Of a DNA stretch of 64,000 bases, positions 1-64,000 are shown one piece after another. The position numbers and the translations under genes are program-made. A model generated the notes under the pieces. The model was not told the origin of the DNA, made no database searches, and saw only the letters and a program-made list of their open reading frames with translations. Each line of letters starts with the position of its first letter. Position 1 is the first letter of the stretch. This stretch comes from a bacterium (lineage in GTDB: Bacteria; Bacteroidota; Rhodothermia; Balneolales; M1805), in assembly GCA_006226965.1 (NCBI GenBank), contig SBGQ01000043.1, positions 1-64,000 of the forward strand. Direction: 5' to 3'.

Positions 1-105
1 AGCCATTTGTTTAAATGCTTGATTATACGTTGTCATAAGTTCAATGTAATGAGTATTCGCATGAATAACTGTCCACTAAAAGGTAGCAAGTTCAACGTTG
101 TAAAC

Positions 106-207
106 TTCCTGCGTTAGGGATTGAAGCGGCAGCCCGGAGCGAGCTTGCGAGCGAGGACTATTAGCGGAAAGCCCGACGCAGCTTTAGCTGCGGAACGCCC
201 ACGCTTA
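106..207. repeat. GC-rich structured intergenic element (GCGTTAGGGATTGAAGCGGC...TTAGCGGAAAGCCC) adjoining the 3' end of the CvfB-like gene
   Basis: GC-rich against an AT-rich background; closing GCGTT/AACGC stem (111-115/194-198) and internal CGCAGC-TTTA-GCTGCG hairpin (177-192). Resembles, from memory, an interspersed element common in Bacteroidota genomes. Confidence 0.5.
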
Positions 208-209
208 CC

Positions 210-1040
210 TTATTTTTTTTGAATGCCGTTTTCTTTTATCTCAATCTTCCCTTGCTTGTACAAATTCCCGACGGCTCGTTTGAATTGCTTTTTGCTCATA
301 TTCAGTGTTTCGTACACTTCTTCAGCAGAACTTTTGTCGTGAAGAGGTAAAAAACCCTTGTTTTCGCTTAGTTTTTCGAGGATAATTTCTGCGCTGTCTC
401 TTGCCCCTTCCAAGCCAACTCGCTGCAAACGCAAATCAATCTTTTTATCTTCGCGAATCCCAAATACATATCCTTTTATTCGTTCACCGTATTCCAAGAG
501 TTTAAACACCTGATTTTCATACAATAAACCTTGGTGTACTTCATTCACGATGGCATTATAGCCCAAATCTGTTTTATCCAAGATAATGAGCTCAACCTCG
601 TCTTTTTCTTTTACGGTAAGGTAATCGTTGCTCAAAAACTGATAAATCTTGCTTGAACCTGCCAAACGCCCGGTTTTTTCGTCTTCGAAAAGATAAACGA
701 GATATGATTTACCCACTTCCATTTCAACACGTTGCTCTTTGTGCGGAACTAACAAATCTTTTTCCAATCCCCAATCCATAAAAGCGCCGTTTTTACTTAC
801 ATCTTTGCAGGTTAGTATCTCAAATTGATTAAGCTGAATAGTTGGCATTAAAGTAGTGGCAATTAAACGATCTTCACTATCGTGATATAAAAACACGTCG
901 ATTGAATCGCCCACGGTGGTGTTTTCCGGAATGTATTTTTTCGGAAGCAAGACCTCGCCGCCTTCAGAATCACCTAAATAAAATCCGACAGAGGTATCGC
1001 GTAAAACGCTGAGTGTGTTAAATCGTCCGGCTTCGAGCAT
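210..1040 (-). CDS. cvfB: S1-domain RNA-binding protein, CvfB/YitL-like
   Basis: ORF 210..1091; likely start at the internal Met (MLEAGRFNTLSVLRDTSVGFYL). GAFMDWGLEKDLLVPHKEQ S1-like repeat and C-terminal winged-helix-like segment. Confidence 0.75.
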   Translation of the reverse strand: MLEAGRFNTLSVLRDTSVGFYLGDSEGGEVLLPKKYIPENTTVGDSIDVFLYHDSEDRLIATTLMPTIQLNQFEILTCKDVSKNGAFMDWGLEKDLLVPHKEQRVEMEVGKSYLVYLFEDEKTGRLAGSSKIYQFLSNDYLTVKEKDEVELIILDKTDLGYNAIVNEVHQGLLYENQVFKLLEYGERIKGYVFGIREDKKIDLRLQRVGLEGARDSAEIILEKLSENKGFLPLHDKSSAEEVYETLNMSKKQFKRAVGNLYKQGKIEIKENGIQKK

Positions 1041-1190
1041 AGTTCCTTTTTTTGATGAAAGATAGCACTTGTTTTGTAAAGTTGAGCACAAGCATTATTC
1101 TTCCTTTTTCGTTGTTTTTTCATGTCTTTTTTATTGATTTTCGATGTAGAAAACGTACATTCTGAAACAATCGGTTCAAAATAAAAATAT

Positions 1191-1787
1191 ATGCCGCGTC
1201 CCAAACTATTTTCTCGCGAGGAAGTGATTAAAAACAGCCTGATGTTATTCTGGAATAAAGGATATTATCCAACCGGAGTGAAAGAAATCACGGAAACATC
1301 AGAGATTAACAAATCCAGTTTATATGAAGCTTTCGGCGATAAAGAAGGTTTGTTTTTAGAATGTCTCCACTATTATCGAAATGTATATTTGAGCGAATTT
1401 TTCTCCGTTTTTAAATCCGATGCCGGACAATTACATGCACTTTCAAAATTTTTTGAACTGATTATTCCGGAACAACATCAACCGCCCTTAACTTGGGGTT
1501 GTTTTTTGGTGAATACTATGGTTGAAGCCGCACCGCACGAAGCCAATATCCGAACCGTTGTATTATCCTATTTGAAAGAAATTCAGCTACGTTTGGAAAA
1601 ATCTATCGTATTGGGTCAGCGTAACGGTGAAATCAGTTTCGAGCACGACCCGGAAGAATTAGCTCAATATATTTTGAATGCCTTCACCAGCTTACGGGTA
1701 AATTTAAAAGTACAGCCGAATACATCGCTAATAATATCAACTCAAAAGTATATAGTTGGCTCCATTCGGAACGTACATTTGACTTAA
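1191..1787 (+). CDS. TetR/AcrR family transcriptional regulator
   Basis: N-terminal HTH: REEVIKNSLMLFWNKGYYPTGVKEITETSEINKSSLYEAFGDKEGLF. Confidence 0.9.
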   Translation: MPRPKLFSREEVIKNSLMLFWNKGYYPTGVKEITETSEINKSSLYEAFGDKEGLFLECLHYYRNVYLSEFFSVFKSDAGQLHALSKFFELIIPEQHQPPLTWGCFLVNTMVEAAPHEANIRTVVLSYLKEIQLRLEKSIVLGQRNGEISFEHDPEELAQYILNAFTSLRVNLKVQPNTSLIISTQKYIVGSIRNVHLT

Positions 1788-1841
1788 TTAATCACTAAGT
1801 TCTCAATATTATTTCAGTTGAGCACTAATTAAGAGGGTTTT

Positions 1842-2579
1842 ATGAAAATTATTTATCTATTGGGATTATTGGGCATTATCAGTCAAGCCTGTGCACCTGT
1901 TTTCTCTGAGTTTCAAGATGCAGGAACCGTTGGAAAAGGTCGCTCTGAAATCGGAGCTTCGTTCACCCAAACAGCTCTTTACTCTGATACACTAGGTAGA
2001 TTTGCAACACCCAGAGATTTTTGGGGGGAAGATGAAAATTACTCCTTTAGCAACTCAGCCATCACTCTGCAATACGTTACTACCATTTATTATTCTTATG
2101 GAATTTTGAATTCAGTTGATATTCGAGGTTTCGCCGGATATATAACCACGAACTCATTATACTTTTCACCAGACGGCAAAAATGACGTATATAAGCCCGA
2201 TGACGTTCTTTTCCTTGCGCTTGGCCCCAAAATCAGCATAATTAAAGATAGACTTACCTTCTTTTTTCCTTTTGGAACTATGTATTATTTAAACACAAAT
2301 AAAAGCAGAAATATAGATTCCAATATTGACGGAACAACTTTACACTTTCACCCTACAGCTCTGTTATCGTTTGACTTACACGAAAATATAAGATTCACAC
2401 AGTCAGTTAAGGCACTCTTTAATTTTGCAGACGATGCCGATTTACTTTATGCAACCAATACCGGATTTGCTGTTGGCAACTCAAGGATTAGAATTAGGCC
2501 TGAAATAGGGTTTCTATTTAAACCGGGAGAAGCAGATTGGTATATGAATTACGGACTAGGCTTTAGTTTTGGCTTGTAA
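1842..2579 (+). CDS. predicted lipoprotein / outer-membrane beta-rich hypothetical protein
   Basis: Lipobox-like GIISQAC; beta-strand-rich body with aromatic C-terminus. Confidence 0.5.
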   Translation: MKIIYLLGLLGIISQACAPVFSEFQDAGTVGKGRSEIGASFTQTALYSDTLGRFATPRDFWGEDENYSFSNSAITLQYVTTIYYSYGILNSVDIRGFAGYITTNSLYFSPDGKNDVYKPDDVLFLALGPKISIIKDRLTFFFPFGTMYYLNTNKSRNIDSNIDGTTLHFHPTALLSFDLHENIRFTQSVKALFNFADDADLLYATNTGFAVGNSRIRIRPEIGFLFKPGEADWYMNYGLGFSFGL

Positions 2580-2587
2580 TGCACCCA

Positions 2588-2989
2588 TCAGGATTTAACC
2601 TTATAAACAGGGAACGCATAATACTGTTGAATTAAATCGAAATCTCGATCGTTATGAAGCAAGGCAATTCCTTCTTTATGGCAAAACATAGCTAAGAGAA
2701 TGTCGATTTGCGAACGAACCGTATAACCATCTTTCCGAATTGAACGGTACCAATTAATCGAATCTAACCAAGATTCACGATAAGCAACTTCAACCTGCTC
2801 TAACTCTAAAAATAATTTTTTTACTTTTTCATAGTGCAGGTTATTACTAATTCCGCGAAGGACTTCCATCATCACCAAATCGCACATTAACACCGAATTC
2901 GATTTCAACGCCGTTTCCAAGTAGTCAACTTGATTAATATCCTGATTTTTCAAATAGGCAATCCATACAGAGGAATCAACTAAGACCAT
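2588..2989 (-). CDS. vapC: PIN-domain ribonuclease toxin (VapC family)
   Basis: MVLVDSSVWIAYLKN start, conserved acidic residues, HNDRDFDLI C-terminal motif; overlaps the antitoxin gene by 1 nt. Confidence 0.88.
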   Translation of the reverse strand: MVLVDSSVWIAYLKNQDINQVDYLETALKSNSVLMCDLVMMEVLRGISNNLHYEKVKKLFLELEQVEVAYRESWLDSINWYRSIRKDGYTVRSQIDILLAMFCHKEGIALLHNDRDFDLIQQYYAFPVYKVKS

Positions 2990-3213
2990 TAATCCTCTGC
3001 AACCTTGCTAAGAGATGAACCAGCGGGATATGTAGAGTAGTCTGAATCACTAAAAAACTCCACTTTACCTCTTAATTTCAGTAATTCGAGTTGTGCGATT
3101 TTATGCTTCAATAATCGCAAACCTGCCTCAACAGCATCTTTTTTTGTTGAATAATGACCCGACTCTAAAATTGAATCCATTAATGAATCGTCTATTTCGA
3201 TATTCGTTCTCAT
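2989..3213 (-). CDS. vapB: type II antitoxin (VapB family, ribbon-helix-helix)
   Basis: MRTNIEIDDSLMDSILESGHYSTKKDAVEAGLRLLKHK...LRGKVEF pattern; immediately upstream of vapC. Confidence 0.88.
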   Translation of the reverse strand: MRTNIEIDDSLMDSILESGHYSTKKDAVEAGLRLLKHKIAQLELLKLRGKVEFFSDSDYSTYPAGSSLSKVAED

Positions 3214-3562
3214 GATGTGTATTATTTATTACTTTCATACACATTACCAATATTTTTTATTAATATCAACAGAGATTTCACCTCTATTTTGGTTTTCTCT
3301 TACTCAAAAACGGTAAAGGAGTAATTCACGAATTACACTTACTCCCCCATTATCAACTTCTAGGTAACAATCGAACATGCTGTAAAGAATATCAAAGGGA
3401 GATAGGCTCAGTCATAGGGTTTGAGCGCGCTCCATTCGTAATCGTTTGTTCTATCCTAAAAGGTAATGTTCAGTAAAGTTCTTTCTCGTTTTTCATTGTA
3501 TGTCATTTAAAATTTGATTCAAATTACTTGTTTAATCTGATTGACACACTTTTCTGAACACT

Positions 3563-3659
3563 CTCGGATTCTGTAAAAGCTCAAACAATAGGAGAACCCG
3601 TCTGCACGGGAGAGACAGCTTTTCCATTTCCAAATCATTACATCATTACATTGTTACAT
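3563..3659. repeat. interspersed REP-like repeat, copy 1 (GGATTCTG...CCCGTCTGCACGGGAGAGACAGCTTTTCCATTTCCAAATCATT)
   Basis: Shares a palindromic core and flanks with 17429..17535; abuts the kamA stop codon. Confidence 0.7.
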
Positions 3660-4786
3660 CAATCAATCGGATTGTGCTCTTTCCAATGTTTACCACTGTA
3701 ACTTTTCACTTCTACGAATTCTCCATCACGCTGAACATATCCATCAGGCGTTAACGGAACTTTTCCGTAAGGAGTATCGAGCACGTAAGTCGGAATAGCA
3801 AAACCGGAAGTAGAACCTCTGAGTTCGTTCATTATCTTTTTCCCCTCCTCGATGGTAGTTCGAAAGTGCTTGGTTCCGCCAATCAATTGCGCCTGATAGA
3901 GATAGTATGGACGCACGCGCATTTTTACCAATCCGTTGAATAAATCGCGTAAGATTTCAGAAGAATTATTAACGCCTTTCAATAACACCGTTTGATTTCC
4001 AAGCGGAGCACCGGAACGAGTAATTTTATCACAAGCCAAAGCCGCTTCAGGAGTTAACTCTTTTATATGATTATAATGTGTGTTCACCCAAATAGGATGG
4101 TATTTTGAAATAATTTCACACAAGGAATCTGTAATACGAAACGGATTTAATACCGGCAATCGCGAACCGATTCGAATAATCTCAACATGCGGAATGGCAC
4201 GCAAGCGGGAAATAATCCATTCAATATTTGAATCACTCAAAATGAGCGGATCGCCGCCTGTTAATAATACATCTCTGATTTGCGGAGTTCGAGCTATGTA
4301 ATCAATTCCCTCCTGTAATTCCGCTTTATTCATGGCGTATTCAGAGTCGCCAACCATACGTTTTCGTAAGCAATAACGGCAATAAACCGCACATTCAGCA
4401 GCTACAATAAAAGCAACACGATCGCCATAATTATGAACCACGTTTTTCACGGGTGAATGCGCTAATTCTTCGAGCGGGTCGAGAGCGTCAAGCGGTAAAT
4501 CGTCTGACATTTCATCCATTTTCGGGACAACCTGCTTGCGTATCGGACAATTCGGATCGTCCGGGTCCATCAATGAAGCGTAATATGGAGTGATTTGCCA
4601 ACGAAAATGCGCCTGTGTTTCTTGAATAGCCTGACGTTCATCATCAGTTAGATTAATCCATTCTGCTAAGGCTTCCGGCGTAGTGATACGGTTTCTAAGT
4701 TGCCATTTCCAATCGCTCCATTCAGGCTTGGAGCGCATTTCTTCACGATTAATCACAGAGTATTGTTTAGGTTGATGATGATTCAA
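3659..4786 (-). CDS. kamA: KamA-family radical SAM aminomutase (lysine/glutamate 2,3-aminomutase-like)
   Basis: CAVYCRYCLRKR radical SAM motif, LLTGGDPLILSD, YYLYQAQLIGGTKHFRT, VLDTPYGKVPL. Confidence 0.9.
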   Translation of the reverse strand: MNHHQPKQYSVINREEMRSKPEWSDWKWQLRNRITTPEALAEWINLTDDERQAIQETQAHFRWQITPYYASLMDPDDPNCPIRKQVVPKMDEMSDDLPLDALDPLEELAHSPVKNVVHNYGDRVAFIVAAECAVYCRYCLRKRMVGDSEYAMNKAELQEGIDYIARTPQIRDVLLTGGDPLILSDSNIEWIISRLRAIPHVEIIRIGSRLPVLNPFRITDSLCEIISKYHPIWVNTHYNHIKELTPEAALACDKITRSGAPLGNQTVLLKGVNNSSEILRDLFNGLVKMRVRPYYLYQAQLIGGTKHFRTTIEEGKKIMNELRGSTSGFAIPTYVLDTPYGKVPLTPDGYVQRDGEFVEVKSYSGKHWKEHNPID

Positions 4787-4865
4787 CGCAAAGATATTGA
4801 GAATTTGAAGTACTGTTCATAAGAAATACACTCAGTCCTACATTCATTTTGAACATCATATTGAA

Positions 4866-6065
4866 TCAATTCACAACAAACTCCATCAAAATCTCAAAAT
4901 GTTCATCACCTTTTGTGCTTCCTCCGATTTGAGCTTTTCCTCTGTTTAATTTCATTTTTTTGAAATAGCGAGTTCCATCTGCTTTCAATTCTTCGGCTTG
5001 TTCACCGTTAAAAATTACCATGCGTTTAAATGCTGTCGATTCCATATCAAACAAAACAGAATCTCTCGAACTTATGGATGTTGGCGAAGGTGAAATCAGG
5101 TTAAATGGATGAATCACATAGCTTTCGAATGTTTTCGGAAAGGTATTTGAATTCCCCTTTTTTGCGTGAATCATATATGTAAATAAGTTCCCATAACTCG
5201 CTTCTGATGGATTGTCTTTACCATACAAAGTGAGCTTATACTCTCCTTTTGAAGGAAAACTTACTAATACTTCGATATACTCATCTTTTCGAATAACAAT
5301 TGAATATTCGTTTGAAAGCTCCTGTTTTCGGGCATTTTCCAATTGAGAAATTACATAAATCGAATTCGGAACTTTTATTGAAATCTTTTCAAAACCTTGA
5401 GAATCGAATTCATTTTTAAGATGTGAAAGTGGTTTTATTTGCCATTTATAATAGTCAGATGAACCCTGAATCATAGAACTAACGTCGGCTTCTGTAACAG
5501 GTTTATCCAATAATTGCCAACTGTCTTCATCGGGCAGATGACTAGCTATTAAAACCGAGGGTTCTATATAAAAATAATGTCTGTCAAATTCCGGCTGAAA
5601 CTGAGATTCTCCTTTTACCAAACTTCCTGAACCCCAAGTAGCATCAATTAAATGCCATTTCCCATTGGTTTGAACAGCATTCCAAGCATGAGGTATAAAC
5701 GATTTGGAATCGGATGAACCGCGTGCTCTTCCTGTTACAATTTTTGTTTTGAGTCCGGCTTTTTTTGCCATTAAATCGAACAGACTTGCGTACCCTTCGC
5801 AGACAGCCAAACGATATTTTAGAACATTTTCATCTCGATTTGAACGGATACCGCGACGATATGCTCGTACATCGTATTGAACGTTTTTTGCAATCCAAGA
5901 ATAGATTACATACGCTTTTTCGTCATCATTTTTAGCCGGCTTAATAAGATAAGCCACTAATCTATCTGTGTTGATTTCCGTTGAACTTGGTGTTTGCTCA
6001 ACATGAGCATCCAACTTTTGAAACGGTAAAGTCAGTTGTAAAAACAGTACTAACGTTAGCAGCAT
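4866..6065 (-). CDS. transglutaminase-like domain protein
   Basis: AVCEGYASLFDLMAKKAGLKTKIVTGRARG...HAWNAVQTNGKWHLIDATWGSG (Cys/His/Asp triad). Confidence 0.85.
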   Translation of the reverse strand: MLLTLVLFLQLTLPFQKLDAHVEQTPSSTEINTDRLVAYLIKPAKNDDEKAYVIYSWIAKNVQYDVRAYRRGIRSNRDENVLKYRLAVCEGYASLFDLMAKKAGLKTKIVTGRARGSSDSKSFIPHAWNAVQTNGKWHLIDATWGSGSLVKGESQFQPEFDRHYFYIEPSVLIASHLPDEDSWQLLDKPVTEADVSSMIQGSSDYYKWQIKPLSHLKNEFDSQGFEKISIKVPNSIYVISQLENARKQELSNEYSIVIRKDEYIEVLVSFPSKGEYKLTLYGKDNPSEASYGNLFTYMIHAKKGNSNTFPKTFESYVIHPFNLISPSPTSISSRDSVLFDMESTAFKRMVIFNGEQAEELKADGTRYFKKMKLNRGKAQIGGSTKGDEHFEILMEFVVN

Positions 6066-6213
6066 GTATCATCCTTTTATTAGCCATTAAATGTACGCTT
6101 TTTATAGAATGTTGATTATTCGGGTTCACACAAAAGCATTTCGTCCACTTTCCGTTGCTCCTAAATAATAACTTTATCATCTTTTATGCAATTTCAATTA
6201 ATCCTGATTCTTT

Positions 6214-6600
6214 ATGAAAATTGAACATATAGCACTTTGGGTTGAAGACTTAGAGTTTATGCGAACTTTTTATTTGAAGTATTTTGATTGTACTTCAAAT
6301 GAGCGTTACCACAACCCCAACAAGCAATTCAGTTCTTACTTTATTCAATTCGATAACGGTTGTAGGTTAGAACTTATGCATCACCCTAAGTACAAAAAAC
6401 AAACTACCGAAGAACATTTGGTATTAGGCTATGCACACATCGCGATTTCATTGGGTTCTAAAGAACAGGTAGATTCGTTAACCGAACGTTTTAGAAACGA
6501 CGGAGTTTTAATTCTAGGAGAACCCAGAACTACCGGTGACGGATATTATGAAAGTGTAATTTCCGACCCGGAAGGTAATATGATTGAATTAACGATTTAA
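6214..6600 (+). CDS. VOC-family (glyoxalase/bleomycin resistance) protein
   Basis: MKIEHIALWVEDLEFMRTFYLKYF...DPEGNMIELTI. Confidence 0.9.
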   Translation: MKIEHIALWVEDLEFMRTFYLKYFDCTSNERYHNPNKQFSSYFIQFDNGCRLELMHHPKYKKQTTEEHLVLGYAHIAISLGSKEQVDSLTERFRNDGVLILGEPRTTGDGYYESVISDPEGNMIELTI

Positions 6601-6751
6601 TCGACTTCGAAATGAATTACAACTTTAAACTAAAATTATCAGACAGAAAATAAAGTCGGTCTTGCCGTATCCGATAAGTCTTGCATAAGAAATTAATGTT
6701 CTGAAAAGGTTAGGGATTAATTCTAGAACCTTTCGCAAATAAGGCAGACTT

Positions 6752-7096
6752 ATGCAGTTAAATTATTTCAAATCATTAGAAATGCGACGTAAGGCAGAAA
6801 CCAAGTTGCTTGAATTGCTCGGCGCATTTGCTGACAATTTGCACGAACCTCGAGAAGTTACATTTTGGTTTTTCGGTGAAGAGTATGATGTTTACCGTTT
6901 AGCTGCTATAATGAAAGAAAAAGGATTTGAAATTGTAAGCGTTGTTCAGACACAAACGGCTCACGATGAATTTCTTTTAATCGGCGCTAAATGGATGGTT
7001 GTAAAAGACGACAGTTTTCTTGATTTAACATCGGCGATGGACGATTTAGCAAGCGCTTATAACTGCCGATATGACGGGCATGAAATGGAATTGTAA
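6752..7096 (+). CDS. RraB-like (ribonuclease E inhibitor RraB family) protein
   Basis: Small acidic protein ending DDLASAYNCRYDGHEMEL, matching the RraB-family C-terminal pattern. Confidence 0.65.
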   Translation: MQLNYFKSLEMRRKAETKLLELLGAFADNLHEPREVTFWFFGEEYDVYRLAAIMKEKGFEIVSVVQTQTAHDEFLLIGAKWMVVKDDSFLDLTSAMDDLASAYNCRYDGHEMEL

Positions 7097-7124
7097 ACCC
7101 ATCTTTTAACGAAACTCTATAAAA

Positions 7125-7157
7125 CAAAAAAAGCTCATCTTAGTGAGCTTTTTTTGT
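7125..7157. terminator. Rho-independent terminator (bidirectional)
   Basis: AAAAAAGCTCA-TCTTAG-TGAGCTTTTTTTG. Confidence 0.8.
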
Positions 7158-7170
7158 TTGAAATACTTAT

Positions 7171-7935
7171 TTATTGAAGTAAAACTGACGCTGTAAAATC
7201 GTTTATTGCAAATTTCTCCATCAGCATATCAATCATCTTTAATTCTAAAGTACCTTTCGAAATCGGTTGGTCTTTAACCGGAACAACTACATCTTCGTAA
7301 TCGGTGATTTCATTACCTACTCTCGATAATTTTTTAATTTCTTTTTGTGATTTATAAACCCCAACACCAATACTATGCTTAAACTCGGTTGATTGTTTTT
7401 TCAACTTCCCTTTCTTCTGAATTGCATATACATCCCAAAGTACTGAGCCGACTAACTTGAACTCAATCAACAAATCTTGCCCGCGAACACTAATTCCGGC
7501 CTCTACTTTATAGTTCATATTATCGGGTTTTATAAGATAACTCGGATCTTCTAACAAGTAATAACCTAGTAAAAAGTTCTCTTTAAATGCTCCCAATGAA
7601 TCTACAACAATGGGTGAAGTTGCAACTTTCAATAAATCTCGGGTTCCATTGAAACTCGCATCTATATTTTGATTTCTGATAACACTTGTATTGGCACCCG
7701 TTTTATCACGCATCAACTCTGAAATCAAATCTACAACTTTATTTAAATCGCCTTTTACTTTGATGGATTTTTTCCCGACGAATTCAGTTCTTTGCTCCGG
7801 AACAAAATACGCTAATGCCTGCTGTTTAACCGGTACTTGATTCTTTTTCCCGGGTGAAAGAATACTACATTGAGAAAGTATAAATACGCTTAACGTAAGC
7901 TTGAAAAGTAACCGTAAATAAGAAACAAATTTCAT
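7171..7935 (-). CDS. hypothetical lipoprotein
   Basis: Signal peptide with lipobox SVFILSQC. Confidence 0.6.
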   Translation of the reverse strand: MKFVSYLRLLFKLTLSVFILSQCSILSPGKKNQVPVKQQALAYFVPEQRTEFVGKKSIKVKGDLNKVVDLISELMRDKTGANTSVIRNQNIDASFNGTRDLLKVATSPIVVDSLGAFKENFLLGYYLLEDPSYLIKPDNMNYKVEAGISVRGQDLLIEFKLVGSVLWDVYAIQKKGKLKKQSTEFKHSIGVGVYKSQKEIKKLSRVGNEITDYEDVVVPVKDQPISKGTLELKMIDMLMEKFAINDFTASVLLQ

Positions 7936-8101
7936 GTGCTATTAATGAATCTCTTTAAGAGCTAGATGTTACAAAAATAAGAGCATAAATCCTTGCCAGA
8001 CCAATGATAAGGCTTATTTAGAAACAAATATTTGATTTCAGCCAAGATTAATGCTCGAAATGAGCTAATTTTGACTCTTATTAAACCAGTACCATTAGTT
8101 T

Positions 8102-9451
8102 ATGCGAATTTGCATTATCGGTTCAGGCATTACCGGATTAAGTCTTGCTCATTTTTTAAAGAAAAATAATCACGAAGTTACTCTCATTGAGTCACGAAAT
8201 ACCGTTGGCGGACCCGTTCAAAGTACTAGTGATGAAGATTTTTTATATGAACACGGTCCAAATTCACTCCTACTTACCAGTGATTCTATAAAAGAACTCA
8301 TTAACGATTTATCGTTGCAGGGTTCTCTTTTGCAGGCTAAACCTGAAGCAAAAAATCGATATATCGTTAAAAATGGCCGTTTAGTCTCTCTTCCAACGTC
8401 AATTGGTGCATTTTTAAAAACAACGTTATTTAGTTGGAAAGCCAAACTCAGACTATTAAAAGAGCCTTTTATTTCAGCCGGAACCAATCCAAATGAGTCT
8501 TTAGGTGATTTTGTAGAACGCCGACTTGGAATTGAGTTTTTAGACTATGCCATTAACCCATTTGTAGCCGGTGTATATGCCGGAGATCCCAAAAAACTTG
8601 GTGTTAGACACGCTTTTGCAAAGTTGTATGATTTAGAACAAAAGTATGGCTCACTAATAAAAGGTCAGTTTAAAGGTGCAAAAGAAAGAAAAAAACGTGG
8701 GGAAGTCGCCAAAGACCGAGCACCGATGGTTTCTTTTAAAAATGGATTGGCTGAATTAATTAACGCACTCGAAAATGAATTGCAAACTTCTATACACAAG
8801 GGTGTTTTAATCGATCAGATTCATAAAGTTCATGATGGATGGAGTATTCTTTTCAATCACTCGGATGCAAGTATTGATGTTGATGTACTCATTATAACAA
8901 TACCCGCTTACCGTTTAACCGAATTAAATTTTTCATATTTAAAAGCCGACCAAAGAGAGTTATTCAAACAAGTATATTACCCATCTGTAACAGTGGTTCA
9001 CACCGGTTATAAACGAGATTCTATACAACATCCATTAGATGGATTTGGTTACTTAACGCCCGAAAAAGAACAACGTCAGATTTTAGGAGGTTTGTTTTCT
9101 TCTTCTATTTTTGATGCTCGTGCTCCAAAAGATGCTGTACTCATAACTAGTTTTATTGGAGGCGCTCGTCAACCGGAAGTAGCCTTAAAAGAAGATGCCG
9201 AACTTGTAGATATCGTTTACAAAGAGCATCAAGATTTACTCGGAGCAACAGAGAAACCTGTATTTACGCATATCGTTCGTTGGCCAAAATCCATTCCGCA
9301 GTACACTACTAATTACGACGAATTCAAAACTGCTGTTAAACAAATGGAAGATGCCAATCTCGGTCTAATTTTTTCCGGAAATTGGGTTAAAGGAATAAGC
9401 TTAAGTGATTGTATAACAAAAGCTTTTGAATTGGCTGATTCAATTAAATAA
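8102..9451 (+). CDS. hemG: protoporphyrinogen oxidase (FAD-dependent, HemY/PPOX type)
   Basis: N-terminal dinucleotide fold MRICIIGSGITGLSLAHFLKKNNHEVTLIESRNTVGGPVQS; EHGPNSLL; C-terminal GNWVKGISLSDCI. Confidence 0.88.
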   Translation: MRICIIGSGITGLSLAHFLKKNNHEVTLIESRNTVGGPVQSTSDEDFLYEHGPNSLLLTSDSIKELINDLSLQGSLLQAKPEAKNRYIVKNGRLVSLPTSIGAFLKTTLFSWKAKLRLLKEPFISAGTNPNESLGDFVERRLGIEFLDYAINPFVAGVYAGDPKKLGVRHAFAKLYDLEQKYGSLIKGQFKGAKERKKRGEVAKDRAPMVSFKNGLAELINALENELQTSIHKGVLIDQIHKVHDGWSILFNHSDASIDVDVLIITIPAYRLTELNFSYLKADQRELFKQVYYPSVTVVHTGYKRDSIQHPLDGFGYLTPEKEQRQILGGLFSSSIFDARAPKDAVLITSFIGGARQPEVALKEDAELVDIVYKEHQDLLGATEKPVFTHIVRWPKSIPQYTTNYDEFKTAVKQMEDANLGLIFSGNWVKGISLSDCITKAFELADSIK

Positions 9452-9473
9452 CAGTATCTCTTATCACATTTTC

Positions 9474-9507
9474 AAAAAAAGCCTGATAATTTCTTTATCA
9501 GGCTTTT
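9474..9507. terminator. Rho-independent terminator (bidirectional)
   Basis: AAAAAAAGCCTGATAA-TTTC-TTTATCAGGCTTTT. Confidence 0.8.
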
Positions 9508-9538
9508 GAACTAGGTAAGTATCTTATCGATACTATTC

Positions 9539-11980
9539 TTACTTGATTAAAGTCATCGTTTTTGTGAACACAAATTCACCACTTTGTAATTGATAAAAAT
9601 ACGTTCCGCTGGATAATCGACTCGCATCAAAAGAAATGGAATGTTCGCCGGCCATCATCGTCTGATTGTTAATTAAACTTGCGACACGTTGTCCCAACAC
9701 GTTATATACATGTAAACTTATAGTCGCTGGTTTTGCCAATGTAAACGGAATAACAGTATTGGGATTGAATGGATTTGGGTAATTATTCCCAAGTAAAAAC
9801 CCATTTATTTCAGCCTCATTATTTTCGATTGCCAACGTAGTTTGATCTTTATAAATCGCAATTCCGCTGCCTTTATCAGTTGCGTTCATGGCAACAATCA
9901 GTTCATCCTGTTTTAGAATAAAATCATGAATCAGATAGGTTCCCAAATCGTTTGGAATTATTCTTGTAATTCGTTGGCCGTTAAAATGCCCCAATGCATT
10001 AAACGGATTTCCGGCTAATGCCGTGATATACATTCCTGAATCTGATGGCGTTAAGTTAAAAACTTGACCATTCAAGCCTTCAACTGCTCTTTTCCAATCT
10101 TGTCCGTCCCATTTTCCGACAAAGAAGTTCTGTACACCGTTAGAAGTTCTAAAACCTGAGCCATAGCCGTGACCTACATACAAGGTATCCTGAAATCTCA
10201 AAACGGAGTTGGTTAATCCATTCATCCCTGTTCCGATATTATTCCACGTTTCACCATTATAATAAGCCAAATTATCACTGTTTTCATTGCCATTAAAATT
10301 TTGAAAGAAACCGGCAATAAATAAACGGTAATTGGTAAATCCTCCATCATCAAAAGGCTCAACAAAAATATCGTTTATACGATCGTTCTGTTGTAAAGTA
10401 GTTGAGTGGGATATGGTACGAATCTGATTGTTTCTGTAATAGGCTAACAACTCTGCATCTGTATCTCCAATTTTTCTGAAATCACCGGCTACATACATTC
10501 TATCATTCACGATTTCAATATCACTAACCGCACGATCCGGATTTTCGCCAAACGGTTTGCTCCAATTTGTTCCGTCGAATGCAGCCAGATAATGAATAGT
10601 ATCTGTTGCTGTAATCAGATTAGTGAACGCTCCGGCTACGTAAATTTTACTACCGTCACTTACTACTTTCTTTATTTCAGAAACTTCGATATCGGTATTT
10701 GCAATAGCAACCCAGCCTGCTGAAGTTCTTCTAGCAAAACCTTTTATCTGTTTTGAAATATCGGAATACACAAATCTTCCGAAAGCATATAATTCATCAT
10801 TAAACTCAATTATTCGGTACACATCTCCCAAAAAACCATCCGTAGAATAATTTCCTCTTAAACTACTCCAAGTATTTGTTTCACCGTTAAACACTAAAAT
10901 GGGACCGGAAATATTCTTATCAAAATCCATGTAATTGTAAGCCGGGATGTACACTTTTTTACCACTTACATAAACTCTTGCAAATGTTTCAGAAAAATCT
11001 GCACCTGTTAGAATGTTATCGCTCAGGCCATTTTCCTGTGAAAGGAATTTCACCGTGTAATTATTCGATAAGACTAGGCTATCACCAATCGCCGCTAGAT
11101 ATGTTGCACTTTGATTCGGGTTAACAATGGAACCGTTCGACTCAAATCCGCTGATTACTCCGTTTTCATATTTTGCTAATGACGAGTTTACAACAACTCC
11201 GCCGGATTGATATAAAGATTGCATTCCGGAGATATACAGAACCGGAGCTTCAAGATTATTATCATCTGAAGGAACAACACGAATCATATGAAATATTTGT
11301 CCGCTATAGTCTACATAAAAAGGCTCCGTAAAACCAACGCCGTCCCATTTTGCAGCGCCTCGCAGTGTTACTACTCCGTCTCCGCTTGCTGTAAATCCGC
11401 CGCCAAAAAACAAGTTTGATGACGAACCTGTTACCGTATAAACCTGATTGTTAAATCCCGATCCGATTTTTGAATAGTTATTAAAATCATATACCGTGTG
11501 ATAACGAATATCGGTATTTAAGACTTGAATATCGCCGAATAAGTGAATGCGTTGCCCGTCATAATGCATTCCATACAAATAACCATTTACTCTGGTACTT
11601 TTGTCTTCTTCGTTTTTTCCATTACGGTTTTTCCAAACGCCATCATAATACGAAGCTAAACCATTGGAGTGATAGATAAATAATGTATCACCCACAAATA
11701 GCATATCCGAGAAATAAGAAAAGGAGCCGACTACAAAATTGTCATCTAGTGAAACCCAGTTGTTTTCTACTTTTTTGGCAATCATGGCACGTTCACCATT
11801 CACAAAAAGGTATCCGCCAATGAATAATTCACCGTTTTTCTCTACCATTTTGCCTACGGAACCGGATAATCCGCCCACTTTTATATCATTTTGCCATGCT
11901 CCGTTTTGTACGGTCTGGGCTGATAATTGGGAAAATCCCATACACACTAAGCATACAAGTAATAGTACTGTCTTTTGCAT
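9539..11980 (-). CDS. secreted protein with T9SS type A C-terminal sorting domain
   Basis: Signal peptide; repeated 'laid-eye/propeller' strands; C-terminus NYPNPFNPNTVIPFTLAKPATISLHVYNVLGQRVASL...SGTYFYQLQSGEFVFTKTMTLIK. Confidence 0.85.
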   Translation of the reverse strand: MQKTVLLLVCLVCMGFSQLSAQTVQNGAWQNDIKVGGLSGSVGKMVEKNGELFIGGYLFVNGERAMIAKKVENNWVSLDDNFVVGSFSYFSDMLFVGDTLFIYHSNGLASYYDGVWKNRNGKNEEDKSTRVNGYLYGMHYDGQRIHLFGDIQVLNTDIRYHTVYDFNNYSKIGSGFNNQVYTVTGSSSNLFFGGGFTASGDGVVTLRGAAKWDGVGFTEPFYVDYSGQIFHMIRVVPSDDNNLEAPVLYISGMQSLYQSGGVVVNSSLAKYENGVISGFESNGSIVNPNQSATYLAAIGDSLVLSNNYTVKFLSQENGLSDNILTGADFSETFARVYVSGKKVYIPAYNYMDFDKNISGPILVFNGETNTWSSLRGNYSTDGFLGDVYRIIEFNDELYAFGRFVYSDISKQIKGFARRTSAGWVAIANTDIEVSEIKKVVSDGSKIYVAGAFTNLITATDTIHYLAAFDGTNWSKPFGENPDRAVSDIEIVNDRMYVAGDFRKIGDTDAELLAYYRNNQIRTISHSTTLQQNDRINDIFVEPFDDGGFTNYRLFIAGFFQNFNGNENSDNLAYYNGETWNNIGTGMNGLTNSVLRFQDTLYVGHGYGSGFRTSNGVQNFFVGKWDGQDWKRAVEGLNGQVFNLTPSDSGMYITALAGNPFNALGHFNGQRITRIIPNDLGTYLIHDFILKQDELIVAMNATDKGSGIAIYKDQTTLAIENNEAEINGFLLGNNYPNPFNPNTVIPFTLAKPATISLHVYNVLGQRVASLINNQTMMAGEHSISFDASRLSSGTYFYQLQSGEFVFTKTMTLIK

Positions 11981-12241
11981 AAAGTTGAGTTAGTTAAACA
12001 TTATTAGATGCAAACTTAACTTTGTGCGTAAACCGGAAACAGACTCAGTTTATGAAACCCCTATTTTGAGTTTATGAAAATTGCTTTCACTTGATGAAAA
12101 CGGTGTACCTAGCGAACTTTTCTCGAAAAACTCTTTGTTGATGTAAAAAAATAGTTTGTGGTGTCAGATTTTGCGGGGACATCAATTAAAATCTATAAAA
12201 CCGACAAAAATCATACATAAATCACACCTGATTTTAGAAAA

Positions 12242-13015
12242 CTAACCCAGTTGAATCGATTCCATGCGCTCAATTACTTCATCTCGGCTTGTCGGGGAAA
12301 TATGAATCTGTGCGCCGTCGTCCATTATTAAATAACCGCCGTCTTTTCTGAGCAACTGTTTCACATAATGCAGATTTGCAATATAAGAGCGATGTGGACG
12401 TACGAAATGTGACAAACGAAGAAGTTTTTCAAATTCTTTTAAATTCTTACTCACCAATAACTTACTACCATTTGAAAGTATAAATTCCGAATAGGCGCCG
12501 CTGGCTTTTATATAAATTATCTCGTTGGTATTTATAAAAAGTAAACCATCTGAAACGGGAACAGCAATGCGTAAAAAAGGCGCATCTTCTTTTAAATTGA
12601 TTTTCAGCGATTCGAGTTGAGCCTGATTTTCAGTAATTGATTTCCGATTTATTTTTGCAACGGCGCGTTCTAATTCATCGATTTGAATCGGTTTTAACAA
12701 ATAATCGACTGCGGAAAGTCGGAACGCATCAACCGCATATTGGGAATAAGCTGTCGTAAAAATGATATCAAAACTGATTTCATCTGCATTAAAGAAATCG
12801 AGTAATTGAAGTCCGGTTAAACCCGGCATTTCAATATCTAAAAAAACAACTTGGGGTTTTTCTTTATTGATAAGACGAACCGCGCCGGATAAATCCTCTG
12901 CTTCCCCGGAAATCTGAACTTGCGGGCAATATTCTTCGAGCATCGCTTTTAAGATGGAACGTGCTTTGGATTCATCATCCACTAAAATGGCTCGAATGGA
13001 TTCCTGTTCAGACAT
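12242..13015 (-). CDS. LytTR-family response regulator
   Basis: REC domain (VVFLDIEMPGLTGLQLLD, K at LLKPIQ) plus LytTR domain (IIYIKASGAYSEFILSNGSKLLVSKNLKEFE...FVRPHRSYIANL). Confidence 0.93.
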   Translation of the reverse strand: MSEQESIRAILVDDESKARSILKAMLEEYCPQVQISGEAEDLSGAVRLINKEKPQVVFLDIEMPGLTGLQLLDFFNADEISFDIIFTTAYSQYAVDAFRLSAVDYLLKPIQIDELERAVAKINRKSITENQAQLESLKINLKEDAPFLRIAVPVSDGLLFINTNEIIYIKASGAYSEFILSNGSKLLVSKNLKEFEKLLRLSHFVRPHRSYIANLHYVKQLLRKDGGYLIMDDGAQIHISPTSRDEVIERMESIQLG

Positions 13016-16000
13016 AAAAATTAGAGTTCAAATTAGGTAAGCGAAGATAAACAATCGTACCCAAAGCCTGTTCCTGCGAATCTTTTTTATCCACAAATTC
13101 TACCGAAATGGCATTGCCGTACAAACTTTTAAGCAATTCGAACCTACGTTGATTGGCTTTACCTGAAAACGAAGAATATTTCCGTAGTTGTTGCATCTGC
13201 AATGTGGCTTCTCTCCCTCGTCCGTTATCCTCAATCTTGAATACAACCATTTGTTCGGCATCTATCGAAACAGAAACCTGTAATTCACCTAGTTTTTTCA
13301 TCCCCATAAAACCATGCTTTATTGAGTTTTCCAAATAAGGCTGAACAAACATCGGCGGAATAAAAACGGATTCAGCTTCCAGATTTTCCTCCGTTACTAT
13401 GTTAAAATTGAATCCGTCATCCAATCTCATTTTTTCGAGTTCGAGGTAAATTTCAAGCGTTTCTAGTTCTTCTTTTAAGCTGATTTTTTCCTGAGCACTA
13501 TGTTGCATCACCAAACGCATTAAATCGGCGAATTTGCCCAAAAATCGGTTACTGGCACGTTTATCATTGGCAAAAATAAAATGCTGAATTGAGTTTAAGG
13601 CATTATAAATAAAATGCGGATTCATCTGTGATTGAAGCGCTGTTAAACGGGAAATCTTTAACTGATCTTCCATATACGTTTTCAGGCGCTGCTCTTCAAA
13701 AGCGGCTTGCTGTTGCTGAATTCTGTACCGGAATATTAAAACAATAACGAACAAACTCAGACCAAGCGCTATTGTGATAAACCACCAACTCAACCAAAAT
13801 GGCTGTGCAATTTCAATCGGAATCTGAATCTGATTTTTTGATGATTCTCCGTTTTTATTCACACTTTTTGCTTCAAATTGATACGAACCGGGATTTAAAT
13901 CCAAAAACGAAACGGTCTCTTTGGGGCGATTTACTTCAATCCAATCCTCGCTTAATCCTATCATTCTGTACGCGAGTTTTAACCCTGAACCGCTTGCAAA
14001 CGAAACACCCGAAAACGTGATTTGTACTTTGTTCGAATCATAAGGCAAATCGAATTCTCGTTGCGTTTTTCGATTTCCGGAAACCCATATTTGATTCAAA
14101 TACACCGTTGGTTCAGCAATTTTTTTGTTGATGAAGGATTTACTCATTCGTTGTAATCCGTTAAACGAGGCCATGAGCAGTTCATCACCTAAATCAGCTA
14201 AACCGGTGAGTTCGTTGGAAATGAGTCCGTCTGTTTTACTCGTATAAATCCATTCTTGCGGTTTAAAAACATGTACATCATCCTGAAAATCTTGATTTCC
14301 CCAAAATTGTAATCCTTCGTTTGTACCAATCCAAACCCCGTTTTCATCCGCTTCCATCGAACGAATGGAGTTTCCTTTTATCACCGTATTGGCTTCTCCA
14401 AAGGCAATAACCCGATTGTTGTGAATTACAAAAACATCACCTGAAATGCCTCCAACCCAAACATTATCTTGCTTATCAAGTAAAATCCGAAACGGGTAAA
14501 AGGAAGTTTGAGTAATCGGATGTTTTATCTCTTCAATTCCCTTATCTGAAAAATGAACTAATCCGCTTCTTCCTCCCAACCAAAATTGTTTCCCTTTTTC
14601 ATCAACAAGAGTAACTATTTGATTACCTGCTAAGATATTGGCTCTGTAAGGTGAACCTTCCCGCTGCACCGTTTTTTTAAGTAGTTCTGTAATCCAGTTT
14701 TCTTTTTCTTTTGATAAACTCTCGAGGTATGCACCGCCTGACTCCGCCGACAAAAACGTTGCTTCATCAACCCAACTGATTGATTTTATGGCTCTTGGCT
14801 TCGGACGTTTTATGTTAATTTCCGGATTTGTCAGGTTTATAAGCGAGTTATTGCTCAAGGCTAAAATGGTTTTATCGAACGGGCTTGAGCTGATGTATTG
14901 AATGGGAAAATTGGATGTAAATATTGGCTTTTTGAGTTGCTTATCTGCTCGATTAAATGGAATTACGGAACCCAATCGTGTACCAATCCAAACGGTTTCA
15001 TCATTTTTAACCAGTGTACTGATTTTGTCATCGCTCAGCGGACTATTGCTTTGTAAATATGAAATCGTTTCAAATGAGGGAATAAGTAAAACGCCATCGG
15101 ACAAGGTTGAAACCCAAAATCTGCCGTCTCTATCTTGTGCTACACTCGAGCAATTATAATTTTCCAGCGCCGGAAAGGCATTTTTCAGCGGTTTTAATTG
15201 ATTATCGAGCACATAAATTCCTTGTTCAGTTAAAAACCAAAGCAAATTTCCACGTTTTTTTACTGTGTTGATATTCCCTTTAATAACACTTAGTAATTTA
15301 CTTAGCTCCTCATGTTTTTTTAATTCGGTAAACGGTTTCGTCTGGAAATACACTTCTTTTTTCTGATTGCTTACCACATATAAAACTTCGTTCATTACAA
15401 ATGAAGTTGTTCGATATAATTGTTCCGGGTTTATTTTCAGCAAATTATAGGGTGGAAAACCCGGCTTATATTGTTGAATCCCAAATCGCTGATTGGACAA
15501 AATGAGTCCAAATTGTTCATCATCAGTTAAAAAACTACCTGAGAATTCGGTGAACACCCGTTCAAACCTCATTTCACTGATGTTGTATTTAATTTCTGCT
15601 TTCCAAACGCCGTTTTTTCCGACCGCATACAACCACTTCGTATCATAAATCGCAAAAAACGCATAGGAAGTTGCAATTGAATCGGAATACGCTTCTAAAA
15701 TGCGAACGGAATCTACATCAGCACAGACAATTTGCCCGACAAAATTATGTGCCCAAATTCGTCCGAAACTATCTTTTGTTAACAATGAATACGAGGAACC
15801 ACGCTGCCCTTTAAAAGAAATGGTTTCAAAACCTTGCCCGTTGTAACGCGATAAACCAAATGCCGTTCCTGCCCACAAATAGCCTTGTTCATCAATTTCA
15901 ACGCTGTATACTTCCCGTGATGGAAGCCCGTCATCATCATGAAAAACGATGTGTGTTAAATCCTGCGCTTTCAGTTGAAAGACATAACAAAGGGTCATCA

Positions 16001-16043
16001 CTACGATGAAAAGGTTTCTGAATCCGTTGAGTTTCGAAACCAT
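13008..16043 (-). CDS. regulator-propeller sensor histidine kinase, LytS/YehU type
   Basis: Repeated propeller strands, Y_Y_Y-like domain, TM, His kinase motif LQSQMNPHFIYNALNSIQHFI, HATPase; 8-nt overlap with the response regulator. Confidence 0.93.
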   Translation of the reverse strand: MVSKLNGFRNLFIVVMTLCYVFQLKAQDLTHIVFHDDDGLPSREVYSVEIDEQGYLWAGTAFGLSRYNGQGFETISFKGQRGSSYSLLTKDSFGRIWAHNFVGQIVCADVDSVRILEAYSDSIATSYAFFAIYDTKWLYAVGKNGVWKAEIKYNISEMRFERVFTEFSGSFLTDDEQFGLILSNQRFGIQQYKPGFPPYNLLKINPEQLYRTTSFVMNEVLYVVSNQKKEVYFQTKPFTELKKHEELSKLLSVIKGNINTVKKRGNLLWFLTEQGIYVLDNQLKPLKNAFPALENYNCSSVAQDRDGRFWVSTLSDGVLLIPSFETISYLQSNSPLSDDKISTLVKNDETVWIGTRLGSVIPFNRADKQLKKPIFTSNFPIQYISSSPFDKTILALSNNSLINLTNPEINIKRPKPRAIKSISWVDEATFLSAESGGAYLESLSKEKENWITELLKKTVQREGSPYRANILAGNQIVTLVDEKGKQFWLGGRSGLVHFSDKGIEEIKHPITQTSFYPFRILLDKQDNVWVGGISGDVFVIHNNRVIAFGEANTVIKGNSIRSMEADENGVWIGTNEGLQFWGNQDFQDDVHVFKPQEWIYTSKTDGLISNELTGLADLGDELLMASFNGLQRMSKSFINKKIAEPTVYLNQIWVSGNRKTQREFDLPYDSNKVQITFSGVSFASGSGLKLAYRMIGLSEDWIEVNRPKETVSFLDLNPGSYQFEAKSVNKNGESSKNQIQIPIEIAQPFWLSWWFITIALGLSLFVIVLIFRYRIQQQQAAFEEQRLKTYMEDQLKISRLTALQSQMNPHFIYNALNSIQHFIFANDKRASNRFLGKFADLMRLVMQHSAQEKISLKEELETLEIYLELEKMRLDDGFNFNIVTEENLEAESVFIPPMFVQPYLENSIKHGFMGMKKLGELQVSVSIDAEQMVVFKIEDNGRGREATLQMQQLRKYSSFSGKANQRRFELLKSLYGNAISVEFVDKKDSQEQALGTIVYLRLPNLNSNFYV

Positions 16044-16051
16044 ACGAATGT

Positions 16052-16975
16052 TTATTGGGCTATTCTTCTTCGGCGATTCAAATACGCCAAAAGAGAGCGA
16101 TCAAACGGTTCCTGCGTGTCTATTTCGAAGAAATCTATTTGATATTCGCTGCACGCTTTTTTGAATTGATGAACGTGTTCACGCATTTTTTCTTTATACG
16201 TCTCACGCAATTGAACCGGCATTACATCCATTCTCGCACCGGTTTCCATATCCGTTAAAACAAACTTTTTATCAGGCAAATCGAGCTCGCGTTCCACTCT
16301 TTTTTCATGAACATTTAATAAAACGATGTCATGTTTTTTGTGGCGCAGGTGTTTTAATGACTCAACCAAAGCTGAATTTTGTTTGATGTTCTCAAACAAA
16401 TCGGTGATGATAATGAGCATAGACCGTTTTTCGATTCGTTCAGCTAATTCGTGCAAAACATCAGCCGAGGCGGTTTTACGTTTCTCAGGATTCTTTTTAT
16501 CAGGCGGAGTTAAATGCTGGCTCAAACTGGAATACAACAAGCGCAAATGTGCTTGCGAGGTTCTGGGCGGAATAAATTCACGAATGGATTCATCAAATGT
16601 GATGAGTCCGGTTGCATCACGCTGGCGATTCATTAAATGGATTAACGAAGCCGCCAAGTGAGTTCCATAACGAAGCTTATCCCAATCGGCGTAGTATTTA
16701 AAGTGCATCGAAGAGCTGATATCCAACAAAACATAACAACGCAAATTGGTTTCTTCTTCGAATTGCTTCACATAAAAACGCTCACTTTTCCCATACACTT
16801 TCCAGTCAACATGGCGCAATTCGTCTCCGGCGTTGTATGGTCGATGCTCAGCAAATTCCACACTGAAGCCGTAGTACGGACTTTTGTGAATCCCTGTAAT
16901 GAAACCTTCAACGATATGTCGGGCTTTCATTTCCAGCGGTGCAAGTTGCGTAATTATTTCCGGGCTGATTATCAT
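16052..16975 (-). CDS. DUF58 domain (vWA-like) protein
   Basis: EFAEHRPYNAGDELRHVDWKVYGKSERFYVKQFEEETNLRCYVLLDISSSM. Confidence 0.9.
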   Translation of the reverse strand: MIISPEIITQLAPLEMKARHIVEGFITGIHKSPYYGFSVEFAEHRPYNAGDELRHVDWKVYGKSERFYVKQFEEETNLRCYVLLDISSSMHFKYYADWDKLRYGTHLAASLIHLMNRQRDATGLITFDESIREFIPPRTSQAHLRLLYSSLSQHLTPPDKKNPEKRKTASADVLHELAERIEKRSMLIIITDLFENIKQNSALVESLKHLRHKKHDIVLLNVHEKRVERELDLPDKKFVLTDMETGARMDVMPVQLRETYKEKMREHVHQFKKACSEYQIDFFEIDTQEPFDRSLLAYLNRRRRIAQ

Positions 16976-17428
16976 GCTATAACATACTAAGATTGCTGCT
17001 TGTTGATGAACTCGTTTTTCAACTTTTTGGACAGGCTTTTTTGAAAAGGTGAAAAAGTGAAAAGGTGTAGAGGTTTTAGGTTTCAGGTTTCAGGAGTTTT
17101 GAAATATGGGTGATATTTAAATTTTAATCGAAATAATTCGGTGTTCAACGAATAGTAGAGCAATAGTTTGTTGATTTCTGTGATTCTTAAATGGTTAGGA
17201 ATTCGGTGTTCGAGACTAACTTAAATCCAAGTCAACTTCTCTAAAACTCTCTTCTGTTCTCGTTCAGTGAAATACTTAAATTCAAAAACATACGAGGGCT
17301 TTTTTACTCCTTTTTCCTATAAGTGCATAGGTTTAAATCGTCATTTCATGGTACTACGTGTCACTGCGTATCACCTGCTATGTCCTCGGATGAGGAAATC
17401 TCGTTTAATTTTCGACTTGTTTAACGCT

Positions 17429-17535
17429 TATGGATTCTGCGAAAACCCAATCGACATGAGACTCCCGTATGCACGGGAGTGACAACTTTTTCCTTTCCAA
17501 ATCATTTTATCATTTCATCGCTACATCGTTACATC
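17429..17535. repeat. interspersed REP-like repeat, copy 2 (GGATTCTG...CTCCCGTATGCACGGGAGTGACAACTTTTTCCTTTCCAAATCATT)
   Basis: Palindromic CTCCCGT-AT-GCACGGGAG core with flanks similar to 3563..3659. Confidence 0.7.
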
Positions 17536-17597
17536 GTGTACTTATTGTATCTTTTGGCACAATTGGAGATTAATTTTAGCATTGCAAACCGAGGTAT

Positions 17598-18494
17598 ATG
17601 TCACACATTTATACAAAAGCAGACCAAATCGATTTTACATTGGATGAGATCTCATCCATGCCGCTCCCAACCGGACTTTTAATGGTTGAGCCGACATTTT
17701 TTAGCATTGATTATGTAATTAACCCACACATGGAAGGCAATATTGGCAATGTTGATAAAGCCAAAGCACTAACTGAGTGGGAAACCATCAAAAAACATTA
17801 CGAATCGTTTGGGTTGAATGTACATCCGATTGCGGGTCAACCCGGTTTACCTGATATGGTTTTTTGTGCCAACCAAAGTTTTCCCTGTTTGAGTCCATCA
17901 GGTAAAAAAGAAGTATTGATGAGCATCATGCACTCTCCCATGCGCAAGCAGGAAGTCAGCTTTATTGAAGACTGGTATCAAAAAAACGCGTATGAAGTTC
18001 ATCATTTAGATGCATCTCAGGTTACTGATTTCGAAGGTATGGGCGATGCGATTTGGATTAACGGAAAACGAATTTTATTTGGCGGTTACGGGTACCGTTC
18101 ATCACTTTCGGCTTATGATGTTATTCGTGAAAAGTTCGACATTCCCGTTGTTGCATTCGAATTAGTGACTCCAAAATTTTATCACCTCGATACCTGTTTT
18201 TGTTCATTAAATGAAGATTCTGTGCTTATCTATCCGCCCGCTTTTAAACCGGAGGGTGTGGAAATCATCAAAAAATTATTCAAACATGTAATTGAAGCCA
18301 CCGAATTCGAAGCCGAAGAACTCTTTGCCTGTAACGCAACCTGCCCCGATGGGAAAAATGTTGTCATTCAACGCGGTTGCAAGGAAGTAAATAAGCAATT
18401 AAGCGATTTAGGGTTTGTAGTTCATGAAGTGGAAACCGAAGAATTCCTGAAAAGCGGCGGTTCTGTTTTTTGTATGAAAATGATGGTTTGGTAA
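17598..18494 (+). CDS. amidinotransferase/dimethylarginine dimethylaminohydrolase-like protein
   Basis: PDMVFCANQSFP, FEGMGDAIWI, FYHLDTCFCSL, C-terminal SGGSVFCMKMMV catalytic Cys. Confidence 0.85.
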   Translation: MSHIYTKADQIDFTLDEISSMPLPTGLLMVEPTFFSIDYVINPHMEGNIGNVDKAKALTEWETIKKHYESFGLNVHPIAGQPGLPDMVFCANQSFPCLSPSGKKEVLMSIMHSPMRKQEVSFIEDWYQKNAYEVHHLDASQVTDFEGMGDAIWINGKRILFGGYGYRSSLSAYDVIREKFDIPVVAFELVTPKFYHLDTCFCSLNEDSVLIYPPAFKPEGVEIIKKLFKHVIEATEFEAEELFACNATCPDGKNVVIQRGCKEVNKQLSDLGFVVHEVETEEFLKSGGSVFCMKMMVW

Positions 18495-18562
18495 GGTGTC
18501 AGGTGGAAAAATTGTTTCGTTTTAAATCAGTACCGCAAATTTAATTCAGGCTTTTAACAACC

Positions 18563-19252
18563 ATGCACATTCATGCTTTTTATCATGCTTCTTTTGAAGG
18601 ACTCGGTTCTATAAGAGAATGGATGGATGAATCCGGTTTTACAATAACCGAAACACATTGGTATCAACCTGAGCCAAACTTGCCCGACATTCGAGAACTC
18701 GACGTCTTAATCGTTATGGGCGGGCCAATGGGAATTTATGATGAAACTGAATTCCCTTGGCTTATTCATGAAAAAAAGCTGATTAAAGAAGCCATTTCAC
18801 TACACAAAAAAGTACTTGGAATTTGCCTTGGTTCTCAATTATTGGCTGATGCATTCGGTGCACGTGTTTATCCGCATACACAGAAAGAAATTGGTTGGTT
18901 TCCGGTTCAACGCTATACATCTTCACACCCTTTAGCTGCGCATTTACCAGTTGAACAAACCGTATTTCATTGGCATGGCGATACCTTCGATTTACCTGAA
19001 CACGCAGACTTATTGGCTTCGAGCTCGGCTTGCAAACATCAGGCATTTGCAATCGGAGATTCTGTTTTAGGCTTACAGTTTCATCTCGAAGTGGAGTCTA
19101 ACGATGTCCAAAAAATGGTAAAACACGGTGAACACGAATTGACAAAGGCGCCATTTATACAATCAAAAGAGGTTATTCTAAGCGAAAATCAATACTTTGA
19201 AACAAACGAATCTCTTTTGCATCAACTTCTAAACGCATGGCTAAGCCTCTGA
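18563..19252 (+). CDS. class I glutamine amidotransferase (GMP synthase GATase-like)
   Basis: DVLIVMGGPMGIYDE, VLGICLGSQLLADAFGARV, VFHWHGDTF, GLQFHLEV. Confidence 0.92.
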   Translation: MHIHAFYHASFEGLGSIREWMDESGFTITETHWYQPEPNLPDIRELDVLIVMGGPMGIYDETEFPWLIHEKKLIKEAISLHKKVLGICLGSQLLADAFGARVYPHTQKEIGWFPVQRYTSSHPLAAHLPVEQTVFHWHGDTFDLPEHADLLASSSACKHQAFAIGDSVLGLQFHLEVESNDVQKMVKHGEHELTKAPFIQSKEVILSENQYFETNESLLHQLLNAWLSL

Positions 19253-20031
19253 AATTAGGATTTCTTCTTTTCGGACTTTTTGTTCTTACGTACTGCCGCC
19301 CCGCTGATATTGATATCTATTTGCTGATTGGTCAATCTAACATGGCAGGACGCGGTCTTGTGGAAGCTCAAGACACTGTTCCGTTTCCGAGAGTATTCAG
19401 CCTTACAAAAGAAAACACATGGAGATTAGCAACCGATCCCATTCATTTTGATAAGTCCGTTGCCGGAGTCGGTTTGGGCAGAACATTCGGAATCGAAATG
19501 GCTAAACATAAACCATCATCGAGCATTTATTTGGTTCCGTGTGCTGTTGGAGGGTCGTCAATTTCCCAATGGCAACCGGGTGCTTATCACGAACAAACCC
19601 GTTCTTATCCTTGGGATGATACCGAAAAACGTTTGAGATTTGCGCTACAAACCGGAACCTTAAAAGGTATTTTATGGCTACAAGGCGAAAGTGATTCAAA
19701 TCCTGAAAAATCTGATACTTACGGAGATGCGTTCAAAGAATTAATACATCGCATTTTCGAAATTAATGGCGGAGTTGAAGTCCCGGTGTTGGCGGGAGAA
19801 CTTGGCCCATTTTTTCAAATCAAAAATAAAAATCAGTATTCTGATTTTCGAGAAGTACCGGCACACCATGTAATACAACAAACCCAACAAGCGCTAAATA
19901 CATTCAAACAATCAGCTTTTATTTTGTCTCAAGGATTGCATCACATCGGTGACAGCACTCATTTTGATGCGGCTTCACAACGTATTTTGGGCAGAAAATT
20001 TGCCCGAGCAATGATTGGTTTATCTAAATAA
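19237..20031 (+). CDS. SGNH-type sialate O-acetylesterase-like (SASA domain) protein
   Basis: IYLLIGQSNMAGRG, VPCAVGGSSISQW, ILWLQGESDS, THFDAASQRILGRKFA; overlaps the upstream GATase by 16 nt. Confidence 0.85.
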   Translation: MAKPLKLGFLLFGLFVLTYCRPADIDIYLLIGQSNMAGRGLVEAQDTVPFPRVFSLTKENTWRLATDPIHFDKSVAGVGLGRTFGIEMAKHKPSSSIYLVPCAVGGSSISQWQPGAYHEQTRSYPWDDTEKRLRFALQTGTLKGILWLQGESDSNPEKSDTYGDAFKELIHRIFEINGGVEVPVLAGELGPFFQIKNKNQYSDFREVPAHHVIQQTQQALNTFKQSAFILSQGLHHIGDSTHFDAASQRILGRKFARAMIGLSK

Positions 20032-20066
20032 AAAAGGCTGACACCCAATGGATATCAGCCTTATAA
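20032..20066. terminator. Rho-independent terminator between convergent genes
   Basis: AAAAAGGCTGA...TCAGCCTTATAAAA hairpin. Confidence 0.65.
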
Positions 20067-20082
20067 AAAACACGTTACCGAT

Positions 20083-21090
20083 TTAATACAAACGGCACAA
20101 ATCGAGCACTTTGTGGAAATGATTATGTAACACATCCATTTCAGCAACTACTTGCTCAGGCTTCAATTTTTTGAATCCTTTTTGGAATTTTTTAGTCGCA
20201 TCAACCAGTACCTTTGTTGCTTCGTTAATTTCAAGTGTATTAAAAACTTCCGGTTTTTTCTCTTTTTGGAGCGATTCGGCAATTTTTACAAAATTCTTGA
20301 GCTCTTTTTTGATAGGCTCAACATTACCTTCTTCTGTCGGATGGTATGTTGCGTCCATAATCGTGTGGAAAGCATCTAACTGTTTCCATGTTTCGAATAC
20401 AAATTTTGAACTGCGTTTTGCCAATTTGTGGCGTTTTGAAACTTCAGACCAATTAATCACATTCCAAATGGCGTTCAAATAATCGCCGCGTTTGTTTTGG
20501 TATTTTAAATAATACGCATGTTCCCAAACGTCAATGCCCAAAATCGGAGTTCCTTTAACTTCGGCATCTTCCATTAATGGATTGTCTTGGTTAGGAGTTG
20601 AACAAATAATCAATTTGCCTTCTTTACTTACAATTAACCAAGCCCAGCCTGAACCGAAACGTGTGGAAGCTGCTTTATTTAACTCAGCTTGAAAATTTTC
20701 AAAACTTCCGAAATCAGCTTGAATTGCTTCTGTCAAAAACGCATCCGGTGTTTGTCCGCTTGCCGGAGCTAAAATATTCCAGAACAAAGTGTGGTTGAAG
20801 TGTCCGCCCGCATTGTTACGAACAGCTGTATTGTATTTGGTAATGTTCGCTAAAATCTGATTGATACTTTTCGGCGCATCAGGATAAGCTTCTAAAGCTG
20901 CATTTAATTTGGCAACATATCCTGCATGATGCTTGGAATAGTGAATTTCCATGGTTTGCGCATCAATATACGATTCGAGTGCATCGTAAGCGTATGGCAA
21001 TGGGGCTTGTGTGAATTGGGCTTGTGCGACTGTTAGTGTTGATGTAACCATCGCAAGAACTAAAAGTGTTGATTTGATTAGTTTTTTCAT
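20083..21090 (-). CDS. secreted Fe/Mn superoxide dismutase with an additional C-terminal helical region
   Basis: Signal peptide (MKKLIKSTLLVLAMVTSTLTVAQAQ); SOD motifs MEIHYSKHHAGYVAKLN, GGHFNHTLFWNIL, FGSGWAWL, GIDVWEHAYYLKYQNKRGDYLNAIW; about 110 extra C-terminal residues. Confidence 0.92.
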   Translation of the reverse strand: MKKLIKSTLLVLAMVTSTLTVAQAQFTQAPLPYAYDALESYIDAQTMEIHYSKHHAGYVAKLNAALEAYPDAPKSINQILANITKYNTAVRNNAGGHFNHTLFWNILAPASGQTPDAFLTEAIQADFGSFENFQAELNKAASTRFGSGWAWLIVSKEGKLIICSTPNQDNPLMEDAEVKGTPILGIDVWEHAYYLKYQNKRGDYLNAIWNVINWSEVSKRHKLAKRSSKFVFETWKQLDAFHTIMDATYHPTEEGNVEPIKKELKNFVKIAESLQKEKKPEVFNTLEINEATKVLVDATKKFQKGFKKLKPEQVVAEMDVLHNHFHKVLDLCRLY

Positions 21091-21138
21091 AATTAATGAT
21101 TCATTTTTGTGGGGTAATTTTACTTAAAAATAGGCATT

Positions 21139-24100
21139 TCAGGAGTTAACAGATGACAATGATTTTTCTTTTCTGAACGAAAGCACAGTGAGAATGAGTA
21201 ATGCGCCGGTTACCCACCAAACCCAAACGGGAATTGGTACAGGATCGCCCTTGGCATAACTGTGTAAACCGGCTAAATAATAATTCACTCCAAAAGAGGT
21301 CATGATAATGCTTGAAAAGGCCCACATCGTAGCTACATTGAACCAATGTTTGATATTTTGAATTGGGATGAGTCTCAAGTGTAGTACAATCGCATATACA
21401 ATCACGGAAATTAAAGCCCAGGTTTCTTTTGGATCCCAGCCCCAATAGCGTCCCCAAGATTCATTCGCCCATATACCTCCCAAGAATGTTCCAATCGTTA
21501 GTAAAAATAAACCAATCGTAATATTTATTTCTGCAAGTACAGTAAGATCCTTCATGGTTTTCTTGATGGCATCTGTTTGTTGTTTCGGCTGTATCGCTCT
21601 GAGTAGCAAATACATAAAACTCAATAACGCTGATAAAGCCAAAGGTGCATATCCCAATACAATTACAGCAACATGAATTTTTAACCAATAGGATTTTAGC
21701 ACAGGAACAAGGTTCGTTATTTCAGGATTTAGCCAATCCAAATAGGCAACGAACAACAAAACTCCGGTAAATTGAACACTCAAAGGCAGAGTAAATACAT
21801 TGTTTTTTCCTGTGATAAGTCCCATCAAAATAATACCCCAAGAGGCGAGTAGTAACATCTCGAAGCCATCAGTCCAAGGTGGACGCTCCGCAATGTACCA
21901 ACGGAGTAACATGCCGGCAGTGAAGGCAAAAAACAAGAAGATACTCATCCCTATTCCAACTCCATGAACTTGACGATACCAAGAAAATGGCTGAAATACA
22001 TTCACAAAAGCAATCACGAGCCAAATTGCGCCAACGCTCATAAATCCGGTAAACAAGCGAGATAAGATGGAAAACTGATTATCAAATAATTCAACCTGTA
22101 ATCGAGTTTCGTTCGGATAAACTTCTTTTCCTGCCATTTTTTGATACTGAGCAATATAACCGATTAGCTCAACAGCTTGTTTATGACCTTCTTCTGTTTC
22201 TCTTTGTATTAGGTTCGATAACAAAGGAAGTGCATTTTCTGCAAAACGTGCATCTTCTGCTTGCATGGCTTCTGCAGCATGATGCGCGGTGTACCAAGTA
22301 TGATTTTGGTCTTCTTTATGCGGATAAACGCGCAGAAATTCTCCCGTAATCAGTCCATAAAAAATGTTGAAGCGCTCATCTAGTTTCAAATATTCTTTAT
22401 CGGCATCGTTTTGTGTTGCTGGTTTTTTCTGAGCAGCTTCTTCAACTCTAGCCTGAAGGCGATAAGCACCGTTTTCATCCAATAACTCACTGAATGCCAA
22501 TGTACTCGGCACCTCTTTACCAAGATATTGAACGGCGTCTTCACGAATACTTTTTCCAACCTTAATAACAGGAATATCAGCCCAAATTTGCGGGTTTAGC
22601 TGCGTGGAAAGCACAAACTGATCGGCATCTAAGGTGTAAACAGCATCTACAAATGGAACTGTTATTGTAGTTTTCCCACTGATTTTCCTCAAAATTTCTA
22701 GGGAAAGTGTATTCATCGGCTTCATGCGTCCATCTAAATCCTGAACAACTAATTCACCAAAAGCAGAACTGATTTCCGGATGAATAGCCAATTGTGTTTT
22801 CGGATTAAACTGCGCTTGCGCATGTATGGAAAAGCCCAACGTTGCAACCAACATGAACATGCCTAACTGCAAGCTTTTACTCATTTTTTTTCGCAACATC
22901 GTAAAACGCGATTTAGGAGAAAACAAGGTCCAAATCATAAAGATTGTGAGCATGGCATAGCCCAAATAGGTAATCCATGTGCCCCAAAAATCGTGATTCA
23001 CTGATAAAACCGTTCCTTTTTCATCGGTATCATAAGAGGCTTGAAAAAATCGAAAGCCGTTGTAATCCAATACGTTATTCATAAAGATTCGATAAGGAAA
23101 ATGTCCTTCTTTTCCATGGACTATCAAATTTGAGGCAAAAGAAGACGGACTCTGACTCCCCGGATACCGTTCCAATTCAAAGTCGGTGAGTTCAAGTGAA
23201 AAACCTAGTGGAATAGATTTTATACCAAATGCCGCGCGATATGCTTTATCATTTACCTGCACCATTTCCCAATTTTCGGCGTCACCGTTATGCTCTTTTA
23301 GTGTTATGGTTTCAGAATTATCCCCTTTAAAAAAGGTTAGTTTTAAAAAATCTGCCGCCGTTTTATCTTCTTTATTCGGATTTAACTCATAAGCCAAATC
23401 AGCATTGGAATAAAAATCAGGTACTAAAAATGCGGATTCCTCAAATTGATACACCATGCGAAGATGTAAACCTGCTAATGTTTGAGCAGCTAAAGCGCCG
23501 TGGTATTCCGCACTCATATTTTGAATATGCATGATATGTGGTGAGATTATCACTAACGAATCGCCACTTAATTCAATCGTAACGTCGGCGGATTCCTTCG
23601 CTCCAAAACTGTATGAATGAGCGCCAATAGTGCGAATTTCACCATACCTAAGCCAAGTATCAATTCGTTCAGGCGCAGCAACCACCAATTGAAGCAAGGT
23701 ATCTCTACCCTCAACTACAACCGGATTGGCACGTGGATAAAATTGGGTTTGTTCGATCGTTAAGCCATTTACTTTATCCCTCGATAACGAGAAATTACCA
23801 CCTTTATAATTCGCTTTTTCGCTGTAAATCGTTTCCCAAACACCATCGGCCTGTAATTCCTGAACCTGCAAAAACGGCTCCGCAGACGTGATATGCGAAA
23901 CCGTTTGACCTTCCCGAATATGCGCCCATCCTTCAAAACCAAAATACCGAGTTACAAAAGCGCCTATTAACGTTACTGCAAAACCTAAGTGAAACAACCC
24001 AATAGACCATTTTTCTTTACTTAACAAACGATAGGCTTTTATTTGCATGATAAAATTGATAGCCAACCAGCCCATTACCACCTCGAACCAAAGCGCATTA

Positions 24101-24234
24101 TAAACCAAAGTGCGAGCGCGTGGAGTTCCAAAATCATTTTCAATAAAGGTGGCAACCGCCATTCCAACTGCAAAAATAAACAGTAAAACAACGGAGACTC
24201 TATTGGAGGTAAGGGCTTTAAAAACGGATTTCAT
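21139..24234 (-). CDS. ccsBA: fused cytochrome c biogenesis protein CcsBA (ResB-CcsA), system II
   Basis: N-terminal ResB-like region (FGFEGWAHIREGQ, LVIHGKEGHFPYRIFMNNVLDYNGFRFFQASYD), C-terminal CcsA with WGRYWGWDPKETWALI. Confidence 0.93.
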   Translation of the reverse strand: MKSVFKALTSNRVSVVLLFIFAVGMAVATFIENDFGTPRARTLVYNALWFEVVMGWLAINFIMQIKAYRLLSKEKWSIGLFHLGFAVTLIGAFVTRYFGFEGWAHIREGQTVSHITSAEPFLQVQELQADGVWETIYSEKANYKGGNFSLSRDKVNGLTIEQTQFYPRANPVVVEGRDTLLQLVVAAPERIDTWLRYGEIRTIGAHSYSFGAKESADVTIELSGDSLVIISPHIMHIQNMSAEYHGALAAQTLAGLHLRMVYQFEESAFLVPDFYSNADLAYELNPNKEDKTAADFLKLTFFKGDNSETITLKEHNGDAENWEMVQVNDKAYRAAFGIKSIPLGFSLELTDFELERYPGSQSPSSFASNLIVHGKEGHFPYRIFMNNVLDYNGFRFFQASYDTDEKGTVLSVNHDFWGTWITYLGYAMLTIFMIWTLFSPKSRFTMLRKKMSKSLQLGMFMLVATLGFSIHAQAQFNPKTQLAIHPEISSAFGELVVQDLDGRMKPMNTLSLEILRKISGKTTITVPFVDAVYTLDADQFVLSTQLNPQIWADIPVIKVGKSIREDAVQYLGKEVPSTLAFSELLDENGAYRLQARVEEAAQKKPATQNDADKEYLKLDERFNIFYGLITGEFLRVYPHKEDQNHTWYTAHHAAEAMQAEDARFAENALPLLSNLIQRETEEGHKQAVELIGYIAQYQKMAGKEVYPNETRLQVELFDNQFSILSRLFTGFMSVGAIWLVIAFVNVFQPFSWYRQVHGVGIGMSIFLFFAFTAGMLLRWYIAERPPWTDGFEMLLLASWGIILMGLITGKNNVFTLPLSVQFTGVLLFVAYLDWLNPEITNLVPVLKSYWLKIHVAVIVLGYAPLALSALLSFMYLLLRAIQPKQQTDAIKKTMKDLTVLAEINITIGLFLLTIGTFLGGIWANESWGRYWGWDPKETWALISVIVYAIVLHLRLIPIQNIKHWFNVATMWAFSSIIMTSFGVNYYLAGLHSYAKGDPVPIPVWVWWVTGALLILTVLSFRKEKSLSSVNS

Positions 24235-24290
24235 AAACGTTGAATTAGAGAAAAATCGTGCTGAGTTGAGCTAAATAGGCTTGAACAAAA

Positions 24291-24308
24291 TAAGATTTAA
24301 TAGTCTTA
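24291..24308. promoter_or_regulatory. candidate operator TAAGA-N8-TCTTA upstream of ccsBA
   Basis: TAAGATTTAATAGTCTTA, 57-74 nt upstream of the ccsBA start; same architecture as 27985..28002. Confidence 0.45.
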
Positions 24309-24387
24309 ATTACAATAAATTCGGATTAATCATGACTCCATTTATTTTTAAAGATTTCTTATGACTTTTTGTAACTATTAAAGACAA

Positions 24388-24426
24388 CAAAAAGGCATAA
24401 GTCTATGAAGCTCATGCCCTTTTGAT
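24388..24426 (-). terminator. terminator-like hairpin downstream of the porin gene
   Basis: AAAAAGGCAT...ATGCCCTTTT. Confidence 0.55.
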
Positions 24427-24453
24427 ATCAAAATAATTGAAAATGAAGCCGTA

Positions 24454-25746
24454 TTACCACTTCAAACCAATAAATTTGGCAGCGCTATGAGGTCTAAAAA
24501 TCAACATCACATAAGCCCAATTTGGCATGTTACTTGGGTTTGTATTTCCTTGCAGGATAGCTAAGTTTTCTCCAGCAAACAGATGAGAATATCCGGCCTG
24601 AATCGAAAACGTCTTATTCACCACCCAACCAAAACTCAAGTCAGCCTCAACGCCTAAAAATTTTTCTATGTTCGATTCTGCATGAGACATAAAGTAATGC
24701 AAACCTAAAATCATGAACTTATTGGAAGCAAAATTAAAGCGGTTAAGCGAGTAAACATCAACTAAACCTTGTGCTGGGTTGCGTCCACCTACATAGAAGA
24801 AATCCATAAAGCCATTAAAACGGTGATTGGTACCGTACAAGGGCTGAAACGAATTGTTTTTTACGCCCACATCGGCTGCATCGGTTCCGGAAAGTAACTC
24901 AAAACCAAGTGTGGTACTAAACGATTTACCTTCATCCATTTTGGTGAGCATATTTCCCTCTAAGGAAACATCAAACGCTTTAACATCTAATCCATTTTGA
25001 TCCGAACCGAATTGATAATATCCGAAAAACGTAAATTTCAGATTATCCATTTTGTAGGATACTTCCGGAAGACCAACAGTAGTCATGTAATTGGTCTCAT
25101 TGATTTGCGAATTCATCCATTTTGGGGCGTCTTGTCTTCCATCATTCCAAACCAAAAACACCGTTTTGAAATCGCCTTTTGTATGTTCTGCACGTAAAAA
25201 TTGGGCATTCTTATACTGATTGGCTAATATATAAGGTCCATCCTTTAATTGGTCGCCCACTACATTGTAAGCTAAACCTAAGTCCACTTTGATGTTTTCT
25301 TTTTTCCATTTGAGCAGAGCAATATCGTGTGCACGACCTTGTAAAGCCCAATCCAAATTTCCCAAAAAGCGAAAATTATCATAGTTCAACTCTTGCCGAC
25401 CTAATTTCATGCTCCACGCTTCATTGAAACGATATTCTGCATAGGCTTCATGAACCGACAAAAACGGGTCATTTGCTTTAATTTGAGGAGTGCTACCCCA
25501 ATAACGGATGTCCTGAACCGAACCGTAAATCGTTAGATTTTCTTCTTTATAATTGAATCCCAAACGTAAACGTTGAGCTGCCAATAAAGCGGGGTCTTCT
25601 TCTTTTTGCGGGATAAGTCCGAAACCGTGTCGCACTTCTGTTCTGTTAAACAATTGCCCATCAACAGTAAATGAACCATTTTCTTGAGCTTTAGCAAACG
25701 GAGCTACAATCAGCGCTCCTAAAATAATTAATCCTAGTTTTTTCAT
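24454..25746 (-). CDS. outer-membrane porin-like protein (alginate_export-type beta barrel)
   Basis: Likely start at MKKLGLIILGALIVAPFAKAQ; body LNYDNFRFLGNLDWALQGRAHD typical of alginate-export-domain barrels; directly downstream of nrfA. Confidence 0.75.
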   Translation of the reverse strand: MKKLGLIILGALIVAPFAKAQENGSFTVDGQLFNRTEVRHGFGLIPQKEEDPALLAAQRLRLGFNYKEENLTIYGSVQDIRYWGSTPQIKANDPFLSVHEAYAEYRFNEAWSMKLGRQELNYDNFRFLGNLDWALQGRAHDIALLKWKKENIKVDLGLAYNVVGDQLKDGPYILANQYKNAQFLRAEHTKGDFKTVFLVWNDGRQDAPKWMNSQINETNYMTTVGLPEVSYKMDNLKFTFFGYYQFGSDQNGLDVKAFDVSLEGNMLTKMDEGKSFSTTLGFELLSGTDAADVGVKNNSFQPLYGTNHRFNGFMDFFYVGGRNPAQGLVDVYSLNRFNFASNKFMILGLHYFMSHAESNIEKFLGVEADLSFGWVVNKTFSIQAGYSHLFAGENLAILQGNTNPSNMPNWAYVMLIFRPHSAAKFIGLKW

Positions 25747-25824
25747 GATAGCTTTTTGATTGATGTGCGAACCTTGCCCAATGGAAGCTCGTTTCGGAGC
25801 TTCCAACTTGGGATTATTACTTAA

Positions 25825-27297
25825 TTATCGTGTACCGTAAGCAGCTTCACGCTGTTTGGCTTCTTCCAGCCACTTAGGAACTACTTGATCTAAGAATTTG
25901 GCTTTTGCTTCTTTTTCTTTTTTGATGTCTAAGCCAACATAAATTTGTGCTTTTTCTTTGGTTGAAATATCTGGCATAGGAACTTCACCGGTATGACCCA
26001 ACTTTGCCAATAATCGTGTGATATTGATACGTGCGTTTTGCACTTTTTGGGTAGCCGTTGTAACAATTCTACTGATTTCAACAGGTGCATGGAAGGAAGC
26101 CCCGTGCGAAGCCACCGAAAAATCCCAACGCCATTGAGCGTGACGAATATCTTGCAAAATTTCTTTCATTTGTGCTTCGGTTGCTCCTTTTTTCCAGGCA
26201 AAACCGGCTTCAATATGAGCTTTAACCAACAATCTCTCTAATTCACGGGTACCTTCTTTTATTTTGGTCTGACGTGTAAACACATCGCGCATCAAGGATT
26301 CTGTTTTTTCGCGGTGGCACACAAAACAAGAGTTTTCAATGTTAGCCAATGGTGATTGAATATGGTGATCGGTGAACTTTTGTCCACCTTCCGTTTTATA
26401 TGGCATATGACAATCGGCACAAGAAACACCACGTTGAGCATGAATTCCTTCTTTGAAAACTTCGTAATCCGGATGCTGTGCTTTTAACATTTTTGCTTTA
26501 GAAATGGGATGAGTCCAATCGGCAAAATCAATGGCATCATAATATTTCTCCATGTCTTCAACAGTAAAACCATTTTTCCAAGGGAACGTTAAGTATTGGG
26601 CGCCATCCACTTTTTTCTTGTCGAAATAATATTCAACGTGGCACTGTGCACAAACCAAGGAACGCATTTCCTGATGAGTTGCTTTCGTGATGTCTTCACC
26701 GCGAGCTGCAAACGCTTCAATCAAGGCCGGACGAGTAATCGTTAATTTCATGGTTTCATTGTCGTGGCAGTCAGCACAACCGATATCATTAACCACTTCT
26801 GCACCTAAATCCGACCATTTTTTAGAATAATATTCCGCAACACCTATTTCTTTCATCAAACGAGGAACGTCAGGACTTTTACAGGTCCAGCAAGTACTTG
26901 GCATAGGTCCTTCACCCTCCTTCATTGGAGCGCCGGTACGCAAAGTTTCCTGAATGTCTTTCACCGCATGCATGTGTCCACGTGGTTGATTGTAATCTTT
27001 TGAAAATCCGTATCCAGCCCATAAAACGACCAATTCAGGAGCATCCTTTAACGCATCGCGACGATTAGAATACAAGTATTTACTATGAAAAGTGGTGTCT
27101 TGTGTGCGCATATACGATTCGTACTGACGAGGAAAATTATCGCCCCACTTTTCGTTTCGAGGCTCTAACTCCATAATCGGAGTCAGGTTTTGATAGGCAA
27201 ATTTTGCTTCTGTTTTCCGCTCAATAATGGTTGTAGTAACCCAGGCAAGGGCTAATACGGCGGCTATTGTAATCCCAAATAAAATCCAGTTTTTCAT
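25825..27297 (-). CDS. nrfA: ammonia-forming cytochrome c nitrite reductase (pentahaem c552)
   Basis: Catalytic CWTCK haem motif plus four CxxCH (CADCH, CAQCH, CADCH, CFVCH); CAQCHVEYYF. Confidence 0.97.
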   Translation of the reverse strand: MKNWILFGITIAAVLALAWVTTTIIERKTEAKFAYQNLTPIMELEPRNEKWGDNFPRQYESYMRTQDTTFHSKYLYSNRRDALKDAPELVVLWAGYGFSKDYNQPRGHMHAVKDIQETLRTGAPMKEGEGPMPSTCWTCKSPDVPRLMKEIGVAEYYSKKWSDLGAEVVNDIGCADCHDNETMKLTITRPALIEAFAARGEDITKATHQEMRSLVCAQCHVEYYFDKKKVDGAQYLTFPWKNGFTVEDMEKYYDAIDFADWTHPISKAKMLKAQHPDYEVFKEGIHAQRGVSCADCHMPYKTEGGQKFTDHHIQSPLANIENSCFVCHREKTESLMRDVFTRQTKIKEGTRELERLLVKAHIEAGFAWKKGATEAQMKEILQDIRHAQWRWDFSVASHGASFHAPVEISRIVTTATQKVQNARINITRLLAKLGHTGEVPMPDISTKEKAQIYVGLDIKKEKEAKAKFLDQVVPKWLEEAKQREAAYGTR

Positions 27298-27330
27298 AGT
27301 GTTTACGTTTGGTGTATTGGATAAAATCGT

Positions 27331-27936
27331 TTATTTCTCGGTGTTCAGTTGCTTTTCCAGCCATTGCGGAATTATGTTATGATCATCAACTGTATTGACC
27401 GTTTTTTCGAGTAGATATCGGGTAGCTGAGAGGCTTTTTGTCTTTCCATGAGGCACCTCTTTGTGGCAATCCCAACAAAGCCGACTAGTTCGAGCTTCGG
27501 CATGTTCTGCAACAAAAAATTCGGTTTTAGCGTCGGTCACTTGGTCTTGATGACAACGAATACAATTCGACTGAATCACATTTACGGAAGCTTCACGTGC
27601 TTTTATAACCTGAGGCTCACCTCTTGTGGTAAATACATACGAGTGATAAAGCCCGTCCATAGCCTTAAAAGCGTATTTCTTGAATTCAGAATCTTGAGGC
27701 ACATGGCAATCATTACAATGAGCCACTTCTCTGTGTGAGCTGTGTTTCCAGGTTTGATACTGAGGTGTCATAACATGACAGTTAATACAAGCTTTCGGGT
27801 CGTCGGTCATGTAAGAAACAGCATTTGAAATGATAGCTGTATAAAGCCCGATAGATACAAAAGCTGTTAATAATGCAATTACTGGAAGTCGCCAACTTGG
27901 TGGAGGTGAGAGAAATTGCCAAACTTTTTTGATCAC
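27331..27936 (-). CDS. nrfH: NrfH-type membrane-anchored tetrahaem cytochrome c (NapC/NirT family)
   Basis: N-terminal TM, four CxxCH (CINCH, CNDCH, CIRCH, CWDCH), directly upstream of nrfA. Confidence 0.95.
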   Translation of the reverse strand: MIKKVWQFLSPPPSWRLPVIALLTAFVSIGLYTAIISNAVSYMTDDPKACINCHVMTPQYQTWKHSSHREVAHCNDCHVPQDSEFKKYAFKAMDGLYHSYVFTTRGEPQVIKAREASVNVIQSNCIRCHQDQVTDAKTEFFVAEHAEARTSRLCWDCHKEVPHGKTKSLSATRYLLEKTVNTVDDHNIIPQWLEKQLNTEK

Positions 27937-27984
27937 GGTAATCCTCCTGAAAATTCATTGTAACAAAAGTAACAAAACAACAAA

Positions 27985-28002
27985 TAAGAATAAAGAGTCT
28001 TA
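27985..28002. promoter_or_regulatory. candidate operator TAAGA-N8-TCTTA upstream of nrfH
   Basis: AAATAAGA-ATAAAGAG-TCTTATTT (8-bp arms), core 49-66 nt upstream of the nrfH start. Confidence 0.5.
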
Positions 28003-28250
28003 TTTATTGTTTTTCAAAAAAATCATTCATCTGATTCAAAAACGTCATTTTAGGGTAGCTTTGCAAGACATTGCCTTAAATTTAGATTGAGTTTAGATAG
28101 TACAGAATAGATAGAGAACTACACTACTAAGAAGTTTTAACATCTCACGATTGTTGAACCCGTGCTCATTTTTTTGAACCTATTTTTGGCGCCAAATACG
28201 TTTAGCAGGGTTTCACATGGAAAAAAAAGTTCATTATTACAGAAAATGAC

Positions 28251-28270
28251 TGTTTGAATGGCTTCAAACA
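28251..28270. other. perfect short hairpin TGTTTGAA-TGGC-TTCAAACA
   Basis: 8-bp perfect arms in the gap between nrfH and the L,D-transpeptidase-like gene; no clear U-tract. Confidence 0.4.
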
Positions 28271-28300
28271 TTACGTAATCCTTTTTATGAGATAAAAGAC

Positions 28301-29050
28301 TTAGGGCAAATCCCAAATGGGTTTCATTAATTTGTAATCGGCTTGGGTAAGCAACACAAAAACAGGGTCTCGTTGCACACTCAACCATTGAATGATTTGC
28401 GTCAACTTTTCGGGTTCCATGGCAGTACATCCAGCTGTTGAAGATTCCGGACCCGACCAATTATGCAGGAAAATGCAAGAACCGCCGCCTTTAATAATCG
28501 GATTTTCGTTGTGTTTTATAATTAAACCTTGCTCATAATACACTCCCATTTCACGCATTTTTTCAGAACTCTTCCAATCCATTTTTTCGTCACCGGGTAA
28601 TTCAACCGCTTTTAAAATCTGGTTATAATGATTGGAAGTTTTGTCATCTACACATTCTGTTAAGGCTTCGAGCAATAGATACGGCATATTTATGGAGTCG
28701 TTTGGAGCATAACCGAACACTTCGCCCACTTCAAACGCACCGGCCGGACTCCTTCCGTCACCTTCTTTTTTGATTCCCATTCCCGGCATTTCTTTTTCCT
28801 GATGAAGTCCTTTTCCCCAAGCCAACCCTCGTTTACCGATAACAATTGGAATCTTATGTTCAATTTCTTTCCACGCCGATTGCACCGTTTCTCGTTCATA
28901 GCTTGATAAATAGCCGGTTGTTCCATTTACCGAATCGGCGATAGCAACTAATAATTGCAAACTATCCGCCGGAATCGGTGATTTTGGAGCTGAACAAGAA
29001 ATCAAAAACAAAACTGAGGCAAGTAATCCGAAAACAAAACGAGGCATCAT
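28301..29050 (-). CDS. YkuD-like L,D-transpeptidase family lipoprotein
   Basis: Lipobox FLISCSAP; GDGRSPAGAFEVGEVFGY; catalytic CIFLHNWSGPESSTAGCTAM. Confidence 0.82.
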   Translation of the reverse strand: MMPRFVFGLLASVLFLISCSAPKSPIPADSLQLLVAIADSVNGTTGYLSSYERETVQSAWKEIEHKIPIVIGKRGLAWGKGLHQEKEMPGMGIKKEGDGRSPAGAFEVGEVFGYAPNDSINMPYLLLEALTECVDDKTSNHYNQILKAVELPGDEKMDWKSSEKMREMGVYYEQGLIIKHNENPIIKGGGSCIFLHNWSGPESSTAGCTAMEPEKLTQIIQWLSVQRDPVFVLLTQADYKLMKPIWDLP

Positions 29051-29117
29051 GATATTTTTTGGTTGATACGATGCCACAGTATAACCATTACCCTTCATTT
29101 TCAAAAAACTAATACAA

Positions 29118-29150
29118 ACAAAAAAGGCGCCAATCCGACGCCTTTACTTG
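29118..29150. terminator. Rho-independent terminator
   Basis: AAAAAAGGCG-CCAATCCGA-CGCCTTTACTT. Confidence 0.65.
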
Positions 29151-29163
29151 ATTTAAAATCCGA

Positions 29164-30528
29164 TTATTTTATCAAACTCATTCGTTTTGAAACCGAACCG
29201 TTTGGTGTAGAAATCGTGTAGATATACACTCCGGAACTTAATCGGGAAGCATCAAACTGAACAGCATGTAAACCACTAGGCATCGCGCCATTCACCAATG
29301 TAGCTACTTTTTGCCCTAAAACGGTATATACACTCAGGTTTACATCACTTTGTTGATTCAATGTAAATTGAATCCTTGTTGTAGGATTAAACGGATTAGG
29401 GAAATTTTGCTTCAACTCGAATCCTTGCACGATTTCTTTATCGGATTCCACTGAAGTGGCAAATTCAGATTTATCGATGTAGTACAATCCGTTGTTTTCG
29501 TTGTACACGCCGCCTACACTAGCAAAAAGTCGATTCACCGATACAAACAAACTGCTGATATTCAAGCCTTTCAAACCGACTAATTCCCATGTCTCACCAT
29601 TTGCTGATTTCCAGACGCCGCCATCAAAACCGCCATTAAAGGTTGTATTTGTATTTAAACCAACATAAAAATACTCATCATCAGCGGCCATTGCCGTAAT
29701 TCCGGGTTTGTAGATAACTCCGCTTTCAAGAACATTCGTAACTATAGTTTCAGTGAATGAATCGCCTCTGTTTGTTGATTTCCAAAAACCAAAATCGAAA
29801 CGTCCGCCGCCTGTTCCCGCAGCTAAAATCGTATCGCCTCGTCTGGCAAATTTATTTTTTATGGAATTCACATTGGTTCTGGTATACGTAACGCCTTTAT
29901 CATCCGAAACATAAAATCCGTCCGAAGCCGAGAGATAAACGCGCGTTGCATCCGTTTCAAGCTGAACCACATTCGGTGCGCCGTTTGCTTCATTGGCATC
30001 CAAACCTTGGGTAATCAATTCCCAACTTCCGTCGCCTTCTTTTCGATAAATACCTGTACCGCCGTCGTTAGTATCATCTGCCGTACCAGCCAATACCACA
30101 TTATCGATTTCAGCAAAAAAGCGTCCTCGATTTTCATCATTAGTTGAAGCAAGCGAGGTTTGATTTGTCCACGTTTTACCTGCATCGTAGGAAAAACTTA
30201 CAATTCTACGTTGTGCAAGTGCCAAAAACGTATCCGAACCATACAAACCTGCCGGAGAATCTGTCTCAATAGCCGTGTTCGTTAATCCACTGTTTGGAAC
30301 CAGTTCTTCCCAAGTAGAACCTTCATCAACAGAAAAATAAACTTTCATTCCGTCATCATTAAATCCGCTGAGAATGGCTGTAGTTGTAAACAAGGTGTCT
30401 TTACTTTCCACAACTCCTAAATAACCCAAATAAAAATTCGCTGATGGATTTTCTGCTTTTGTGAATTGTGCAAATGTATTGCCCAAAGGCAACAAACTTA
30501 GTAAGGCAATGGTAGCTGATTTTAACAT
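29164..30528 (-). CDS. secreted BNR/sortilin-like repeat protein with T9SS type A sorting domain
   Basis: VYFSVDEGSTWEELV, VSFSYDAGKTW, FYVSDDKGVTYTRT repeats; C-terminus NFPNPFNPTTRIQFTLNQQSDVNLSVYTVLGQKVATL...SGVYIYTISTPNGSVSKRMSLIK. Confidence 0.88.
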   Translation of the reverse strand: MLKSATIALLSLLPLGNTFAQFTKAENPSANFYLGYLGVVESKDTLFTTTAILSGFNDDGMKVYFSVDEGSTWEELVPNSGLTNTAIETDSPAGLYGSDTFLALAQRRIVSFSYDAGKTWTNQTSLASTNDENRGRFFAEIDNVVLAGTADDTNDGGTGIYRKEGDGSWELITQGLDANEANGAPNVVQLETDATRVYLSASDGFYVSDDKGVTYTRTNVNSIKNKFARRGDTILAAGTGGGRFDFGFWKSTNRGDSFTETIVTNVLESGVIYKPGITAMAADDEYFYVGLNTNTTFNGGFDGGVWKSANGETWELVGLKGLNISSLFVSVNRLFASVGGVYNENNGLYYIDKSEFATSVESDKEIVQGFELKQNFPNPFNPTTRIQFTLNQQSDVNLSVYTVLGQKVATLVNGAMPSGLHAVQFDASRLSSGVYIYTISTPNGSVSKRMSLIK

Positions 30529-30654
30529 GTTATCTCTTTTTTGTACTAGTTTAAACCAAACTACAAGTATGCTTTTCCATCAACCATTACTCATTTGTAG
30601 TATTTTGAAACGATTCTAGGATTAAGTTTCTAGGTTTTAGCGAACAACTCTATA

Positions 30655-33600
30655 TTGACACTAAAAACAAGCGTGTTATTCCTTTTCTCTTTTTTACTGA
30701 GTTTTTTTCAGGTGATGACCTTGCCAAAAACAACTTCCGTTCCGTTGTATTTCAGACATTTTTCAGATTCTGAAATTCCGAATAACACTGTTTTTGATGT
30801 TCATCAAGATGATGACGGTTTTATATGGATTGCCACTCAAGATGGGTTCGCACGATTCGAAGGCACAAAATTTCGCTTTTTTCGGCATTCCAGAAACGAT
30901 AAAACCAGTTTACACGACAATATTTGTTACAGTATCACCACTTCTGAGAACAAACTTTGGGTGAGCACCCAAACCGGAGTTGCCGTGTTCAACAAACAAA
31001 CTATGCAGCAAATCGATACGCTTTTTACTCATCAAACATTTTCGGTTTTGCGCGCCAGTCAACATCACATATTTGCAATTAATGGAGACCAATTTCTCAT
31101 TTGGGATGAAAATGGTGAGCGTGTCGATTCAGCGGATATTGAAGCAACAAGCGGATTTCATCCAAAAAATGCAGCTTTCTTTACCAACAACAACACACTG
31201 ATTCAAAAACAGCATTCGCAGCTTTCAACATTTACGTTTTCTCCGTTTGATGGCATTGTGAAGCGCTCTTATTCACTTCCTGAGAATTTCCTACTTGCTG
31301 ATGTTTTCGGTTTTTTAAACGACTCAACCTTGTTGCTTAGGAAACAGGATACTGTTTTTTCTATCGGCATTCTAGATTCTGCACAAGTTGAAATTCGCAA
31401 ACTGGTAACCGTTTCAGGTTTGAGTACTATGGAACGTTTACATTCCTATGGCTTCGTTTTGCCAAACGGTAATTTTTGGGCGTTAAGCATGAATTCCGTG
31501 CTTTTTTTCCAAAAAACAGATTCTGGAAATTTTATCTGTATTCCTGTTCGCGACGGTTTATCTGATCACAAAAAAAACCAAGCTCATTCGATTACATTTG
31601 GCTTAAACGATGCGCAACAACGGCTTTGGATTGCCGACCAATACAACGGACTTTCTCTGCTCGATGCTCGTCAGTTGGCGTTCAAAAATCTCACTAAAGA
31701 GACCTTTCATCAATCGCAAGATGAGAATCTGATTGCCTGGGCTTTTGCATTCAATGATGAACAAACCTCTGCACTTATTGCTGCAAGCGGATACCTTTTT
31801 CACTTGGAATTTTCTAAACCGTTTTCTGAAATCGGAGCTTGGGATTTAATCCAACCTTTCATCAAAACAATCAAAAAAATTACATCGCCTGACTTAAACG
31901 GCCATAATAACGACGTTGCTTTCAGAAACGGGAAATTTTATATCAATGCGTTTAAAACGGGAATTATTGAATACAATCCGAATACACATCACATCAAAAA
32001 AATAGTTCCTCAAACGCCTGAGCGACGCTTGTATTCCGTAACGGCAATCAACGAAAATTTGGTCTGGTCTGGTTTTAAACGAGTTCTCATTCAACATCCG
32101 GACAACACGGTCGAACCTTTGGATTCCGTTTTTTTTGCAGATGCAAGTATTATTTACAATACCACGTTTAACGAATCCAAACATGAATGGGTAATCTCCG
32201 AATTCAACAGCGTTTTAAGTTATTCGTTAGAATCGAACACGTTCAAAACCATTTTAAATGCGAAAGAAAAGAAAAAACGATTCGCAACAACCGCCATTAT
32301 GAACGCTTTCGGAAAGGGTGAAACCTACTGGATTTCAACGTTTGGGCAAGGTGTGTTAAAAATCACACCCAATGATACACTTACCTTTTCAATCGAAAAC
32401 GGACTTGAAAACGCCTCGATTTACAACATCGTAGAAAGTACAGATAAGCGATTATGGATTTCAACCAATCGCGGACTTCATGTTTCTGATTCCGATTTTT
32501 CGAAACTCATTCTTTTGAATGATGATTTAGGATTTCCAAATTCCATTGCCAATCAAAACGGAACGGAATATCACAAAAACGGTTTATTATCGGTTGCCGG
32601 CTCTGAAGGTGTGTCTATTATCAACACAATAAATTTTGATGAATTTGGCGTTTTCGTAGAACATCCAAAGCTTTTAGAACTCAGAATCTCCACTAAACTA
32701 AATCAGGTGAATGTCTATTATGAAGATACATTCCGTTCGTTTCCTCAATCCGACCTGGTTCGCTTTTCGTTAGGAATTTCAGATTTTACGCAGCACAATT
32801 TCCCGACTTTTTATCGCATTCATCCTGATTCAAGTTGGCAAGCTATTCCCGAACTTCCCGCTGAAATTTCTTTTACACAGTTACAAGCCGGTAATTATAC
32901 CTTGGAATCTGCTTTTGTAAATCCGTATAACTTTCAGTTTCAGACGCAAAAACTCGCCGAATTTTCCATCTTTATTCCATTTTGGGAGCGCTGGCAAACT
33001 CGACTTTTTCTAATTGTATTGGTACTAATTCTCGCAGCAATTCTTATTCAAAAACGAGTGAGCCGATATTATCACAAAAAGTTAATTGCTTTAGAAAAAG
33101 AACAACATGTATTCAGAGAACGAGAACACCTTTCGCGAGATTTACACGATTCCATCGGCACGCAACTTAGCTTAATTATTCGCCAGTTAACGGCTGCATC
33201 AAAAGAAAAAGACACGCTCAATAAAGTGTTTTCCGCCAAACAATTAGCTCAGTTTTCACTAGACCAATTGAGGGAAACAATTTGGGCTTTAAAGTCGGAA
33301 GAAATCCATTTGGATGAATACGTTTCAAGAATAGAAAACCTAAGTAAACGTTTAATTCTTCAGACCGGAATACACTTAGAATTTTTCATCGATTTAAAAT
33401 CGAATCCGAAAATCAGCCCGATTCAACTCATTCAATCTCAACGCATTCTGGAAGAATCCCTAACGAATGCCATTAAGTATAGCGAATCAAAAAAAATTCA
33501 TATTTCGCTTTCATCTGACCAATACAATTGGAAATTATCAATCACAGATTTTGGCAAAGGTTTTGTTTTCGATCAACAAACTGCGCGACATCATTACGGC

Positions 33601-33708
33601 TTAAAACATATTCAGGAACGTGCGCGGGAAATTCAGGGAACTTTACACATAGAAACGGAAATCGGGAAAGGAACGGAAATCTCACTCCGCTTGCCGATTC
33701 GCTCTTAA
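30655..33708 (+). CDS. regulator-propeller sensor histidine kinase, NarX/DegS-like (HisKA_3)
   Basis: Propeller strands (DGFIWIATQDGFARF), TM, HLSRDLHDSIGTQLSLIIRQL, ITDFGKGF, GLKHIQERAREIQGTLHIETEIGKGTEISLRLP; TTG start in track. Confidence 0.9.
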   Translation: MTLKTSVLFLFSFLLSFFQVMTLPKTTSVPLYFRHFSDSEIPNNTVFDVHQDDDGFIWIATQDGFARFEGTKFRFFRHSRNDKTSLHDNICYSITTSENKLWVSTQTGVAVFNKQTMQQIDTLFTHQTFSVLRASQHHIFAINGDQFLIWDENGERVDSADIEATSGFHPKNAAFFTNNNTLIQKQHSQLSTFTFSPFDGIVKRSYSLPENFLLADVFGFLNDSTLLLRKQDTVFSIGILDSAQVEIRKLVTVSGLSTMERLHSYGFVLPNGNFWALSMNSVLFFQKTDSGNFICIPVRDGLSDHKKNQAHSITFGLNDAQQRLWIADQYNGLSLLDARQLAFKNLTKETFHQSQDENLIAWAFAFNDEQTSALIAASGYLFHLEFSKPFSEIGAWDLIQPFIKTIKKITSPDLNGHNNDVAFRNGKFYINAFKTGIIEYNPNTHHIKKIVPQTPERRLYSVTAINENLVWSGFKRVLIQHPDNTVEPLDSVFFADASIIYNTTFNESKHEWVISEFNSVLSYSLESNTFKTILNAKEKKKRFATTAIMNAFGKGETYWISTFGQGVLKITPNDTLTFSIENGLENASIYNIVESTDKRLWISTNRGLHVSDSDFSKLILLNDDLGFPNSIANQNGTEYHKNGLLSVAGSEGVSIINTINFDEFGVFVEHPKLLELRISTKLNQVNVYYEDTFRSFPQSDLVRFSLGISDFTQHNFPTFYRIHPDSSWQAIPELPAEISFTQLQAGNYTLESAFVNPYNFQFQTQKLAEFSIFIPFWERWQTRLFLIVLVLILAAILIQKRVSRYYHKKLIALEKEQHVFREREHLSRDLHDSIGTQLSLIIRQLTAASKEKDTLNKVFSAKQLAQFSLDQLRETIWALKSEEIHLDEYVSRIENLSKRLILQTGIHLEFFIDLKSNPKISPIQLIQSQRILEESLTNAIKYSESKKIHISLSSDQYNWKLSITDFGKGFVFDQQTARHHYGLKHIQERAREIQGTLHIETEIGKGTEISLRLPIRS

Positions 33709-33915
33709 AAGTTGAATCATTTTTTTTAACTGTTTCCTCATTTAAAATCAATCGAATTAGTAATCAGGTTCTGTTCATATCAAACCATTTTATTCGTTTT
33801 CTGCCGATTCGTTCATAATAGTTGCACTTGTTTTCGCTACTACTTTTACTTGATACAGTATTCGGATTTATCATTCAGGTATCTACCGTTAACTCTAAAA
33901 AACTGGCAACCCTTT

Positions 33916-34752
33916 TCATTCGTTTTCAGTCGTATAAATCGGTTTTAAAATCACTCCTTCATTGCTCAATAAATTGCTCCATTTTGGTGATTTCAGCACT
34001 TCTCGAATACTCATTGCTTCACCGTTCACAAAAACAATAGTACTTACCAATCGAATTCCGTGACTGTAATCGGCATACGAACTTCCGTGTCCATTATACA
34101 CGGGTTGAATCGGTTTTCCGTCCAATTTGTGCCATCCGTAAATCACAACCGGACTCGGAACATTCGTTTTTAAGTTTTCAACCATTCGATTCGAAATAAT
34201 CACGTCTTTTTTGTGTCCGGCTGTTAACCTTCCCAATGGAAATCGTTCCGTAAATGGTGCTCTTTGCTCTAAAACCGAATCCTGATGTTGTAAAAAAACG
34301 GAAACGCTTGTCATAGAATCCGAGGGTGGAATTGGTTGAGGTCTCAATTTCACAGCTGCTTGCTCGTACAAGTTATCAACCATAAATGTGGTCGGCAAAC
34401 TCATATCTAATGCTGTTGCAATTTTTTGAGCAGTAATAGGAGTGAGTGGTACATATATAAAATCACCATTTTTCCCGAGACACAAATAATCAGGCGTTAC
34501 ATAGAATACAACCTCAACCGAATCTTGTTTGATGGAAATCGGAACGAGTTTTCGAAGAAAATCGGGCACATTTCCTTTTATGAATTCATCAAAAATAACC
34601 GCTTCTCTTTCTTCACGAGGCAAAAACGAAATCTTTTCAGCTAAAGCTGAACCGGTAAGAAACCCTTCCTGCCGTATAGGCACATCCAGTTGTTGAGCCG
34701 AAACCGAAGCGCTCCATAAAAACATCCATAAAACAATGATATTCCATTTCAT
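33916..34752 (-). CDS. conserved hypothetical secreted protein
   Basis: Signal peptide ending SVSAQ; VVIYGWHKLDGKPIQPVYNGHGSSYADYSHGIRLV motif. Confidence 0.65.
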   Translation of the reverse strand: MKWNIIVLWMFLWSASVSAQQLDVPIRQEGFLTGSALAEKISFLPREEREAVIFDEFIKGNVPDFLRKLVPISIKQDSVEVVFYVTPDYLCLGKNGDFIYVPLTPITAQKIATALDMSLPTTFMVDNLYEQAAVKLRPQPIPPSDSMTSVSVFLQHQDSVLEQRAPFTERFPLGRLTAGHKKDVIISNRMVENLKTNVPSPVVIYGWHKLDGKPIQPVYNGHGSSYADYSHGIRLVSTIVFVNGEAMSIREVLKSPKWSNLLSNEGVILKPIYTTENE

Positions 34753-34823
34753 GCTTGCAATTTACTTGAAATAACGCATTTGAATTATTGTGATATGCTC
34801 CGAATATCTCCATATTCCTGTTT

Positions 34824-35477
34824 ATGATTCAGTTAGCATTAGTTGAGGATAACAGCAGCCAGATAAAATCGTTAATTGACGAGTTTTCAAGTATTGATTT
34901 CATTGAATTGGGGATTTGCTCGATGAGCGGTGAAGAGTTTTTAATCGAACTTTCCAACAGCACCGAACTCCCCGATTTTGCGTTGGTTGATGTAGAAATG
35001 CCGGGTATGAACGGCATCGAAACCGTTATCAAAATAAAAGAACGTTTCCCGTCGATTACCTGCATCATGTTTTCTGTTTTGGATGATGAACTCACCTTGT
35101 ATAATGCCATTCAGGCCGGTGCATCAGGATACTTTCTCAAAGAAGATGATATCGAACAAATTAGTCAGCATTTAAAACAAGTGAAGGAATTCGGAGCCTT
35201 ACCGTTTACACCGCGAATGGCGCTCAAAGCTTTAGAACTCATCAAAAAAGCAACACCACCACCATCAGAAAACGCCGATTCTATCCTTTCTCAGCGCGAA
35301 TTAGAGATTTTGCAGCTTTTATCGGAAGGCCATAACGCGCAAACGATTGCCGAGAAATTATTTGTCAGTTTTCACACCGTTCGCAAACATATGATGAACA
35401 TTTACACGAAGTTGGAAGTGAATTCAAAAACGGAGGCCATTAAAATCGGACTCAAAAACAGTTGGTTACGATTATAA
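34824..35477 (+). CDS. LuxR/NarL-family response regulator
   Basis: REC domain (FALVDVEMPGMNGIE, ASGYFLKEDD) and LuxR HTH (LSQRELEILQLLSEGHNAQTIAEKLFVSFHTVRKHMMNIYTKL). Confidence 0.95.
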   Translation: MIQLALVEDNSSQIKSLIDEFSSIDFIELGICSMSGEEFLIELSNSTELPDFALVDVEMPGMNGIETVIKIKERFPSITCIMFSVLDDELTLYNAIQAGASGYFLKEDDIEQISQHLKQVKEFGALPFTPRMALKALELIKKATPPPSENADSILSQRELEILQLLSEGHNAQTIAEKLFVSFHTVRKHMMNIYTKLEVNSKTEAIKIGLKNSWLRL

Positions 35478-37172
<1,695 letters not shown>

Positions 37173-37177
37173 TTTCT

Positions 37178-37208
37178 TAAGGCTGGTGATTAACATCAGC
37201 CTTTTTTT
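37178..37208 (+). terminator. Rho-independent terminator
   Basis: AAGGCTGGTGATTAACATCAGCCTTTTTTT. Confidence 0.75.
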
Positions 37209-37246
37209 TGCTTGAATTTCATCATAATTCCCCTTACCTCTATAAG

Positions 37247-37636
37247 ATGAAAATTTGGAGTTTCATACTAACAGTTAGCCTTACCCTTTTTGCAGCGCTT
37301 ACCTTTTTTCTATCCGTGTCTATAATTTTTGATTGGAATGGATTACGAGAAGCTCAAGGCAACTTTGTTTGGGCTATTATCTGGCTAAATCTCATTTGTT
37401 CGATTATTTATTTTGGAAGTGCATTCTTTATTGCAAAAAACAATCCTTTATCCGTCAATCTTCTTCGAATATCACTTTATATGATAGCTTCGGGTAGCGT
37501 TTATTTAAGTATTCATATACTAAATGGCGGACTTTATGAATCCAAAACAATTGGTGCTCTTGTGTTTAGATTCCTTGTTTCACTCATTTTTTTCTTATTA
37601 GTAAAAAGATTTTTCCGTAGGAAAGAAGCTGTTTAA
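37247..37636 (+). CDS. hypothetical integral membrane protein (4 TM)
   Basis: Start at MKIWSFILTV; four hydrophobic segments. Confidence 0.55.
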   Translation: MKIWSFILTVSLTLFAALTFFLSVSIIFDWNGLREAQGNFVWAIIWLNLICSIIYFGSAFFIAKNNPLSVNLLRISLYMIASGSVYLSIHILNGGLYESKTIGALVFRFLVSLIFFLLVKRFFRRKEAV

Positions 37637-37641
37637 TCTAT

Positions 37642-38031
37642 ATGCACGAGTTCAATAAATCAGATATCCTAACTGAAGAAGATTGCAAACGCTTAGTCTA
37701 TACATTTTATGACAGCCTTCAAAAAAATGAACGTTTGGGATATATCTTCAACCAAAAAGCAAACATTGAATGGGATTTACATTTGCCTAAAATGGTTGAT
37801 TTTTGGTCAAACATCTTGTTTCAAACCGGTAGATATAAAGGAAATCCTTATCAAGCGCATCTCCATTTAACAATACAGGAATCGGATTTTGAAGAATGGA
37901 TTACCATATTTAAAACTACAGTTGATTCAAACTTTGCTGGCTCCAATGCTGAACGCGCCAAAGGAATTGCGGATAATGTTGCCGCAATGTTTATATCCAG
38001 AATGAAAATGGATGGGCATTTACCTTTTTAA
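37642..38031 (+). CDS. group III truncated haemoglobin
   Basis: LVYTFYDSLQKNERLGYIFNQ, FWSNILFQTGRYKGNPYQAHLHL pattern typical of trHb3. Confidence 0.85.
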   Translation: MHEFNKSDILTEEDCKRLVYTFYDSLQKNERLGYIFNQKANIEWDLHLPKMVDFWSNILFQTGRYKGNPYQAHLHLTIQESDFEEWITIFKTTVDSNFAGSNAERAKGIADNVAAMFISRMKMDGHLPF

Positions 38032-38047
38032 GGTTGAAAGGATACAC

Positions 38048-38227
38048 ATGGACAAAAATAACACCACTATAATAATCGAATTAATTAAAGATAAACTCAT
38101 TTCTATTGCAGAAGACTCTTTCAGAGAAGCAGCTATTTCCGGTTTATGTATGGATGGTGCAATAGAAGCTGCAATTGGGGCTATGAAATCAGCAAAAATT
38201 GAATTCGACAATCAAATTAGCAATTAA
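38048..38227 (+). CDS. small hypothetical protein (59 aa)
   Basis: MDKNNTTIIIELIKDKLISIAEDSFREAAISGLCMDGAIEAAIGAMKSAKIEFDNQISN; tightly spaced in the operon. Confidence 0.55.
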   Translation: MDKNNTTIIIELIKDKLISIAEDSFREAAISGLCMDGAIEAAIGAMKSAKIEFDNQISN

Positions 38228-38273
38228 GACTATTTTATCACTTTTGTCTTGCTTCCTGTTTTTCTCCTGCATA

Positions 38274-38292
38274 TCTTAGCCATGAACTAAGA
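38274..38292. promoter_or_regulatory. palindrome TCTTAG-N7-CTAAGA 13 nt upstream of the Rrf2 gene
   Basis: TCTTAGCCATGAACTAAGA. Confidence 0.4.
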
Positions 38293-38305
38293 AATTAATC
38301 TGTTT

Positions 38306-38740
38306 ATGATTGCTTCTAAAACATGTGAATTAGCTATTCGGGCACTCATTCTTATCGCTCAAGATAAGTCGGGCGAGCCTGTTCGAATTTCTTATTTACA
38401 TGAAGAATTAGAAGTTGGCTTTTCGTTTATGACTAAAATTTTACAACCTCTAACCCATTCCGGGGTTCTCGTTTCCTTAAAAGGGGCGAAAGGCGGTTTA
38501 GTATTAAACAAAAAGCCTGAGGAAATTAATCTCAAGCAAATTGTTGAGATTATGGACGGGGATACTCTTTTCACCAAATGCGCTTTAGGCTTACCCAAAT
38601 GCGGGCATCCTGAAACGTGCGCATTTCATGAAAGCTGGACACCTGTAAGAGAACTTCTCACACAAACTTTTCAACAAACGACACTTGCTCAATTATCTAA
38701 AACAGGAAGCGAATCCCTTTTAAACAAATTAGTAGGCTGA
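38306..38740 (+). CDS. Rrf2-family transcriptional regulator (NsrR/IscR-like, Fe-S cysteines)
   Basis: CELAIRALILIAQ..., three Cys: FTKCALGLPKCGHPETCAF. Confidence 0.92.
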   Translation: MIASKTCELAIRALILIAQDKSGEPVRISYLHEELEVGFSFMTKILQPLTHSGVLVSLKGAKGGLVLNKKPEEINLKQIVEIMDGDTLFTKCALGLPKCGHPETCAFHESWTPVRELLTQTFQQTTLAQLSKTGSESLLNKLVG

Positions 38741-38760
38741 CGTTTTTTTTAATCTTAAAT

Positions 38761-38783
38761 AGTAATTAGCACTACTAATTACT
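38761..38783. promoter_or_regulatory. candidate operator: perfect palindrome AGTAATTAG-CACTA-CTAATTACT upstream of cyt c/nosZ
   Basis: 9-bp perfect inverted repeat, 15 nt before the cytochrome c ATG, directly after the Rrf2 gene. Confidence 0.55.
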
Positions 38784-38797
38784 TAAACCATACCATC

Positions 38798-39253
38798 ATG
38801 AAACACATCTTTACCGCCCTCTTATTTTTGGCTCTGATTTCTTGTGGAAATTCTGATGAATCTCACACAAAAAAAGCATCGGCCAGTAAAACAAATGCAT
38901 CAGGAATTAGCGATTTCGAATTGAAAAACGGAATTGGCCCCGTTAAAGAAGAAGTAAAATTGGGCGCTTTAAATCAAACGCTTGTCAATTCTGGTAAAGC
39001 AGTTTTTGAATTGAATTGCTCTGCCTGCCATAAAACTTCAGAACGATATGTTGGCCCTCAATTAGATGATATGCTAACACGAAGAACCCCAACCTATTTG
39101 ATGAATATGATGCTAAATCCTGATGAAATGATTAAAAAACATCCGGAAGGAAAAAAAATGTTTGCGCAGTTTTTAACACCAATGCCCAAACAAAACATCA
39201 CGCTTGAACAAGCCCGGTCAATCGTTGAGTACATAAGAACAGTACAAAAGTAA
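38798..39253 (+). CDS. mono-haem c-type cytochrome lipoprotein
   Basis: Lipobox ALISC; CSACHK haem site; distal Met (PMPKQN). Confidence 0.9.
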   Translation: MKHIFTALLFLALISCGNSDESHTKKASASKTNASGISDFELKNGIGPVKEEVKLGALNQTLVNSGKAVFELNCSACHKTSERYVGPQLDDMLTRRTPTYLMNMMLNPDEMIKKHPEGKKMFAQFLTPMPKQNITLEQARSIVEYIRTVQK

Positions 39254-39340
39254 CGGGTAAAAAAACATCACACAATAACACATCAATTGCTTCTTATTGA
39301 ATCTAATACTCAATGTTGCAATTTACTTATGGAGATCACT

Positions 39341-41284
39341 ATGAAAAAAAAATTATGGCTTTCGGCTATCGTTGCTGCAGTGGTTTTAGCATCATGTGCT
39401 AAAAAAGCTGATTTAGGCGGCCATCAAGAAGCTGCTCAAAAAGTGTATGTTGCACCGGGCGAGCATGACGAATTTTATGGTTTTATGTCAGGCGGTTTTA
39501 ACGGGCAATTAGGAATTTATGGACTACCCTCAGGTAGACATTTGTACACTGTTCCTATTTTTTCACAAGCGCCTGTAAACGGTTATGGCTATTCTGAAGA
39601 AACAAAAGATATGCTTAAAACCTCTTATGGATTTATTCCTTGGGGAGATGCTCACCATCCGGAATTGTCTCAAACTGATGGCGTACCTGACGGTAGATGG
39701 CTGTTTATTAATGAAAACAACACCCCACGAATTGCTCGTGTAGATTTAAAAACATTCAGAACTGATGAAATTATTGAGATTCCAAACTCTGCGGGAAATC
39801 ACGCCTCATCATTCGTGACCATGAATACCGAATATGTTTCAGCGGCAACTCGTTTTTCTGTTCCTGTTGATGGTGGCAATAAAGATGTAGCTATTGATTC
39901 CTATAAAGAGAACTTTGGCGGAACCATCACTTTTGTAAAAGTAAGCCAAGAGGGCCATATGAATATTGAATTTCAATTATTGGTTCCCGGCTTTAATTAC
40001 GATTTATCACATGCCGGAAAAGGAATTTCTGACGGATGGGCATTTTTCACGACTTACAATACAGAACAAGCACACACTTTATTAGAAATTAATGCATCGC
40101 AAGCGGACAAAGATTTCATTGCAGCTATAAATTGGAAAAAAGCTGTTGAGTATGTTAAGTCCGGTAAAGGAAAAAAAATGTCAGGCTTGCATACTGTAAA
40201 TCATTTTGACCACAAAAAAGGAACTGCTGTTTCAGAATTACGGAAAGAAGTTATTACGCTAAACCCTAAAGATAATCCCGGAATTATCTATTTCTTACCG
40301 ACTCCAAAATCTCCGCATGGTGTTGATGTTGACCCAAGTGGACGTTTTATTGTTGGCGGCGGAAAATTAGCAACCGTATTACCTGTTCACTCATTCGAAA
40401 AAATGATTAAAGCCATTGAAGACAAAGCATTTGAAGGTGAAGCCGGCGGTATTCCTATTCTAAAATACGACGCGGTAATTCATGCTGAAGTAGAAAACCC
40501 GGGCCTTGGGCCACTTCATACCGAATTTGACGGAAAAGGCTTTGCTTATACAACTGCATTTTTAAGCTCAGAAGTTGTTAAATGGTCGTTGGAAACCTTT
40601 GAAGTTGTTGACCGCATTGACACCTACTATTCACCCGGTCACTTAATGATTCCCGGCGGTGATTCTCGCAAACCTTGGGGTAAATACTTAGTTGTACTAA
40701 ACAAAATCACCAAAGACAGATATCTCCCAACCGGCCCGGAACTATTCCATTCTGCTCAACTTATTGATATCTCCGGCGATAAAATGAAACTTTTGCTCGA
40801 TTTCCCGACGGAAGGTGAGCCACATTATGCACAAGGTATCGCAGCTGAAATCATAAAAAATAACCAAGTAAGATTTTTTCCTTTAGCTGATAATGGCCAT
40901 GAATGGGCGGCAAAATCTGAAAAAGAAACCGAAGTAATTCGCAAAGGAAATGTTGTACATGTTAAAATGACATCAATAAGAAGCCATTTTATGCCTGATA
41001 ACATCGAAGGTATTAAAGTGGGTGATGAAGTGTATTTCCACGTAACGAATTTGGAACAGGATTGGGATCTACCTCACGGTTTTTCCATTCTGGGAAATAA
41101 CAATGCAGAACTTCTGATTATGCCGGGCGAAACACTCACGATAAAATGGACCCCGACTCGTGAAGGTATCTTCCCATTCTACTGTACTGATTTCTGTAGC
41201 GCATTACATCAGGAAATGCAAGGTTATATACGTGTATCAGCTAAAAACAGTAATACACCAATAAAATTCAATTCCCCGAAATAA
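39341..41284 (+). CDS. nosZ: nitrous oxide reductase, Sec-type (clade II-like), predicted lipoprotein
   Basis: MKKKLWLSAIVAAVVLASCAKK lipobox rather than Tat RR; DEFYGFMSGGFNGQLGIYGLPSGR; CuA motif FPFYCTDFCSALHQEMQGYIRV; HGVDVDPSGRFI. Confidence 0.97.
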   Translation: MKKKLWLSAIVAAVVLASCAKKADLGGHQEAAQKVYVAPGEHDEFYGFMSGGFNGQLGIYGLPSGRHLYTVPIFSQAPVNGYGYSEETKDMLKTSYGFIPWGDAHHPELSQTDGVPDGRWLFINENNTPRIARVDLKTFRTDEIIEIPNSAGNHASSFVTMNTEYVSAATRFSVPVDGGNKDVAIDSYKENFGGTITFVKVSQEGHMNIEFQLLVPGFNYDLSHAGKGISDGWAFFTTYNTEQAHTLLEINASQADKDFIAAINWKKAVEYVKSGKGKKMSGLHTVNHFDHKKGTAVSELRKEVITLNPKDNPGIIYFLPTPKSPHGVDVDPSGRFIVGGGKLATVLPVHSFEKMIKAIEDKAFEGEAGGIPILKYDAVIHAEVENPGLGPLHTEFDGKGFAYTTAFLSSEVVKWSLETFEVVDRIDTYYSPGHLMIPGGDSRKPWGKYLVVLNKITKDRYLPTGPELFHSAQLIDISGDKMKLLLDFPTEGEPHYAQGIAAEIIKNNQVRFFPLADNGHEWAAKSEKETEVIRKGNVVHVKMTSIRSHFMPDNIEGIKVGDEVYFHVTNLEQDWDLPHGFSILGNNNAELLIMPGETLTIKWTPTREGIFPFYCTDFCSALHQEMQGYIRVSAKNSNTPIKFNSPK

Positions 41285-41298
41285 TTCGAGATTACGAT

Positions 41299-41329
41299 CC
41301 CTGAGTACAAGTTTAGGCTTTACTCAGGG
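41299..41329. terminator. hairpin downstream of nosZ (weak U-tract)
   Basis: CCCTGAGTA...TACTCAGGG. Confidence 0.5.
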
Positions 41330-41430
41330 AGTTTAAACCAGTCAAAAAAAAACGACTTCTAATTAGGCTTGAACATTTTCAAGCATTCTATAAACTGCTG
41401 CAAATCTACCGCAGCTAACGATTTACACTC

Positions 41431-42453
41431 ATGAAACGCTTACCTCAACTTTTATTTATAGCTGCTATTTTGCTCATATCAAGCGTTTATGTTTTTCCTA
41501 TTTGGAAAATTGATTTGAGAGCACCACAATATCCGGAAGGAATCGGTTTATTGATCTGGGTAAATCAAATTACAGGTCAACAGCCACAAGATCTTAAAAA
41601 CATTAATGGATTAAACCACTACATAGGAATGAAAGAGATTGTACCGGAATCCATTCCTGAACTTGTGTGGATGCCATGGTTATTTGGTGTTTTGATTGTT
41701 TTTGGAGCTTTTACAGTTTATAAAAATAAGCGCAGTTTGTATTTGCTTTGGACTTCATCATTTCTGGGATTAGGAGCAATCGGATTAATAGATTTTTATT
41801 TATGGGGATATGATTACGGACATAATTTGAATCCAACTGCCCCAATCCGTGTTCCGGGTATGACCTACCAACCACCATTAATAGGAAGTAAACAGCTATT
41901 AAACATGAATGCTCTTTCTGTACCTGATATTTCCGGAATATTAGTTTTTTTAGCAATGGCATTAGCCATAACAGCACTAATACTTCTGTTTAATAAAAAG
42001 TTATCAGGCAAACTTCATTTATTACTTTTCTTGAGTTTTCTTGGACTTCAATCTTGCGAAAAAGGCCCTAAAGAACCCGATTTGAAATTGGATTCTTGTG
42101 CATACTGTGAAATGAAAATCACACAATTACCTTTTGTCAGCCAATCGCAAACTGTTTATGGAAAACCCTACTTCTTCGACTCAATAGAATGTATGGCCGC
42201 ATATTCTCAAAAAAGCGATACTGATTTTGTGCTTGAATATGCGTGGGTAACACACTTTGGAACTCAACCTGAATGGGTTCCGATACAACAAGCTTACTTT
42301 ATTCATAACAAAGAAATTAAATCTCCGATGGGGTTAAGCTTAGTTGCATTTAAAAGTGAAGCGGAGTTGTTGGAATTCAAAAAAACTTACGGAGGTGAAA
42401 CTCTGAATTGGAATGATGTTAAACAATTTGTTTCAGCATCTTGGAATTTGTAA
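41431..42453 (+). CDS. nosL: fusion of a polytopic membrane protein with a C-terminal NosL copper-chaperone domain
   Basis: Several TM segments, then LGLQSCEKGPKEPDLKLDSCAYCEMKITQLPFVSQSQTVYGKPYFFDSIECMAAY (NosL signature). Confidence 0.85.
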   Translation: MKRLPQLLFIAAILLISSVYVFPIWKIDLRAPQYPEGIGLLIWVNQITGQQPQDLKNINGLNHYIGMKEIVPESIPELVWMPWLFGVLIVFGAFTVYKNKRSLYLLWTSSFLGLGAIGLIDFYLWGYDYGHNLNPTAPIRVPGMTYQPPLIGSKQLLNMNALSVPDISGILVFLAMALAITALILLFNKKLSGKLHLLLFLSFLGLQSCEKGPKEPDLKLDSCAYCEMKITQLPFVSQSQTVYGKPYFFDSIECMAAYSQKSDTDFVLEYAWVTHFGTQPEWVPIQQAYFIHNKEIKSPMGLSLVAFKSEAELLEFKKTYGGETLNWNDVKQFVSASWNL

Positions 42454-42469
42454 AACCAAAATAACAGCC

Positions 42470-43699
42470 ATGAAAACTCGGTTAACTCTCTGTTTGATAT
42501 TACTTTTTCCACTGATTACATCAGCACAAAAAAGAATACCCGTTTCTGTTGGCGATTCCCTTCAGGCCTTGATAAACAATTCAGAAAACGGAGATACCCT
42601 TTTCTTTAACTCAGGAATTTATTCAAATACAAGCCTGCGCATCAACAAAAAATTACATCTAAGAGCCGATAAACATGCCATCCTAGTTGGTGCTGATACA
42701 GGCTCAATTGTTCAAGTCGTTCATTCGGGCGTAAGTATTTCGGGTTTAACGTTCAAAAATACTCCAATAAGTTTCATTCGTGAATATGCTGCAATTGAAA
42801 TCATAAAAAGCAGTGATATCACCATCAAAAACAACACGTTTGAAGATAATTTCTTTGCCGTTTACTTATCTGATAGCCAAAATATCACCATTATGGAAAA
42901 TGATATAAACGCATCCAATAAACGAGAAAGCAACTCAGGTAATGCCATTCATTCCTGGAAATCTGAACACATTCGTATTGAAAATAATCGACTTGAAGGT
43001 CACAGAGATGGTGTTTATTTAGAGTTTTCTAAACACATCTTTGTTAAAAACAATATCAGTATTCATCAGCTTCGTTACGGTTTACATTTCATGTTTTCTG
43101 ATTCGTGCACCTATGAAGCAAACCGATTTGAGGATAATGGCGCCGGTGTTGCCGTTATGTATTCAAAATTCGTTTCTATGAAAAAGAATGTCTTTATCGG
43201 TAATAAAGGCGCTAACACTTACGGTTTACTGCTCAAAGAAATTTTCGACAGCGATATTACCGAAAACACTTTTTATGACAATACAACTGCCATTTATTTA
43301 GAAGCTTCCAATCGGATTTTTGTCCATCATAATACATTCTCTAAAAACGGATGGGCTATTAAACTAAAAGCAAATTCTATCTCGAATCGCTTCGAAAACA
43401 ACAATTTTATGGGAAATGTGTTTGATTTAGCGACTAACAGCCGCCAAAATTACAATTCGTTAAAAGGGAATTATTGGTCGCAATTTAACGGATACGATTT
43501 AGATAACGACGGAATCGGAGACACCCCATATCGGCCGGCTCGATTATTCGGCGCCATAATCGATAAACAACCATTGGCATTATTACTCGTGCATTCTCAG
43601 TTTGCTCAGTTGTTAGACTGGGTTGATTCCGTCCTGCCCATTTTAACACCGGAATCACTTAAAGACACATCACCGCGAATGAAACCCGTTTTGTTATGA
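42470..43699 (+). CDS. nosD: NosD periplasmic copper-processing protein (right-handed beta helix)
   Basis: Start at MKTRLTLCLILLFPLITSAQ; repeated parallel beta-helix (ITIKNNTFEDN, IRIENNRLEGHRDGVYLEFSK); YWSQFNGYDLDNDGIGDTPYRP. Confidence 0.93.
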   Translation: MKTRLTLCLILLFPLITSAQKRIPVSVGDSLQALINNSENGDTLFFNSGIYSNTSLRINKKLHLRADKHAILVGADTGSIVQVVHSGVSISGLTFKNTPISFIREYAAIEIIKSSDITIKNNTFEDNFFAVYLSDSQNITIMENDINASNKRESNSGNAIHSWKSEHIRIENNRLEGHRDGVYLEFSKHIFVKNNISIHQLRYGLHFMFSDSCTYEANRFEDNGAGVAVMYSKFVSMKKNVFIGNKGANTYGLLLKEIFDSDITENTFYDNTTAIYLEASNRIFVHHNTFSKNGWAIKLKANSISNRFENNNFMGNVFDLATNSRQNYNSLKGNYWSQFNGYDLDNDGIGDTPYRPARLFGAIIDKQPLALLLVHSQFAQLLDWVDSVLPILTPESLKDTSPRMKPVLL

Positions 43700-44406
43700 T
43701 AGAAATTATTAACCTCAGTAAATCTTTCGGCACAAACCGAATTCTGCAACAGATTTCACTCAGCCTTAAACCCGGAAAAGTAACCGCACTTATCGGGCCA
43801 AATGGCGCAGGAAAATCTACTTTAATTAAGACTATTCTTGGATTAGTAAAAATTGAGAGTGGTTCAATTCTCTTAGATGGATTATCCGTTCAAGACGAAA
43901 AAACACGTGCAAAGATTGGCTATATGCCTCAGGCTCCTCAATTCCCGCCTCATATGACGGTCAGAGAAATCATTGAGTTTGTACAAAAACTTAGGGTTGA
44001 GTCTCCTCACAGAGACATGAAACTCCTCAATCAACTCGGGTTGCAATTCGAATTGGACAAACCGTTCAAAACACTTTCCGGCGGAACCAAACAAAAAGTA
44101 AGTGCGGTAATCGCATTTCTATTCTTACCAGAGGTTCTCATTTTAGATGAGCCGACTGCTGGCTTAGATCCTGTTTCAGCGTTAACGTTTAAAAATCGTG
44201 TAAGAGAAGAATCAAAATCCGGAAAAACCATTCTTTATACCTCACATATCCTTCAAGAAATTGAAGAACTAGCGGACGAGCTCATTTATTTGCAAGAAGG
44301 GAAAGTTGTACTTCAAATTGAATTAAAAGAGTTTTTATCGACATACAAAACACATTCGCTTGAACAAGCTTTGGCAATACATATCTCAAAGCAAGAGGCA
44401 GCCTAA
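43696..44406 (+). CDS. nosF: NosF ABC transporter ATP-binding protein
   Basis: [46 protein letters not shown]; between nosD and nosY. Confidence 0.93.
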   Translation: MIEIINLSKSFGTNRILQQISLSLKPGKVTALIGPNGAGKSTLIKTILGLVKIESGSILLDGLSVQDEKTRAKIGYMPQAPQFPPHMTVREIIEFVQKLRVESPHRDMKLLNQLGLQFELDKPFKTLSGGTKQKVSAVIAFLFLPEVLILDEPTAGLDPVSALTFKNRVREESKSGKTILYTSHILQEIEELADELIYLQEGKVVLQIELKEFLSTYKTHSLEQALAIHISKQEAA

Positions 44407-45188
44407 TGAAAAAGACCTTATTCCTTTTCCAATTTAAAAATCAATTAAGAAGTAAATGGGTTTACATTGTTCTCTTAGCCATTTGTTCACTTTCTGATTT
44501 AATGCTCCGATTTAGCGGCGATGGTGCAAAAAGCATACTCAGCCTAATTAATTTGTCATTGTTTTTTATTCCTGTAATTGTTGCTATACAAACCGCAATG
44601 TTTATTTATGGTAATCGTGAATACATGGAGTTGGTGTTAACACAACCTGTAAAACGCGGGGTTTTAATAGTTCAACTGTGGCTGGCGTTTTGGATTCCAG
44701 TCGCTCTGGCCATTTTTTTAGGCATGTTATTGCCATTTATTTATTTACAAGAAGGTTGGCCGTATGTTGATGCCGTAATTCAACTTTCTTTTATTACAAA
44801 CATTTTAGCCGGAATCTTTTCATTATTAGCCGTATTGATTTCTCTTTCTCATGATGACAAAGCCAAAGGACTTGGCGTTTTACTTGGATATTGGTTGTTT
44901 TTAAGCATTGTTTATGATGGTTTGATGCTGTTTACCATTCAAGCATTGTCAGATTTTTCTTTACGAGAAATCAGCTTACTAGCTGTTTCACTAAATCCGG
45001 TTGACCTCGCCCGAATATTATTGCTTATGCTCAATAATGGTGCGGCTTTATTAGGTGTAACAGGAGCGTTATTCGAGCGATTCGCCGGCACTATTGTGGG
45101 AATAATCTCGATAAGTTCACTACTTCTTATCTGGTTTCTCATTCCCGGGTGGCTCTCCTACAAAAAGTTTTTATCCAAAGACTTTTAA
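44406..45188 (+). CDS. nosY: NosY ABC permease
   Basis: Six-TM ABC-2-type permease directly after nosF. Confidence 0.9.
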   Translation: MKKTLFLFQFKNQLRSKWVYIVLLAICSLSDLMLRFSGDGAKSILSLINLSLFFIPVIVAIQTAMFIYGNREYMELVLTQPVKRGVLIVQLWLAFWIPVALAIFLGMLLPFIYLQEGWPYVDAVIQLSFITNILAGIFSLLAVLISLSHDDKAKGLGVLLGYWLFLSIVYDGLMLFTIQALSDFSLREISLLAVSLNPVDLARILLLMLNNGAALLGVTGALFERFAGTIVGIISISSLLLIWFLIPGWLSYKKFLSKDF

Positions 45189-45256
45189 TTAAGACAATAT
45201 TGTCTTTTTGCAAAACAAACAAGTACATTCAATTCGAAATATCATTGAAAACAAAT

Positions 45257-45565
45257 ATGGATACCAAACAAACAATCTTCATTTCAGAACTTCCTCATAG
45301 CGAACGTCACCTTGCCGTTTTTAATGCATTTGATTCACTTGCACTTCAGGATTCATTCGAAATCGTTGTGGACCACGAACCAAGAGGTTTAATTCGTCAA
45401 TTTCAGCAATTCCGTGGCGGACAATCAGCATGGAAATTAATAAAACAAGAAAACGGATTTATTTGGTTTCAGATATCGCGCATTCTTGAAGCACCGGAAA
45501 ATCAACCTGAACTCGCGATTGAACATCATGGATGCGGTTGTGGAAATCATCACCATCATCACTAA
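45257..45565 (+). CDS. DUF2249-domain protein with Cys/His-rich C-terminal tail
   Basis: Start MDTKQTIFISELPHSERHLAVFNAFDSLALQDSFEIVVDHEPRGLIRQFQQF; C-terminus EHHGCGCGNHHHHH. Confidence 0.82.
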   Translation: MDTKQTIFISELPHSERHLAVFNAFDSLALQDSFEIVVDHEPRGLIRQFQQFRGGQSAWKLIKQENGFIWFQISRILEAPENQPELAIEHHGCGCGNHHHHH

Positions 45566-45570
45566 GAGTC

Positions 45571-45882
45571 ATGGAAAACTTAACCCATTTTGTACTGGAA
45601 ACACCGGATTCCATTCAAACACAAAGCACACTTTCTAAAAACTTTTTTAAGTCGGAAAACTTCCGTGCAATGATGTTTAGTTTCGCTGTTGATGAAGAAC
45701 TAACCGAACATTCGTCAAAAAAAACAGCCATTCTACACGTTCTATCAGGCACCGGCACATTCGGCACCGATAAGGAAGTTGTTGACTTAAAACCCAACGC
45801 ATGGATTCATATTCCGGCTGATTTAAAACATTGGGTTAAAGCCAAGGAAGAACTTCATTTCCTTTTGTATTTAATTGGTTGA
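45571..45882 (+). CDS. cupin-like protein (DUF1971/TehB-like fold)
   Basis: Start MENLTHFVLETPDSIQ; TEHSSKKTAILHVLSGTGTFG...WIHIPADLKHWVKA. Confidence 0.75.
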   Translation: MENLTHFVLETPDSIQTQSTLSKNFFKSENFRAMMFSFAVDEELTEHSSKKTAILHVLSGTGTFGTDKEVVDLKPNAWIHIPADLKHWVKAKEELHFLLYLIG

Positions 45883-45913
45883 TTAATCGAACATCAAAAA
45901 ACACAACAAAAGA

Positions 45914-46312
45914 ATGCCAACAGTTAGTCGTTTTTTTCTGAAATCTGGTTTTATCTGGCTCATCATTTCGATGCTTTTTTTTGGTTTACAGCAAATTGAG
46001 CCCGGATTTCGCATTGCCTACCATCATACACTGGGCTTAGGCTGGGTCACTCAAATCATTATCGGAGTTGCTATTTGGATGTTTCCCCGTTGGAGCAGTG
46101 CTTTGCCTAAAGGTCCGATGTGGGTTTGGTGGCTGGTTTATATCACACTGAATTTAGGATTATTGTTACGGATTTTATCTGAGCAATTTCTGTCTCTTCA
46201 ATCTGAATTTGTATCCATCGTACTCATTATTTCGGGGTTTTTGTTGTGGATTTCGATGATGGCTTTCATCGGTATAATGTGGAAACGTGTTAAAGCAAAG
46301 CAACCGATATGA
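45914..46312 (+). CDS. small polytopic membrane protein, NnrS/haem-copper-like
   Basis: FRIAYHHTLGLGWVTQIIIGVAIWMFPR; similar to the next ORF. Confidence 0.6.
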   Translation: MPTVSRFFLKSGFIWLIISMLFFGLQQIEPGFRIAYHHTLGLGWVTQIIIGVAIWMFPRWSSALPKGPMWVWWLVYITLNLGLLLRILSEQFLSLQSEFVSIVLIISGFLLWISMMAFIGIMWKRVKAKQPI

Positions 46313-46716
46313 TGCCAAGGGTTAGTATCGTTTTTATACGCTGGGCATTGATTCAACTTGGAATTGCTTCAACAATCGGGCTCATTATTCTTATTAGTAA
46401 AGCATCCGGAATCTGGATATGGAGTTGGAATTATCGCCCTCTGCACACGGAAGCTATTTGGTTCGGTTGGATTATCAACTTTGTAATTGGTACAGCCTGG
46501 TGGATTATGCCTAAACGTCCGGATTTACCCGATAAATTCGGTAACGAATGGTTTGCATGGCTCAGTTTCACTTTCCTTCAAATAGATTGGTTTTACCGCA
46601 TTTTTGTAGATGTATTTAACGCCCCAACAGTCATTCGCTTTACACCACTATTAGCAATTATTTGTTTTGTGATTGGAATCTGGCCAAGACTAAAACACAT
46701 CATACACGAACATTAG
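46309..46716 (+). CDS. small polytopic membrane protein, NnrS/haem-copper-like
   Basis: PLHTEAIWFGWIINFVIGTAWWIMPKRPDLP; 4-nt overlap with the upstream gene. Confidence 0.6.
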   Translation: MMPRVSIVFIRWALIQLGIASTIGLIILISKASGIWIWSWNYRPLHTEAIWFGWIINFVIGTAWWIMPKRPDLPDKFGNEWFAWLSFTFLQIDWFYRIFVDVFNAPTVIRFTPLLAIICFVIGIWPRLKHIIHEH

Positions 46717-46720
46717 TCTA

Positions 46721-47851
46721 ATGCAAAAGCGGTATTCATTGAACACGCATGTACGAGTCCCGGGTTTATTCTATCTCGTAATTACTCTTCTATCAGGAAT
46801 AGGATTACGCATACAATGGCTCTTCCCTGATTGGAGTGTATTCTCACAAAAGTTTGCAATACATGCCCATTCTCACTTGGCTCTTTTAGGCTGGCTTTTC
46901 CCGATTTTGTTGTACTCATTAGTGAAACGGGATACACAACTCACTTCTTTCTTACGCTGGAACATCTACATATTGCATGGATTGATTATAGCCATGTTTC
47001 CGGCTTTTTTACTTCAAGGATATGCCTTTTACTCCATCTTGTTTTCATCACTTTATCTGATTGTTTCTTATTCCATTTTATGGCAACTCAGGAATGAATT
47101 GGAGTTGGGAAAGAATCCGGTAAAAACATGGGCTGTTTTATTTTACGTTGCATCAACAATTGGTCCTTGGCTTTTAGGCGGATCAACTGTATTTGGCCAA
47201 GTTTGGATGAACGCCTGGATTGCATGGTTTCTGCATTTGCAATTTAATGGTTGGGTAACTTTTGGTTTATTGGCATTATTTTTCAGCCGAATTCCTTCGC
47301 CTAAATGGTTAATACACGTTTTCGCTACGGGCACACTCTTTATTTCATTTAGTTTGATGTTACCGCAAAACGACTTTCAACTGCTTAAAATAAGTGCTGT
47401 ATTTGCGGGCATCTTACTCACCTTGAGTTCCATATGGTTAGTAACAATCGTTGTTAAACAACACCAGAGAACTACTATAACCGGATTTATTATTCAACTT
47501 CTACTCTTAAAATCGTTCTTATTGGGGTTTTCCGGACTAGAAATCATGCAAAATTACATTCACCATATTCCGCAAGCCCGAGTTGCATTTACTCATACCA
47601 GCTTATTAGCCATAGCTTCAACATTTTTGCTTTTCTATAATGGTTTATCCAAAAAATTAACCCTGCTTTTTAGCACGGCATCGTGGCTTATGGTTGCTTT
47701 ACTTTGGATGGAACTCTTTGGCTTGTATTACAAAACCGGAATTCCATTTTCAATACAAGTACCTTATATAATTTTAGGAGTCGTGCTTTTGGGAACAATT
47801 TTACCGCTAATTCTAAAATCCGTAACCAAAGTAACACAAAACCCTTCTTAA
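46721..47851 (+). CDS. polytopic membrane protein related to haem-copper oxidase subunit I / NnrS-like proteins
   Basis: About 12 TM; FAIHAHSHLALLGWLFPILLYSL, WFLHLQFNGWVTFGLLALFF, YIHHIPQARVAFTHTSLLAI histidines. Confidence 0.6.
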   Translation: MQKRYSLNTHVRVPGLFYLVITLLSGIGLRIQWLFPDWSVFSQKFAIHAHSHLALLGWLFPILLYSLVKRDTQLTSFLRWNIYILHGLIIAMFPAFLLQGYAFYSILFSSLYLIVSYSILWQLRNELELGKNPVKTWAVLFYVASTIGPWLLGGSTVFGQVWMNAWIAWFLHLQFNGWVTFGLLALFFSRIPSPKWLIHVFATGTLFISFSLMLPQNDFQLLKISAVFAGILLTLSSIWLVTIVVKQHQRTTITGFIIQLLLLKSFLLGFSGLEIMQNYIHHIPQARVAFTHTSLLAIASTFLLFYNGLSKKLTLLFSTASWLMVALLWMELFGLYYKTGIPFSIQVPYIILGVVLLGTILPLILKSVTKVTQNPS

Positions 47852-47870
47852 ATTTCCTATTTTTTCTGCA

Positions 47871-48299
47871 TTGAAAACACCTATCCACATAAAACTCTTT
47901 TCTTCTTTCATGAGTGTGTTACTCATGTGGAATTTATTTGGCTGGTGGTTATATCCCGTAGTTCACGGCATTGTTGATAAACATCTGAACTCCGGTATTG
48001 AATGTTGTAACGGAGCAGAATTATGTTGTTGTAAAGCTGCCGGAGCCGACGCCTGTTACTGCTTACCGGGGCAAGACCATGGTGACAATAACGTAATGGT
48101 CTGCGGTATTGATGCACCTGATGCACATCCTAACGCACAAGAGCAAGGCGTTCTCGTTTTCTTTGAAATGAGAGCAACAGTTACTCAACTATCCTTTCTA
48201 ATTCCGGGAAAACATCTCCCGAATTTAAGCCCTTCGTTTTGGGAACTACCCTTATCCGGCTTTCTTAACGAGCAATTTCGCCCTCCCAAATTTTCATAA
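47871..48299 (+). CDS. small membrane-anchored Cys-rich hypothetical protein
   Basis: N-terminal TM then IECCNGAELCCCKAAGADACYCLPGQDHGDNNVMVCG; TTG start in track. Confidence 0.6.
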   Translation: MKTPIHIKLFSSFMSVLLMWNLFGWWLYPVVHGIVDKHLNSGIECCNGAELCCCKAAGADACYCLPGQDHGDNNVMVCGIDAPDAHPNAQEQGVLVFFEMRATVTQLSFLIPGKHLPNLSPSFWELPLSGFLNEQFRPPKFS

Positions 48300-48396
48300 A
48301 TAAACACTCCTGCTTTTGCAGTATTTCCTCAACTGAAATGTTTTTCAGCTTGTAGGATTATGTCAAATTTTTATTAAAAAAACTCTTTTATTATTT

Positions 48397-49194
48397 ATGA
48401 AAATCAATTTCTTAAAGGCAATTTCTATTGCACTTATCTCTATTGCTGTAATCTCTTGTAAAGATTCTACAACAACAGACAATTCGCTCGAACTTCTCTC
48501 TATTACTTCTGCTGAATCGGGCGATTACATCTTGCATCTTTCCGGCTTAAAACCACTCGAAACCGGCTACAATCGTTTGTTTTGGGATGTTTCTAAAGCT
48601 GGAACTACTGTCGAAATCGATTCAATTCTTGTAAATCCGATAATGGATATGACTACAATGACTCACTCTTGCCCCAAAGAAACGCCGTTTTCATCACAAG
48701 ATGCAGATGGTAAGTTTGAAGGCTACATGGTTTTTATCATGCCTAGCGGCGATATGGGCTCGTGGGCTATTACTGCTACCGCATACTTATCAAACGGAGA
48801 ATCGTTTACAGCCGCGGTTGATATAAGTGTGGCTAACTCTTGGAAATTGCAAAGCTTCACCTATAATGAAGTTAAATATTTTGTTTCCTGGGCTAGCCCT
48901 GATGAACCGTTTGTGGGAAAAAACACCGTTCAACTTATGCTCCACAAAAAGGCAACGATGATGAGTTTCCCTTCAACCGATGACCTTAGCTTATCAATTT
49001 ATCCGTACATGGATATGGGTTCAGGCGAGGGCCATTCCGCACCTTATGAACAAGTTGAGCGAATGGGAACGGGGCATTATAAAGGCTCCATCAGTTATAG
49101 TATGAGCGGCGACTGGCAAATTACAGTTTCTGCTAATTCCGGAAGTGAAACCGTTGCCGAAACGGTATTCAACATGAATGTTATCAGTAAATAA
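48397..49194 (+). CDS. lipoprotein with tandem Met/His-rich Ig-like (YtkA/FixH-like) domains
   Basis: Lipobox AVISC; NPIMDMTTMTHSCPKE...MPSGDMGSWAITATAY and YPYMDMGSGEGHSAPYE...YSMSGDWQITVSA. Confidence 0.65.
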   Translation: MKINFLKAISIALISIAVISCKDSTTTDNSLELLSITSAESGDYILHLSGLKPLETGYNRLFWDVSKAGTTVEIDSILVNPIMDMTTMTHSCPKETPFSSQDADGKFEGYMVFIMPSGDMGSWAITATAYLSNGESFTAAVDISVANSWKLQSFTYNEVKYFVSWASPDEPFVGKNTVQLMLHKKATMMSFPSTDDLSLSIYPYMDMGSGEGHSAPYEQVERMGTGHYKGSISYSMSGDWQITVSANSGSETVAETVFNMNVISK

Positions 49195-49205
49195 ATAAAT
49201 CGCGT

Positions 49206-49291
49206 GGGCTCAGTGGGTCAAAGCTGGAAGTTACTGGCGGAATAGCAACTCTAATTCCCGCGAAGACTCCCAACGACCCATTGAAGCTCCC
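49206..49291 (+). ncRNA. candidate structured leader RNA / riboswitch-like element upstream of the TonB receptor
   Basis: Long imperfect stem GGGCTCAGTGGGTC (49206-49219) / GACCCATTGAAGCTCCC (49275-49291), internal GCGGAAT/ATTCCCGC stem, followed by TTTTAAT; ATG at 49309. Confidence 0.45.
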
Positions 49292-49308
49292 TTTTAATAC
49301 GTATAGCT

Positions 49309-51480
49309 ATGTATATACTTTTTATCGTTTTACTGATTATATCGCCCAATAGGCTTGTTTTGGTGGATGCACAGAACAAAGAACCTATCGCAGACGCATA
49401 TGGAATAACTTCATCCGGCAAGCTACTCATAAGTAATTCTGACGGTGTAATCGAGGTAAACAAAGAAATCCAACATCTCCAGATAAGCCACATAAACTAT
49501 CACACACTGCATATACTTGCTCCTTTTCCTGATACTGTTTTCATGCAAGCTCAAACTTATACAGGAAAAGATATTCTGGTAATCGGGAAAAAACAGGAAA
49601 ACGCTCAGATACATCAATATCAAGATTTCACAATAAACCAACCTGTTGAGCGACAATTGAGACAAATTGAAGGCTTGCAACTGGTTCAACGCGGGGCTTT
49701 TGCTTGGGAACCAATGGTTAGAGGCTTAAGTGACCAACGTTTAAGTGTTTCGATTGATGGGATGCGCGTTTATGCTGCTTGTACCGATAAAATGGACCCT
49801 CCAACCGCTTATATTGAAACAGGAAATCTTGAACAGATTACGATTCAAAAGGAAAGCAACTCTGGTTTAGAATCAGGAAACGGATTTGCAGGATTGCATT
49901 TAAAATTGCAAGAAGCACGATTTCAACATCAGTCCCTTCAACTCAGCTCAGGTTTTCGAGCACCCGACTCCTATCGCTTCTTTAGTATGACCGGAAACTC
50001 AGGTTGGCAAACGCAAGCGATTCGTTATTCAGTTTCTTTCAAACAAGCTGATGATTTTTCGGCATCCGATAATCAAGTCATAAAGAATTCGGGATTCAGC
50101 AAATTGAACGCCTCAATAAATCATCGTTGGCTGGATAAATCATTCACTGTCTCAAACACATTTATTTATGATGATGCCTGGGAAATGGGTTTTCCCGTTC
50201 TTTTAATGGATGCAACTCGCGCAAAAGCACTTATGCTACGGCAAGAGTGGCAATTCTTACGTCCCAATACATTATGGGCTAATCATTCTTTAATGGGATA
50301 TTACAATTCCGTTCGTCATAAAATGGATGATTACAGTCGGGATGTGGCCAATCGTGACGTAATGAGAAACATGTACATGCCCATGGAAGGAACAACTGAA
50401 ACCTTCGGTTTAACATGGAAAGCACATTCTTTATTCCATTCAAAACTCAATCTTAATATGGAATTGATTCAATCTACCGCAAACGGATTCATGCTTATGG
50501 AGCCCTTAGATACAACTATATCACCCATGTATTTAGACAATTTGTCTGATGTAGTTACACAAGAAGCAAAGTTCGGGTTTAATTATGAGTTTTCTCTGCT
50601 TAACGGTTGGTTAGCAACACCGAATGTGTCTTTATTGGTAAACCATATTTTCACAGACGATGAACGGTATGCGCAATATTTTGAAGAACTGTATCAAAAG
50701 AACACCAACACCAATGTGCGCTTGGCTTTTCAGGCACAAATTACACTTGCTAAACAGGTTGGCTCTTTCGGATATGTGAGCTTCAACACGTCAGTTAACG
50801 AGCGTAATCCAAACCACAATGAACGTTACTCACATTACATCTATAACTATGTTGACGGCTTCTTTTACGAAGGAAATCCTTGGCTTAAAAATGAGTTCAG
50901 CGTTGCTCAGGAAGTCTCATGGCAGCTCAATAAAGACTCTTATAGTTTGAATTTAAGTGGATTTTATCGCTCATTTAATAACTATATATCCGGCGTTTTT
51001 GACGCCAATCTAAGCTCAGAATATTATTCGTTTATGAGATATTCGAATGTTGGCAAAGCAACTCTTTTAGGATTTGAATTACGGGTACTTTCAAATCTAA
51101 CCCATTCCATTTCAATGGATAACCGTATTAGTTATACTAAAGGTAGATTAATCGGCTTAAACGATAACCTTCCGTATATAGCACCGCTCAGTGGTTACTC
51201 GAAAATAAATTGGAATACTTTTATAGGAAAGTTTACGCCCGTAATCGAATGGTCTGCTGCGCAAAACAATATTGCTGACAAAACCAGTATTGAAGACACC
51301 TCAAACGAATGGATGTTAGTTCACGTTTCTTGGGAACAATCATTTTATAATGATAATCTCCTAATCAACGCAGAAATTCAAAACGTTTTCGATACGTTTG
51401 TTGTACGCCATGTTAGTATGGGTAATCTACCTGAACATGGGCGCAGTTTCGGTATAAGTATTAAATACTTATTAAATTAA
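49309..51480 (+). CDS. TonB-dependent outer-membrane receptor, OprC/NosA-like (copper)
   Basis: Plug RQIEGLQLVQRGAFAWEPMVRGLSDQRLSVSIDGMRVYAACTDKMDPPTAYIE; CxxxM (49780-49794) and HKM (50317-50325); C-terminal barrel FGISIKYLLN. Confidence 0.88.
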   Translation: MYILFIVLLIISPNRLVLVDAQNKEPIADAYGITSSGKLLISNSDGVIEVNKEIQHLQISHINYHTLHILAPFPDTVFMQAQTYTGKDILVIGKKQENAQIHQYQDFTINQPVERQLRQIEGLQLVQRGAFAWEPMVRGLSDQRLSVSIDGMRVYAACTDKMDPPTAYIETGNLEQITIQKESNSGLESGNGFAGLHLKLQEARFQHQSLQLSSGFRAPDSYRFFSMTGNSGWQTQAIRYSVSFKQADDFSASDNQVIKNSGFSKLNASINHRWLDKSFTVSNTFIYDDAWEMGFPVLLMDATRAKALMLRQEWQFLRPNTLWANHSLMGYYNSVRHKMDDYSRDVANRDVMRNMYMPMEGTTETFGLTWKAHSLFHSKLNLNMELIQSTANGFMLMEPLDTTISPMYLDNLSDVVTQEAKFGFNYEFSLLNGWLATPNVSLLVNHIFTDDERYAQYFEELYQKNTNTNVRLAFQAQITLAKQVGSFGYVSFNTSVNERNPNHNERYSHYIYNYVDGFFYEGNPWLKNEFSVAQEVSWQLNKDSYSLNLSGFYRSFNNYISGVFDANLSSEYYSFMRYSNVGKATLLGFELRVLSNLTHSISMDNRISYTKGRLIGLNDNLPYIAPLSGYSKINWNTFIGKFTPVIEWSAAQNNIADKTSIEDTSNEWMLVHVSWEQSFYNDNLLINAEIQNVFDTFVVRHVSMGNLPEHGRSFGISIKYLLN

Positions 51481-51583
51481 TTTTTTTATTATCCGAAAGA
51501 GCTCAAGGTTACAATTTGAATCCATCAGACATCTTCTTGTATAAAAATGACACACACTCATAATTGAAATTAGAGAGCAGTTT

Positions 51584-51997
51584 ATGATCACTACCAAATC
51601 TTGCCAATTTGCCATTAGAGCGCTCATCTATTTAGCGTTAAATAGCGATGGCAAACCTATCCAAATCTCGCGATTACATAAAGATTTAAATGTCGGTGCA
51701 GCTTATCTGACGAAAATATTACAACCGCTTACTCAACATGAAATCTTGGTTTCCTATAAAGGAACAAATGGCGGAGTTCAATTAAATCGCCCTGCAGATA
51801 AAATTTCTCTTTATGAAATTGTACACATTATAGACGGCGACGCTTTATTTGATGAATGTGCACTAGGAATACCAACTTGCAGTATCGAAACACCTTGTGC
51901 GTTTCATTTTAAATGGGCTGATATTCGTGATGAAATAAAATTCGCATTTCACGACACAACCATTGCAGATTTAGCTGCATCCGGCGGGCAAGTATAA
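51584..51997 (+). CDS. Rrf2-family transcriptional regulator, paralogue of 38306..38740
   Basis: CQFAIRALIYLALNSDGKPIQISRLHKDLNVGAAYLTKILQPLTQHEILVSYKGTNGGV; FDECALGIPTCSIETPCAF. Confidence 0.92.
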   Translation: MITTKSCQFAIRALIYLALNSDGKPIQISRLHKDLNVGAAYLTKILQPLTQHEILVSYKGTNGGVQLNRPADKISLYEIVHIIDGDALFDECALGIPTCSIETPCAFHFKWADIRDEIKFAFHDTTIADLAASGGQV

Positions 51998-52028
51998 AAA
52001 AAGCTGACTATTTGAGTCAGCTTTTAGT
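51998..52028. terminator. bidirectional Rho-independent terminator
   Basis: AAAAAGCTGACT-ATTTG-AGTCAGCTTTT between convergent genes. Confidence 0.8.
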
Positions 52029-52032
52029 TTGA

Positions 52033-53001
52033 TTATCTAAATTTGACAATCGCATTATCTACGGGTTTAACCGTTCGTAAATAGGTATAAATAGCGCGTA
52101 AATCATCTTCTTTCATTCCGCCATACATGCTCCAGGGCATTTCCGTGTTATAATCATTCGGCCCGAGAACAATTGCAGAATCAGCATAAGACTTAAAGCG
52201 ATTTACGAAATCTTGTTCAGTCCATTTGCCAATCCCGGTAGCTTCATCCGGTGTAATATTCGCTGATGTTGCAAATTTTCCGTTTTCCATCTTGAATTCC
52301 ATTCCACCGGCAAACTGTTTTTCCATTATGAATTGACCTTTGTCCTGAGGAGTATGACAATCCATACAACTTGCAGCTGTAACCAAATAACGACCATAAG
52401 CTACTTTGTCATTTGGATCCGGCTTAGGTTGATGAGCCGGCGGTTGCGGCATCGTTTTTACAATTAAACTCAAGGGGAAATCTAATTGCTGCGGCTCCAT
52501 TTCAAAATTATTCGGCTTCGCATCTAAGGTTCTGATATAGGCAATTACATCCAGAATATCATTCTTATCAATAGTACGATAATTCATGAAAGGCATAATC
52601 GGGAATAACGCATAACCATCTTTATGCATTCCGCCTACAATAGCTTTATAAATTTCTTCATTTGTCCAATTTGATTTACCGGTCGGAGTTAAATTACCCG
52701 GATAAATTTTGCCCGGAAAATTAGTTTCATGACTAAACGGACGTCCGCCTCCGCCATAAACATCGTCATTTACTCTTCCAGAATAAACGGTCATATCACG
52801 CTTGGAGTGACAATCAGCACAAACCATTACATGGTTCACTAAATACTTACCGTTAGCAATTCGGAGTGAATCGGTAGGTAAGGTTATCTTTTCGACTTCG
52901 AAGTCTTTGGGAAGTGCAGTATTAAAATAGATAAGCCCTGCGGCTACAACAAACACTACTAATCCCAGAAATGAGGCTAAAATTATCCCCACTTTTTTCA
53001 T
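52033..53001 (-). CDS. membrane-anchored di-haem c-type cytochrome
   Basis: N-terminal TM; CADCHSK and CMDCHTP haem sites; two cytochrome c domains. Confidence 0.92.
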   Translation of the reverse strand: MKKVGIILASFLGLVVFVVAAGLIYFNTALPKDFEVEKITLPTDSLRIANGKYLVNHVMVCADCHSKRDMTVYSGRVNDDVYGGGGRPFSHETNFPGKIYPGNLTPTGKSNWTNEEIYKAIVGGMHKDGYALFPIMPFMNYRTIDKNDILDVIAYIRTLDAKPNNFEMEPQQLDFPLSLIVKTMPQPPAHQPKPDPNDKVAYGRYLVTAASCMDCHTPQDKGQFIMEKQFAGGMEFKMENGKFATSANITPDEATGIGKWTEQDFVNRFKSYADSAIVLGPNDYNTEMPWSMYGGMKEDDLRAIYTYLRTVKPVDNAIVKFR

Positions 53002-53351
53002 ATGAATCCTCGGCTTTATTTTGAATAGGTTGAATTTTGAGAGAGCTGTTCACGATTAAGCCGCCTAATTGTTCCTTCACTTGTTACATAAGGGACAACA
53101 ATTTTTCGACTTAGATAGCATACCAAATAAAAACAATACTTTGTAAATATCAAAATGTGTGAGCTTTGTGACGAATGGGATTATTTCGGGATTTATTAAG
53201 TTCGATTCACTATTTATTTGATATTCAATTATTGAGCAGAATTTTAGGTATCTTTAGCCCACAAAAAACAACACGTTGATAAGCCCGGCCTTTTGCACTC
53301 GTACGATTCCGATTTTAATCAACCCAACACGCAACGTTCTACTCCTATTTC

Positions 53352-55211
53352 ATGTCATTTGAATCATTCGGCCTAAACGCCCCTATTCTTGAAGCTATCA
53401 AAGCAAAAGGGTTCGAAAACCCAACTCCAATTCAATCAAAAGCAATCCCATTTTTATTAGAAAACCAATCAGACTTAATTGCGTTAGCGGGTACCGGAAC
53501 CGGTAAAACAGCAGCATTTGGCTTACCTCTTTTAGAAAAATTAGACAGAGATTCACAAGATGTTCAATCAGTAATCTTATGTCCAACACGCGAACTTTGT
53601 ATTCAAATTACTAACGAACTTCAATCTTTCGCTGAAAACCTTCCAAAAACATGGATTTTAGCCGTTTATGGAGGCTCTTCCATTCGTGACCAAATTCGTT
53701 CGCTAAGAAAAGGTGTTCAAATTATTGTAGCAACACCCGGGCGTTTAATGGATTTAATGGAACGCGGCGAAGCTGATATAAGCAACGTTAAACATGTAGT
53801 TCTTGATGAAGCCGACGAAATGTTAGATATGGGCTTCAAAGATGATATCGATTCAATTTTATCACAAACTCCTTCTGAGAAAAACGTCTGGTTGTTTTCT
53901 GCAACATTCCCGAAAGAAGTTGAACGTATTGCCCGTACGTACATGAAAGAACCTGCTGAAATTACTATAGGTTCTAAAAATGAAGCACAAAAGAATATCG
54001 AACATGCGGTTTACCTCATTCACGAAAAAGACCGCTATAATGCTTTAAAAAGATTACTGGATTACTATCCGGAAATCTATGGGATGATTTTCTGCCGCAC
54101 ACGATTAGAAACTCAACAAATAGCAGAAAAATTAATTAAAGACGGTTATCCGTCAGCTTCTTTACACGGTGATTTATCACAGGCTCAACGCGACCAAGTA
54201 ATGCGCAGTTTCCGTGAAAAGAATGTGACCATTTTAGTAGCAACAGATGTTGCCGCTCGTGGTATTGATGTTGATAGCGTAACTCACGTTATTCATTACA
54301 ATCTTCCTGACGACATAGAAAGTTACACACACCGAAGCGGAAGAACTGGTCGTGCCGGAAAAACCGGTATTTCAATGGCATTAGTGAATACCCGTGAAAA
54401 AGGTAAAATCTTCGCTATCGAACGCCAAACTGGTTTAAAACTTAACTTCGGTGAAATTCCTGACGGCTCAGCTATTTGTGAGAAGCAACTGTATGCCATG
54501 ATTGAAAAAATGGTAAACGTAACTGTTAACGAATCTGAAATTGAACCATTTATGAGTTTAGTTTTTGCTCAGCTATCAGGAATGACAAAAGAAGAATTAA
54601 TTAAACGCTTTGTATCTATCGAATTCAACCGATTTATTGAGTACTATCGCCACGCAAAACCAATTGAAGCTATTCAAGAACGTGGTAAGAGAGGCAGAGA
54701 TAATGAAGGCGGCCGTGACAGAGACCGAGATCGTGGCGACCGTGGCGGTAGAGACAGAGGTAGAGACCGCGACCGTGAACGCGGACCAAGAGGTGAAGGT
54801 CGAGACCGTGCCGATCGCGGTTCACGTGCAGTTGGTCCAGAAGCAGGAATGGTTCCTTTTATCGTTGAAGGCGTTTCATCAGATTTAAGAAAAGGTGCAT
54901 TAGTTCGCATTTTATGTGATGCAACCAGCTTAGGATCTGATAGTATCGGCCAAATTGCGTTGGTAAAAGGAAATGCAATTATTGATGTTAAAGCCGAAAA
55001 AGCTGATTTAGTTCACAAATTAAGTGAAATTAAATTAGACGGAAGAAATTTAAGAATTCGTGAATTTGTGCGAGACGGAAGGCCGCAAGGTTCCGGGCGT
55101 TCTGAAAGAAGTGACAGAGGACCTCGTGATCGTGATAGAGACAGAGATCGAAATCGCGGACGCCGTGACGGAAGCTCCCGTAATAAAGACGGAAAACGTA
55201 ATCGCATTTAG
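53352..55211 (+). CDS. deaD: DEAD-box RNA helicase (DeaD/CsdA-like) with RG/RD-rich linker and DbpA-like RNA-binding domain
   Basis: Q motif, AGTGTGKT, PTRELCIQ, DEAD (VLDEADEM), SAT, HRSGRTGRAGKTG; RGD/RDRD-rich region; C-terminal basic tail. Confidence 0.95.
   Translation: MSFESFGLNAPILEAIKAKGFENPTPIQSKAIPFLLENQSDLIALAGTGTGKTAAFGLPLLEKLDRDSQDVQSVILCPTRELCIQITNELQSFAENLPKTWILAVYGGSSIRDQIRSLRKGVQIIVATPGRLMDLMERGEADISNVKHVVLDEADEMLDMGFKDDIDSILSQTPSEKNVWLFSATFPKEVERIARTYMKEPAEITIGSKNEAQKNIEHAVYLIHEKDRYNALKRLLDYYPEIYGMIFCRTRLETQQIAEKLIKDGYPSASLHGDLSQAQRDQVMRSFREKNVTILVATDVAARGIDVDSVTHVIHYNLPDDIESYTHRSGRTGRAGKTGISMALVNTREKGKIFAIERQTGLKLNFGEIPDGSAICEKQLYAMIEKMVNVTVNESEIEPFMSLVFAQLSGMTKEELIKRFVSIEFNRFIEYYRHAKPIEAIQERGKRGRDNEGGRDRDRDRGDRGGRDRGRDRDRERGPRGEGRDRADRGSRAVGPEAGMVPFIVEGVSSDLRKGALVRILCDATSLGSDSIGQIALVKGNAIIDVKAEKADLVHKLSEIKLDGRNLRIREFVRDGRPQGSGRSERSDRGPRDRDRDRDRNRGRRDGSSRNKDGKRNRI
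54691..54832 (+). repeat. degenerate low-complexity repeat encoding RDRDRGDRGGRDRGRDRDRERG
   Basis: Repeating (a/g)gag(a)ccg/cgtgac triplets inside the helicase gene. Confidence 0.75.
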
Positions 55212-55219
55212 CACTTTTC

Positions 55220-55253
55220 TCAAAGCCTGAATAACCATTCAGGCTTTTTTTTA
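55220..55253 (+). terminator. Rho-independent terminator
   Basis: AAAGCCTGAATAACCATTCAGGCTTTTTTTT. Confidence 0.85.
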
Positions 55254-55261
55254 TTTATCCG

Positions 55262-58200
55262 TTGGCAAACATGCAAACTTACTATCAGCTAAATAATTTT
55301 AAACTTTGCGTTTTTAAATTATATTCAAGCGTGAGGCGTTTTTACAGTTTTATAGTATCCTTGTTTTGTCGTGTTTGCCTTTTCTTTTTTTTCATCCCTA
55401 TTACCGGATTGGCTCAGGCACCATACATTACAAACTACAGCTCATCTAATTATGATGCTGGAGATGTGAATTGGTCATCAACTCAAGATGATGACGGTTA
55501 TATTTACATTGCAAACTCTGACGGCGTTTTAGTTTATGACGGACACGATTGGACTCTCGTTTCTGTTGCCGGCAGAACCGCTCGTTTAGTAGTTTATGAT
55601 AAAACTCACGGGCTTTTAGTTGGCACAGTAAATGATTTTGGGAAACTCATAAGAAAGGAAAACGGCGAAATTTATTATGAATCGTTTTCAAACTTATTAC
55701 CCACGTCTATCGAATCGTTCAAAACTATTTTCAACATTCTAATCCTGAATAATTTTGTATTTCTTGAAGCTCAGGATGCCATTTATAAATTTGACGGCAA
55801 ATCCATTAAGAACTATACCTTTAACAATTACATTGTAGGCACTTATATAGCTAACAATATTCTTTATGTTATCGGCGACACACATATTTATCAGTTTGAG
55901 AAGGATTCTTTTACAGAGATTTCTACCAGTAACTTCCATGATTTAGGTGAAATCACCTTAATAACTGACACCAACGAAGGTGAATTACTTGTAGTTGTAG
56001 ACTATGAAAAAATATATAAGCTTTCGAACGGGTTAAACGGGAGTTATCAGATATGGAGTAAGAGTGCTCAAGAGCTTCTAAAAAACCACAAACTGTATAT
56101 TTACGCTACCGACAGTTTTAAACATCAATACCGTTTTTTCACGACATACAATTCTGGGGTGTTAGTATTTGATCAAGCCGGAAACCCAATAGTTACTCTA
56201 AATACTGAAAACGGTCTTTCAAGTAATCAGGCTCAATCTATCTTCGTTGATATTGAAAAAAACGTTTGGATATCTACTTCTAAAGGTGTGGACAAAGTAA
56301 ACTTTGAAATCCCTTTTAAAAAATACGATGAACAGTCGGGATTAAGTACTCCGGTACTAAGTGTATTGGAGCATAACGGTGCCGTTTATGCCGGAACAAA
56401 CACAGGCGTTTACATCTTAAGTGAAAAAGAAAATAAATTTATTAGAATTAATACTGAACCCAGTCAATTTTGGGATATAATCCCCTTTAATAAGGGTGTA
56501 TTGGCTGCCGGAGGTAATCATGGTTTGTTTTATATAGAAGGTGAAACCGTTGTAGCTAATTATATTACAGAAATCTCTACAATGAGTATTGCTGTTTCAC
56601 TTACAAACCCCAAACGTATTTATGCTGGTTTGTATGATGGGTTTCTCGTTTTAGACTATAATAATCAGAAACGAGCGTTCGAGTTAGCTTTATCTGTTGA
56701 TGAAATCAAAGCTGATATCAGGACAATAGTTGAGGACACTCAAAATAACATTTGGGCTGGAACTAGTTATTCCGGGCTTTTTAGAGTTAAGCTAAATCAT
56801 GATGGAAATGCAACGGTTAATCGTTACACAGCAAAAGACGGTTATTTTTCATCCGATTATAACCACGTTTTTGGCACTTCAAGATTCCCTGTTTTTACCT
56901 CAAACAATCATTTATACAAATATTCAATTGCAGCTGATTCCTTTGAAGTAATTACTTACCCCGAAACACCAACTATAGATTCTTATCCAAATTTACGATT
57001 CGACGGTAAAGGTCGAATTTGGGATTTATCAAGCAAATTTATTCTCGATACAAAAGACATAAATCGCTCAGACAGTACAAGTCTCAATTTCTTCAAATCT
57101 AAACTATCTGATTTATCGCCGGATGGTGACAATACAGTTTGGCTTGCAACGCGTGGCGCTTTATATAAGTTTGATTTACCGTTTAATCTTCCAGAACCGC
57201 CCGGAATTATAAAACCGGTTCGTGCTCAGTTATCTGCCAATGCAAAGCCCGTCCTAATTGAGCAGGTTTCTGACCAACATTTCCGATTTAATTTACCGCC
57301 TCACACCCCCGCGTTTGATTTAACATTTAGTTACCCGACTTTTATTCAGGAAGAGCAAGTGCGATTTAGGTACTTGATTAATGGTTTCAAACCATCCTTT
57401 TCGGATTGGTCTAAAGCGAACTCGTTTACGATTGCCGGGTTACCTTACGGTAAATTTGAGTTAGTAGCTGAAGCAATTGGCGGAACGGGTCTTTTAAGCA
57501 AACCCGTTTATTTAACAATTGTGCATACCGCTCCGTGGTATTTACGAACACATTATATCATCCTCAATATTTTGATTGTCATTTCTTTGATTTTTGGATT
57601 CAATAAAATCAGGAATTATCAAATATTAAAACGCAATGAATATTTAGAACATATTGTACAAACCAGAACAGATGAAGTAAGAACTCAAAATGACAAGTTA
57701 AAGGAACTGGCTTCTGAAATGGCTAATGCAAATCAGCTTAAGTCAAAAATGCTGCAAATGGCTGTTCATGATCTAAGAAATCCGCTTTCTGTACTTATGG
57801 GTTACTGCGATATCCTTTCCGATGAAGATGATATACAACAACAGAAATTGGTTCTTACTAGTATTGAGCGAGTTATTGAAAAGATGCTTAATTCTATAGA
57901 AGCTCTACTTTCAGCTGATGAAAAAGGAACTATTCAACCTAATTCGGTAAAAGAAGTTCTCGATTTAAGACCCCTAGTTCTCGATGTAATTGCTGATAAC
58001 ACCATTTTAGCCAATCGTAAAAAACAAACACTGGAATCTGAATTAGAGGCCAATTGCTATATTCGAGGCGACCGTTATCAAATTGTAGAGGTGTTTGAAA
58101 ATCTAATAAATAATGCCATAAAATATGCCCCATTGCAGACTAATATCATTGTTAGACTTCAAATACGCGGACTTAACGGGAATCGGGTTGTTCGTTTTAG

Positions 58201-58423
58201 TGTAACTGATTTCGGTCCGGGCATCAAAGAAGAAGATATGGATCGAATATTTACTCCTTACGCCAGAAGTGAAAATAATCCGACTGCCGGGGAAGCGTCT
58301 TCGGGCTTAGGACTTAGTATTGTTAAAGAAATTGTGCATTGGCACCACGGTAAAATTTGGGTTGAATCTAATCAAGGCAAATCCGGTTCAACTTTTAATG
58401 TTGAATTTCCATTATCTAAATAA
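55262..58423 (+). CDS. regulator-propeller sensor histidine kinase (HisKA type)
   Basis: Propeller strands, Y_Y_Y-like domain, TM, MLQMAVHDLRNPLSVLMGYCDIL, NLINNAIKYAP, VTDFGPGIKEEDMDRIF, SSGLGLSIVKEIVHWHHGKIWVES; TTG start in track (ATG at 55271 possible). Confidence 0.9.
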   Translation: MANMQTYYQLNNFKLCVFKLYSSVRRFYSFIVSLFCRVCLFFFFIPITGLAQAPYITNYSSSNYDAGDVNWSSTQDDDGYIYIANSDGVLVYDGHDWTLVSVAGRTARLVVYDKTHGLLVGTVNDFGKLIRKENGEIYYESFSNLLPTSIESFKTIFNILILNNFVFLEAQDAIYKFDGKSIKNYTFNNYIVGTYIANNILYVIGDTHIYQFEKDSFTEISTSNFHDLGEITLITDTNEGELLVVVDYEKIYKLSNGLNGSYQIWSKSAQELLKNHKLYIYATDSFKHQYRFFTTYNSGVLVFDQAGNPIVTLNTENGLSSNQAQSIFVDIEKNVWISTSKGVDKVNFEIPFKKYDEQSGLSTPVLSVLEHNGAVYAGTNTGVYILSEKENKFIRINTEPSQFWDIIPFNKGVLAAGGNHGLFYIEGETVVANYITEISTMSIAVSLTNPKRIYAGLYDGFLVLDYNNQKRAFELALSVDEIKADIRTIVEDTQNNIWAGTSYSGLFRVKLNHDGNATVNRYTAKDGYFSSDYNHVFGTSRFPVFTSNNHLYKYSIAADSFEVITYPETPTIDSYPNLRFDGKGRIWDLSSKFILDTKDINRSDSTSLNFFKSKLSDLSPDGDNTVWLATRGALYKFDLPFNLPEPPGIIKPVRAQLSANAKPVLIEQVSDQHFRFNLPPHTPAFDLTFSYPTFIQEEQVRFRYLINGFKPSFSDWSKANSFTIAGLPYGKFELVAEAIGGTGLLSKPVYLTIVHTAPWYLRTHYIILNILIVISLIFGFNKIRNYQILKRNEYLEHIVQTRTDEVRTQNDKLKELASEMANANQLKSKMLQMAVHDLRNPLSVLMGYCDILSDEDDIQQQKLVLTSIERVIEKMLNSIEALLSADEKGTIQPNSVKEVLDLRPLVLDVIADNTILANRKKQTLESELEANCYIRGDRYQIVEVFENLINNAIKYAPLQTNIIVRLQIRGLNGNRVVRFSVTDFGPGIKEEDMDRIFTPYARSENNPTAGEASSGLGLSIVKEIVHWHHGKIWVESNQGKSGSTFNVEFPLSK

Positions 58424-58547
58424 TCCTTTCCGATTTAACGGACTTCAAAAAATTTTTGCGTTATTTATTTAGAATAGAGGAATGTTAAATGCTCCGATTT
58501 CAACTCAATCACAGTAATGTAATACCCACATATTTTTGATATCACCC

Positions 58548-58592
58548 CCCAAAAAAAAAGCCTTACCCGAAAACGAGTAAGGCTTTTTAATG
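58548..58592 (-). terminator. Rho-independent terminator of the rpoBC operon
   Basis: AAAAAGCCTTAC-CCGAAAACGA-GTAAGGCTTTTTAAT. Confidence 0.8.
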
Positions 58593-58610
58593 TGTATGAG
58601 CCGAAGTGTA

Positions 58611-61600
58611 TTATTCTTCGTCTTCTTCTGCTCCAAGAGCTTGGAAAACACGGCTTGCAGCATCCACATCTTGCATATCGGATTTTGCACCAACAACAAG
58701 ACGACGATATCTGCGGAGACCTGTACCCGCTGGTACTTTTTGTCCCACAACCACATTTTCTTTGAGTCCCAACAAGTAGTCTTCTTTTGCTTCGATAGCA
58801 GCCTGAGAAAGTACTTTAGTTGTTTCCTGGAATGAAGCAGCTGAAATCCAGCTTTCTGTAGAAAGAGCAGCACGTGTAATACCTAACAAGATTGGTCTTG
58901 AAATTGCTTGTTTAGCTTCACGTGTTTTAATTTCCGACTTATTCTCTTCAATCAATTTAGCATTGATTTCGCGAATATCACGACGATCTAGAATATAACC
59001 GTAAGGTAAATCGCTATCAGCCGGATCGGTAACTACAAATTTACCAATCAACTCATCGTTCGTGCGGTTTACTTCAAAACGGTCAACTTTGTCGCCTTCG
59101 AGGTACATTGTATCGCCCGGATCTGTGATTTCAACTTTTTGCATCATAGTTCTTACAACTACTTCAATATGCTTATCGTTGATCTTCACACCCTGTAGAC
59201 GGTAAACTTCCTGAATTTCATTCACCAAATAAGATTGAACTGCGAATGGTCCAAGAATGTTTAAGATGTCCTGCGGCATGATAGAACCGTCTGATAACTG
59301 TTGACCAGCTTTAATCAAGTCATTTTCTTGTACAAGAATCAACTTAGAAAGTGGTACCAAGTATGTTTTTGAATCTGTACCGTCTTTTGAAGTAACGATA
59401 ACTTCCTGAGAACCACGTTTACGTGAACCCATTTTAACGATACCGTCAATTTCAGAAACGATAGCTGGATCTGAAGGTGGTCTTGCTTCGAATAACTCCG
59501 TTACACGTGGAAGACCTGCTGTAATATCTTTCGATTTACCTGCGCTTCTTGGAATCTTAGCTAATGTTTGACCGGCTTGTACTAATTCACCATCATCAAC
59601 GATAAGGTGAGCCATTACCGGAAGTGTAGTTTCTTTGATACGATCATCAGAACCTTTAACCACAACAGTAGGTACCATGCTCTTATCTTTTGCTTCGATA
59701 ATAACTTTTTCGCGGTGACCTGTTTGTGAGTCCGTTTCTTCAGTATAAGTTGCACTGTCGATAATGTCTTTGTACTGAACGGTACCGTTCAATTCAGAAA
59801 TCAACAAGGCGTTAAACGGATCCCATTTACACATTGGGATACCTTTAATAACAGAATCGCCTTCACCAACCAACATTACAGAACCGTAAGGAACGTTGTA
59901 GCTGATTAACACTTTACCTGAATCATCAACGATTTTGAGTTCACCCGCACGGCTTAATACGATGTTGTGAGTTTCTTCACCGTCATCATATTCCACTACG
60001 CGTAAGTTTTCGAACTCAACTTTACCTTCAAATTTCGCAATGTGCTGAGACTCTTGCTCAAGACGAGAAGCAGTACCACCCACGTGGAAAGTACGAAGTG
60101 TTAACTGTGTACCAGGTTCACCGATAGACTGAGCAGCAATTACACCCACAGCTTCACCAGTTTGAACCATGTTTCCACGAGCAAGGTCACGTCCGTAACA
60201 CTTGGCACAAACCCCTCTTGGAGTTTCGCAAGTTAACACAGAACGAATTTCTACTTCGTCGATTGATGTTTCAGCAATTTTCTTAGCAACATCTTCATCA
60301 ATTAATTGATTTGCTTCACAGATAAGAGCATCTGTCAGCGGATCATAAATATCATGCAGAGATACACGACCGAGAATACGTTCTTCCAAGCTTTCAACAA
60401 CATCTTCGTTGTCTTTTAACGCTTGCATTTTAATACCACGTAAAGTACCGCAATCATCTTCGTTGATGATAATATCCTGAGCAACGTCAACTAAACGACG
60501 TGTTAAGTAACCGGCGTCAGCAGTTTTAAGAGCGGTATCGGCAAGACCTTTACGAGCACCGTGAGTAGAAATAAAGTATTCTAGTACAGAAAGACCTTCT
60601 TTGAATGAAGAAAGAATTGGCTGTTCAATTACTTCGTTACCTGCTCCACCAGTACTTTTCTGCGGTTTAGCCATAAGACCACGCATACCACCTAACTGAC
60701 GAATCTGCTCTTTAGAACCACGAGCTCCGGAATCCGCCATCATAAATACTGGGTTGAATCCGTTTCTGTCTTCTTGCAGAGCTTTGAAAAGTGTTTCAGC
60801 CACACGGTTGGTTACAGAAGTCCATTTATCAACAACCTGGTTGTAACGTTCGTTATCTGTGATGAAACCCATTTCATAACGTTCTTGGATTTCTTCAACT
60901 TCACGTTGTGCCTTGTCGATAAGGTCAATTTTCTCCTGTGGAATGATAATATCACTCAAGCTGAATGATAAACCACCGCGGGTAGCTGTTTCATAACCTA
61001 ATTGCTTCATATCATCCAAGAATTTAGCAGTACCGTAAGTACCTACTGTCTTGAATACTTCAGAAATAAGGTTACGTAATTCTTTTTTACCAAAAGTTTG
61101 GTTTTTAAATGGGAGTGGGTGCGGGAGAATTCGGTTGAATATCACACGTCCTGTTGAAGTTTTAACAACTTCAACTTTTTCCTCGCCATTCACGATATTT
61201 TTGATACGAACATTGATTTTCGCATGAAGGTCAATTTTATCCTGATCGTAAGCAATAATTACTTCGTCATCAGAAGCAAAAGTTTTACCCTCACCACGTT
61301 TGCCGTCATCAACTTTTGTTAAATAATAAATACCAAGAACCATGTCCTGTGAAGGAACTACGATAGGACCACCGGAAGCAGGGGACATAATGTTGTGAGA
61401 ACCTAACATTAATGTATTTGCTTCCAAAATTGCATCGTCACTTAATGGTAAGTGAACCGCCATTTGGTCACCGTCAAAGTCCGCGTTGAAAGCGGTACAA
61501 GACAATGGGTGTAAACGAATCGCTTTTTCTTCGATAAGAACCGGTTGATAAGCCTGAATACCTAAACGGTGAAGAGTAGGAGCACGGTTCAACATTACAG

Positions 61601-62873
61601 GGTGACCCTGAATAACGTTTTCCAATACGTCCCAAACCACATTATCGCGACGGTCAACTACTTTTTTAGCGCTTTTTACGGTTTTTACATAACCACGCTC
61701 AATCAATCGACGAATAATAAATGGCTTATACAATTCAACTGCCATTTCTTTCGGAAGACCGCACTGATGCATTTTCAGTTCTGGACCTACAACGATTACC
61801 GAACGACCTGAGTAGTCAACACGTTTACCTAATAAGTTCTGACGGAAACGACCGCCTTTACCTTTAAGCATATCACTTAAAGATTTTAACGGACGGTTGT
61901 TGTTACGAACCGCATTTGATTTACGTGAGTTATCGAAGAGTGAATCAACAGCTTCTTGTAACATACGCTTTTCGTTGCGCAAGATTACATCCGGAGCTTT
62001 GATGTCAATTAATCTCTTTAAACGGTTGTTTCTGATGATTACACGACGATATAAATCGTTCAAGTCAGAAGTAGCGAAACGGCCTCCTTCCAACGGCACT
62101 AACGGACGCAATTCTGGCGGAATTACCGGAATTACTCGCATAATCATCCAATCAGGGCGGTTTTCAGCATGCTTGTTAGCAGCACGGAAAGACTCGATTA
62201 CCTGAAGACGTTTTAAGTGTTTTTTCTTACGCATCATTGAAGTCTCGTTTTTAACGGCTTCACGATATTTGTAAGCGTCTTTGTCTAAATCAATACGTTG
62301 TAATAAAGACTCAACAGCCTCTGCACCCATCTTAACGATGAATTTATCTGGATCGTCGTTATCTAATTCGTAATGATCATCAGGTAACTGATTGATAATA
62401 TCATAGTACTCTTCCTCAGTAATCATATCACCCATTTTGTAGCCCAAATCACGAGCTAAACCGGGTTGAATTACTACGAAGGATTCGTAATAAATAACTT
62501 TTTCTAAGTTCTTTGTAGAAAGCCCAAGCAAGTAAGCAATTTTACTTGGCATAGACTTGAAGTACCAAATGTGAACTACAGGAACAGATAATGTGATGTG
62601 TCCCATGCGCTCACGACGAACCGCTTTACGTGTTACTTCAACACCGCATCGGTCGCAAATGATACCTTTGTAACGAATACGTTTGTACTTACCGCAATGA
62701 CACTCCCAATCCTTTACCGGACCAAAAATCTTCTCGCAGAATAAACCGTCTTTTTCAGGTTTAAAAGTACGATAGTTAATGGTTTCCGGATTTAATACTT
62801 CACCATGAGAGCGTGATAGAATTGCTTCAGCAGATGCCAGCGAAATCCGTATTCTGTTGATGTCTTTCGTCAT
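58611..62873 (-). CDS. rpoC: DNA-directed RNA polymerase subunit beta'
   Basis: [16 protein letters not shown] catalytic motif; [39 protein letters not shown]. Confidence 0.99.
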
Positions 62874-62924
62874 AACTGATTTTCTTAAAATTTCAAATGA
62901 TTGCCACTGTTTCTGTTAGAGTGA

Positions 62925-64000
62925 TTAGTCGATATCAACATCTAATCCTAAACCTTGAAGCTCACGTAACAATACGTTGAACGATTCAGGTGTACCACCT
63001 TCAGGTAGATTTTCACCTTTAACGATAGCTTCATATACCTTAGAACGACCTTTAACATCGTCACTCTTAACTGTGAGCATTTCCTGAAGAATGTTAGCTG
63101 CACCGTACGCATACAATGCCCAAACTTCCATCTCTCCAAGACGCTGGCCACCAAACTGAGCTTTACCACCAAGAGGTTGTTGTGTGATAAGTGAGTATGG
63201 TCCGATAGAACGGGCATGCATCTTATCTTCAACTAAGTGGTTCAGTTTTAACATATACATATAACCAACAGTCGTTTTTTGAGCAAAACGCTCACCAGAA
63301 CGACCATCATACAAGTAAATGCGTCCATCCTCAGGTAAACCTGCTTTCAACATCCACTCTTTAACATCATCCTCTGATGCACCGTCAAAGATTGGAGTTG
63401 CAAATTTCACACCGAGGCGTTTACCTGCCCATGCTAAAATGGTCTCATAAATCTGACCTAAGTTCATACGGGAAGGTACACCAAGTGGGTTTAACACGAT
63501 ATCAACCGGAGTTCCGTCTTCCATGAAAGGCATATCTTCCATCGGAACAACCTTTGCCACAACACCTTTGTTACCGTGGCGTCCGGCCATTTTATCGCCC
63601 ACGCGGAGTTTGCGTTTTTTAGCAATAAATACTTTTGCTTTTTGAACAATTCCCGGAGGTAACTCATCACCAACTTGAATTGCATATTTCTTACGCTTGA
63701 ATTCAGTTTCATACTCGCGACGTTTTTCGCGGTAGTTTCTGCAAAGCATTTGAACTAAAGAATTAGTCTCTTCATCTTCAATCCAAGTTAAGCGTAAGCT
63801 TAAGCGAGTTGGATCCATATCTAAGAAGAGGTCTTTAGAATATTTTGTTCCTTTTGCAACTACTTCAACACCTTGAGAAGTTACTACACCACCAGATTTC
63901 TGATCTTTTAATAAGGTGTGCATTCTTGTAGCCCAATCGAAATTGAGGTCTTCAATTTTCTTGCGGAATACTTCTGTTTCCTTCTCAACAAGTTCTTTTT
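62925..64000 (-). CDS. rpoB: DNA-directed RNA polymerase subunit beta (partial; continues past the window edge)
   Basis: [48 protein letters not shown]; frame stays open to position 64000. Confidence 0.98.

Follow-up and report, generated by a model that had tools for sequence, protein, structure and literature searches.

A putative copper-sensing leader peptide and an intercistronic hairpin in a lipoprotein-receptor operon at a nos locus of the Balneolales

Described copper leaders and the locus studied here

In Bordetella pertussis, the DUF2946 protein CruR is encoded by a leader ORF (145 aa) ahead of the gene for a TonB copper receptor (PMC9426467, PMC12992588), and the CXXC and RAPP motifs of Bordetella CruR have 45 residues between them, a spacing fixed within one or two (PMC9426467). 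Ribosomes translating CruR come to a halt at RAPP in vitro (PMC12992588), and copper, acting by way of Rho, shuts off expression of the receptor (PMC9426467). In Rhodobacter capsulatus, CutF is likewise a short exported ORF ahead of copper genes, with a Cys metal site and a PP near its C-terminus; the stem-loop between this ORF and the next gene covers that gene's initiation region, and CutF together with copper opens it, freeing the hidden ribosome site (PMC9973294). CutF-like proteins are known from the Bacteroidota, with TonB-like proteins among their frequent neighbors (PMC9973294), and a survey of arrest peptides reported no copper-related ones from the Bacteroidota among those with RAPP or RGPP, the motifs it searched, which do not include RPP (PMC12992588). 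A different kind of RNA element, the stable protective hairpin without a U-tract, is found within E. coli operons after the upstream gene (PMC5927463).

We analyzed by computation a 64,000-nt stretch of contig SBGQ01000043.1 (assembly GCA_006226965.1, order Balneolales), called the window below, in which a sequence-only reading had singled out a long hairpin between a lipoprotein gene and a TonB-dependent receptor gene (Table 1). This junction stands at the end of a cluster that its nosZ gene marks as a nos (N2O reductase) locus and that carries, upstream, genes for an Rrf2 regulator, a cytochrome c, the Sec-dependent NosZ, a NosL-like protein, NosD, an ABC ATPase and a permease (the names NosL, NosF and NosY were given by position and reading where the protein has no family match). 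Two Rrf2-family regulator genes (38306-38740 and 51584-51997) flank the nos and copper cluster as a whole, and within the nos cluster 45149-45565 encodes a DUF2249 protein with a His-rich C-terminus (CGCGNHHHHH).

The receptor is nearest, though distantly, to the OprC/NosA copper receptors, a family linked to N2O reductase (6fok; PMC8610252): its best family match is TIGR01778 (TonB-copper; E = 1e-28), but the score of 100.5 bits lies under the curated cut-off of 472.45, and its best solved relatives are OprC structures (6fok/6z8q; E = 2e-11). The lipoprotein signal of the YtkA-like protein was judged by eye.

Table 1. Positions of the genes, motifs and RNA elements discussed in the text
Feature	Coordinates	Strand	Basis or remark
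nosZ, Sec-dependent (clade II) nitrous oxide reductase	39287..41284	+	TIGR04246, 922 bits (cut-off 625)
Second intercistronic hairpin, without U-tract, directly after nosZ	41299..41329	+	Counterparts after nosZ in relatives
CruR/CutF-like leader ORF, 142 aa, TTG start	47871..48299	+	HMM and C-terminal motif
Cys cluster of the leader ORF, residues 45-78	48003..48104	+	60 residues from the last Cys to PP
Codons of RPP, the putative arrest site, four codons ahead of the stop if KFS is counted	48279..48287	+	Motif conservation
5' arm ATTTTCATAAATAA, last two codons and stop codon of the leader ORF	48290..48303	+	Folding, shuffles
3' arm TTATTTATGAAAAT, covering the ytkA start codon (48397)	48391..48404	+	Folding
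YtkA-like lipoprotein gene (ytkA), first behind the leader ORF	48397..49194	+	PF13115, E = 1.1e-10; syntenic in the order
Long imperfect intercistronic hairpin	49206..49289	+	Folding; CCTTTTAATAC directly 3'
TonB-dependent receptor, nearest copper receptor family (OprC/NosA type)	49309..51480	+	Pfam Plug and beta-barrel

The leader ORF and its stop-to-start helix

Directly ahead of ytkA, and 0.9 to 1.4 kb upstream of the hairpin, lies an ORF that is probably the copper-responsive leader of the receptor operon, as judged from its motifs and their conservation. It consists of an N-terminal hydrophobic segment (about residues 8-36, by eye), a Cys-rich cluster and a C-terminus reading FRPPKFS-stop. 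An ORF ending in [RHQKP]PP-x(2-3)-stop was found directly upstream of ytkA at 29 of the 31 loci examined and at 29 of 30 within the order, the two exceptions being G048, which is cut by a contig end, and G151, the only locus outside the order. The PP is invariant in all 29 ORFs, and the residue before it varies (RPP, HPP, QPP or PPP). A hidden Markov model built from 13 relatives matched the leader ORF alone among 2168 ORFs in about 700 kb of this genome (E = 2.9e-7), and of the 894 ORFs of at least 90 aa in the genome's sample it was again the only one with a [RHQKP]PPx(1-3) end. The distance from the last Cys to the PP is 58-61 residues in 14 genomes (60 here) and 63-66 in the other 15; within the group nearest this genome, the earlier Cys residues shift in position by some 30 residues.

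With respect to the published description of CutF-like proteins, to which we likened the ORF by rule, its 142 aa fall below the limit of 150 aa, its prolines (P138-P139 of 142) lie inside the last 15 residues, and ytkA follows 97 nt downstream with a 14-bp helix over its ATG. With CruR the ORF shares a constant spacing between a Cys motif and a C-terminal PP motif, the latter two or three residues before the stop codon. CruR differs in that the motif here is RPP instead of RAPP and the Cys-to-PP distance is about 60, and CruR acts through Rho-dependent termination whereas the leader ORF has a helix running from its stop codon to the next start codon. The profile DUF2946 (PF11162) matched none of the 13 members even at E values up to 10, nor anything else in this genome, and DUF2946 membership was therefore rejected; the combination of CXXC with a C-terminal RAPP is likewise missing, RPP standing in its place. 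In place of RAPP or RGPP, the leader ORFs have RPP, HPP, QPP or PPP, at which arrest is putative. Since CutF-like proteins with TonB neighbors have already been reported from the Bacteroidota, we file the leader within the known CutF/CruR kind. What is particular to it is the stop-to-start helix together with the lipoprotein-receptor target: in contrast to CutF, the 5' arm lies on the leader's own stop codon, and the genes behind it encode the YtkA lipoprotein and the receptor.

Folding of positions 48261-48440 paired the leader's stop region with the ytkA start over 14 bp, with only one G-C among pairs that are otherwise A-U or G-U, at p = 0.0025, the floor of the 400 shuffles used. An earlier version of the test, ending at the ytkA ATG, had given p = 0.9 here, and the region was then extended into ytkA; because this extension was prompted by the fold of this very genome, the rank of the junction among other gene pairs is the fairer evidence. 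By that measure, the leader-ytkA junction came first of 145 codirectional pairs in this genome, and in relatives such junctions made up the top 3, and 6 of the top 8, of 100 pairs. Among the orthologues the helix reached p < 0.05 in 21 of 29, with a different sequence each time (examples of arms are TTAGTTTTGTTTA/TAAACAAAACTAA, GGTCACTGAG/CTCAGTGACC and AGCTGAGTT/AACTCAGCT), and was not significant in the remaining 8 of 29. We concluded that the predicted stop-to-start helix covaries across the order.

The hydrophobic N-terminal segment and the Cys/His-rich middle would also suit a small exported copper-binding protein that is co-transcribed with ytkA and regulates nothing. We regard this as improbable: what the whole order keeps constant is a PP 2-3 residues ahead of the stop codon, the spacing between Cys and PP, and the stop-to-start helix, and nothing else; such features serve regulation and not metal storage.

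Two observations concern the setting of the leader ORF. A gene for a 376-aa membrane protein without a Pfam or NCBIfam match (46721-47851) ends 19 nt ahead of it, so in this genome the leader is perhaps not the first gene of its transcript. In G053 (L006/L046) and G081 (L043), the leader ORF, ytkA and the receptor gene are present and nosZ was not found at E = 1e-100; the module is thus not tied to N2O reduction.

The hairpin between the lipoprotein and receptor genes

The element to which the sequence-only reading had drawn attention is a real but fairly ordinary stem-loop between two genes. The long stem described there, enclosing an inner GCGGAAT hairpin, was recovered: GGGCTCAGTGGGTC pairs with GACCCATTGAAGCTC(CC) in the outer stem and GCGGAAT with ATTCCCGC in the inner hairpin, and the folded element is followed by CCTTTTAATACGTATAGCT and then, 19 nt beyond its end, by the receptor ATG. 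Positions 49190-49300 folded as one hairpin with a minimum free energy of -33.1 kcal/mol, compared with -23.4 +/- 3.4 kcal/mol for dinucleotide shuffles (z = -2.87; 2 of 200 shuffles equally stable). The hairpin ranked third among the local folds of 170 codirectional spacers sampled in this genome, and 8 of 1727 plus-strand windows of the same length were as stable or better. It occurs once in the 3.78-Mb assembly, and in 129 genomes of the order its DNA found short, chance-level matches only.

Seeking counterparts in other genomes, we folded the lipoprotein-to-receptor spacers of the order. Where the spacer was at least 40 nt long, a significant hairpin (z < -2.5) was present in 13 of 14 cases, this genome included, the sole exception being G026; in short spacers (0-23 nt) no hairpin was found, and because it is missing where the two genes are less than about 25 nt apart, the hairpin is not essential. 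A further hairpin, in the G044 spacer, was recognized by inspection. The rates at which other spacers of the same genomes passed z < -2.5 were 30% and 23% for codirectional, 62% and 64% for convergent and 4% and 0% for divergent pairs (backgrounds of about 700 kb of this genome, sampled in stretches, and 400 kb from six relatives, with mechanical gene calls). By our own arithmetic, independent spacers with a rate of 0.3 would give 13 of 14 about once in a million, a figure weakened by the relatedness of the genomes, which the shuffle p-values also ignore. The orthologous spacers align without any common sequence and their stems are unrelated, and for this reason no covariation model was built. 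Upstream of the orthologous receptors, where the sequence-only reading had proposed to look for conservation, neither conserved sequence nor an aptamer-like pattern was seen, only position-matched hairpins of unrelated sequence. As a side observation, the spacer in G105 (L044) is 335 nt long and holds several GC-rich inverted repeats, such as CCCCTCCTTGAAAAAGGAGGGG; it looks like an inserted repeat element.

As to function, we lean slightly toward a barrier or processing site at an mRNA 3' end, which would make the stretch of transcript with the leader ORF and ytkA more stable than the receptor stretch, thereby setting the ratio of the two. The hairpin and its counterparts resemble the U-less hairpins of the malE-malF type and of puf (PMC5927463) in being stable, placed shortly past the upstream stop codon, mostly free of a U-tract and conserved in position; unlike those, the one here is unusually long (84 nt) and carries U4. 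The U4 bears on the large terminator that had been proposed, of which only a weak one is left as a possibility. An intrinsic terminator, perhaps partial, that lowers receptor transcription would fit the position 11 nt past the ytkA stop, the GC-rich base of the stem and the TTTTAAT behind it, in a genome where gene-end hairpins are frequent, as the convergent spacers show. However, a T-run at the stem is absent from 9 of the 12 compact orthologous hairpins, while runs of at least four T accompany 34 of 42 compact codirectional hairpins in this genome and 17 of 25 in relatives, and the four U-poor compact hairpins among the relatives' spacers under 100 nt all lie at the ytkA-receptor junction (these background samples purposely include that locus). 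Typical terminators here are compact, with at least seven perfect pairs, an A-tract and a T-run, whereas the 84-nt imperfect stem lacks a perfect 7-bp GC-rich stem with a loop of 12 nt or less, is followed by U4 and then AAU, and was not listed by the consensus terminator scan. A terminator would moreover sever the receptor gene from its operon unless that gene has its own promoter. We therefore consider termination an unlikely main role; because the copy here ends in U4, it could still terminate weakly, and a partial termination in this genome in addition to the barrier or processing role is possible, if doubtful.

Its place just ahead of a regulated transporter gene and a fold better than that of shuffles had also suggested a metabolite or metal riboswitch, or an attenuator, in the leader of the receptor gene. 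We give this hardly any credence. An Rfam scan of the window and relatives returned no family for the hairpin, the cobalamin riboswitch included, in agreement with the earlier opinion that cobalamin did not fit, and both it and other riboswitches were rejected on that ground; the unrelated sequences of the orthologous hairpins rule out an aptamer; relatives have plain hairpins with variable loops, or none at all in spacers below about 25 nt; and the spacer holds no leader peptide. The same lack of shared sequence counts against an operator palindrome, which was rejected, and a single copy in this genome with no DNA relatives in the order led us to reject a repeat, REP or mobile-element origin. 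That the stem is a long inverted repeat with a GC content above its surroundings would suit such features of the DNA, as would the equally good fold of the antisense strand (-37.6 against -34.4), which means that energy alone cannot tell which strand matters; but the orthologous hairpins have their position and not their sequence in common, unlike an operator, and the sense strand folds better in 8 of 12 of them, which is not so in this genome. A role at the level of DNA is thus, in our estimation, very improbable.

A second hairpin without a U-tract directly follows nosZ. A compact perfect hairpin was found 3' of 28 of the 30 nosZ genes examined by a stem test; in this genome and in one relative the hairpin is present but does not pass that test. 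In 24 aligning sequences, 9 of the 10 stem pairs show pair-keeping changes on both sides, and the loop carries a GA in every one of the 24 aligned relatives; the loop of this genome differs. The U-tails of the relatives' hairpins (L137-L160) are mostly weak, and Rfam holds no family for this element.

A proposed copper control of the operon

We consider it likely that two elements together explain the locus, a nascent-peptide sensor encoded by the leader ORF, which would control the operon, and the intercistronic hairpin. The suggestion of a structured cis-regulatory leader for the receptor gene was right, it appears, about post-transcriptional control and misplaced the leader, which would be the ORF with its helix, two genes upstream, and not the flagged stem. 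From the ORF, its motifs with their spacing and the covarying helix, we infer that the ribosome arrests and that copper is the ligand, and likewise in which direction the control runs and how the receptor is affected.

Without copper, the ribosome would pause at the C-terminal RPP and cover the 5' arm around the stop codon; the ytkA start codon in the 3' arm would then be free, and ytkA and the receptor would be made. The Cys cluster, trailing the arrest site by about 60 residues and hence probably outside the ribosome, would bind copper and release the pause, whereupon termination would be completed and the helix would close over the ytkA start. Closure would lower the translation, and possibly through Rho the transcription, of ytkA and the receptor gene. 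We chose this direction in view of the operon's probable role in copper import. With copper, CutF raises its target; for an import receptor one expects the opposite, as with CruR. The hairpin after ytkA would then set the amount of receptor per lipoprotein.

More speculatively, and with little expectation that it will hold, one can imagine a two-stage RNA circuit at the copper/N2O loci of the order, in which the sensor peptide and its helix are joined by the U-less hairpins after ytkA and nosZ, on which one shared factor, by binding or cleavage, would act to tune receptor and reductase together.

Copper supply limits N2O reductase, which is, to our knowledge, the only known biological sink of the greenhouse gas N2O. 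A literature search found no copper-sensing nascent peptide of this kind for the order. With its constant Cys-to-PP spacing and a helix that covaries, the leader offers a sharp and cheap test of the CruR/CutF type of sensor mechanism, and the hairpin after ytkA adds an example of an intercistronic element conserved in position and free of conserved sequence. If the proposal is true, the peptide in control of a receptor that probably feeds N2O reductase would sense copper before leaving the ribosome.
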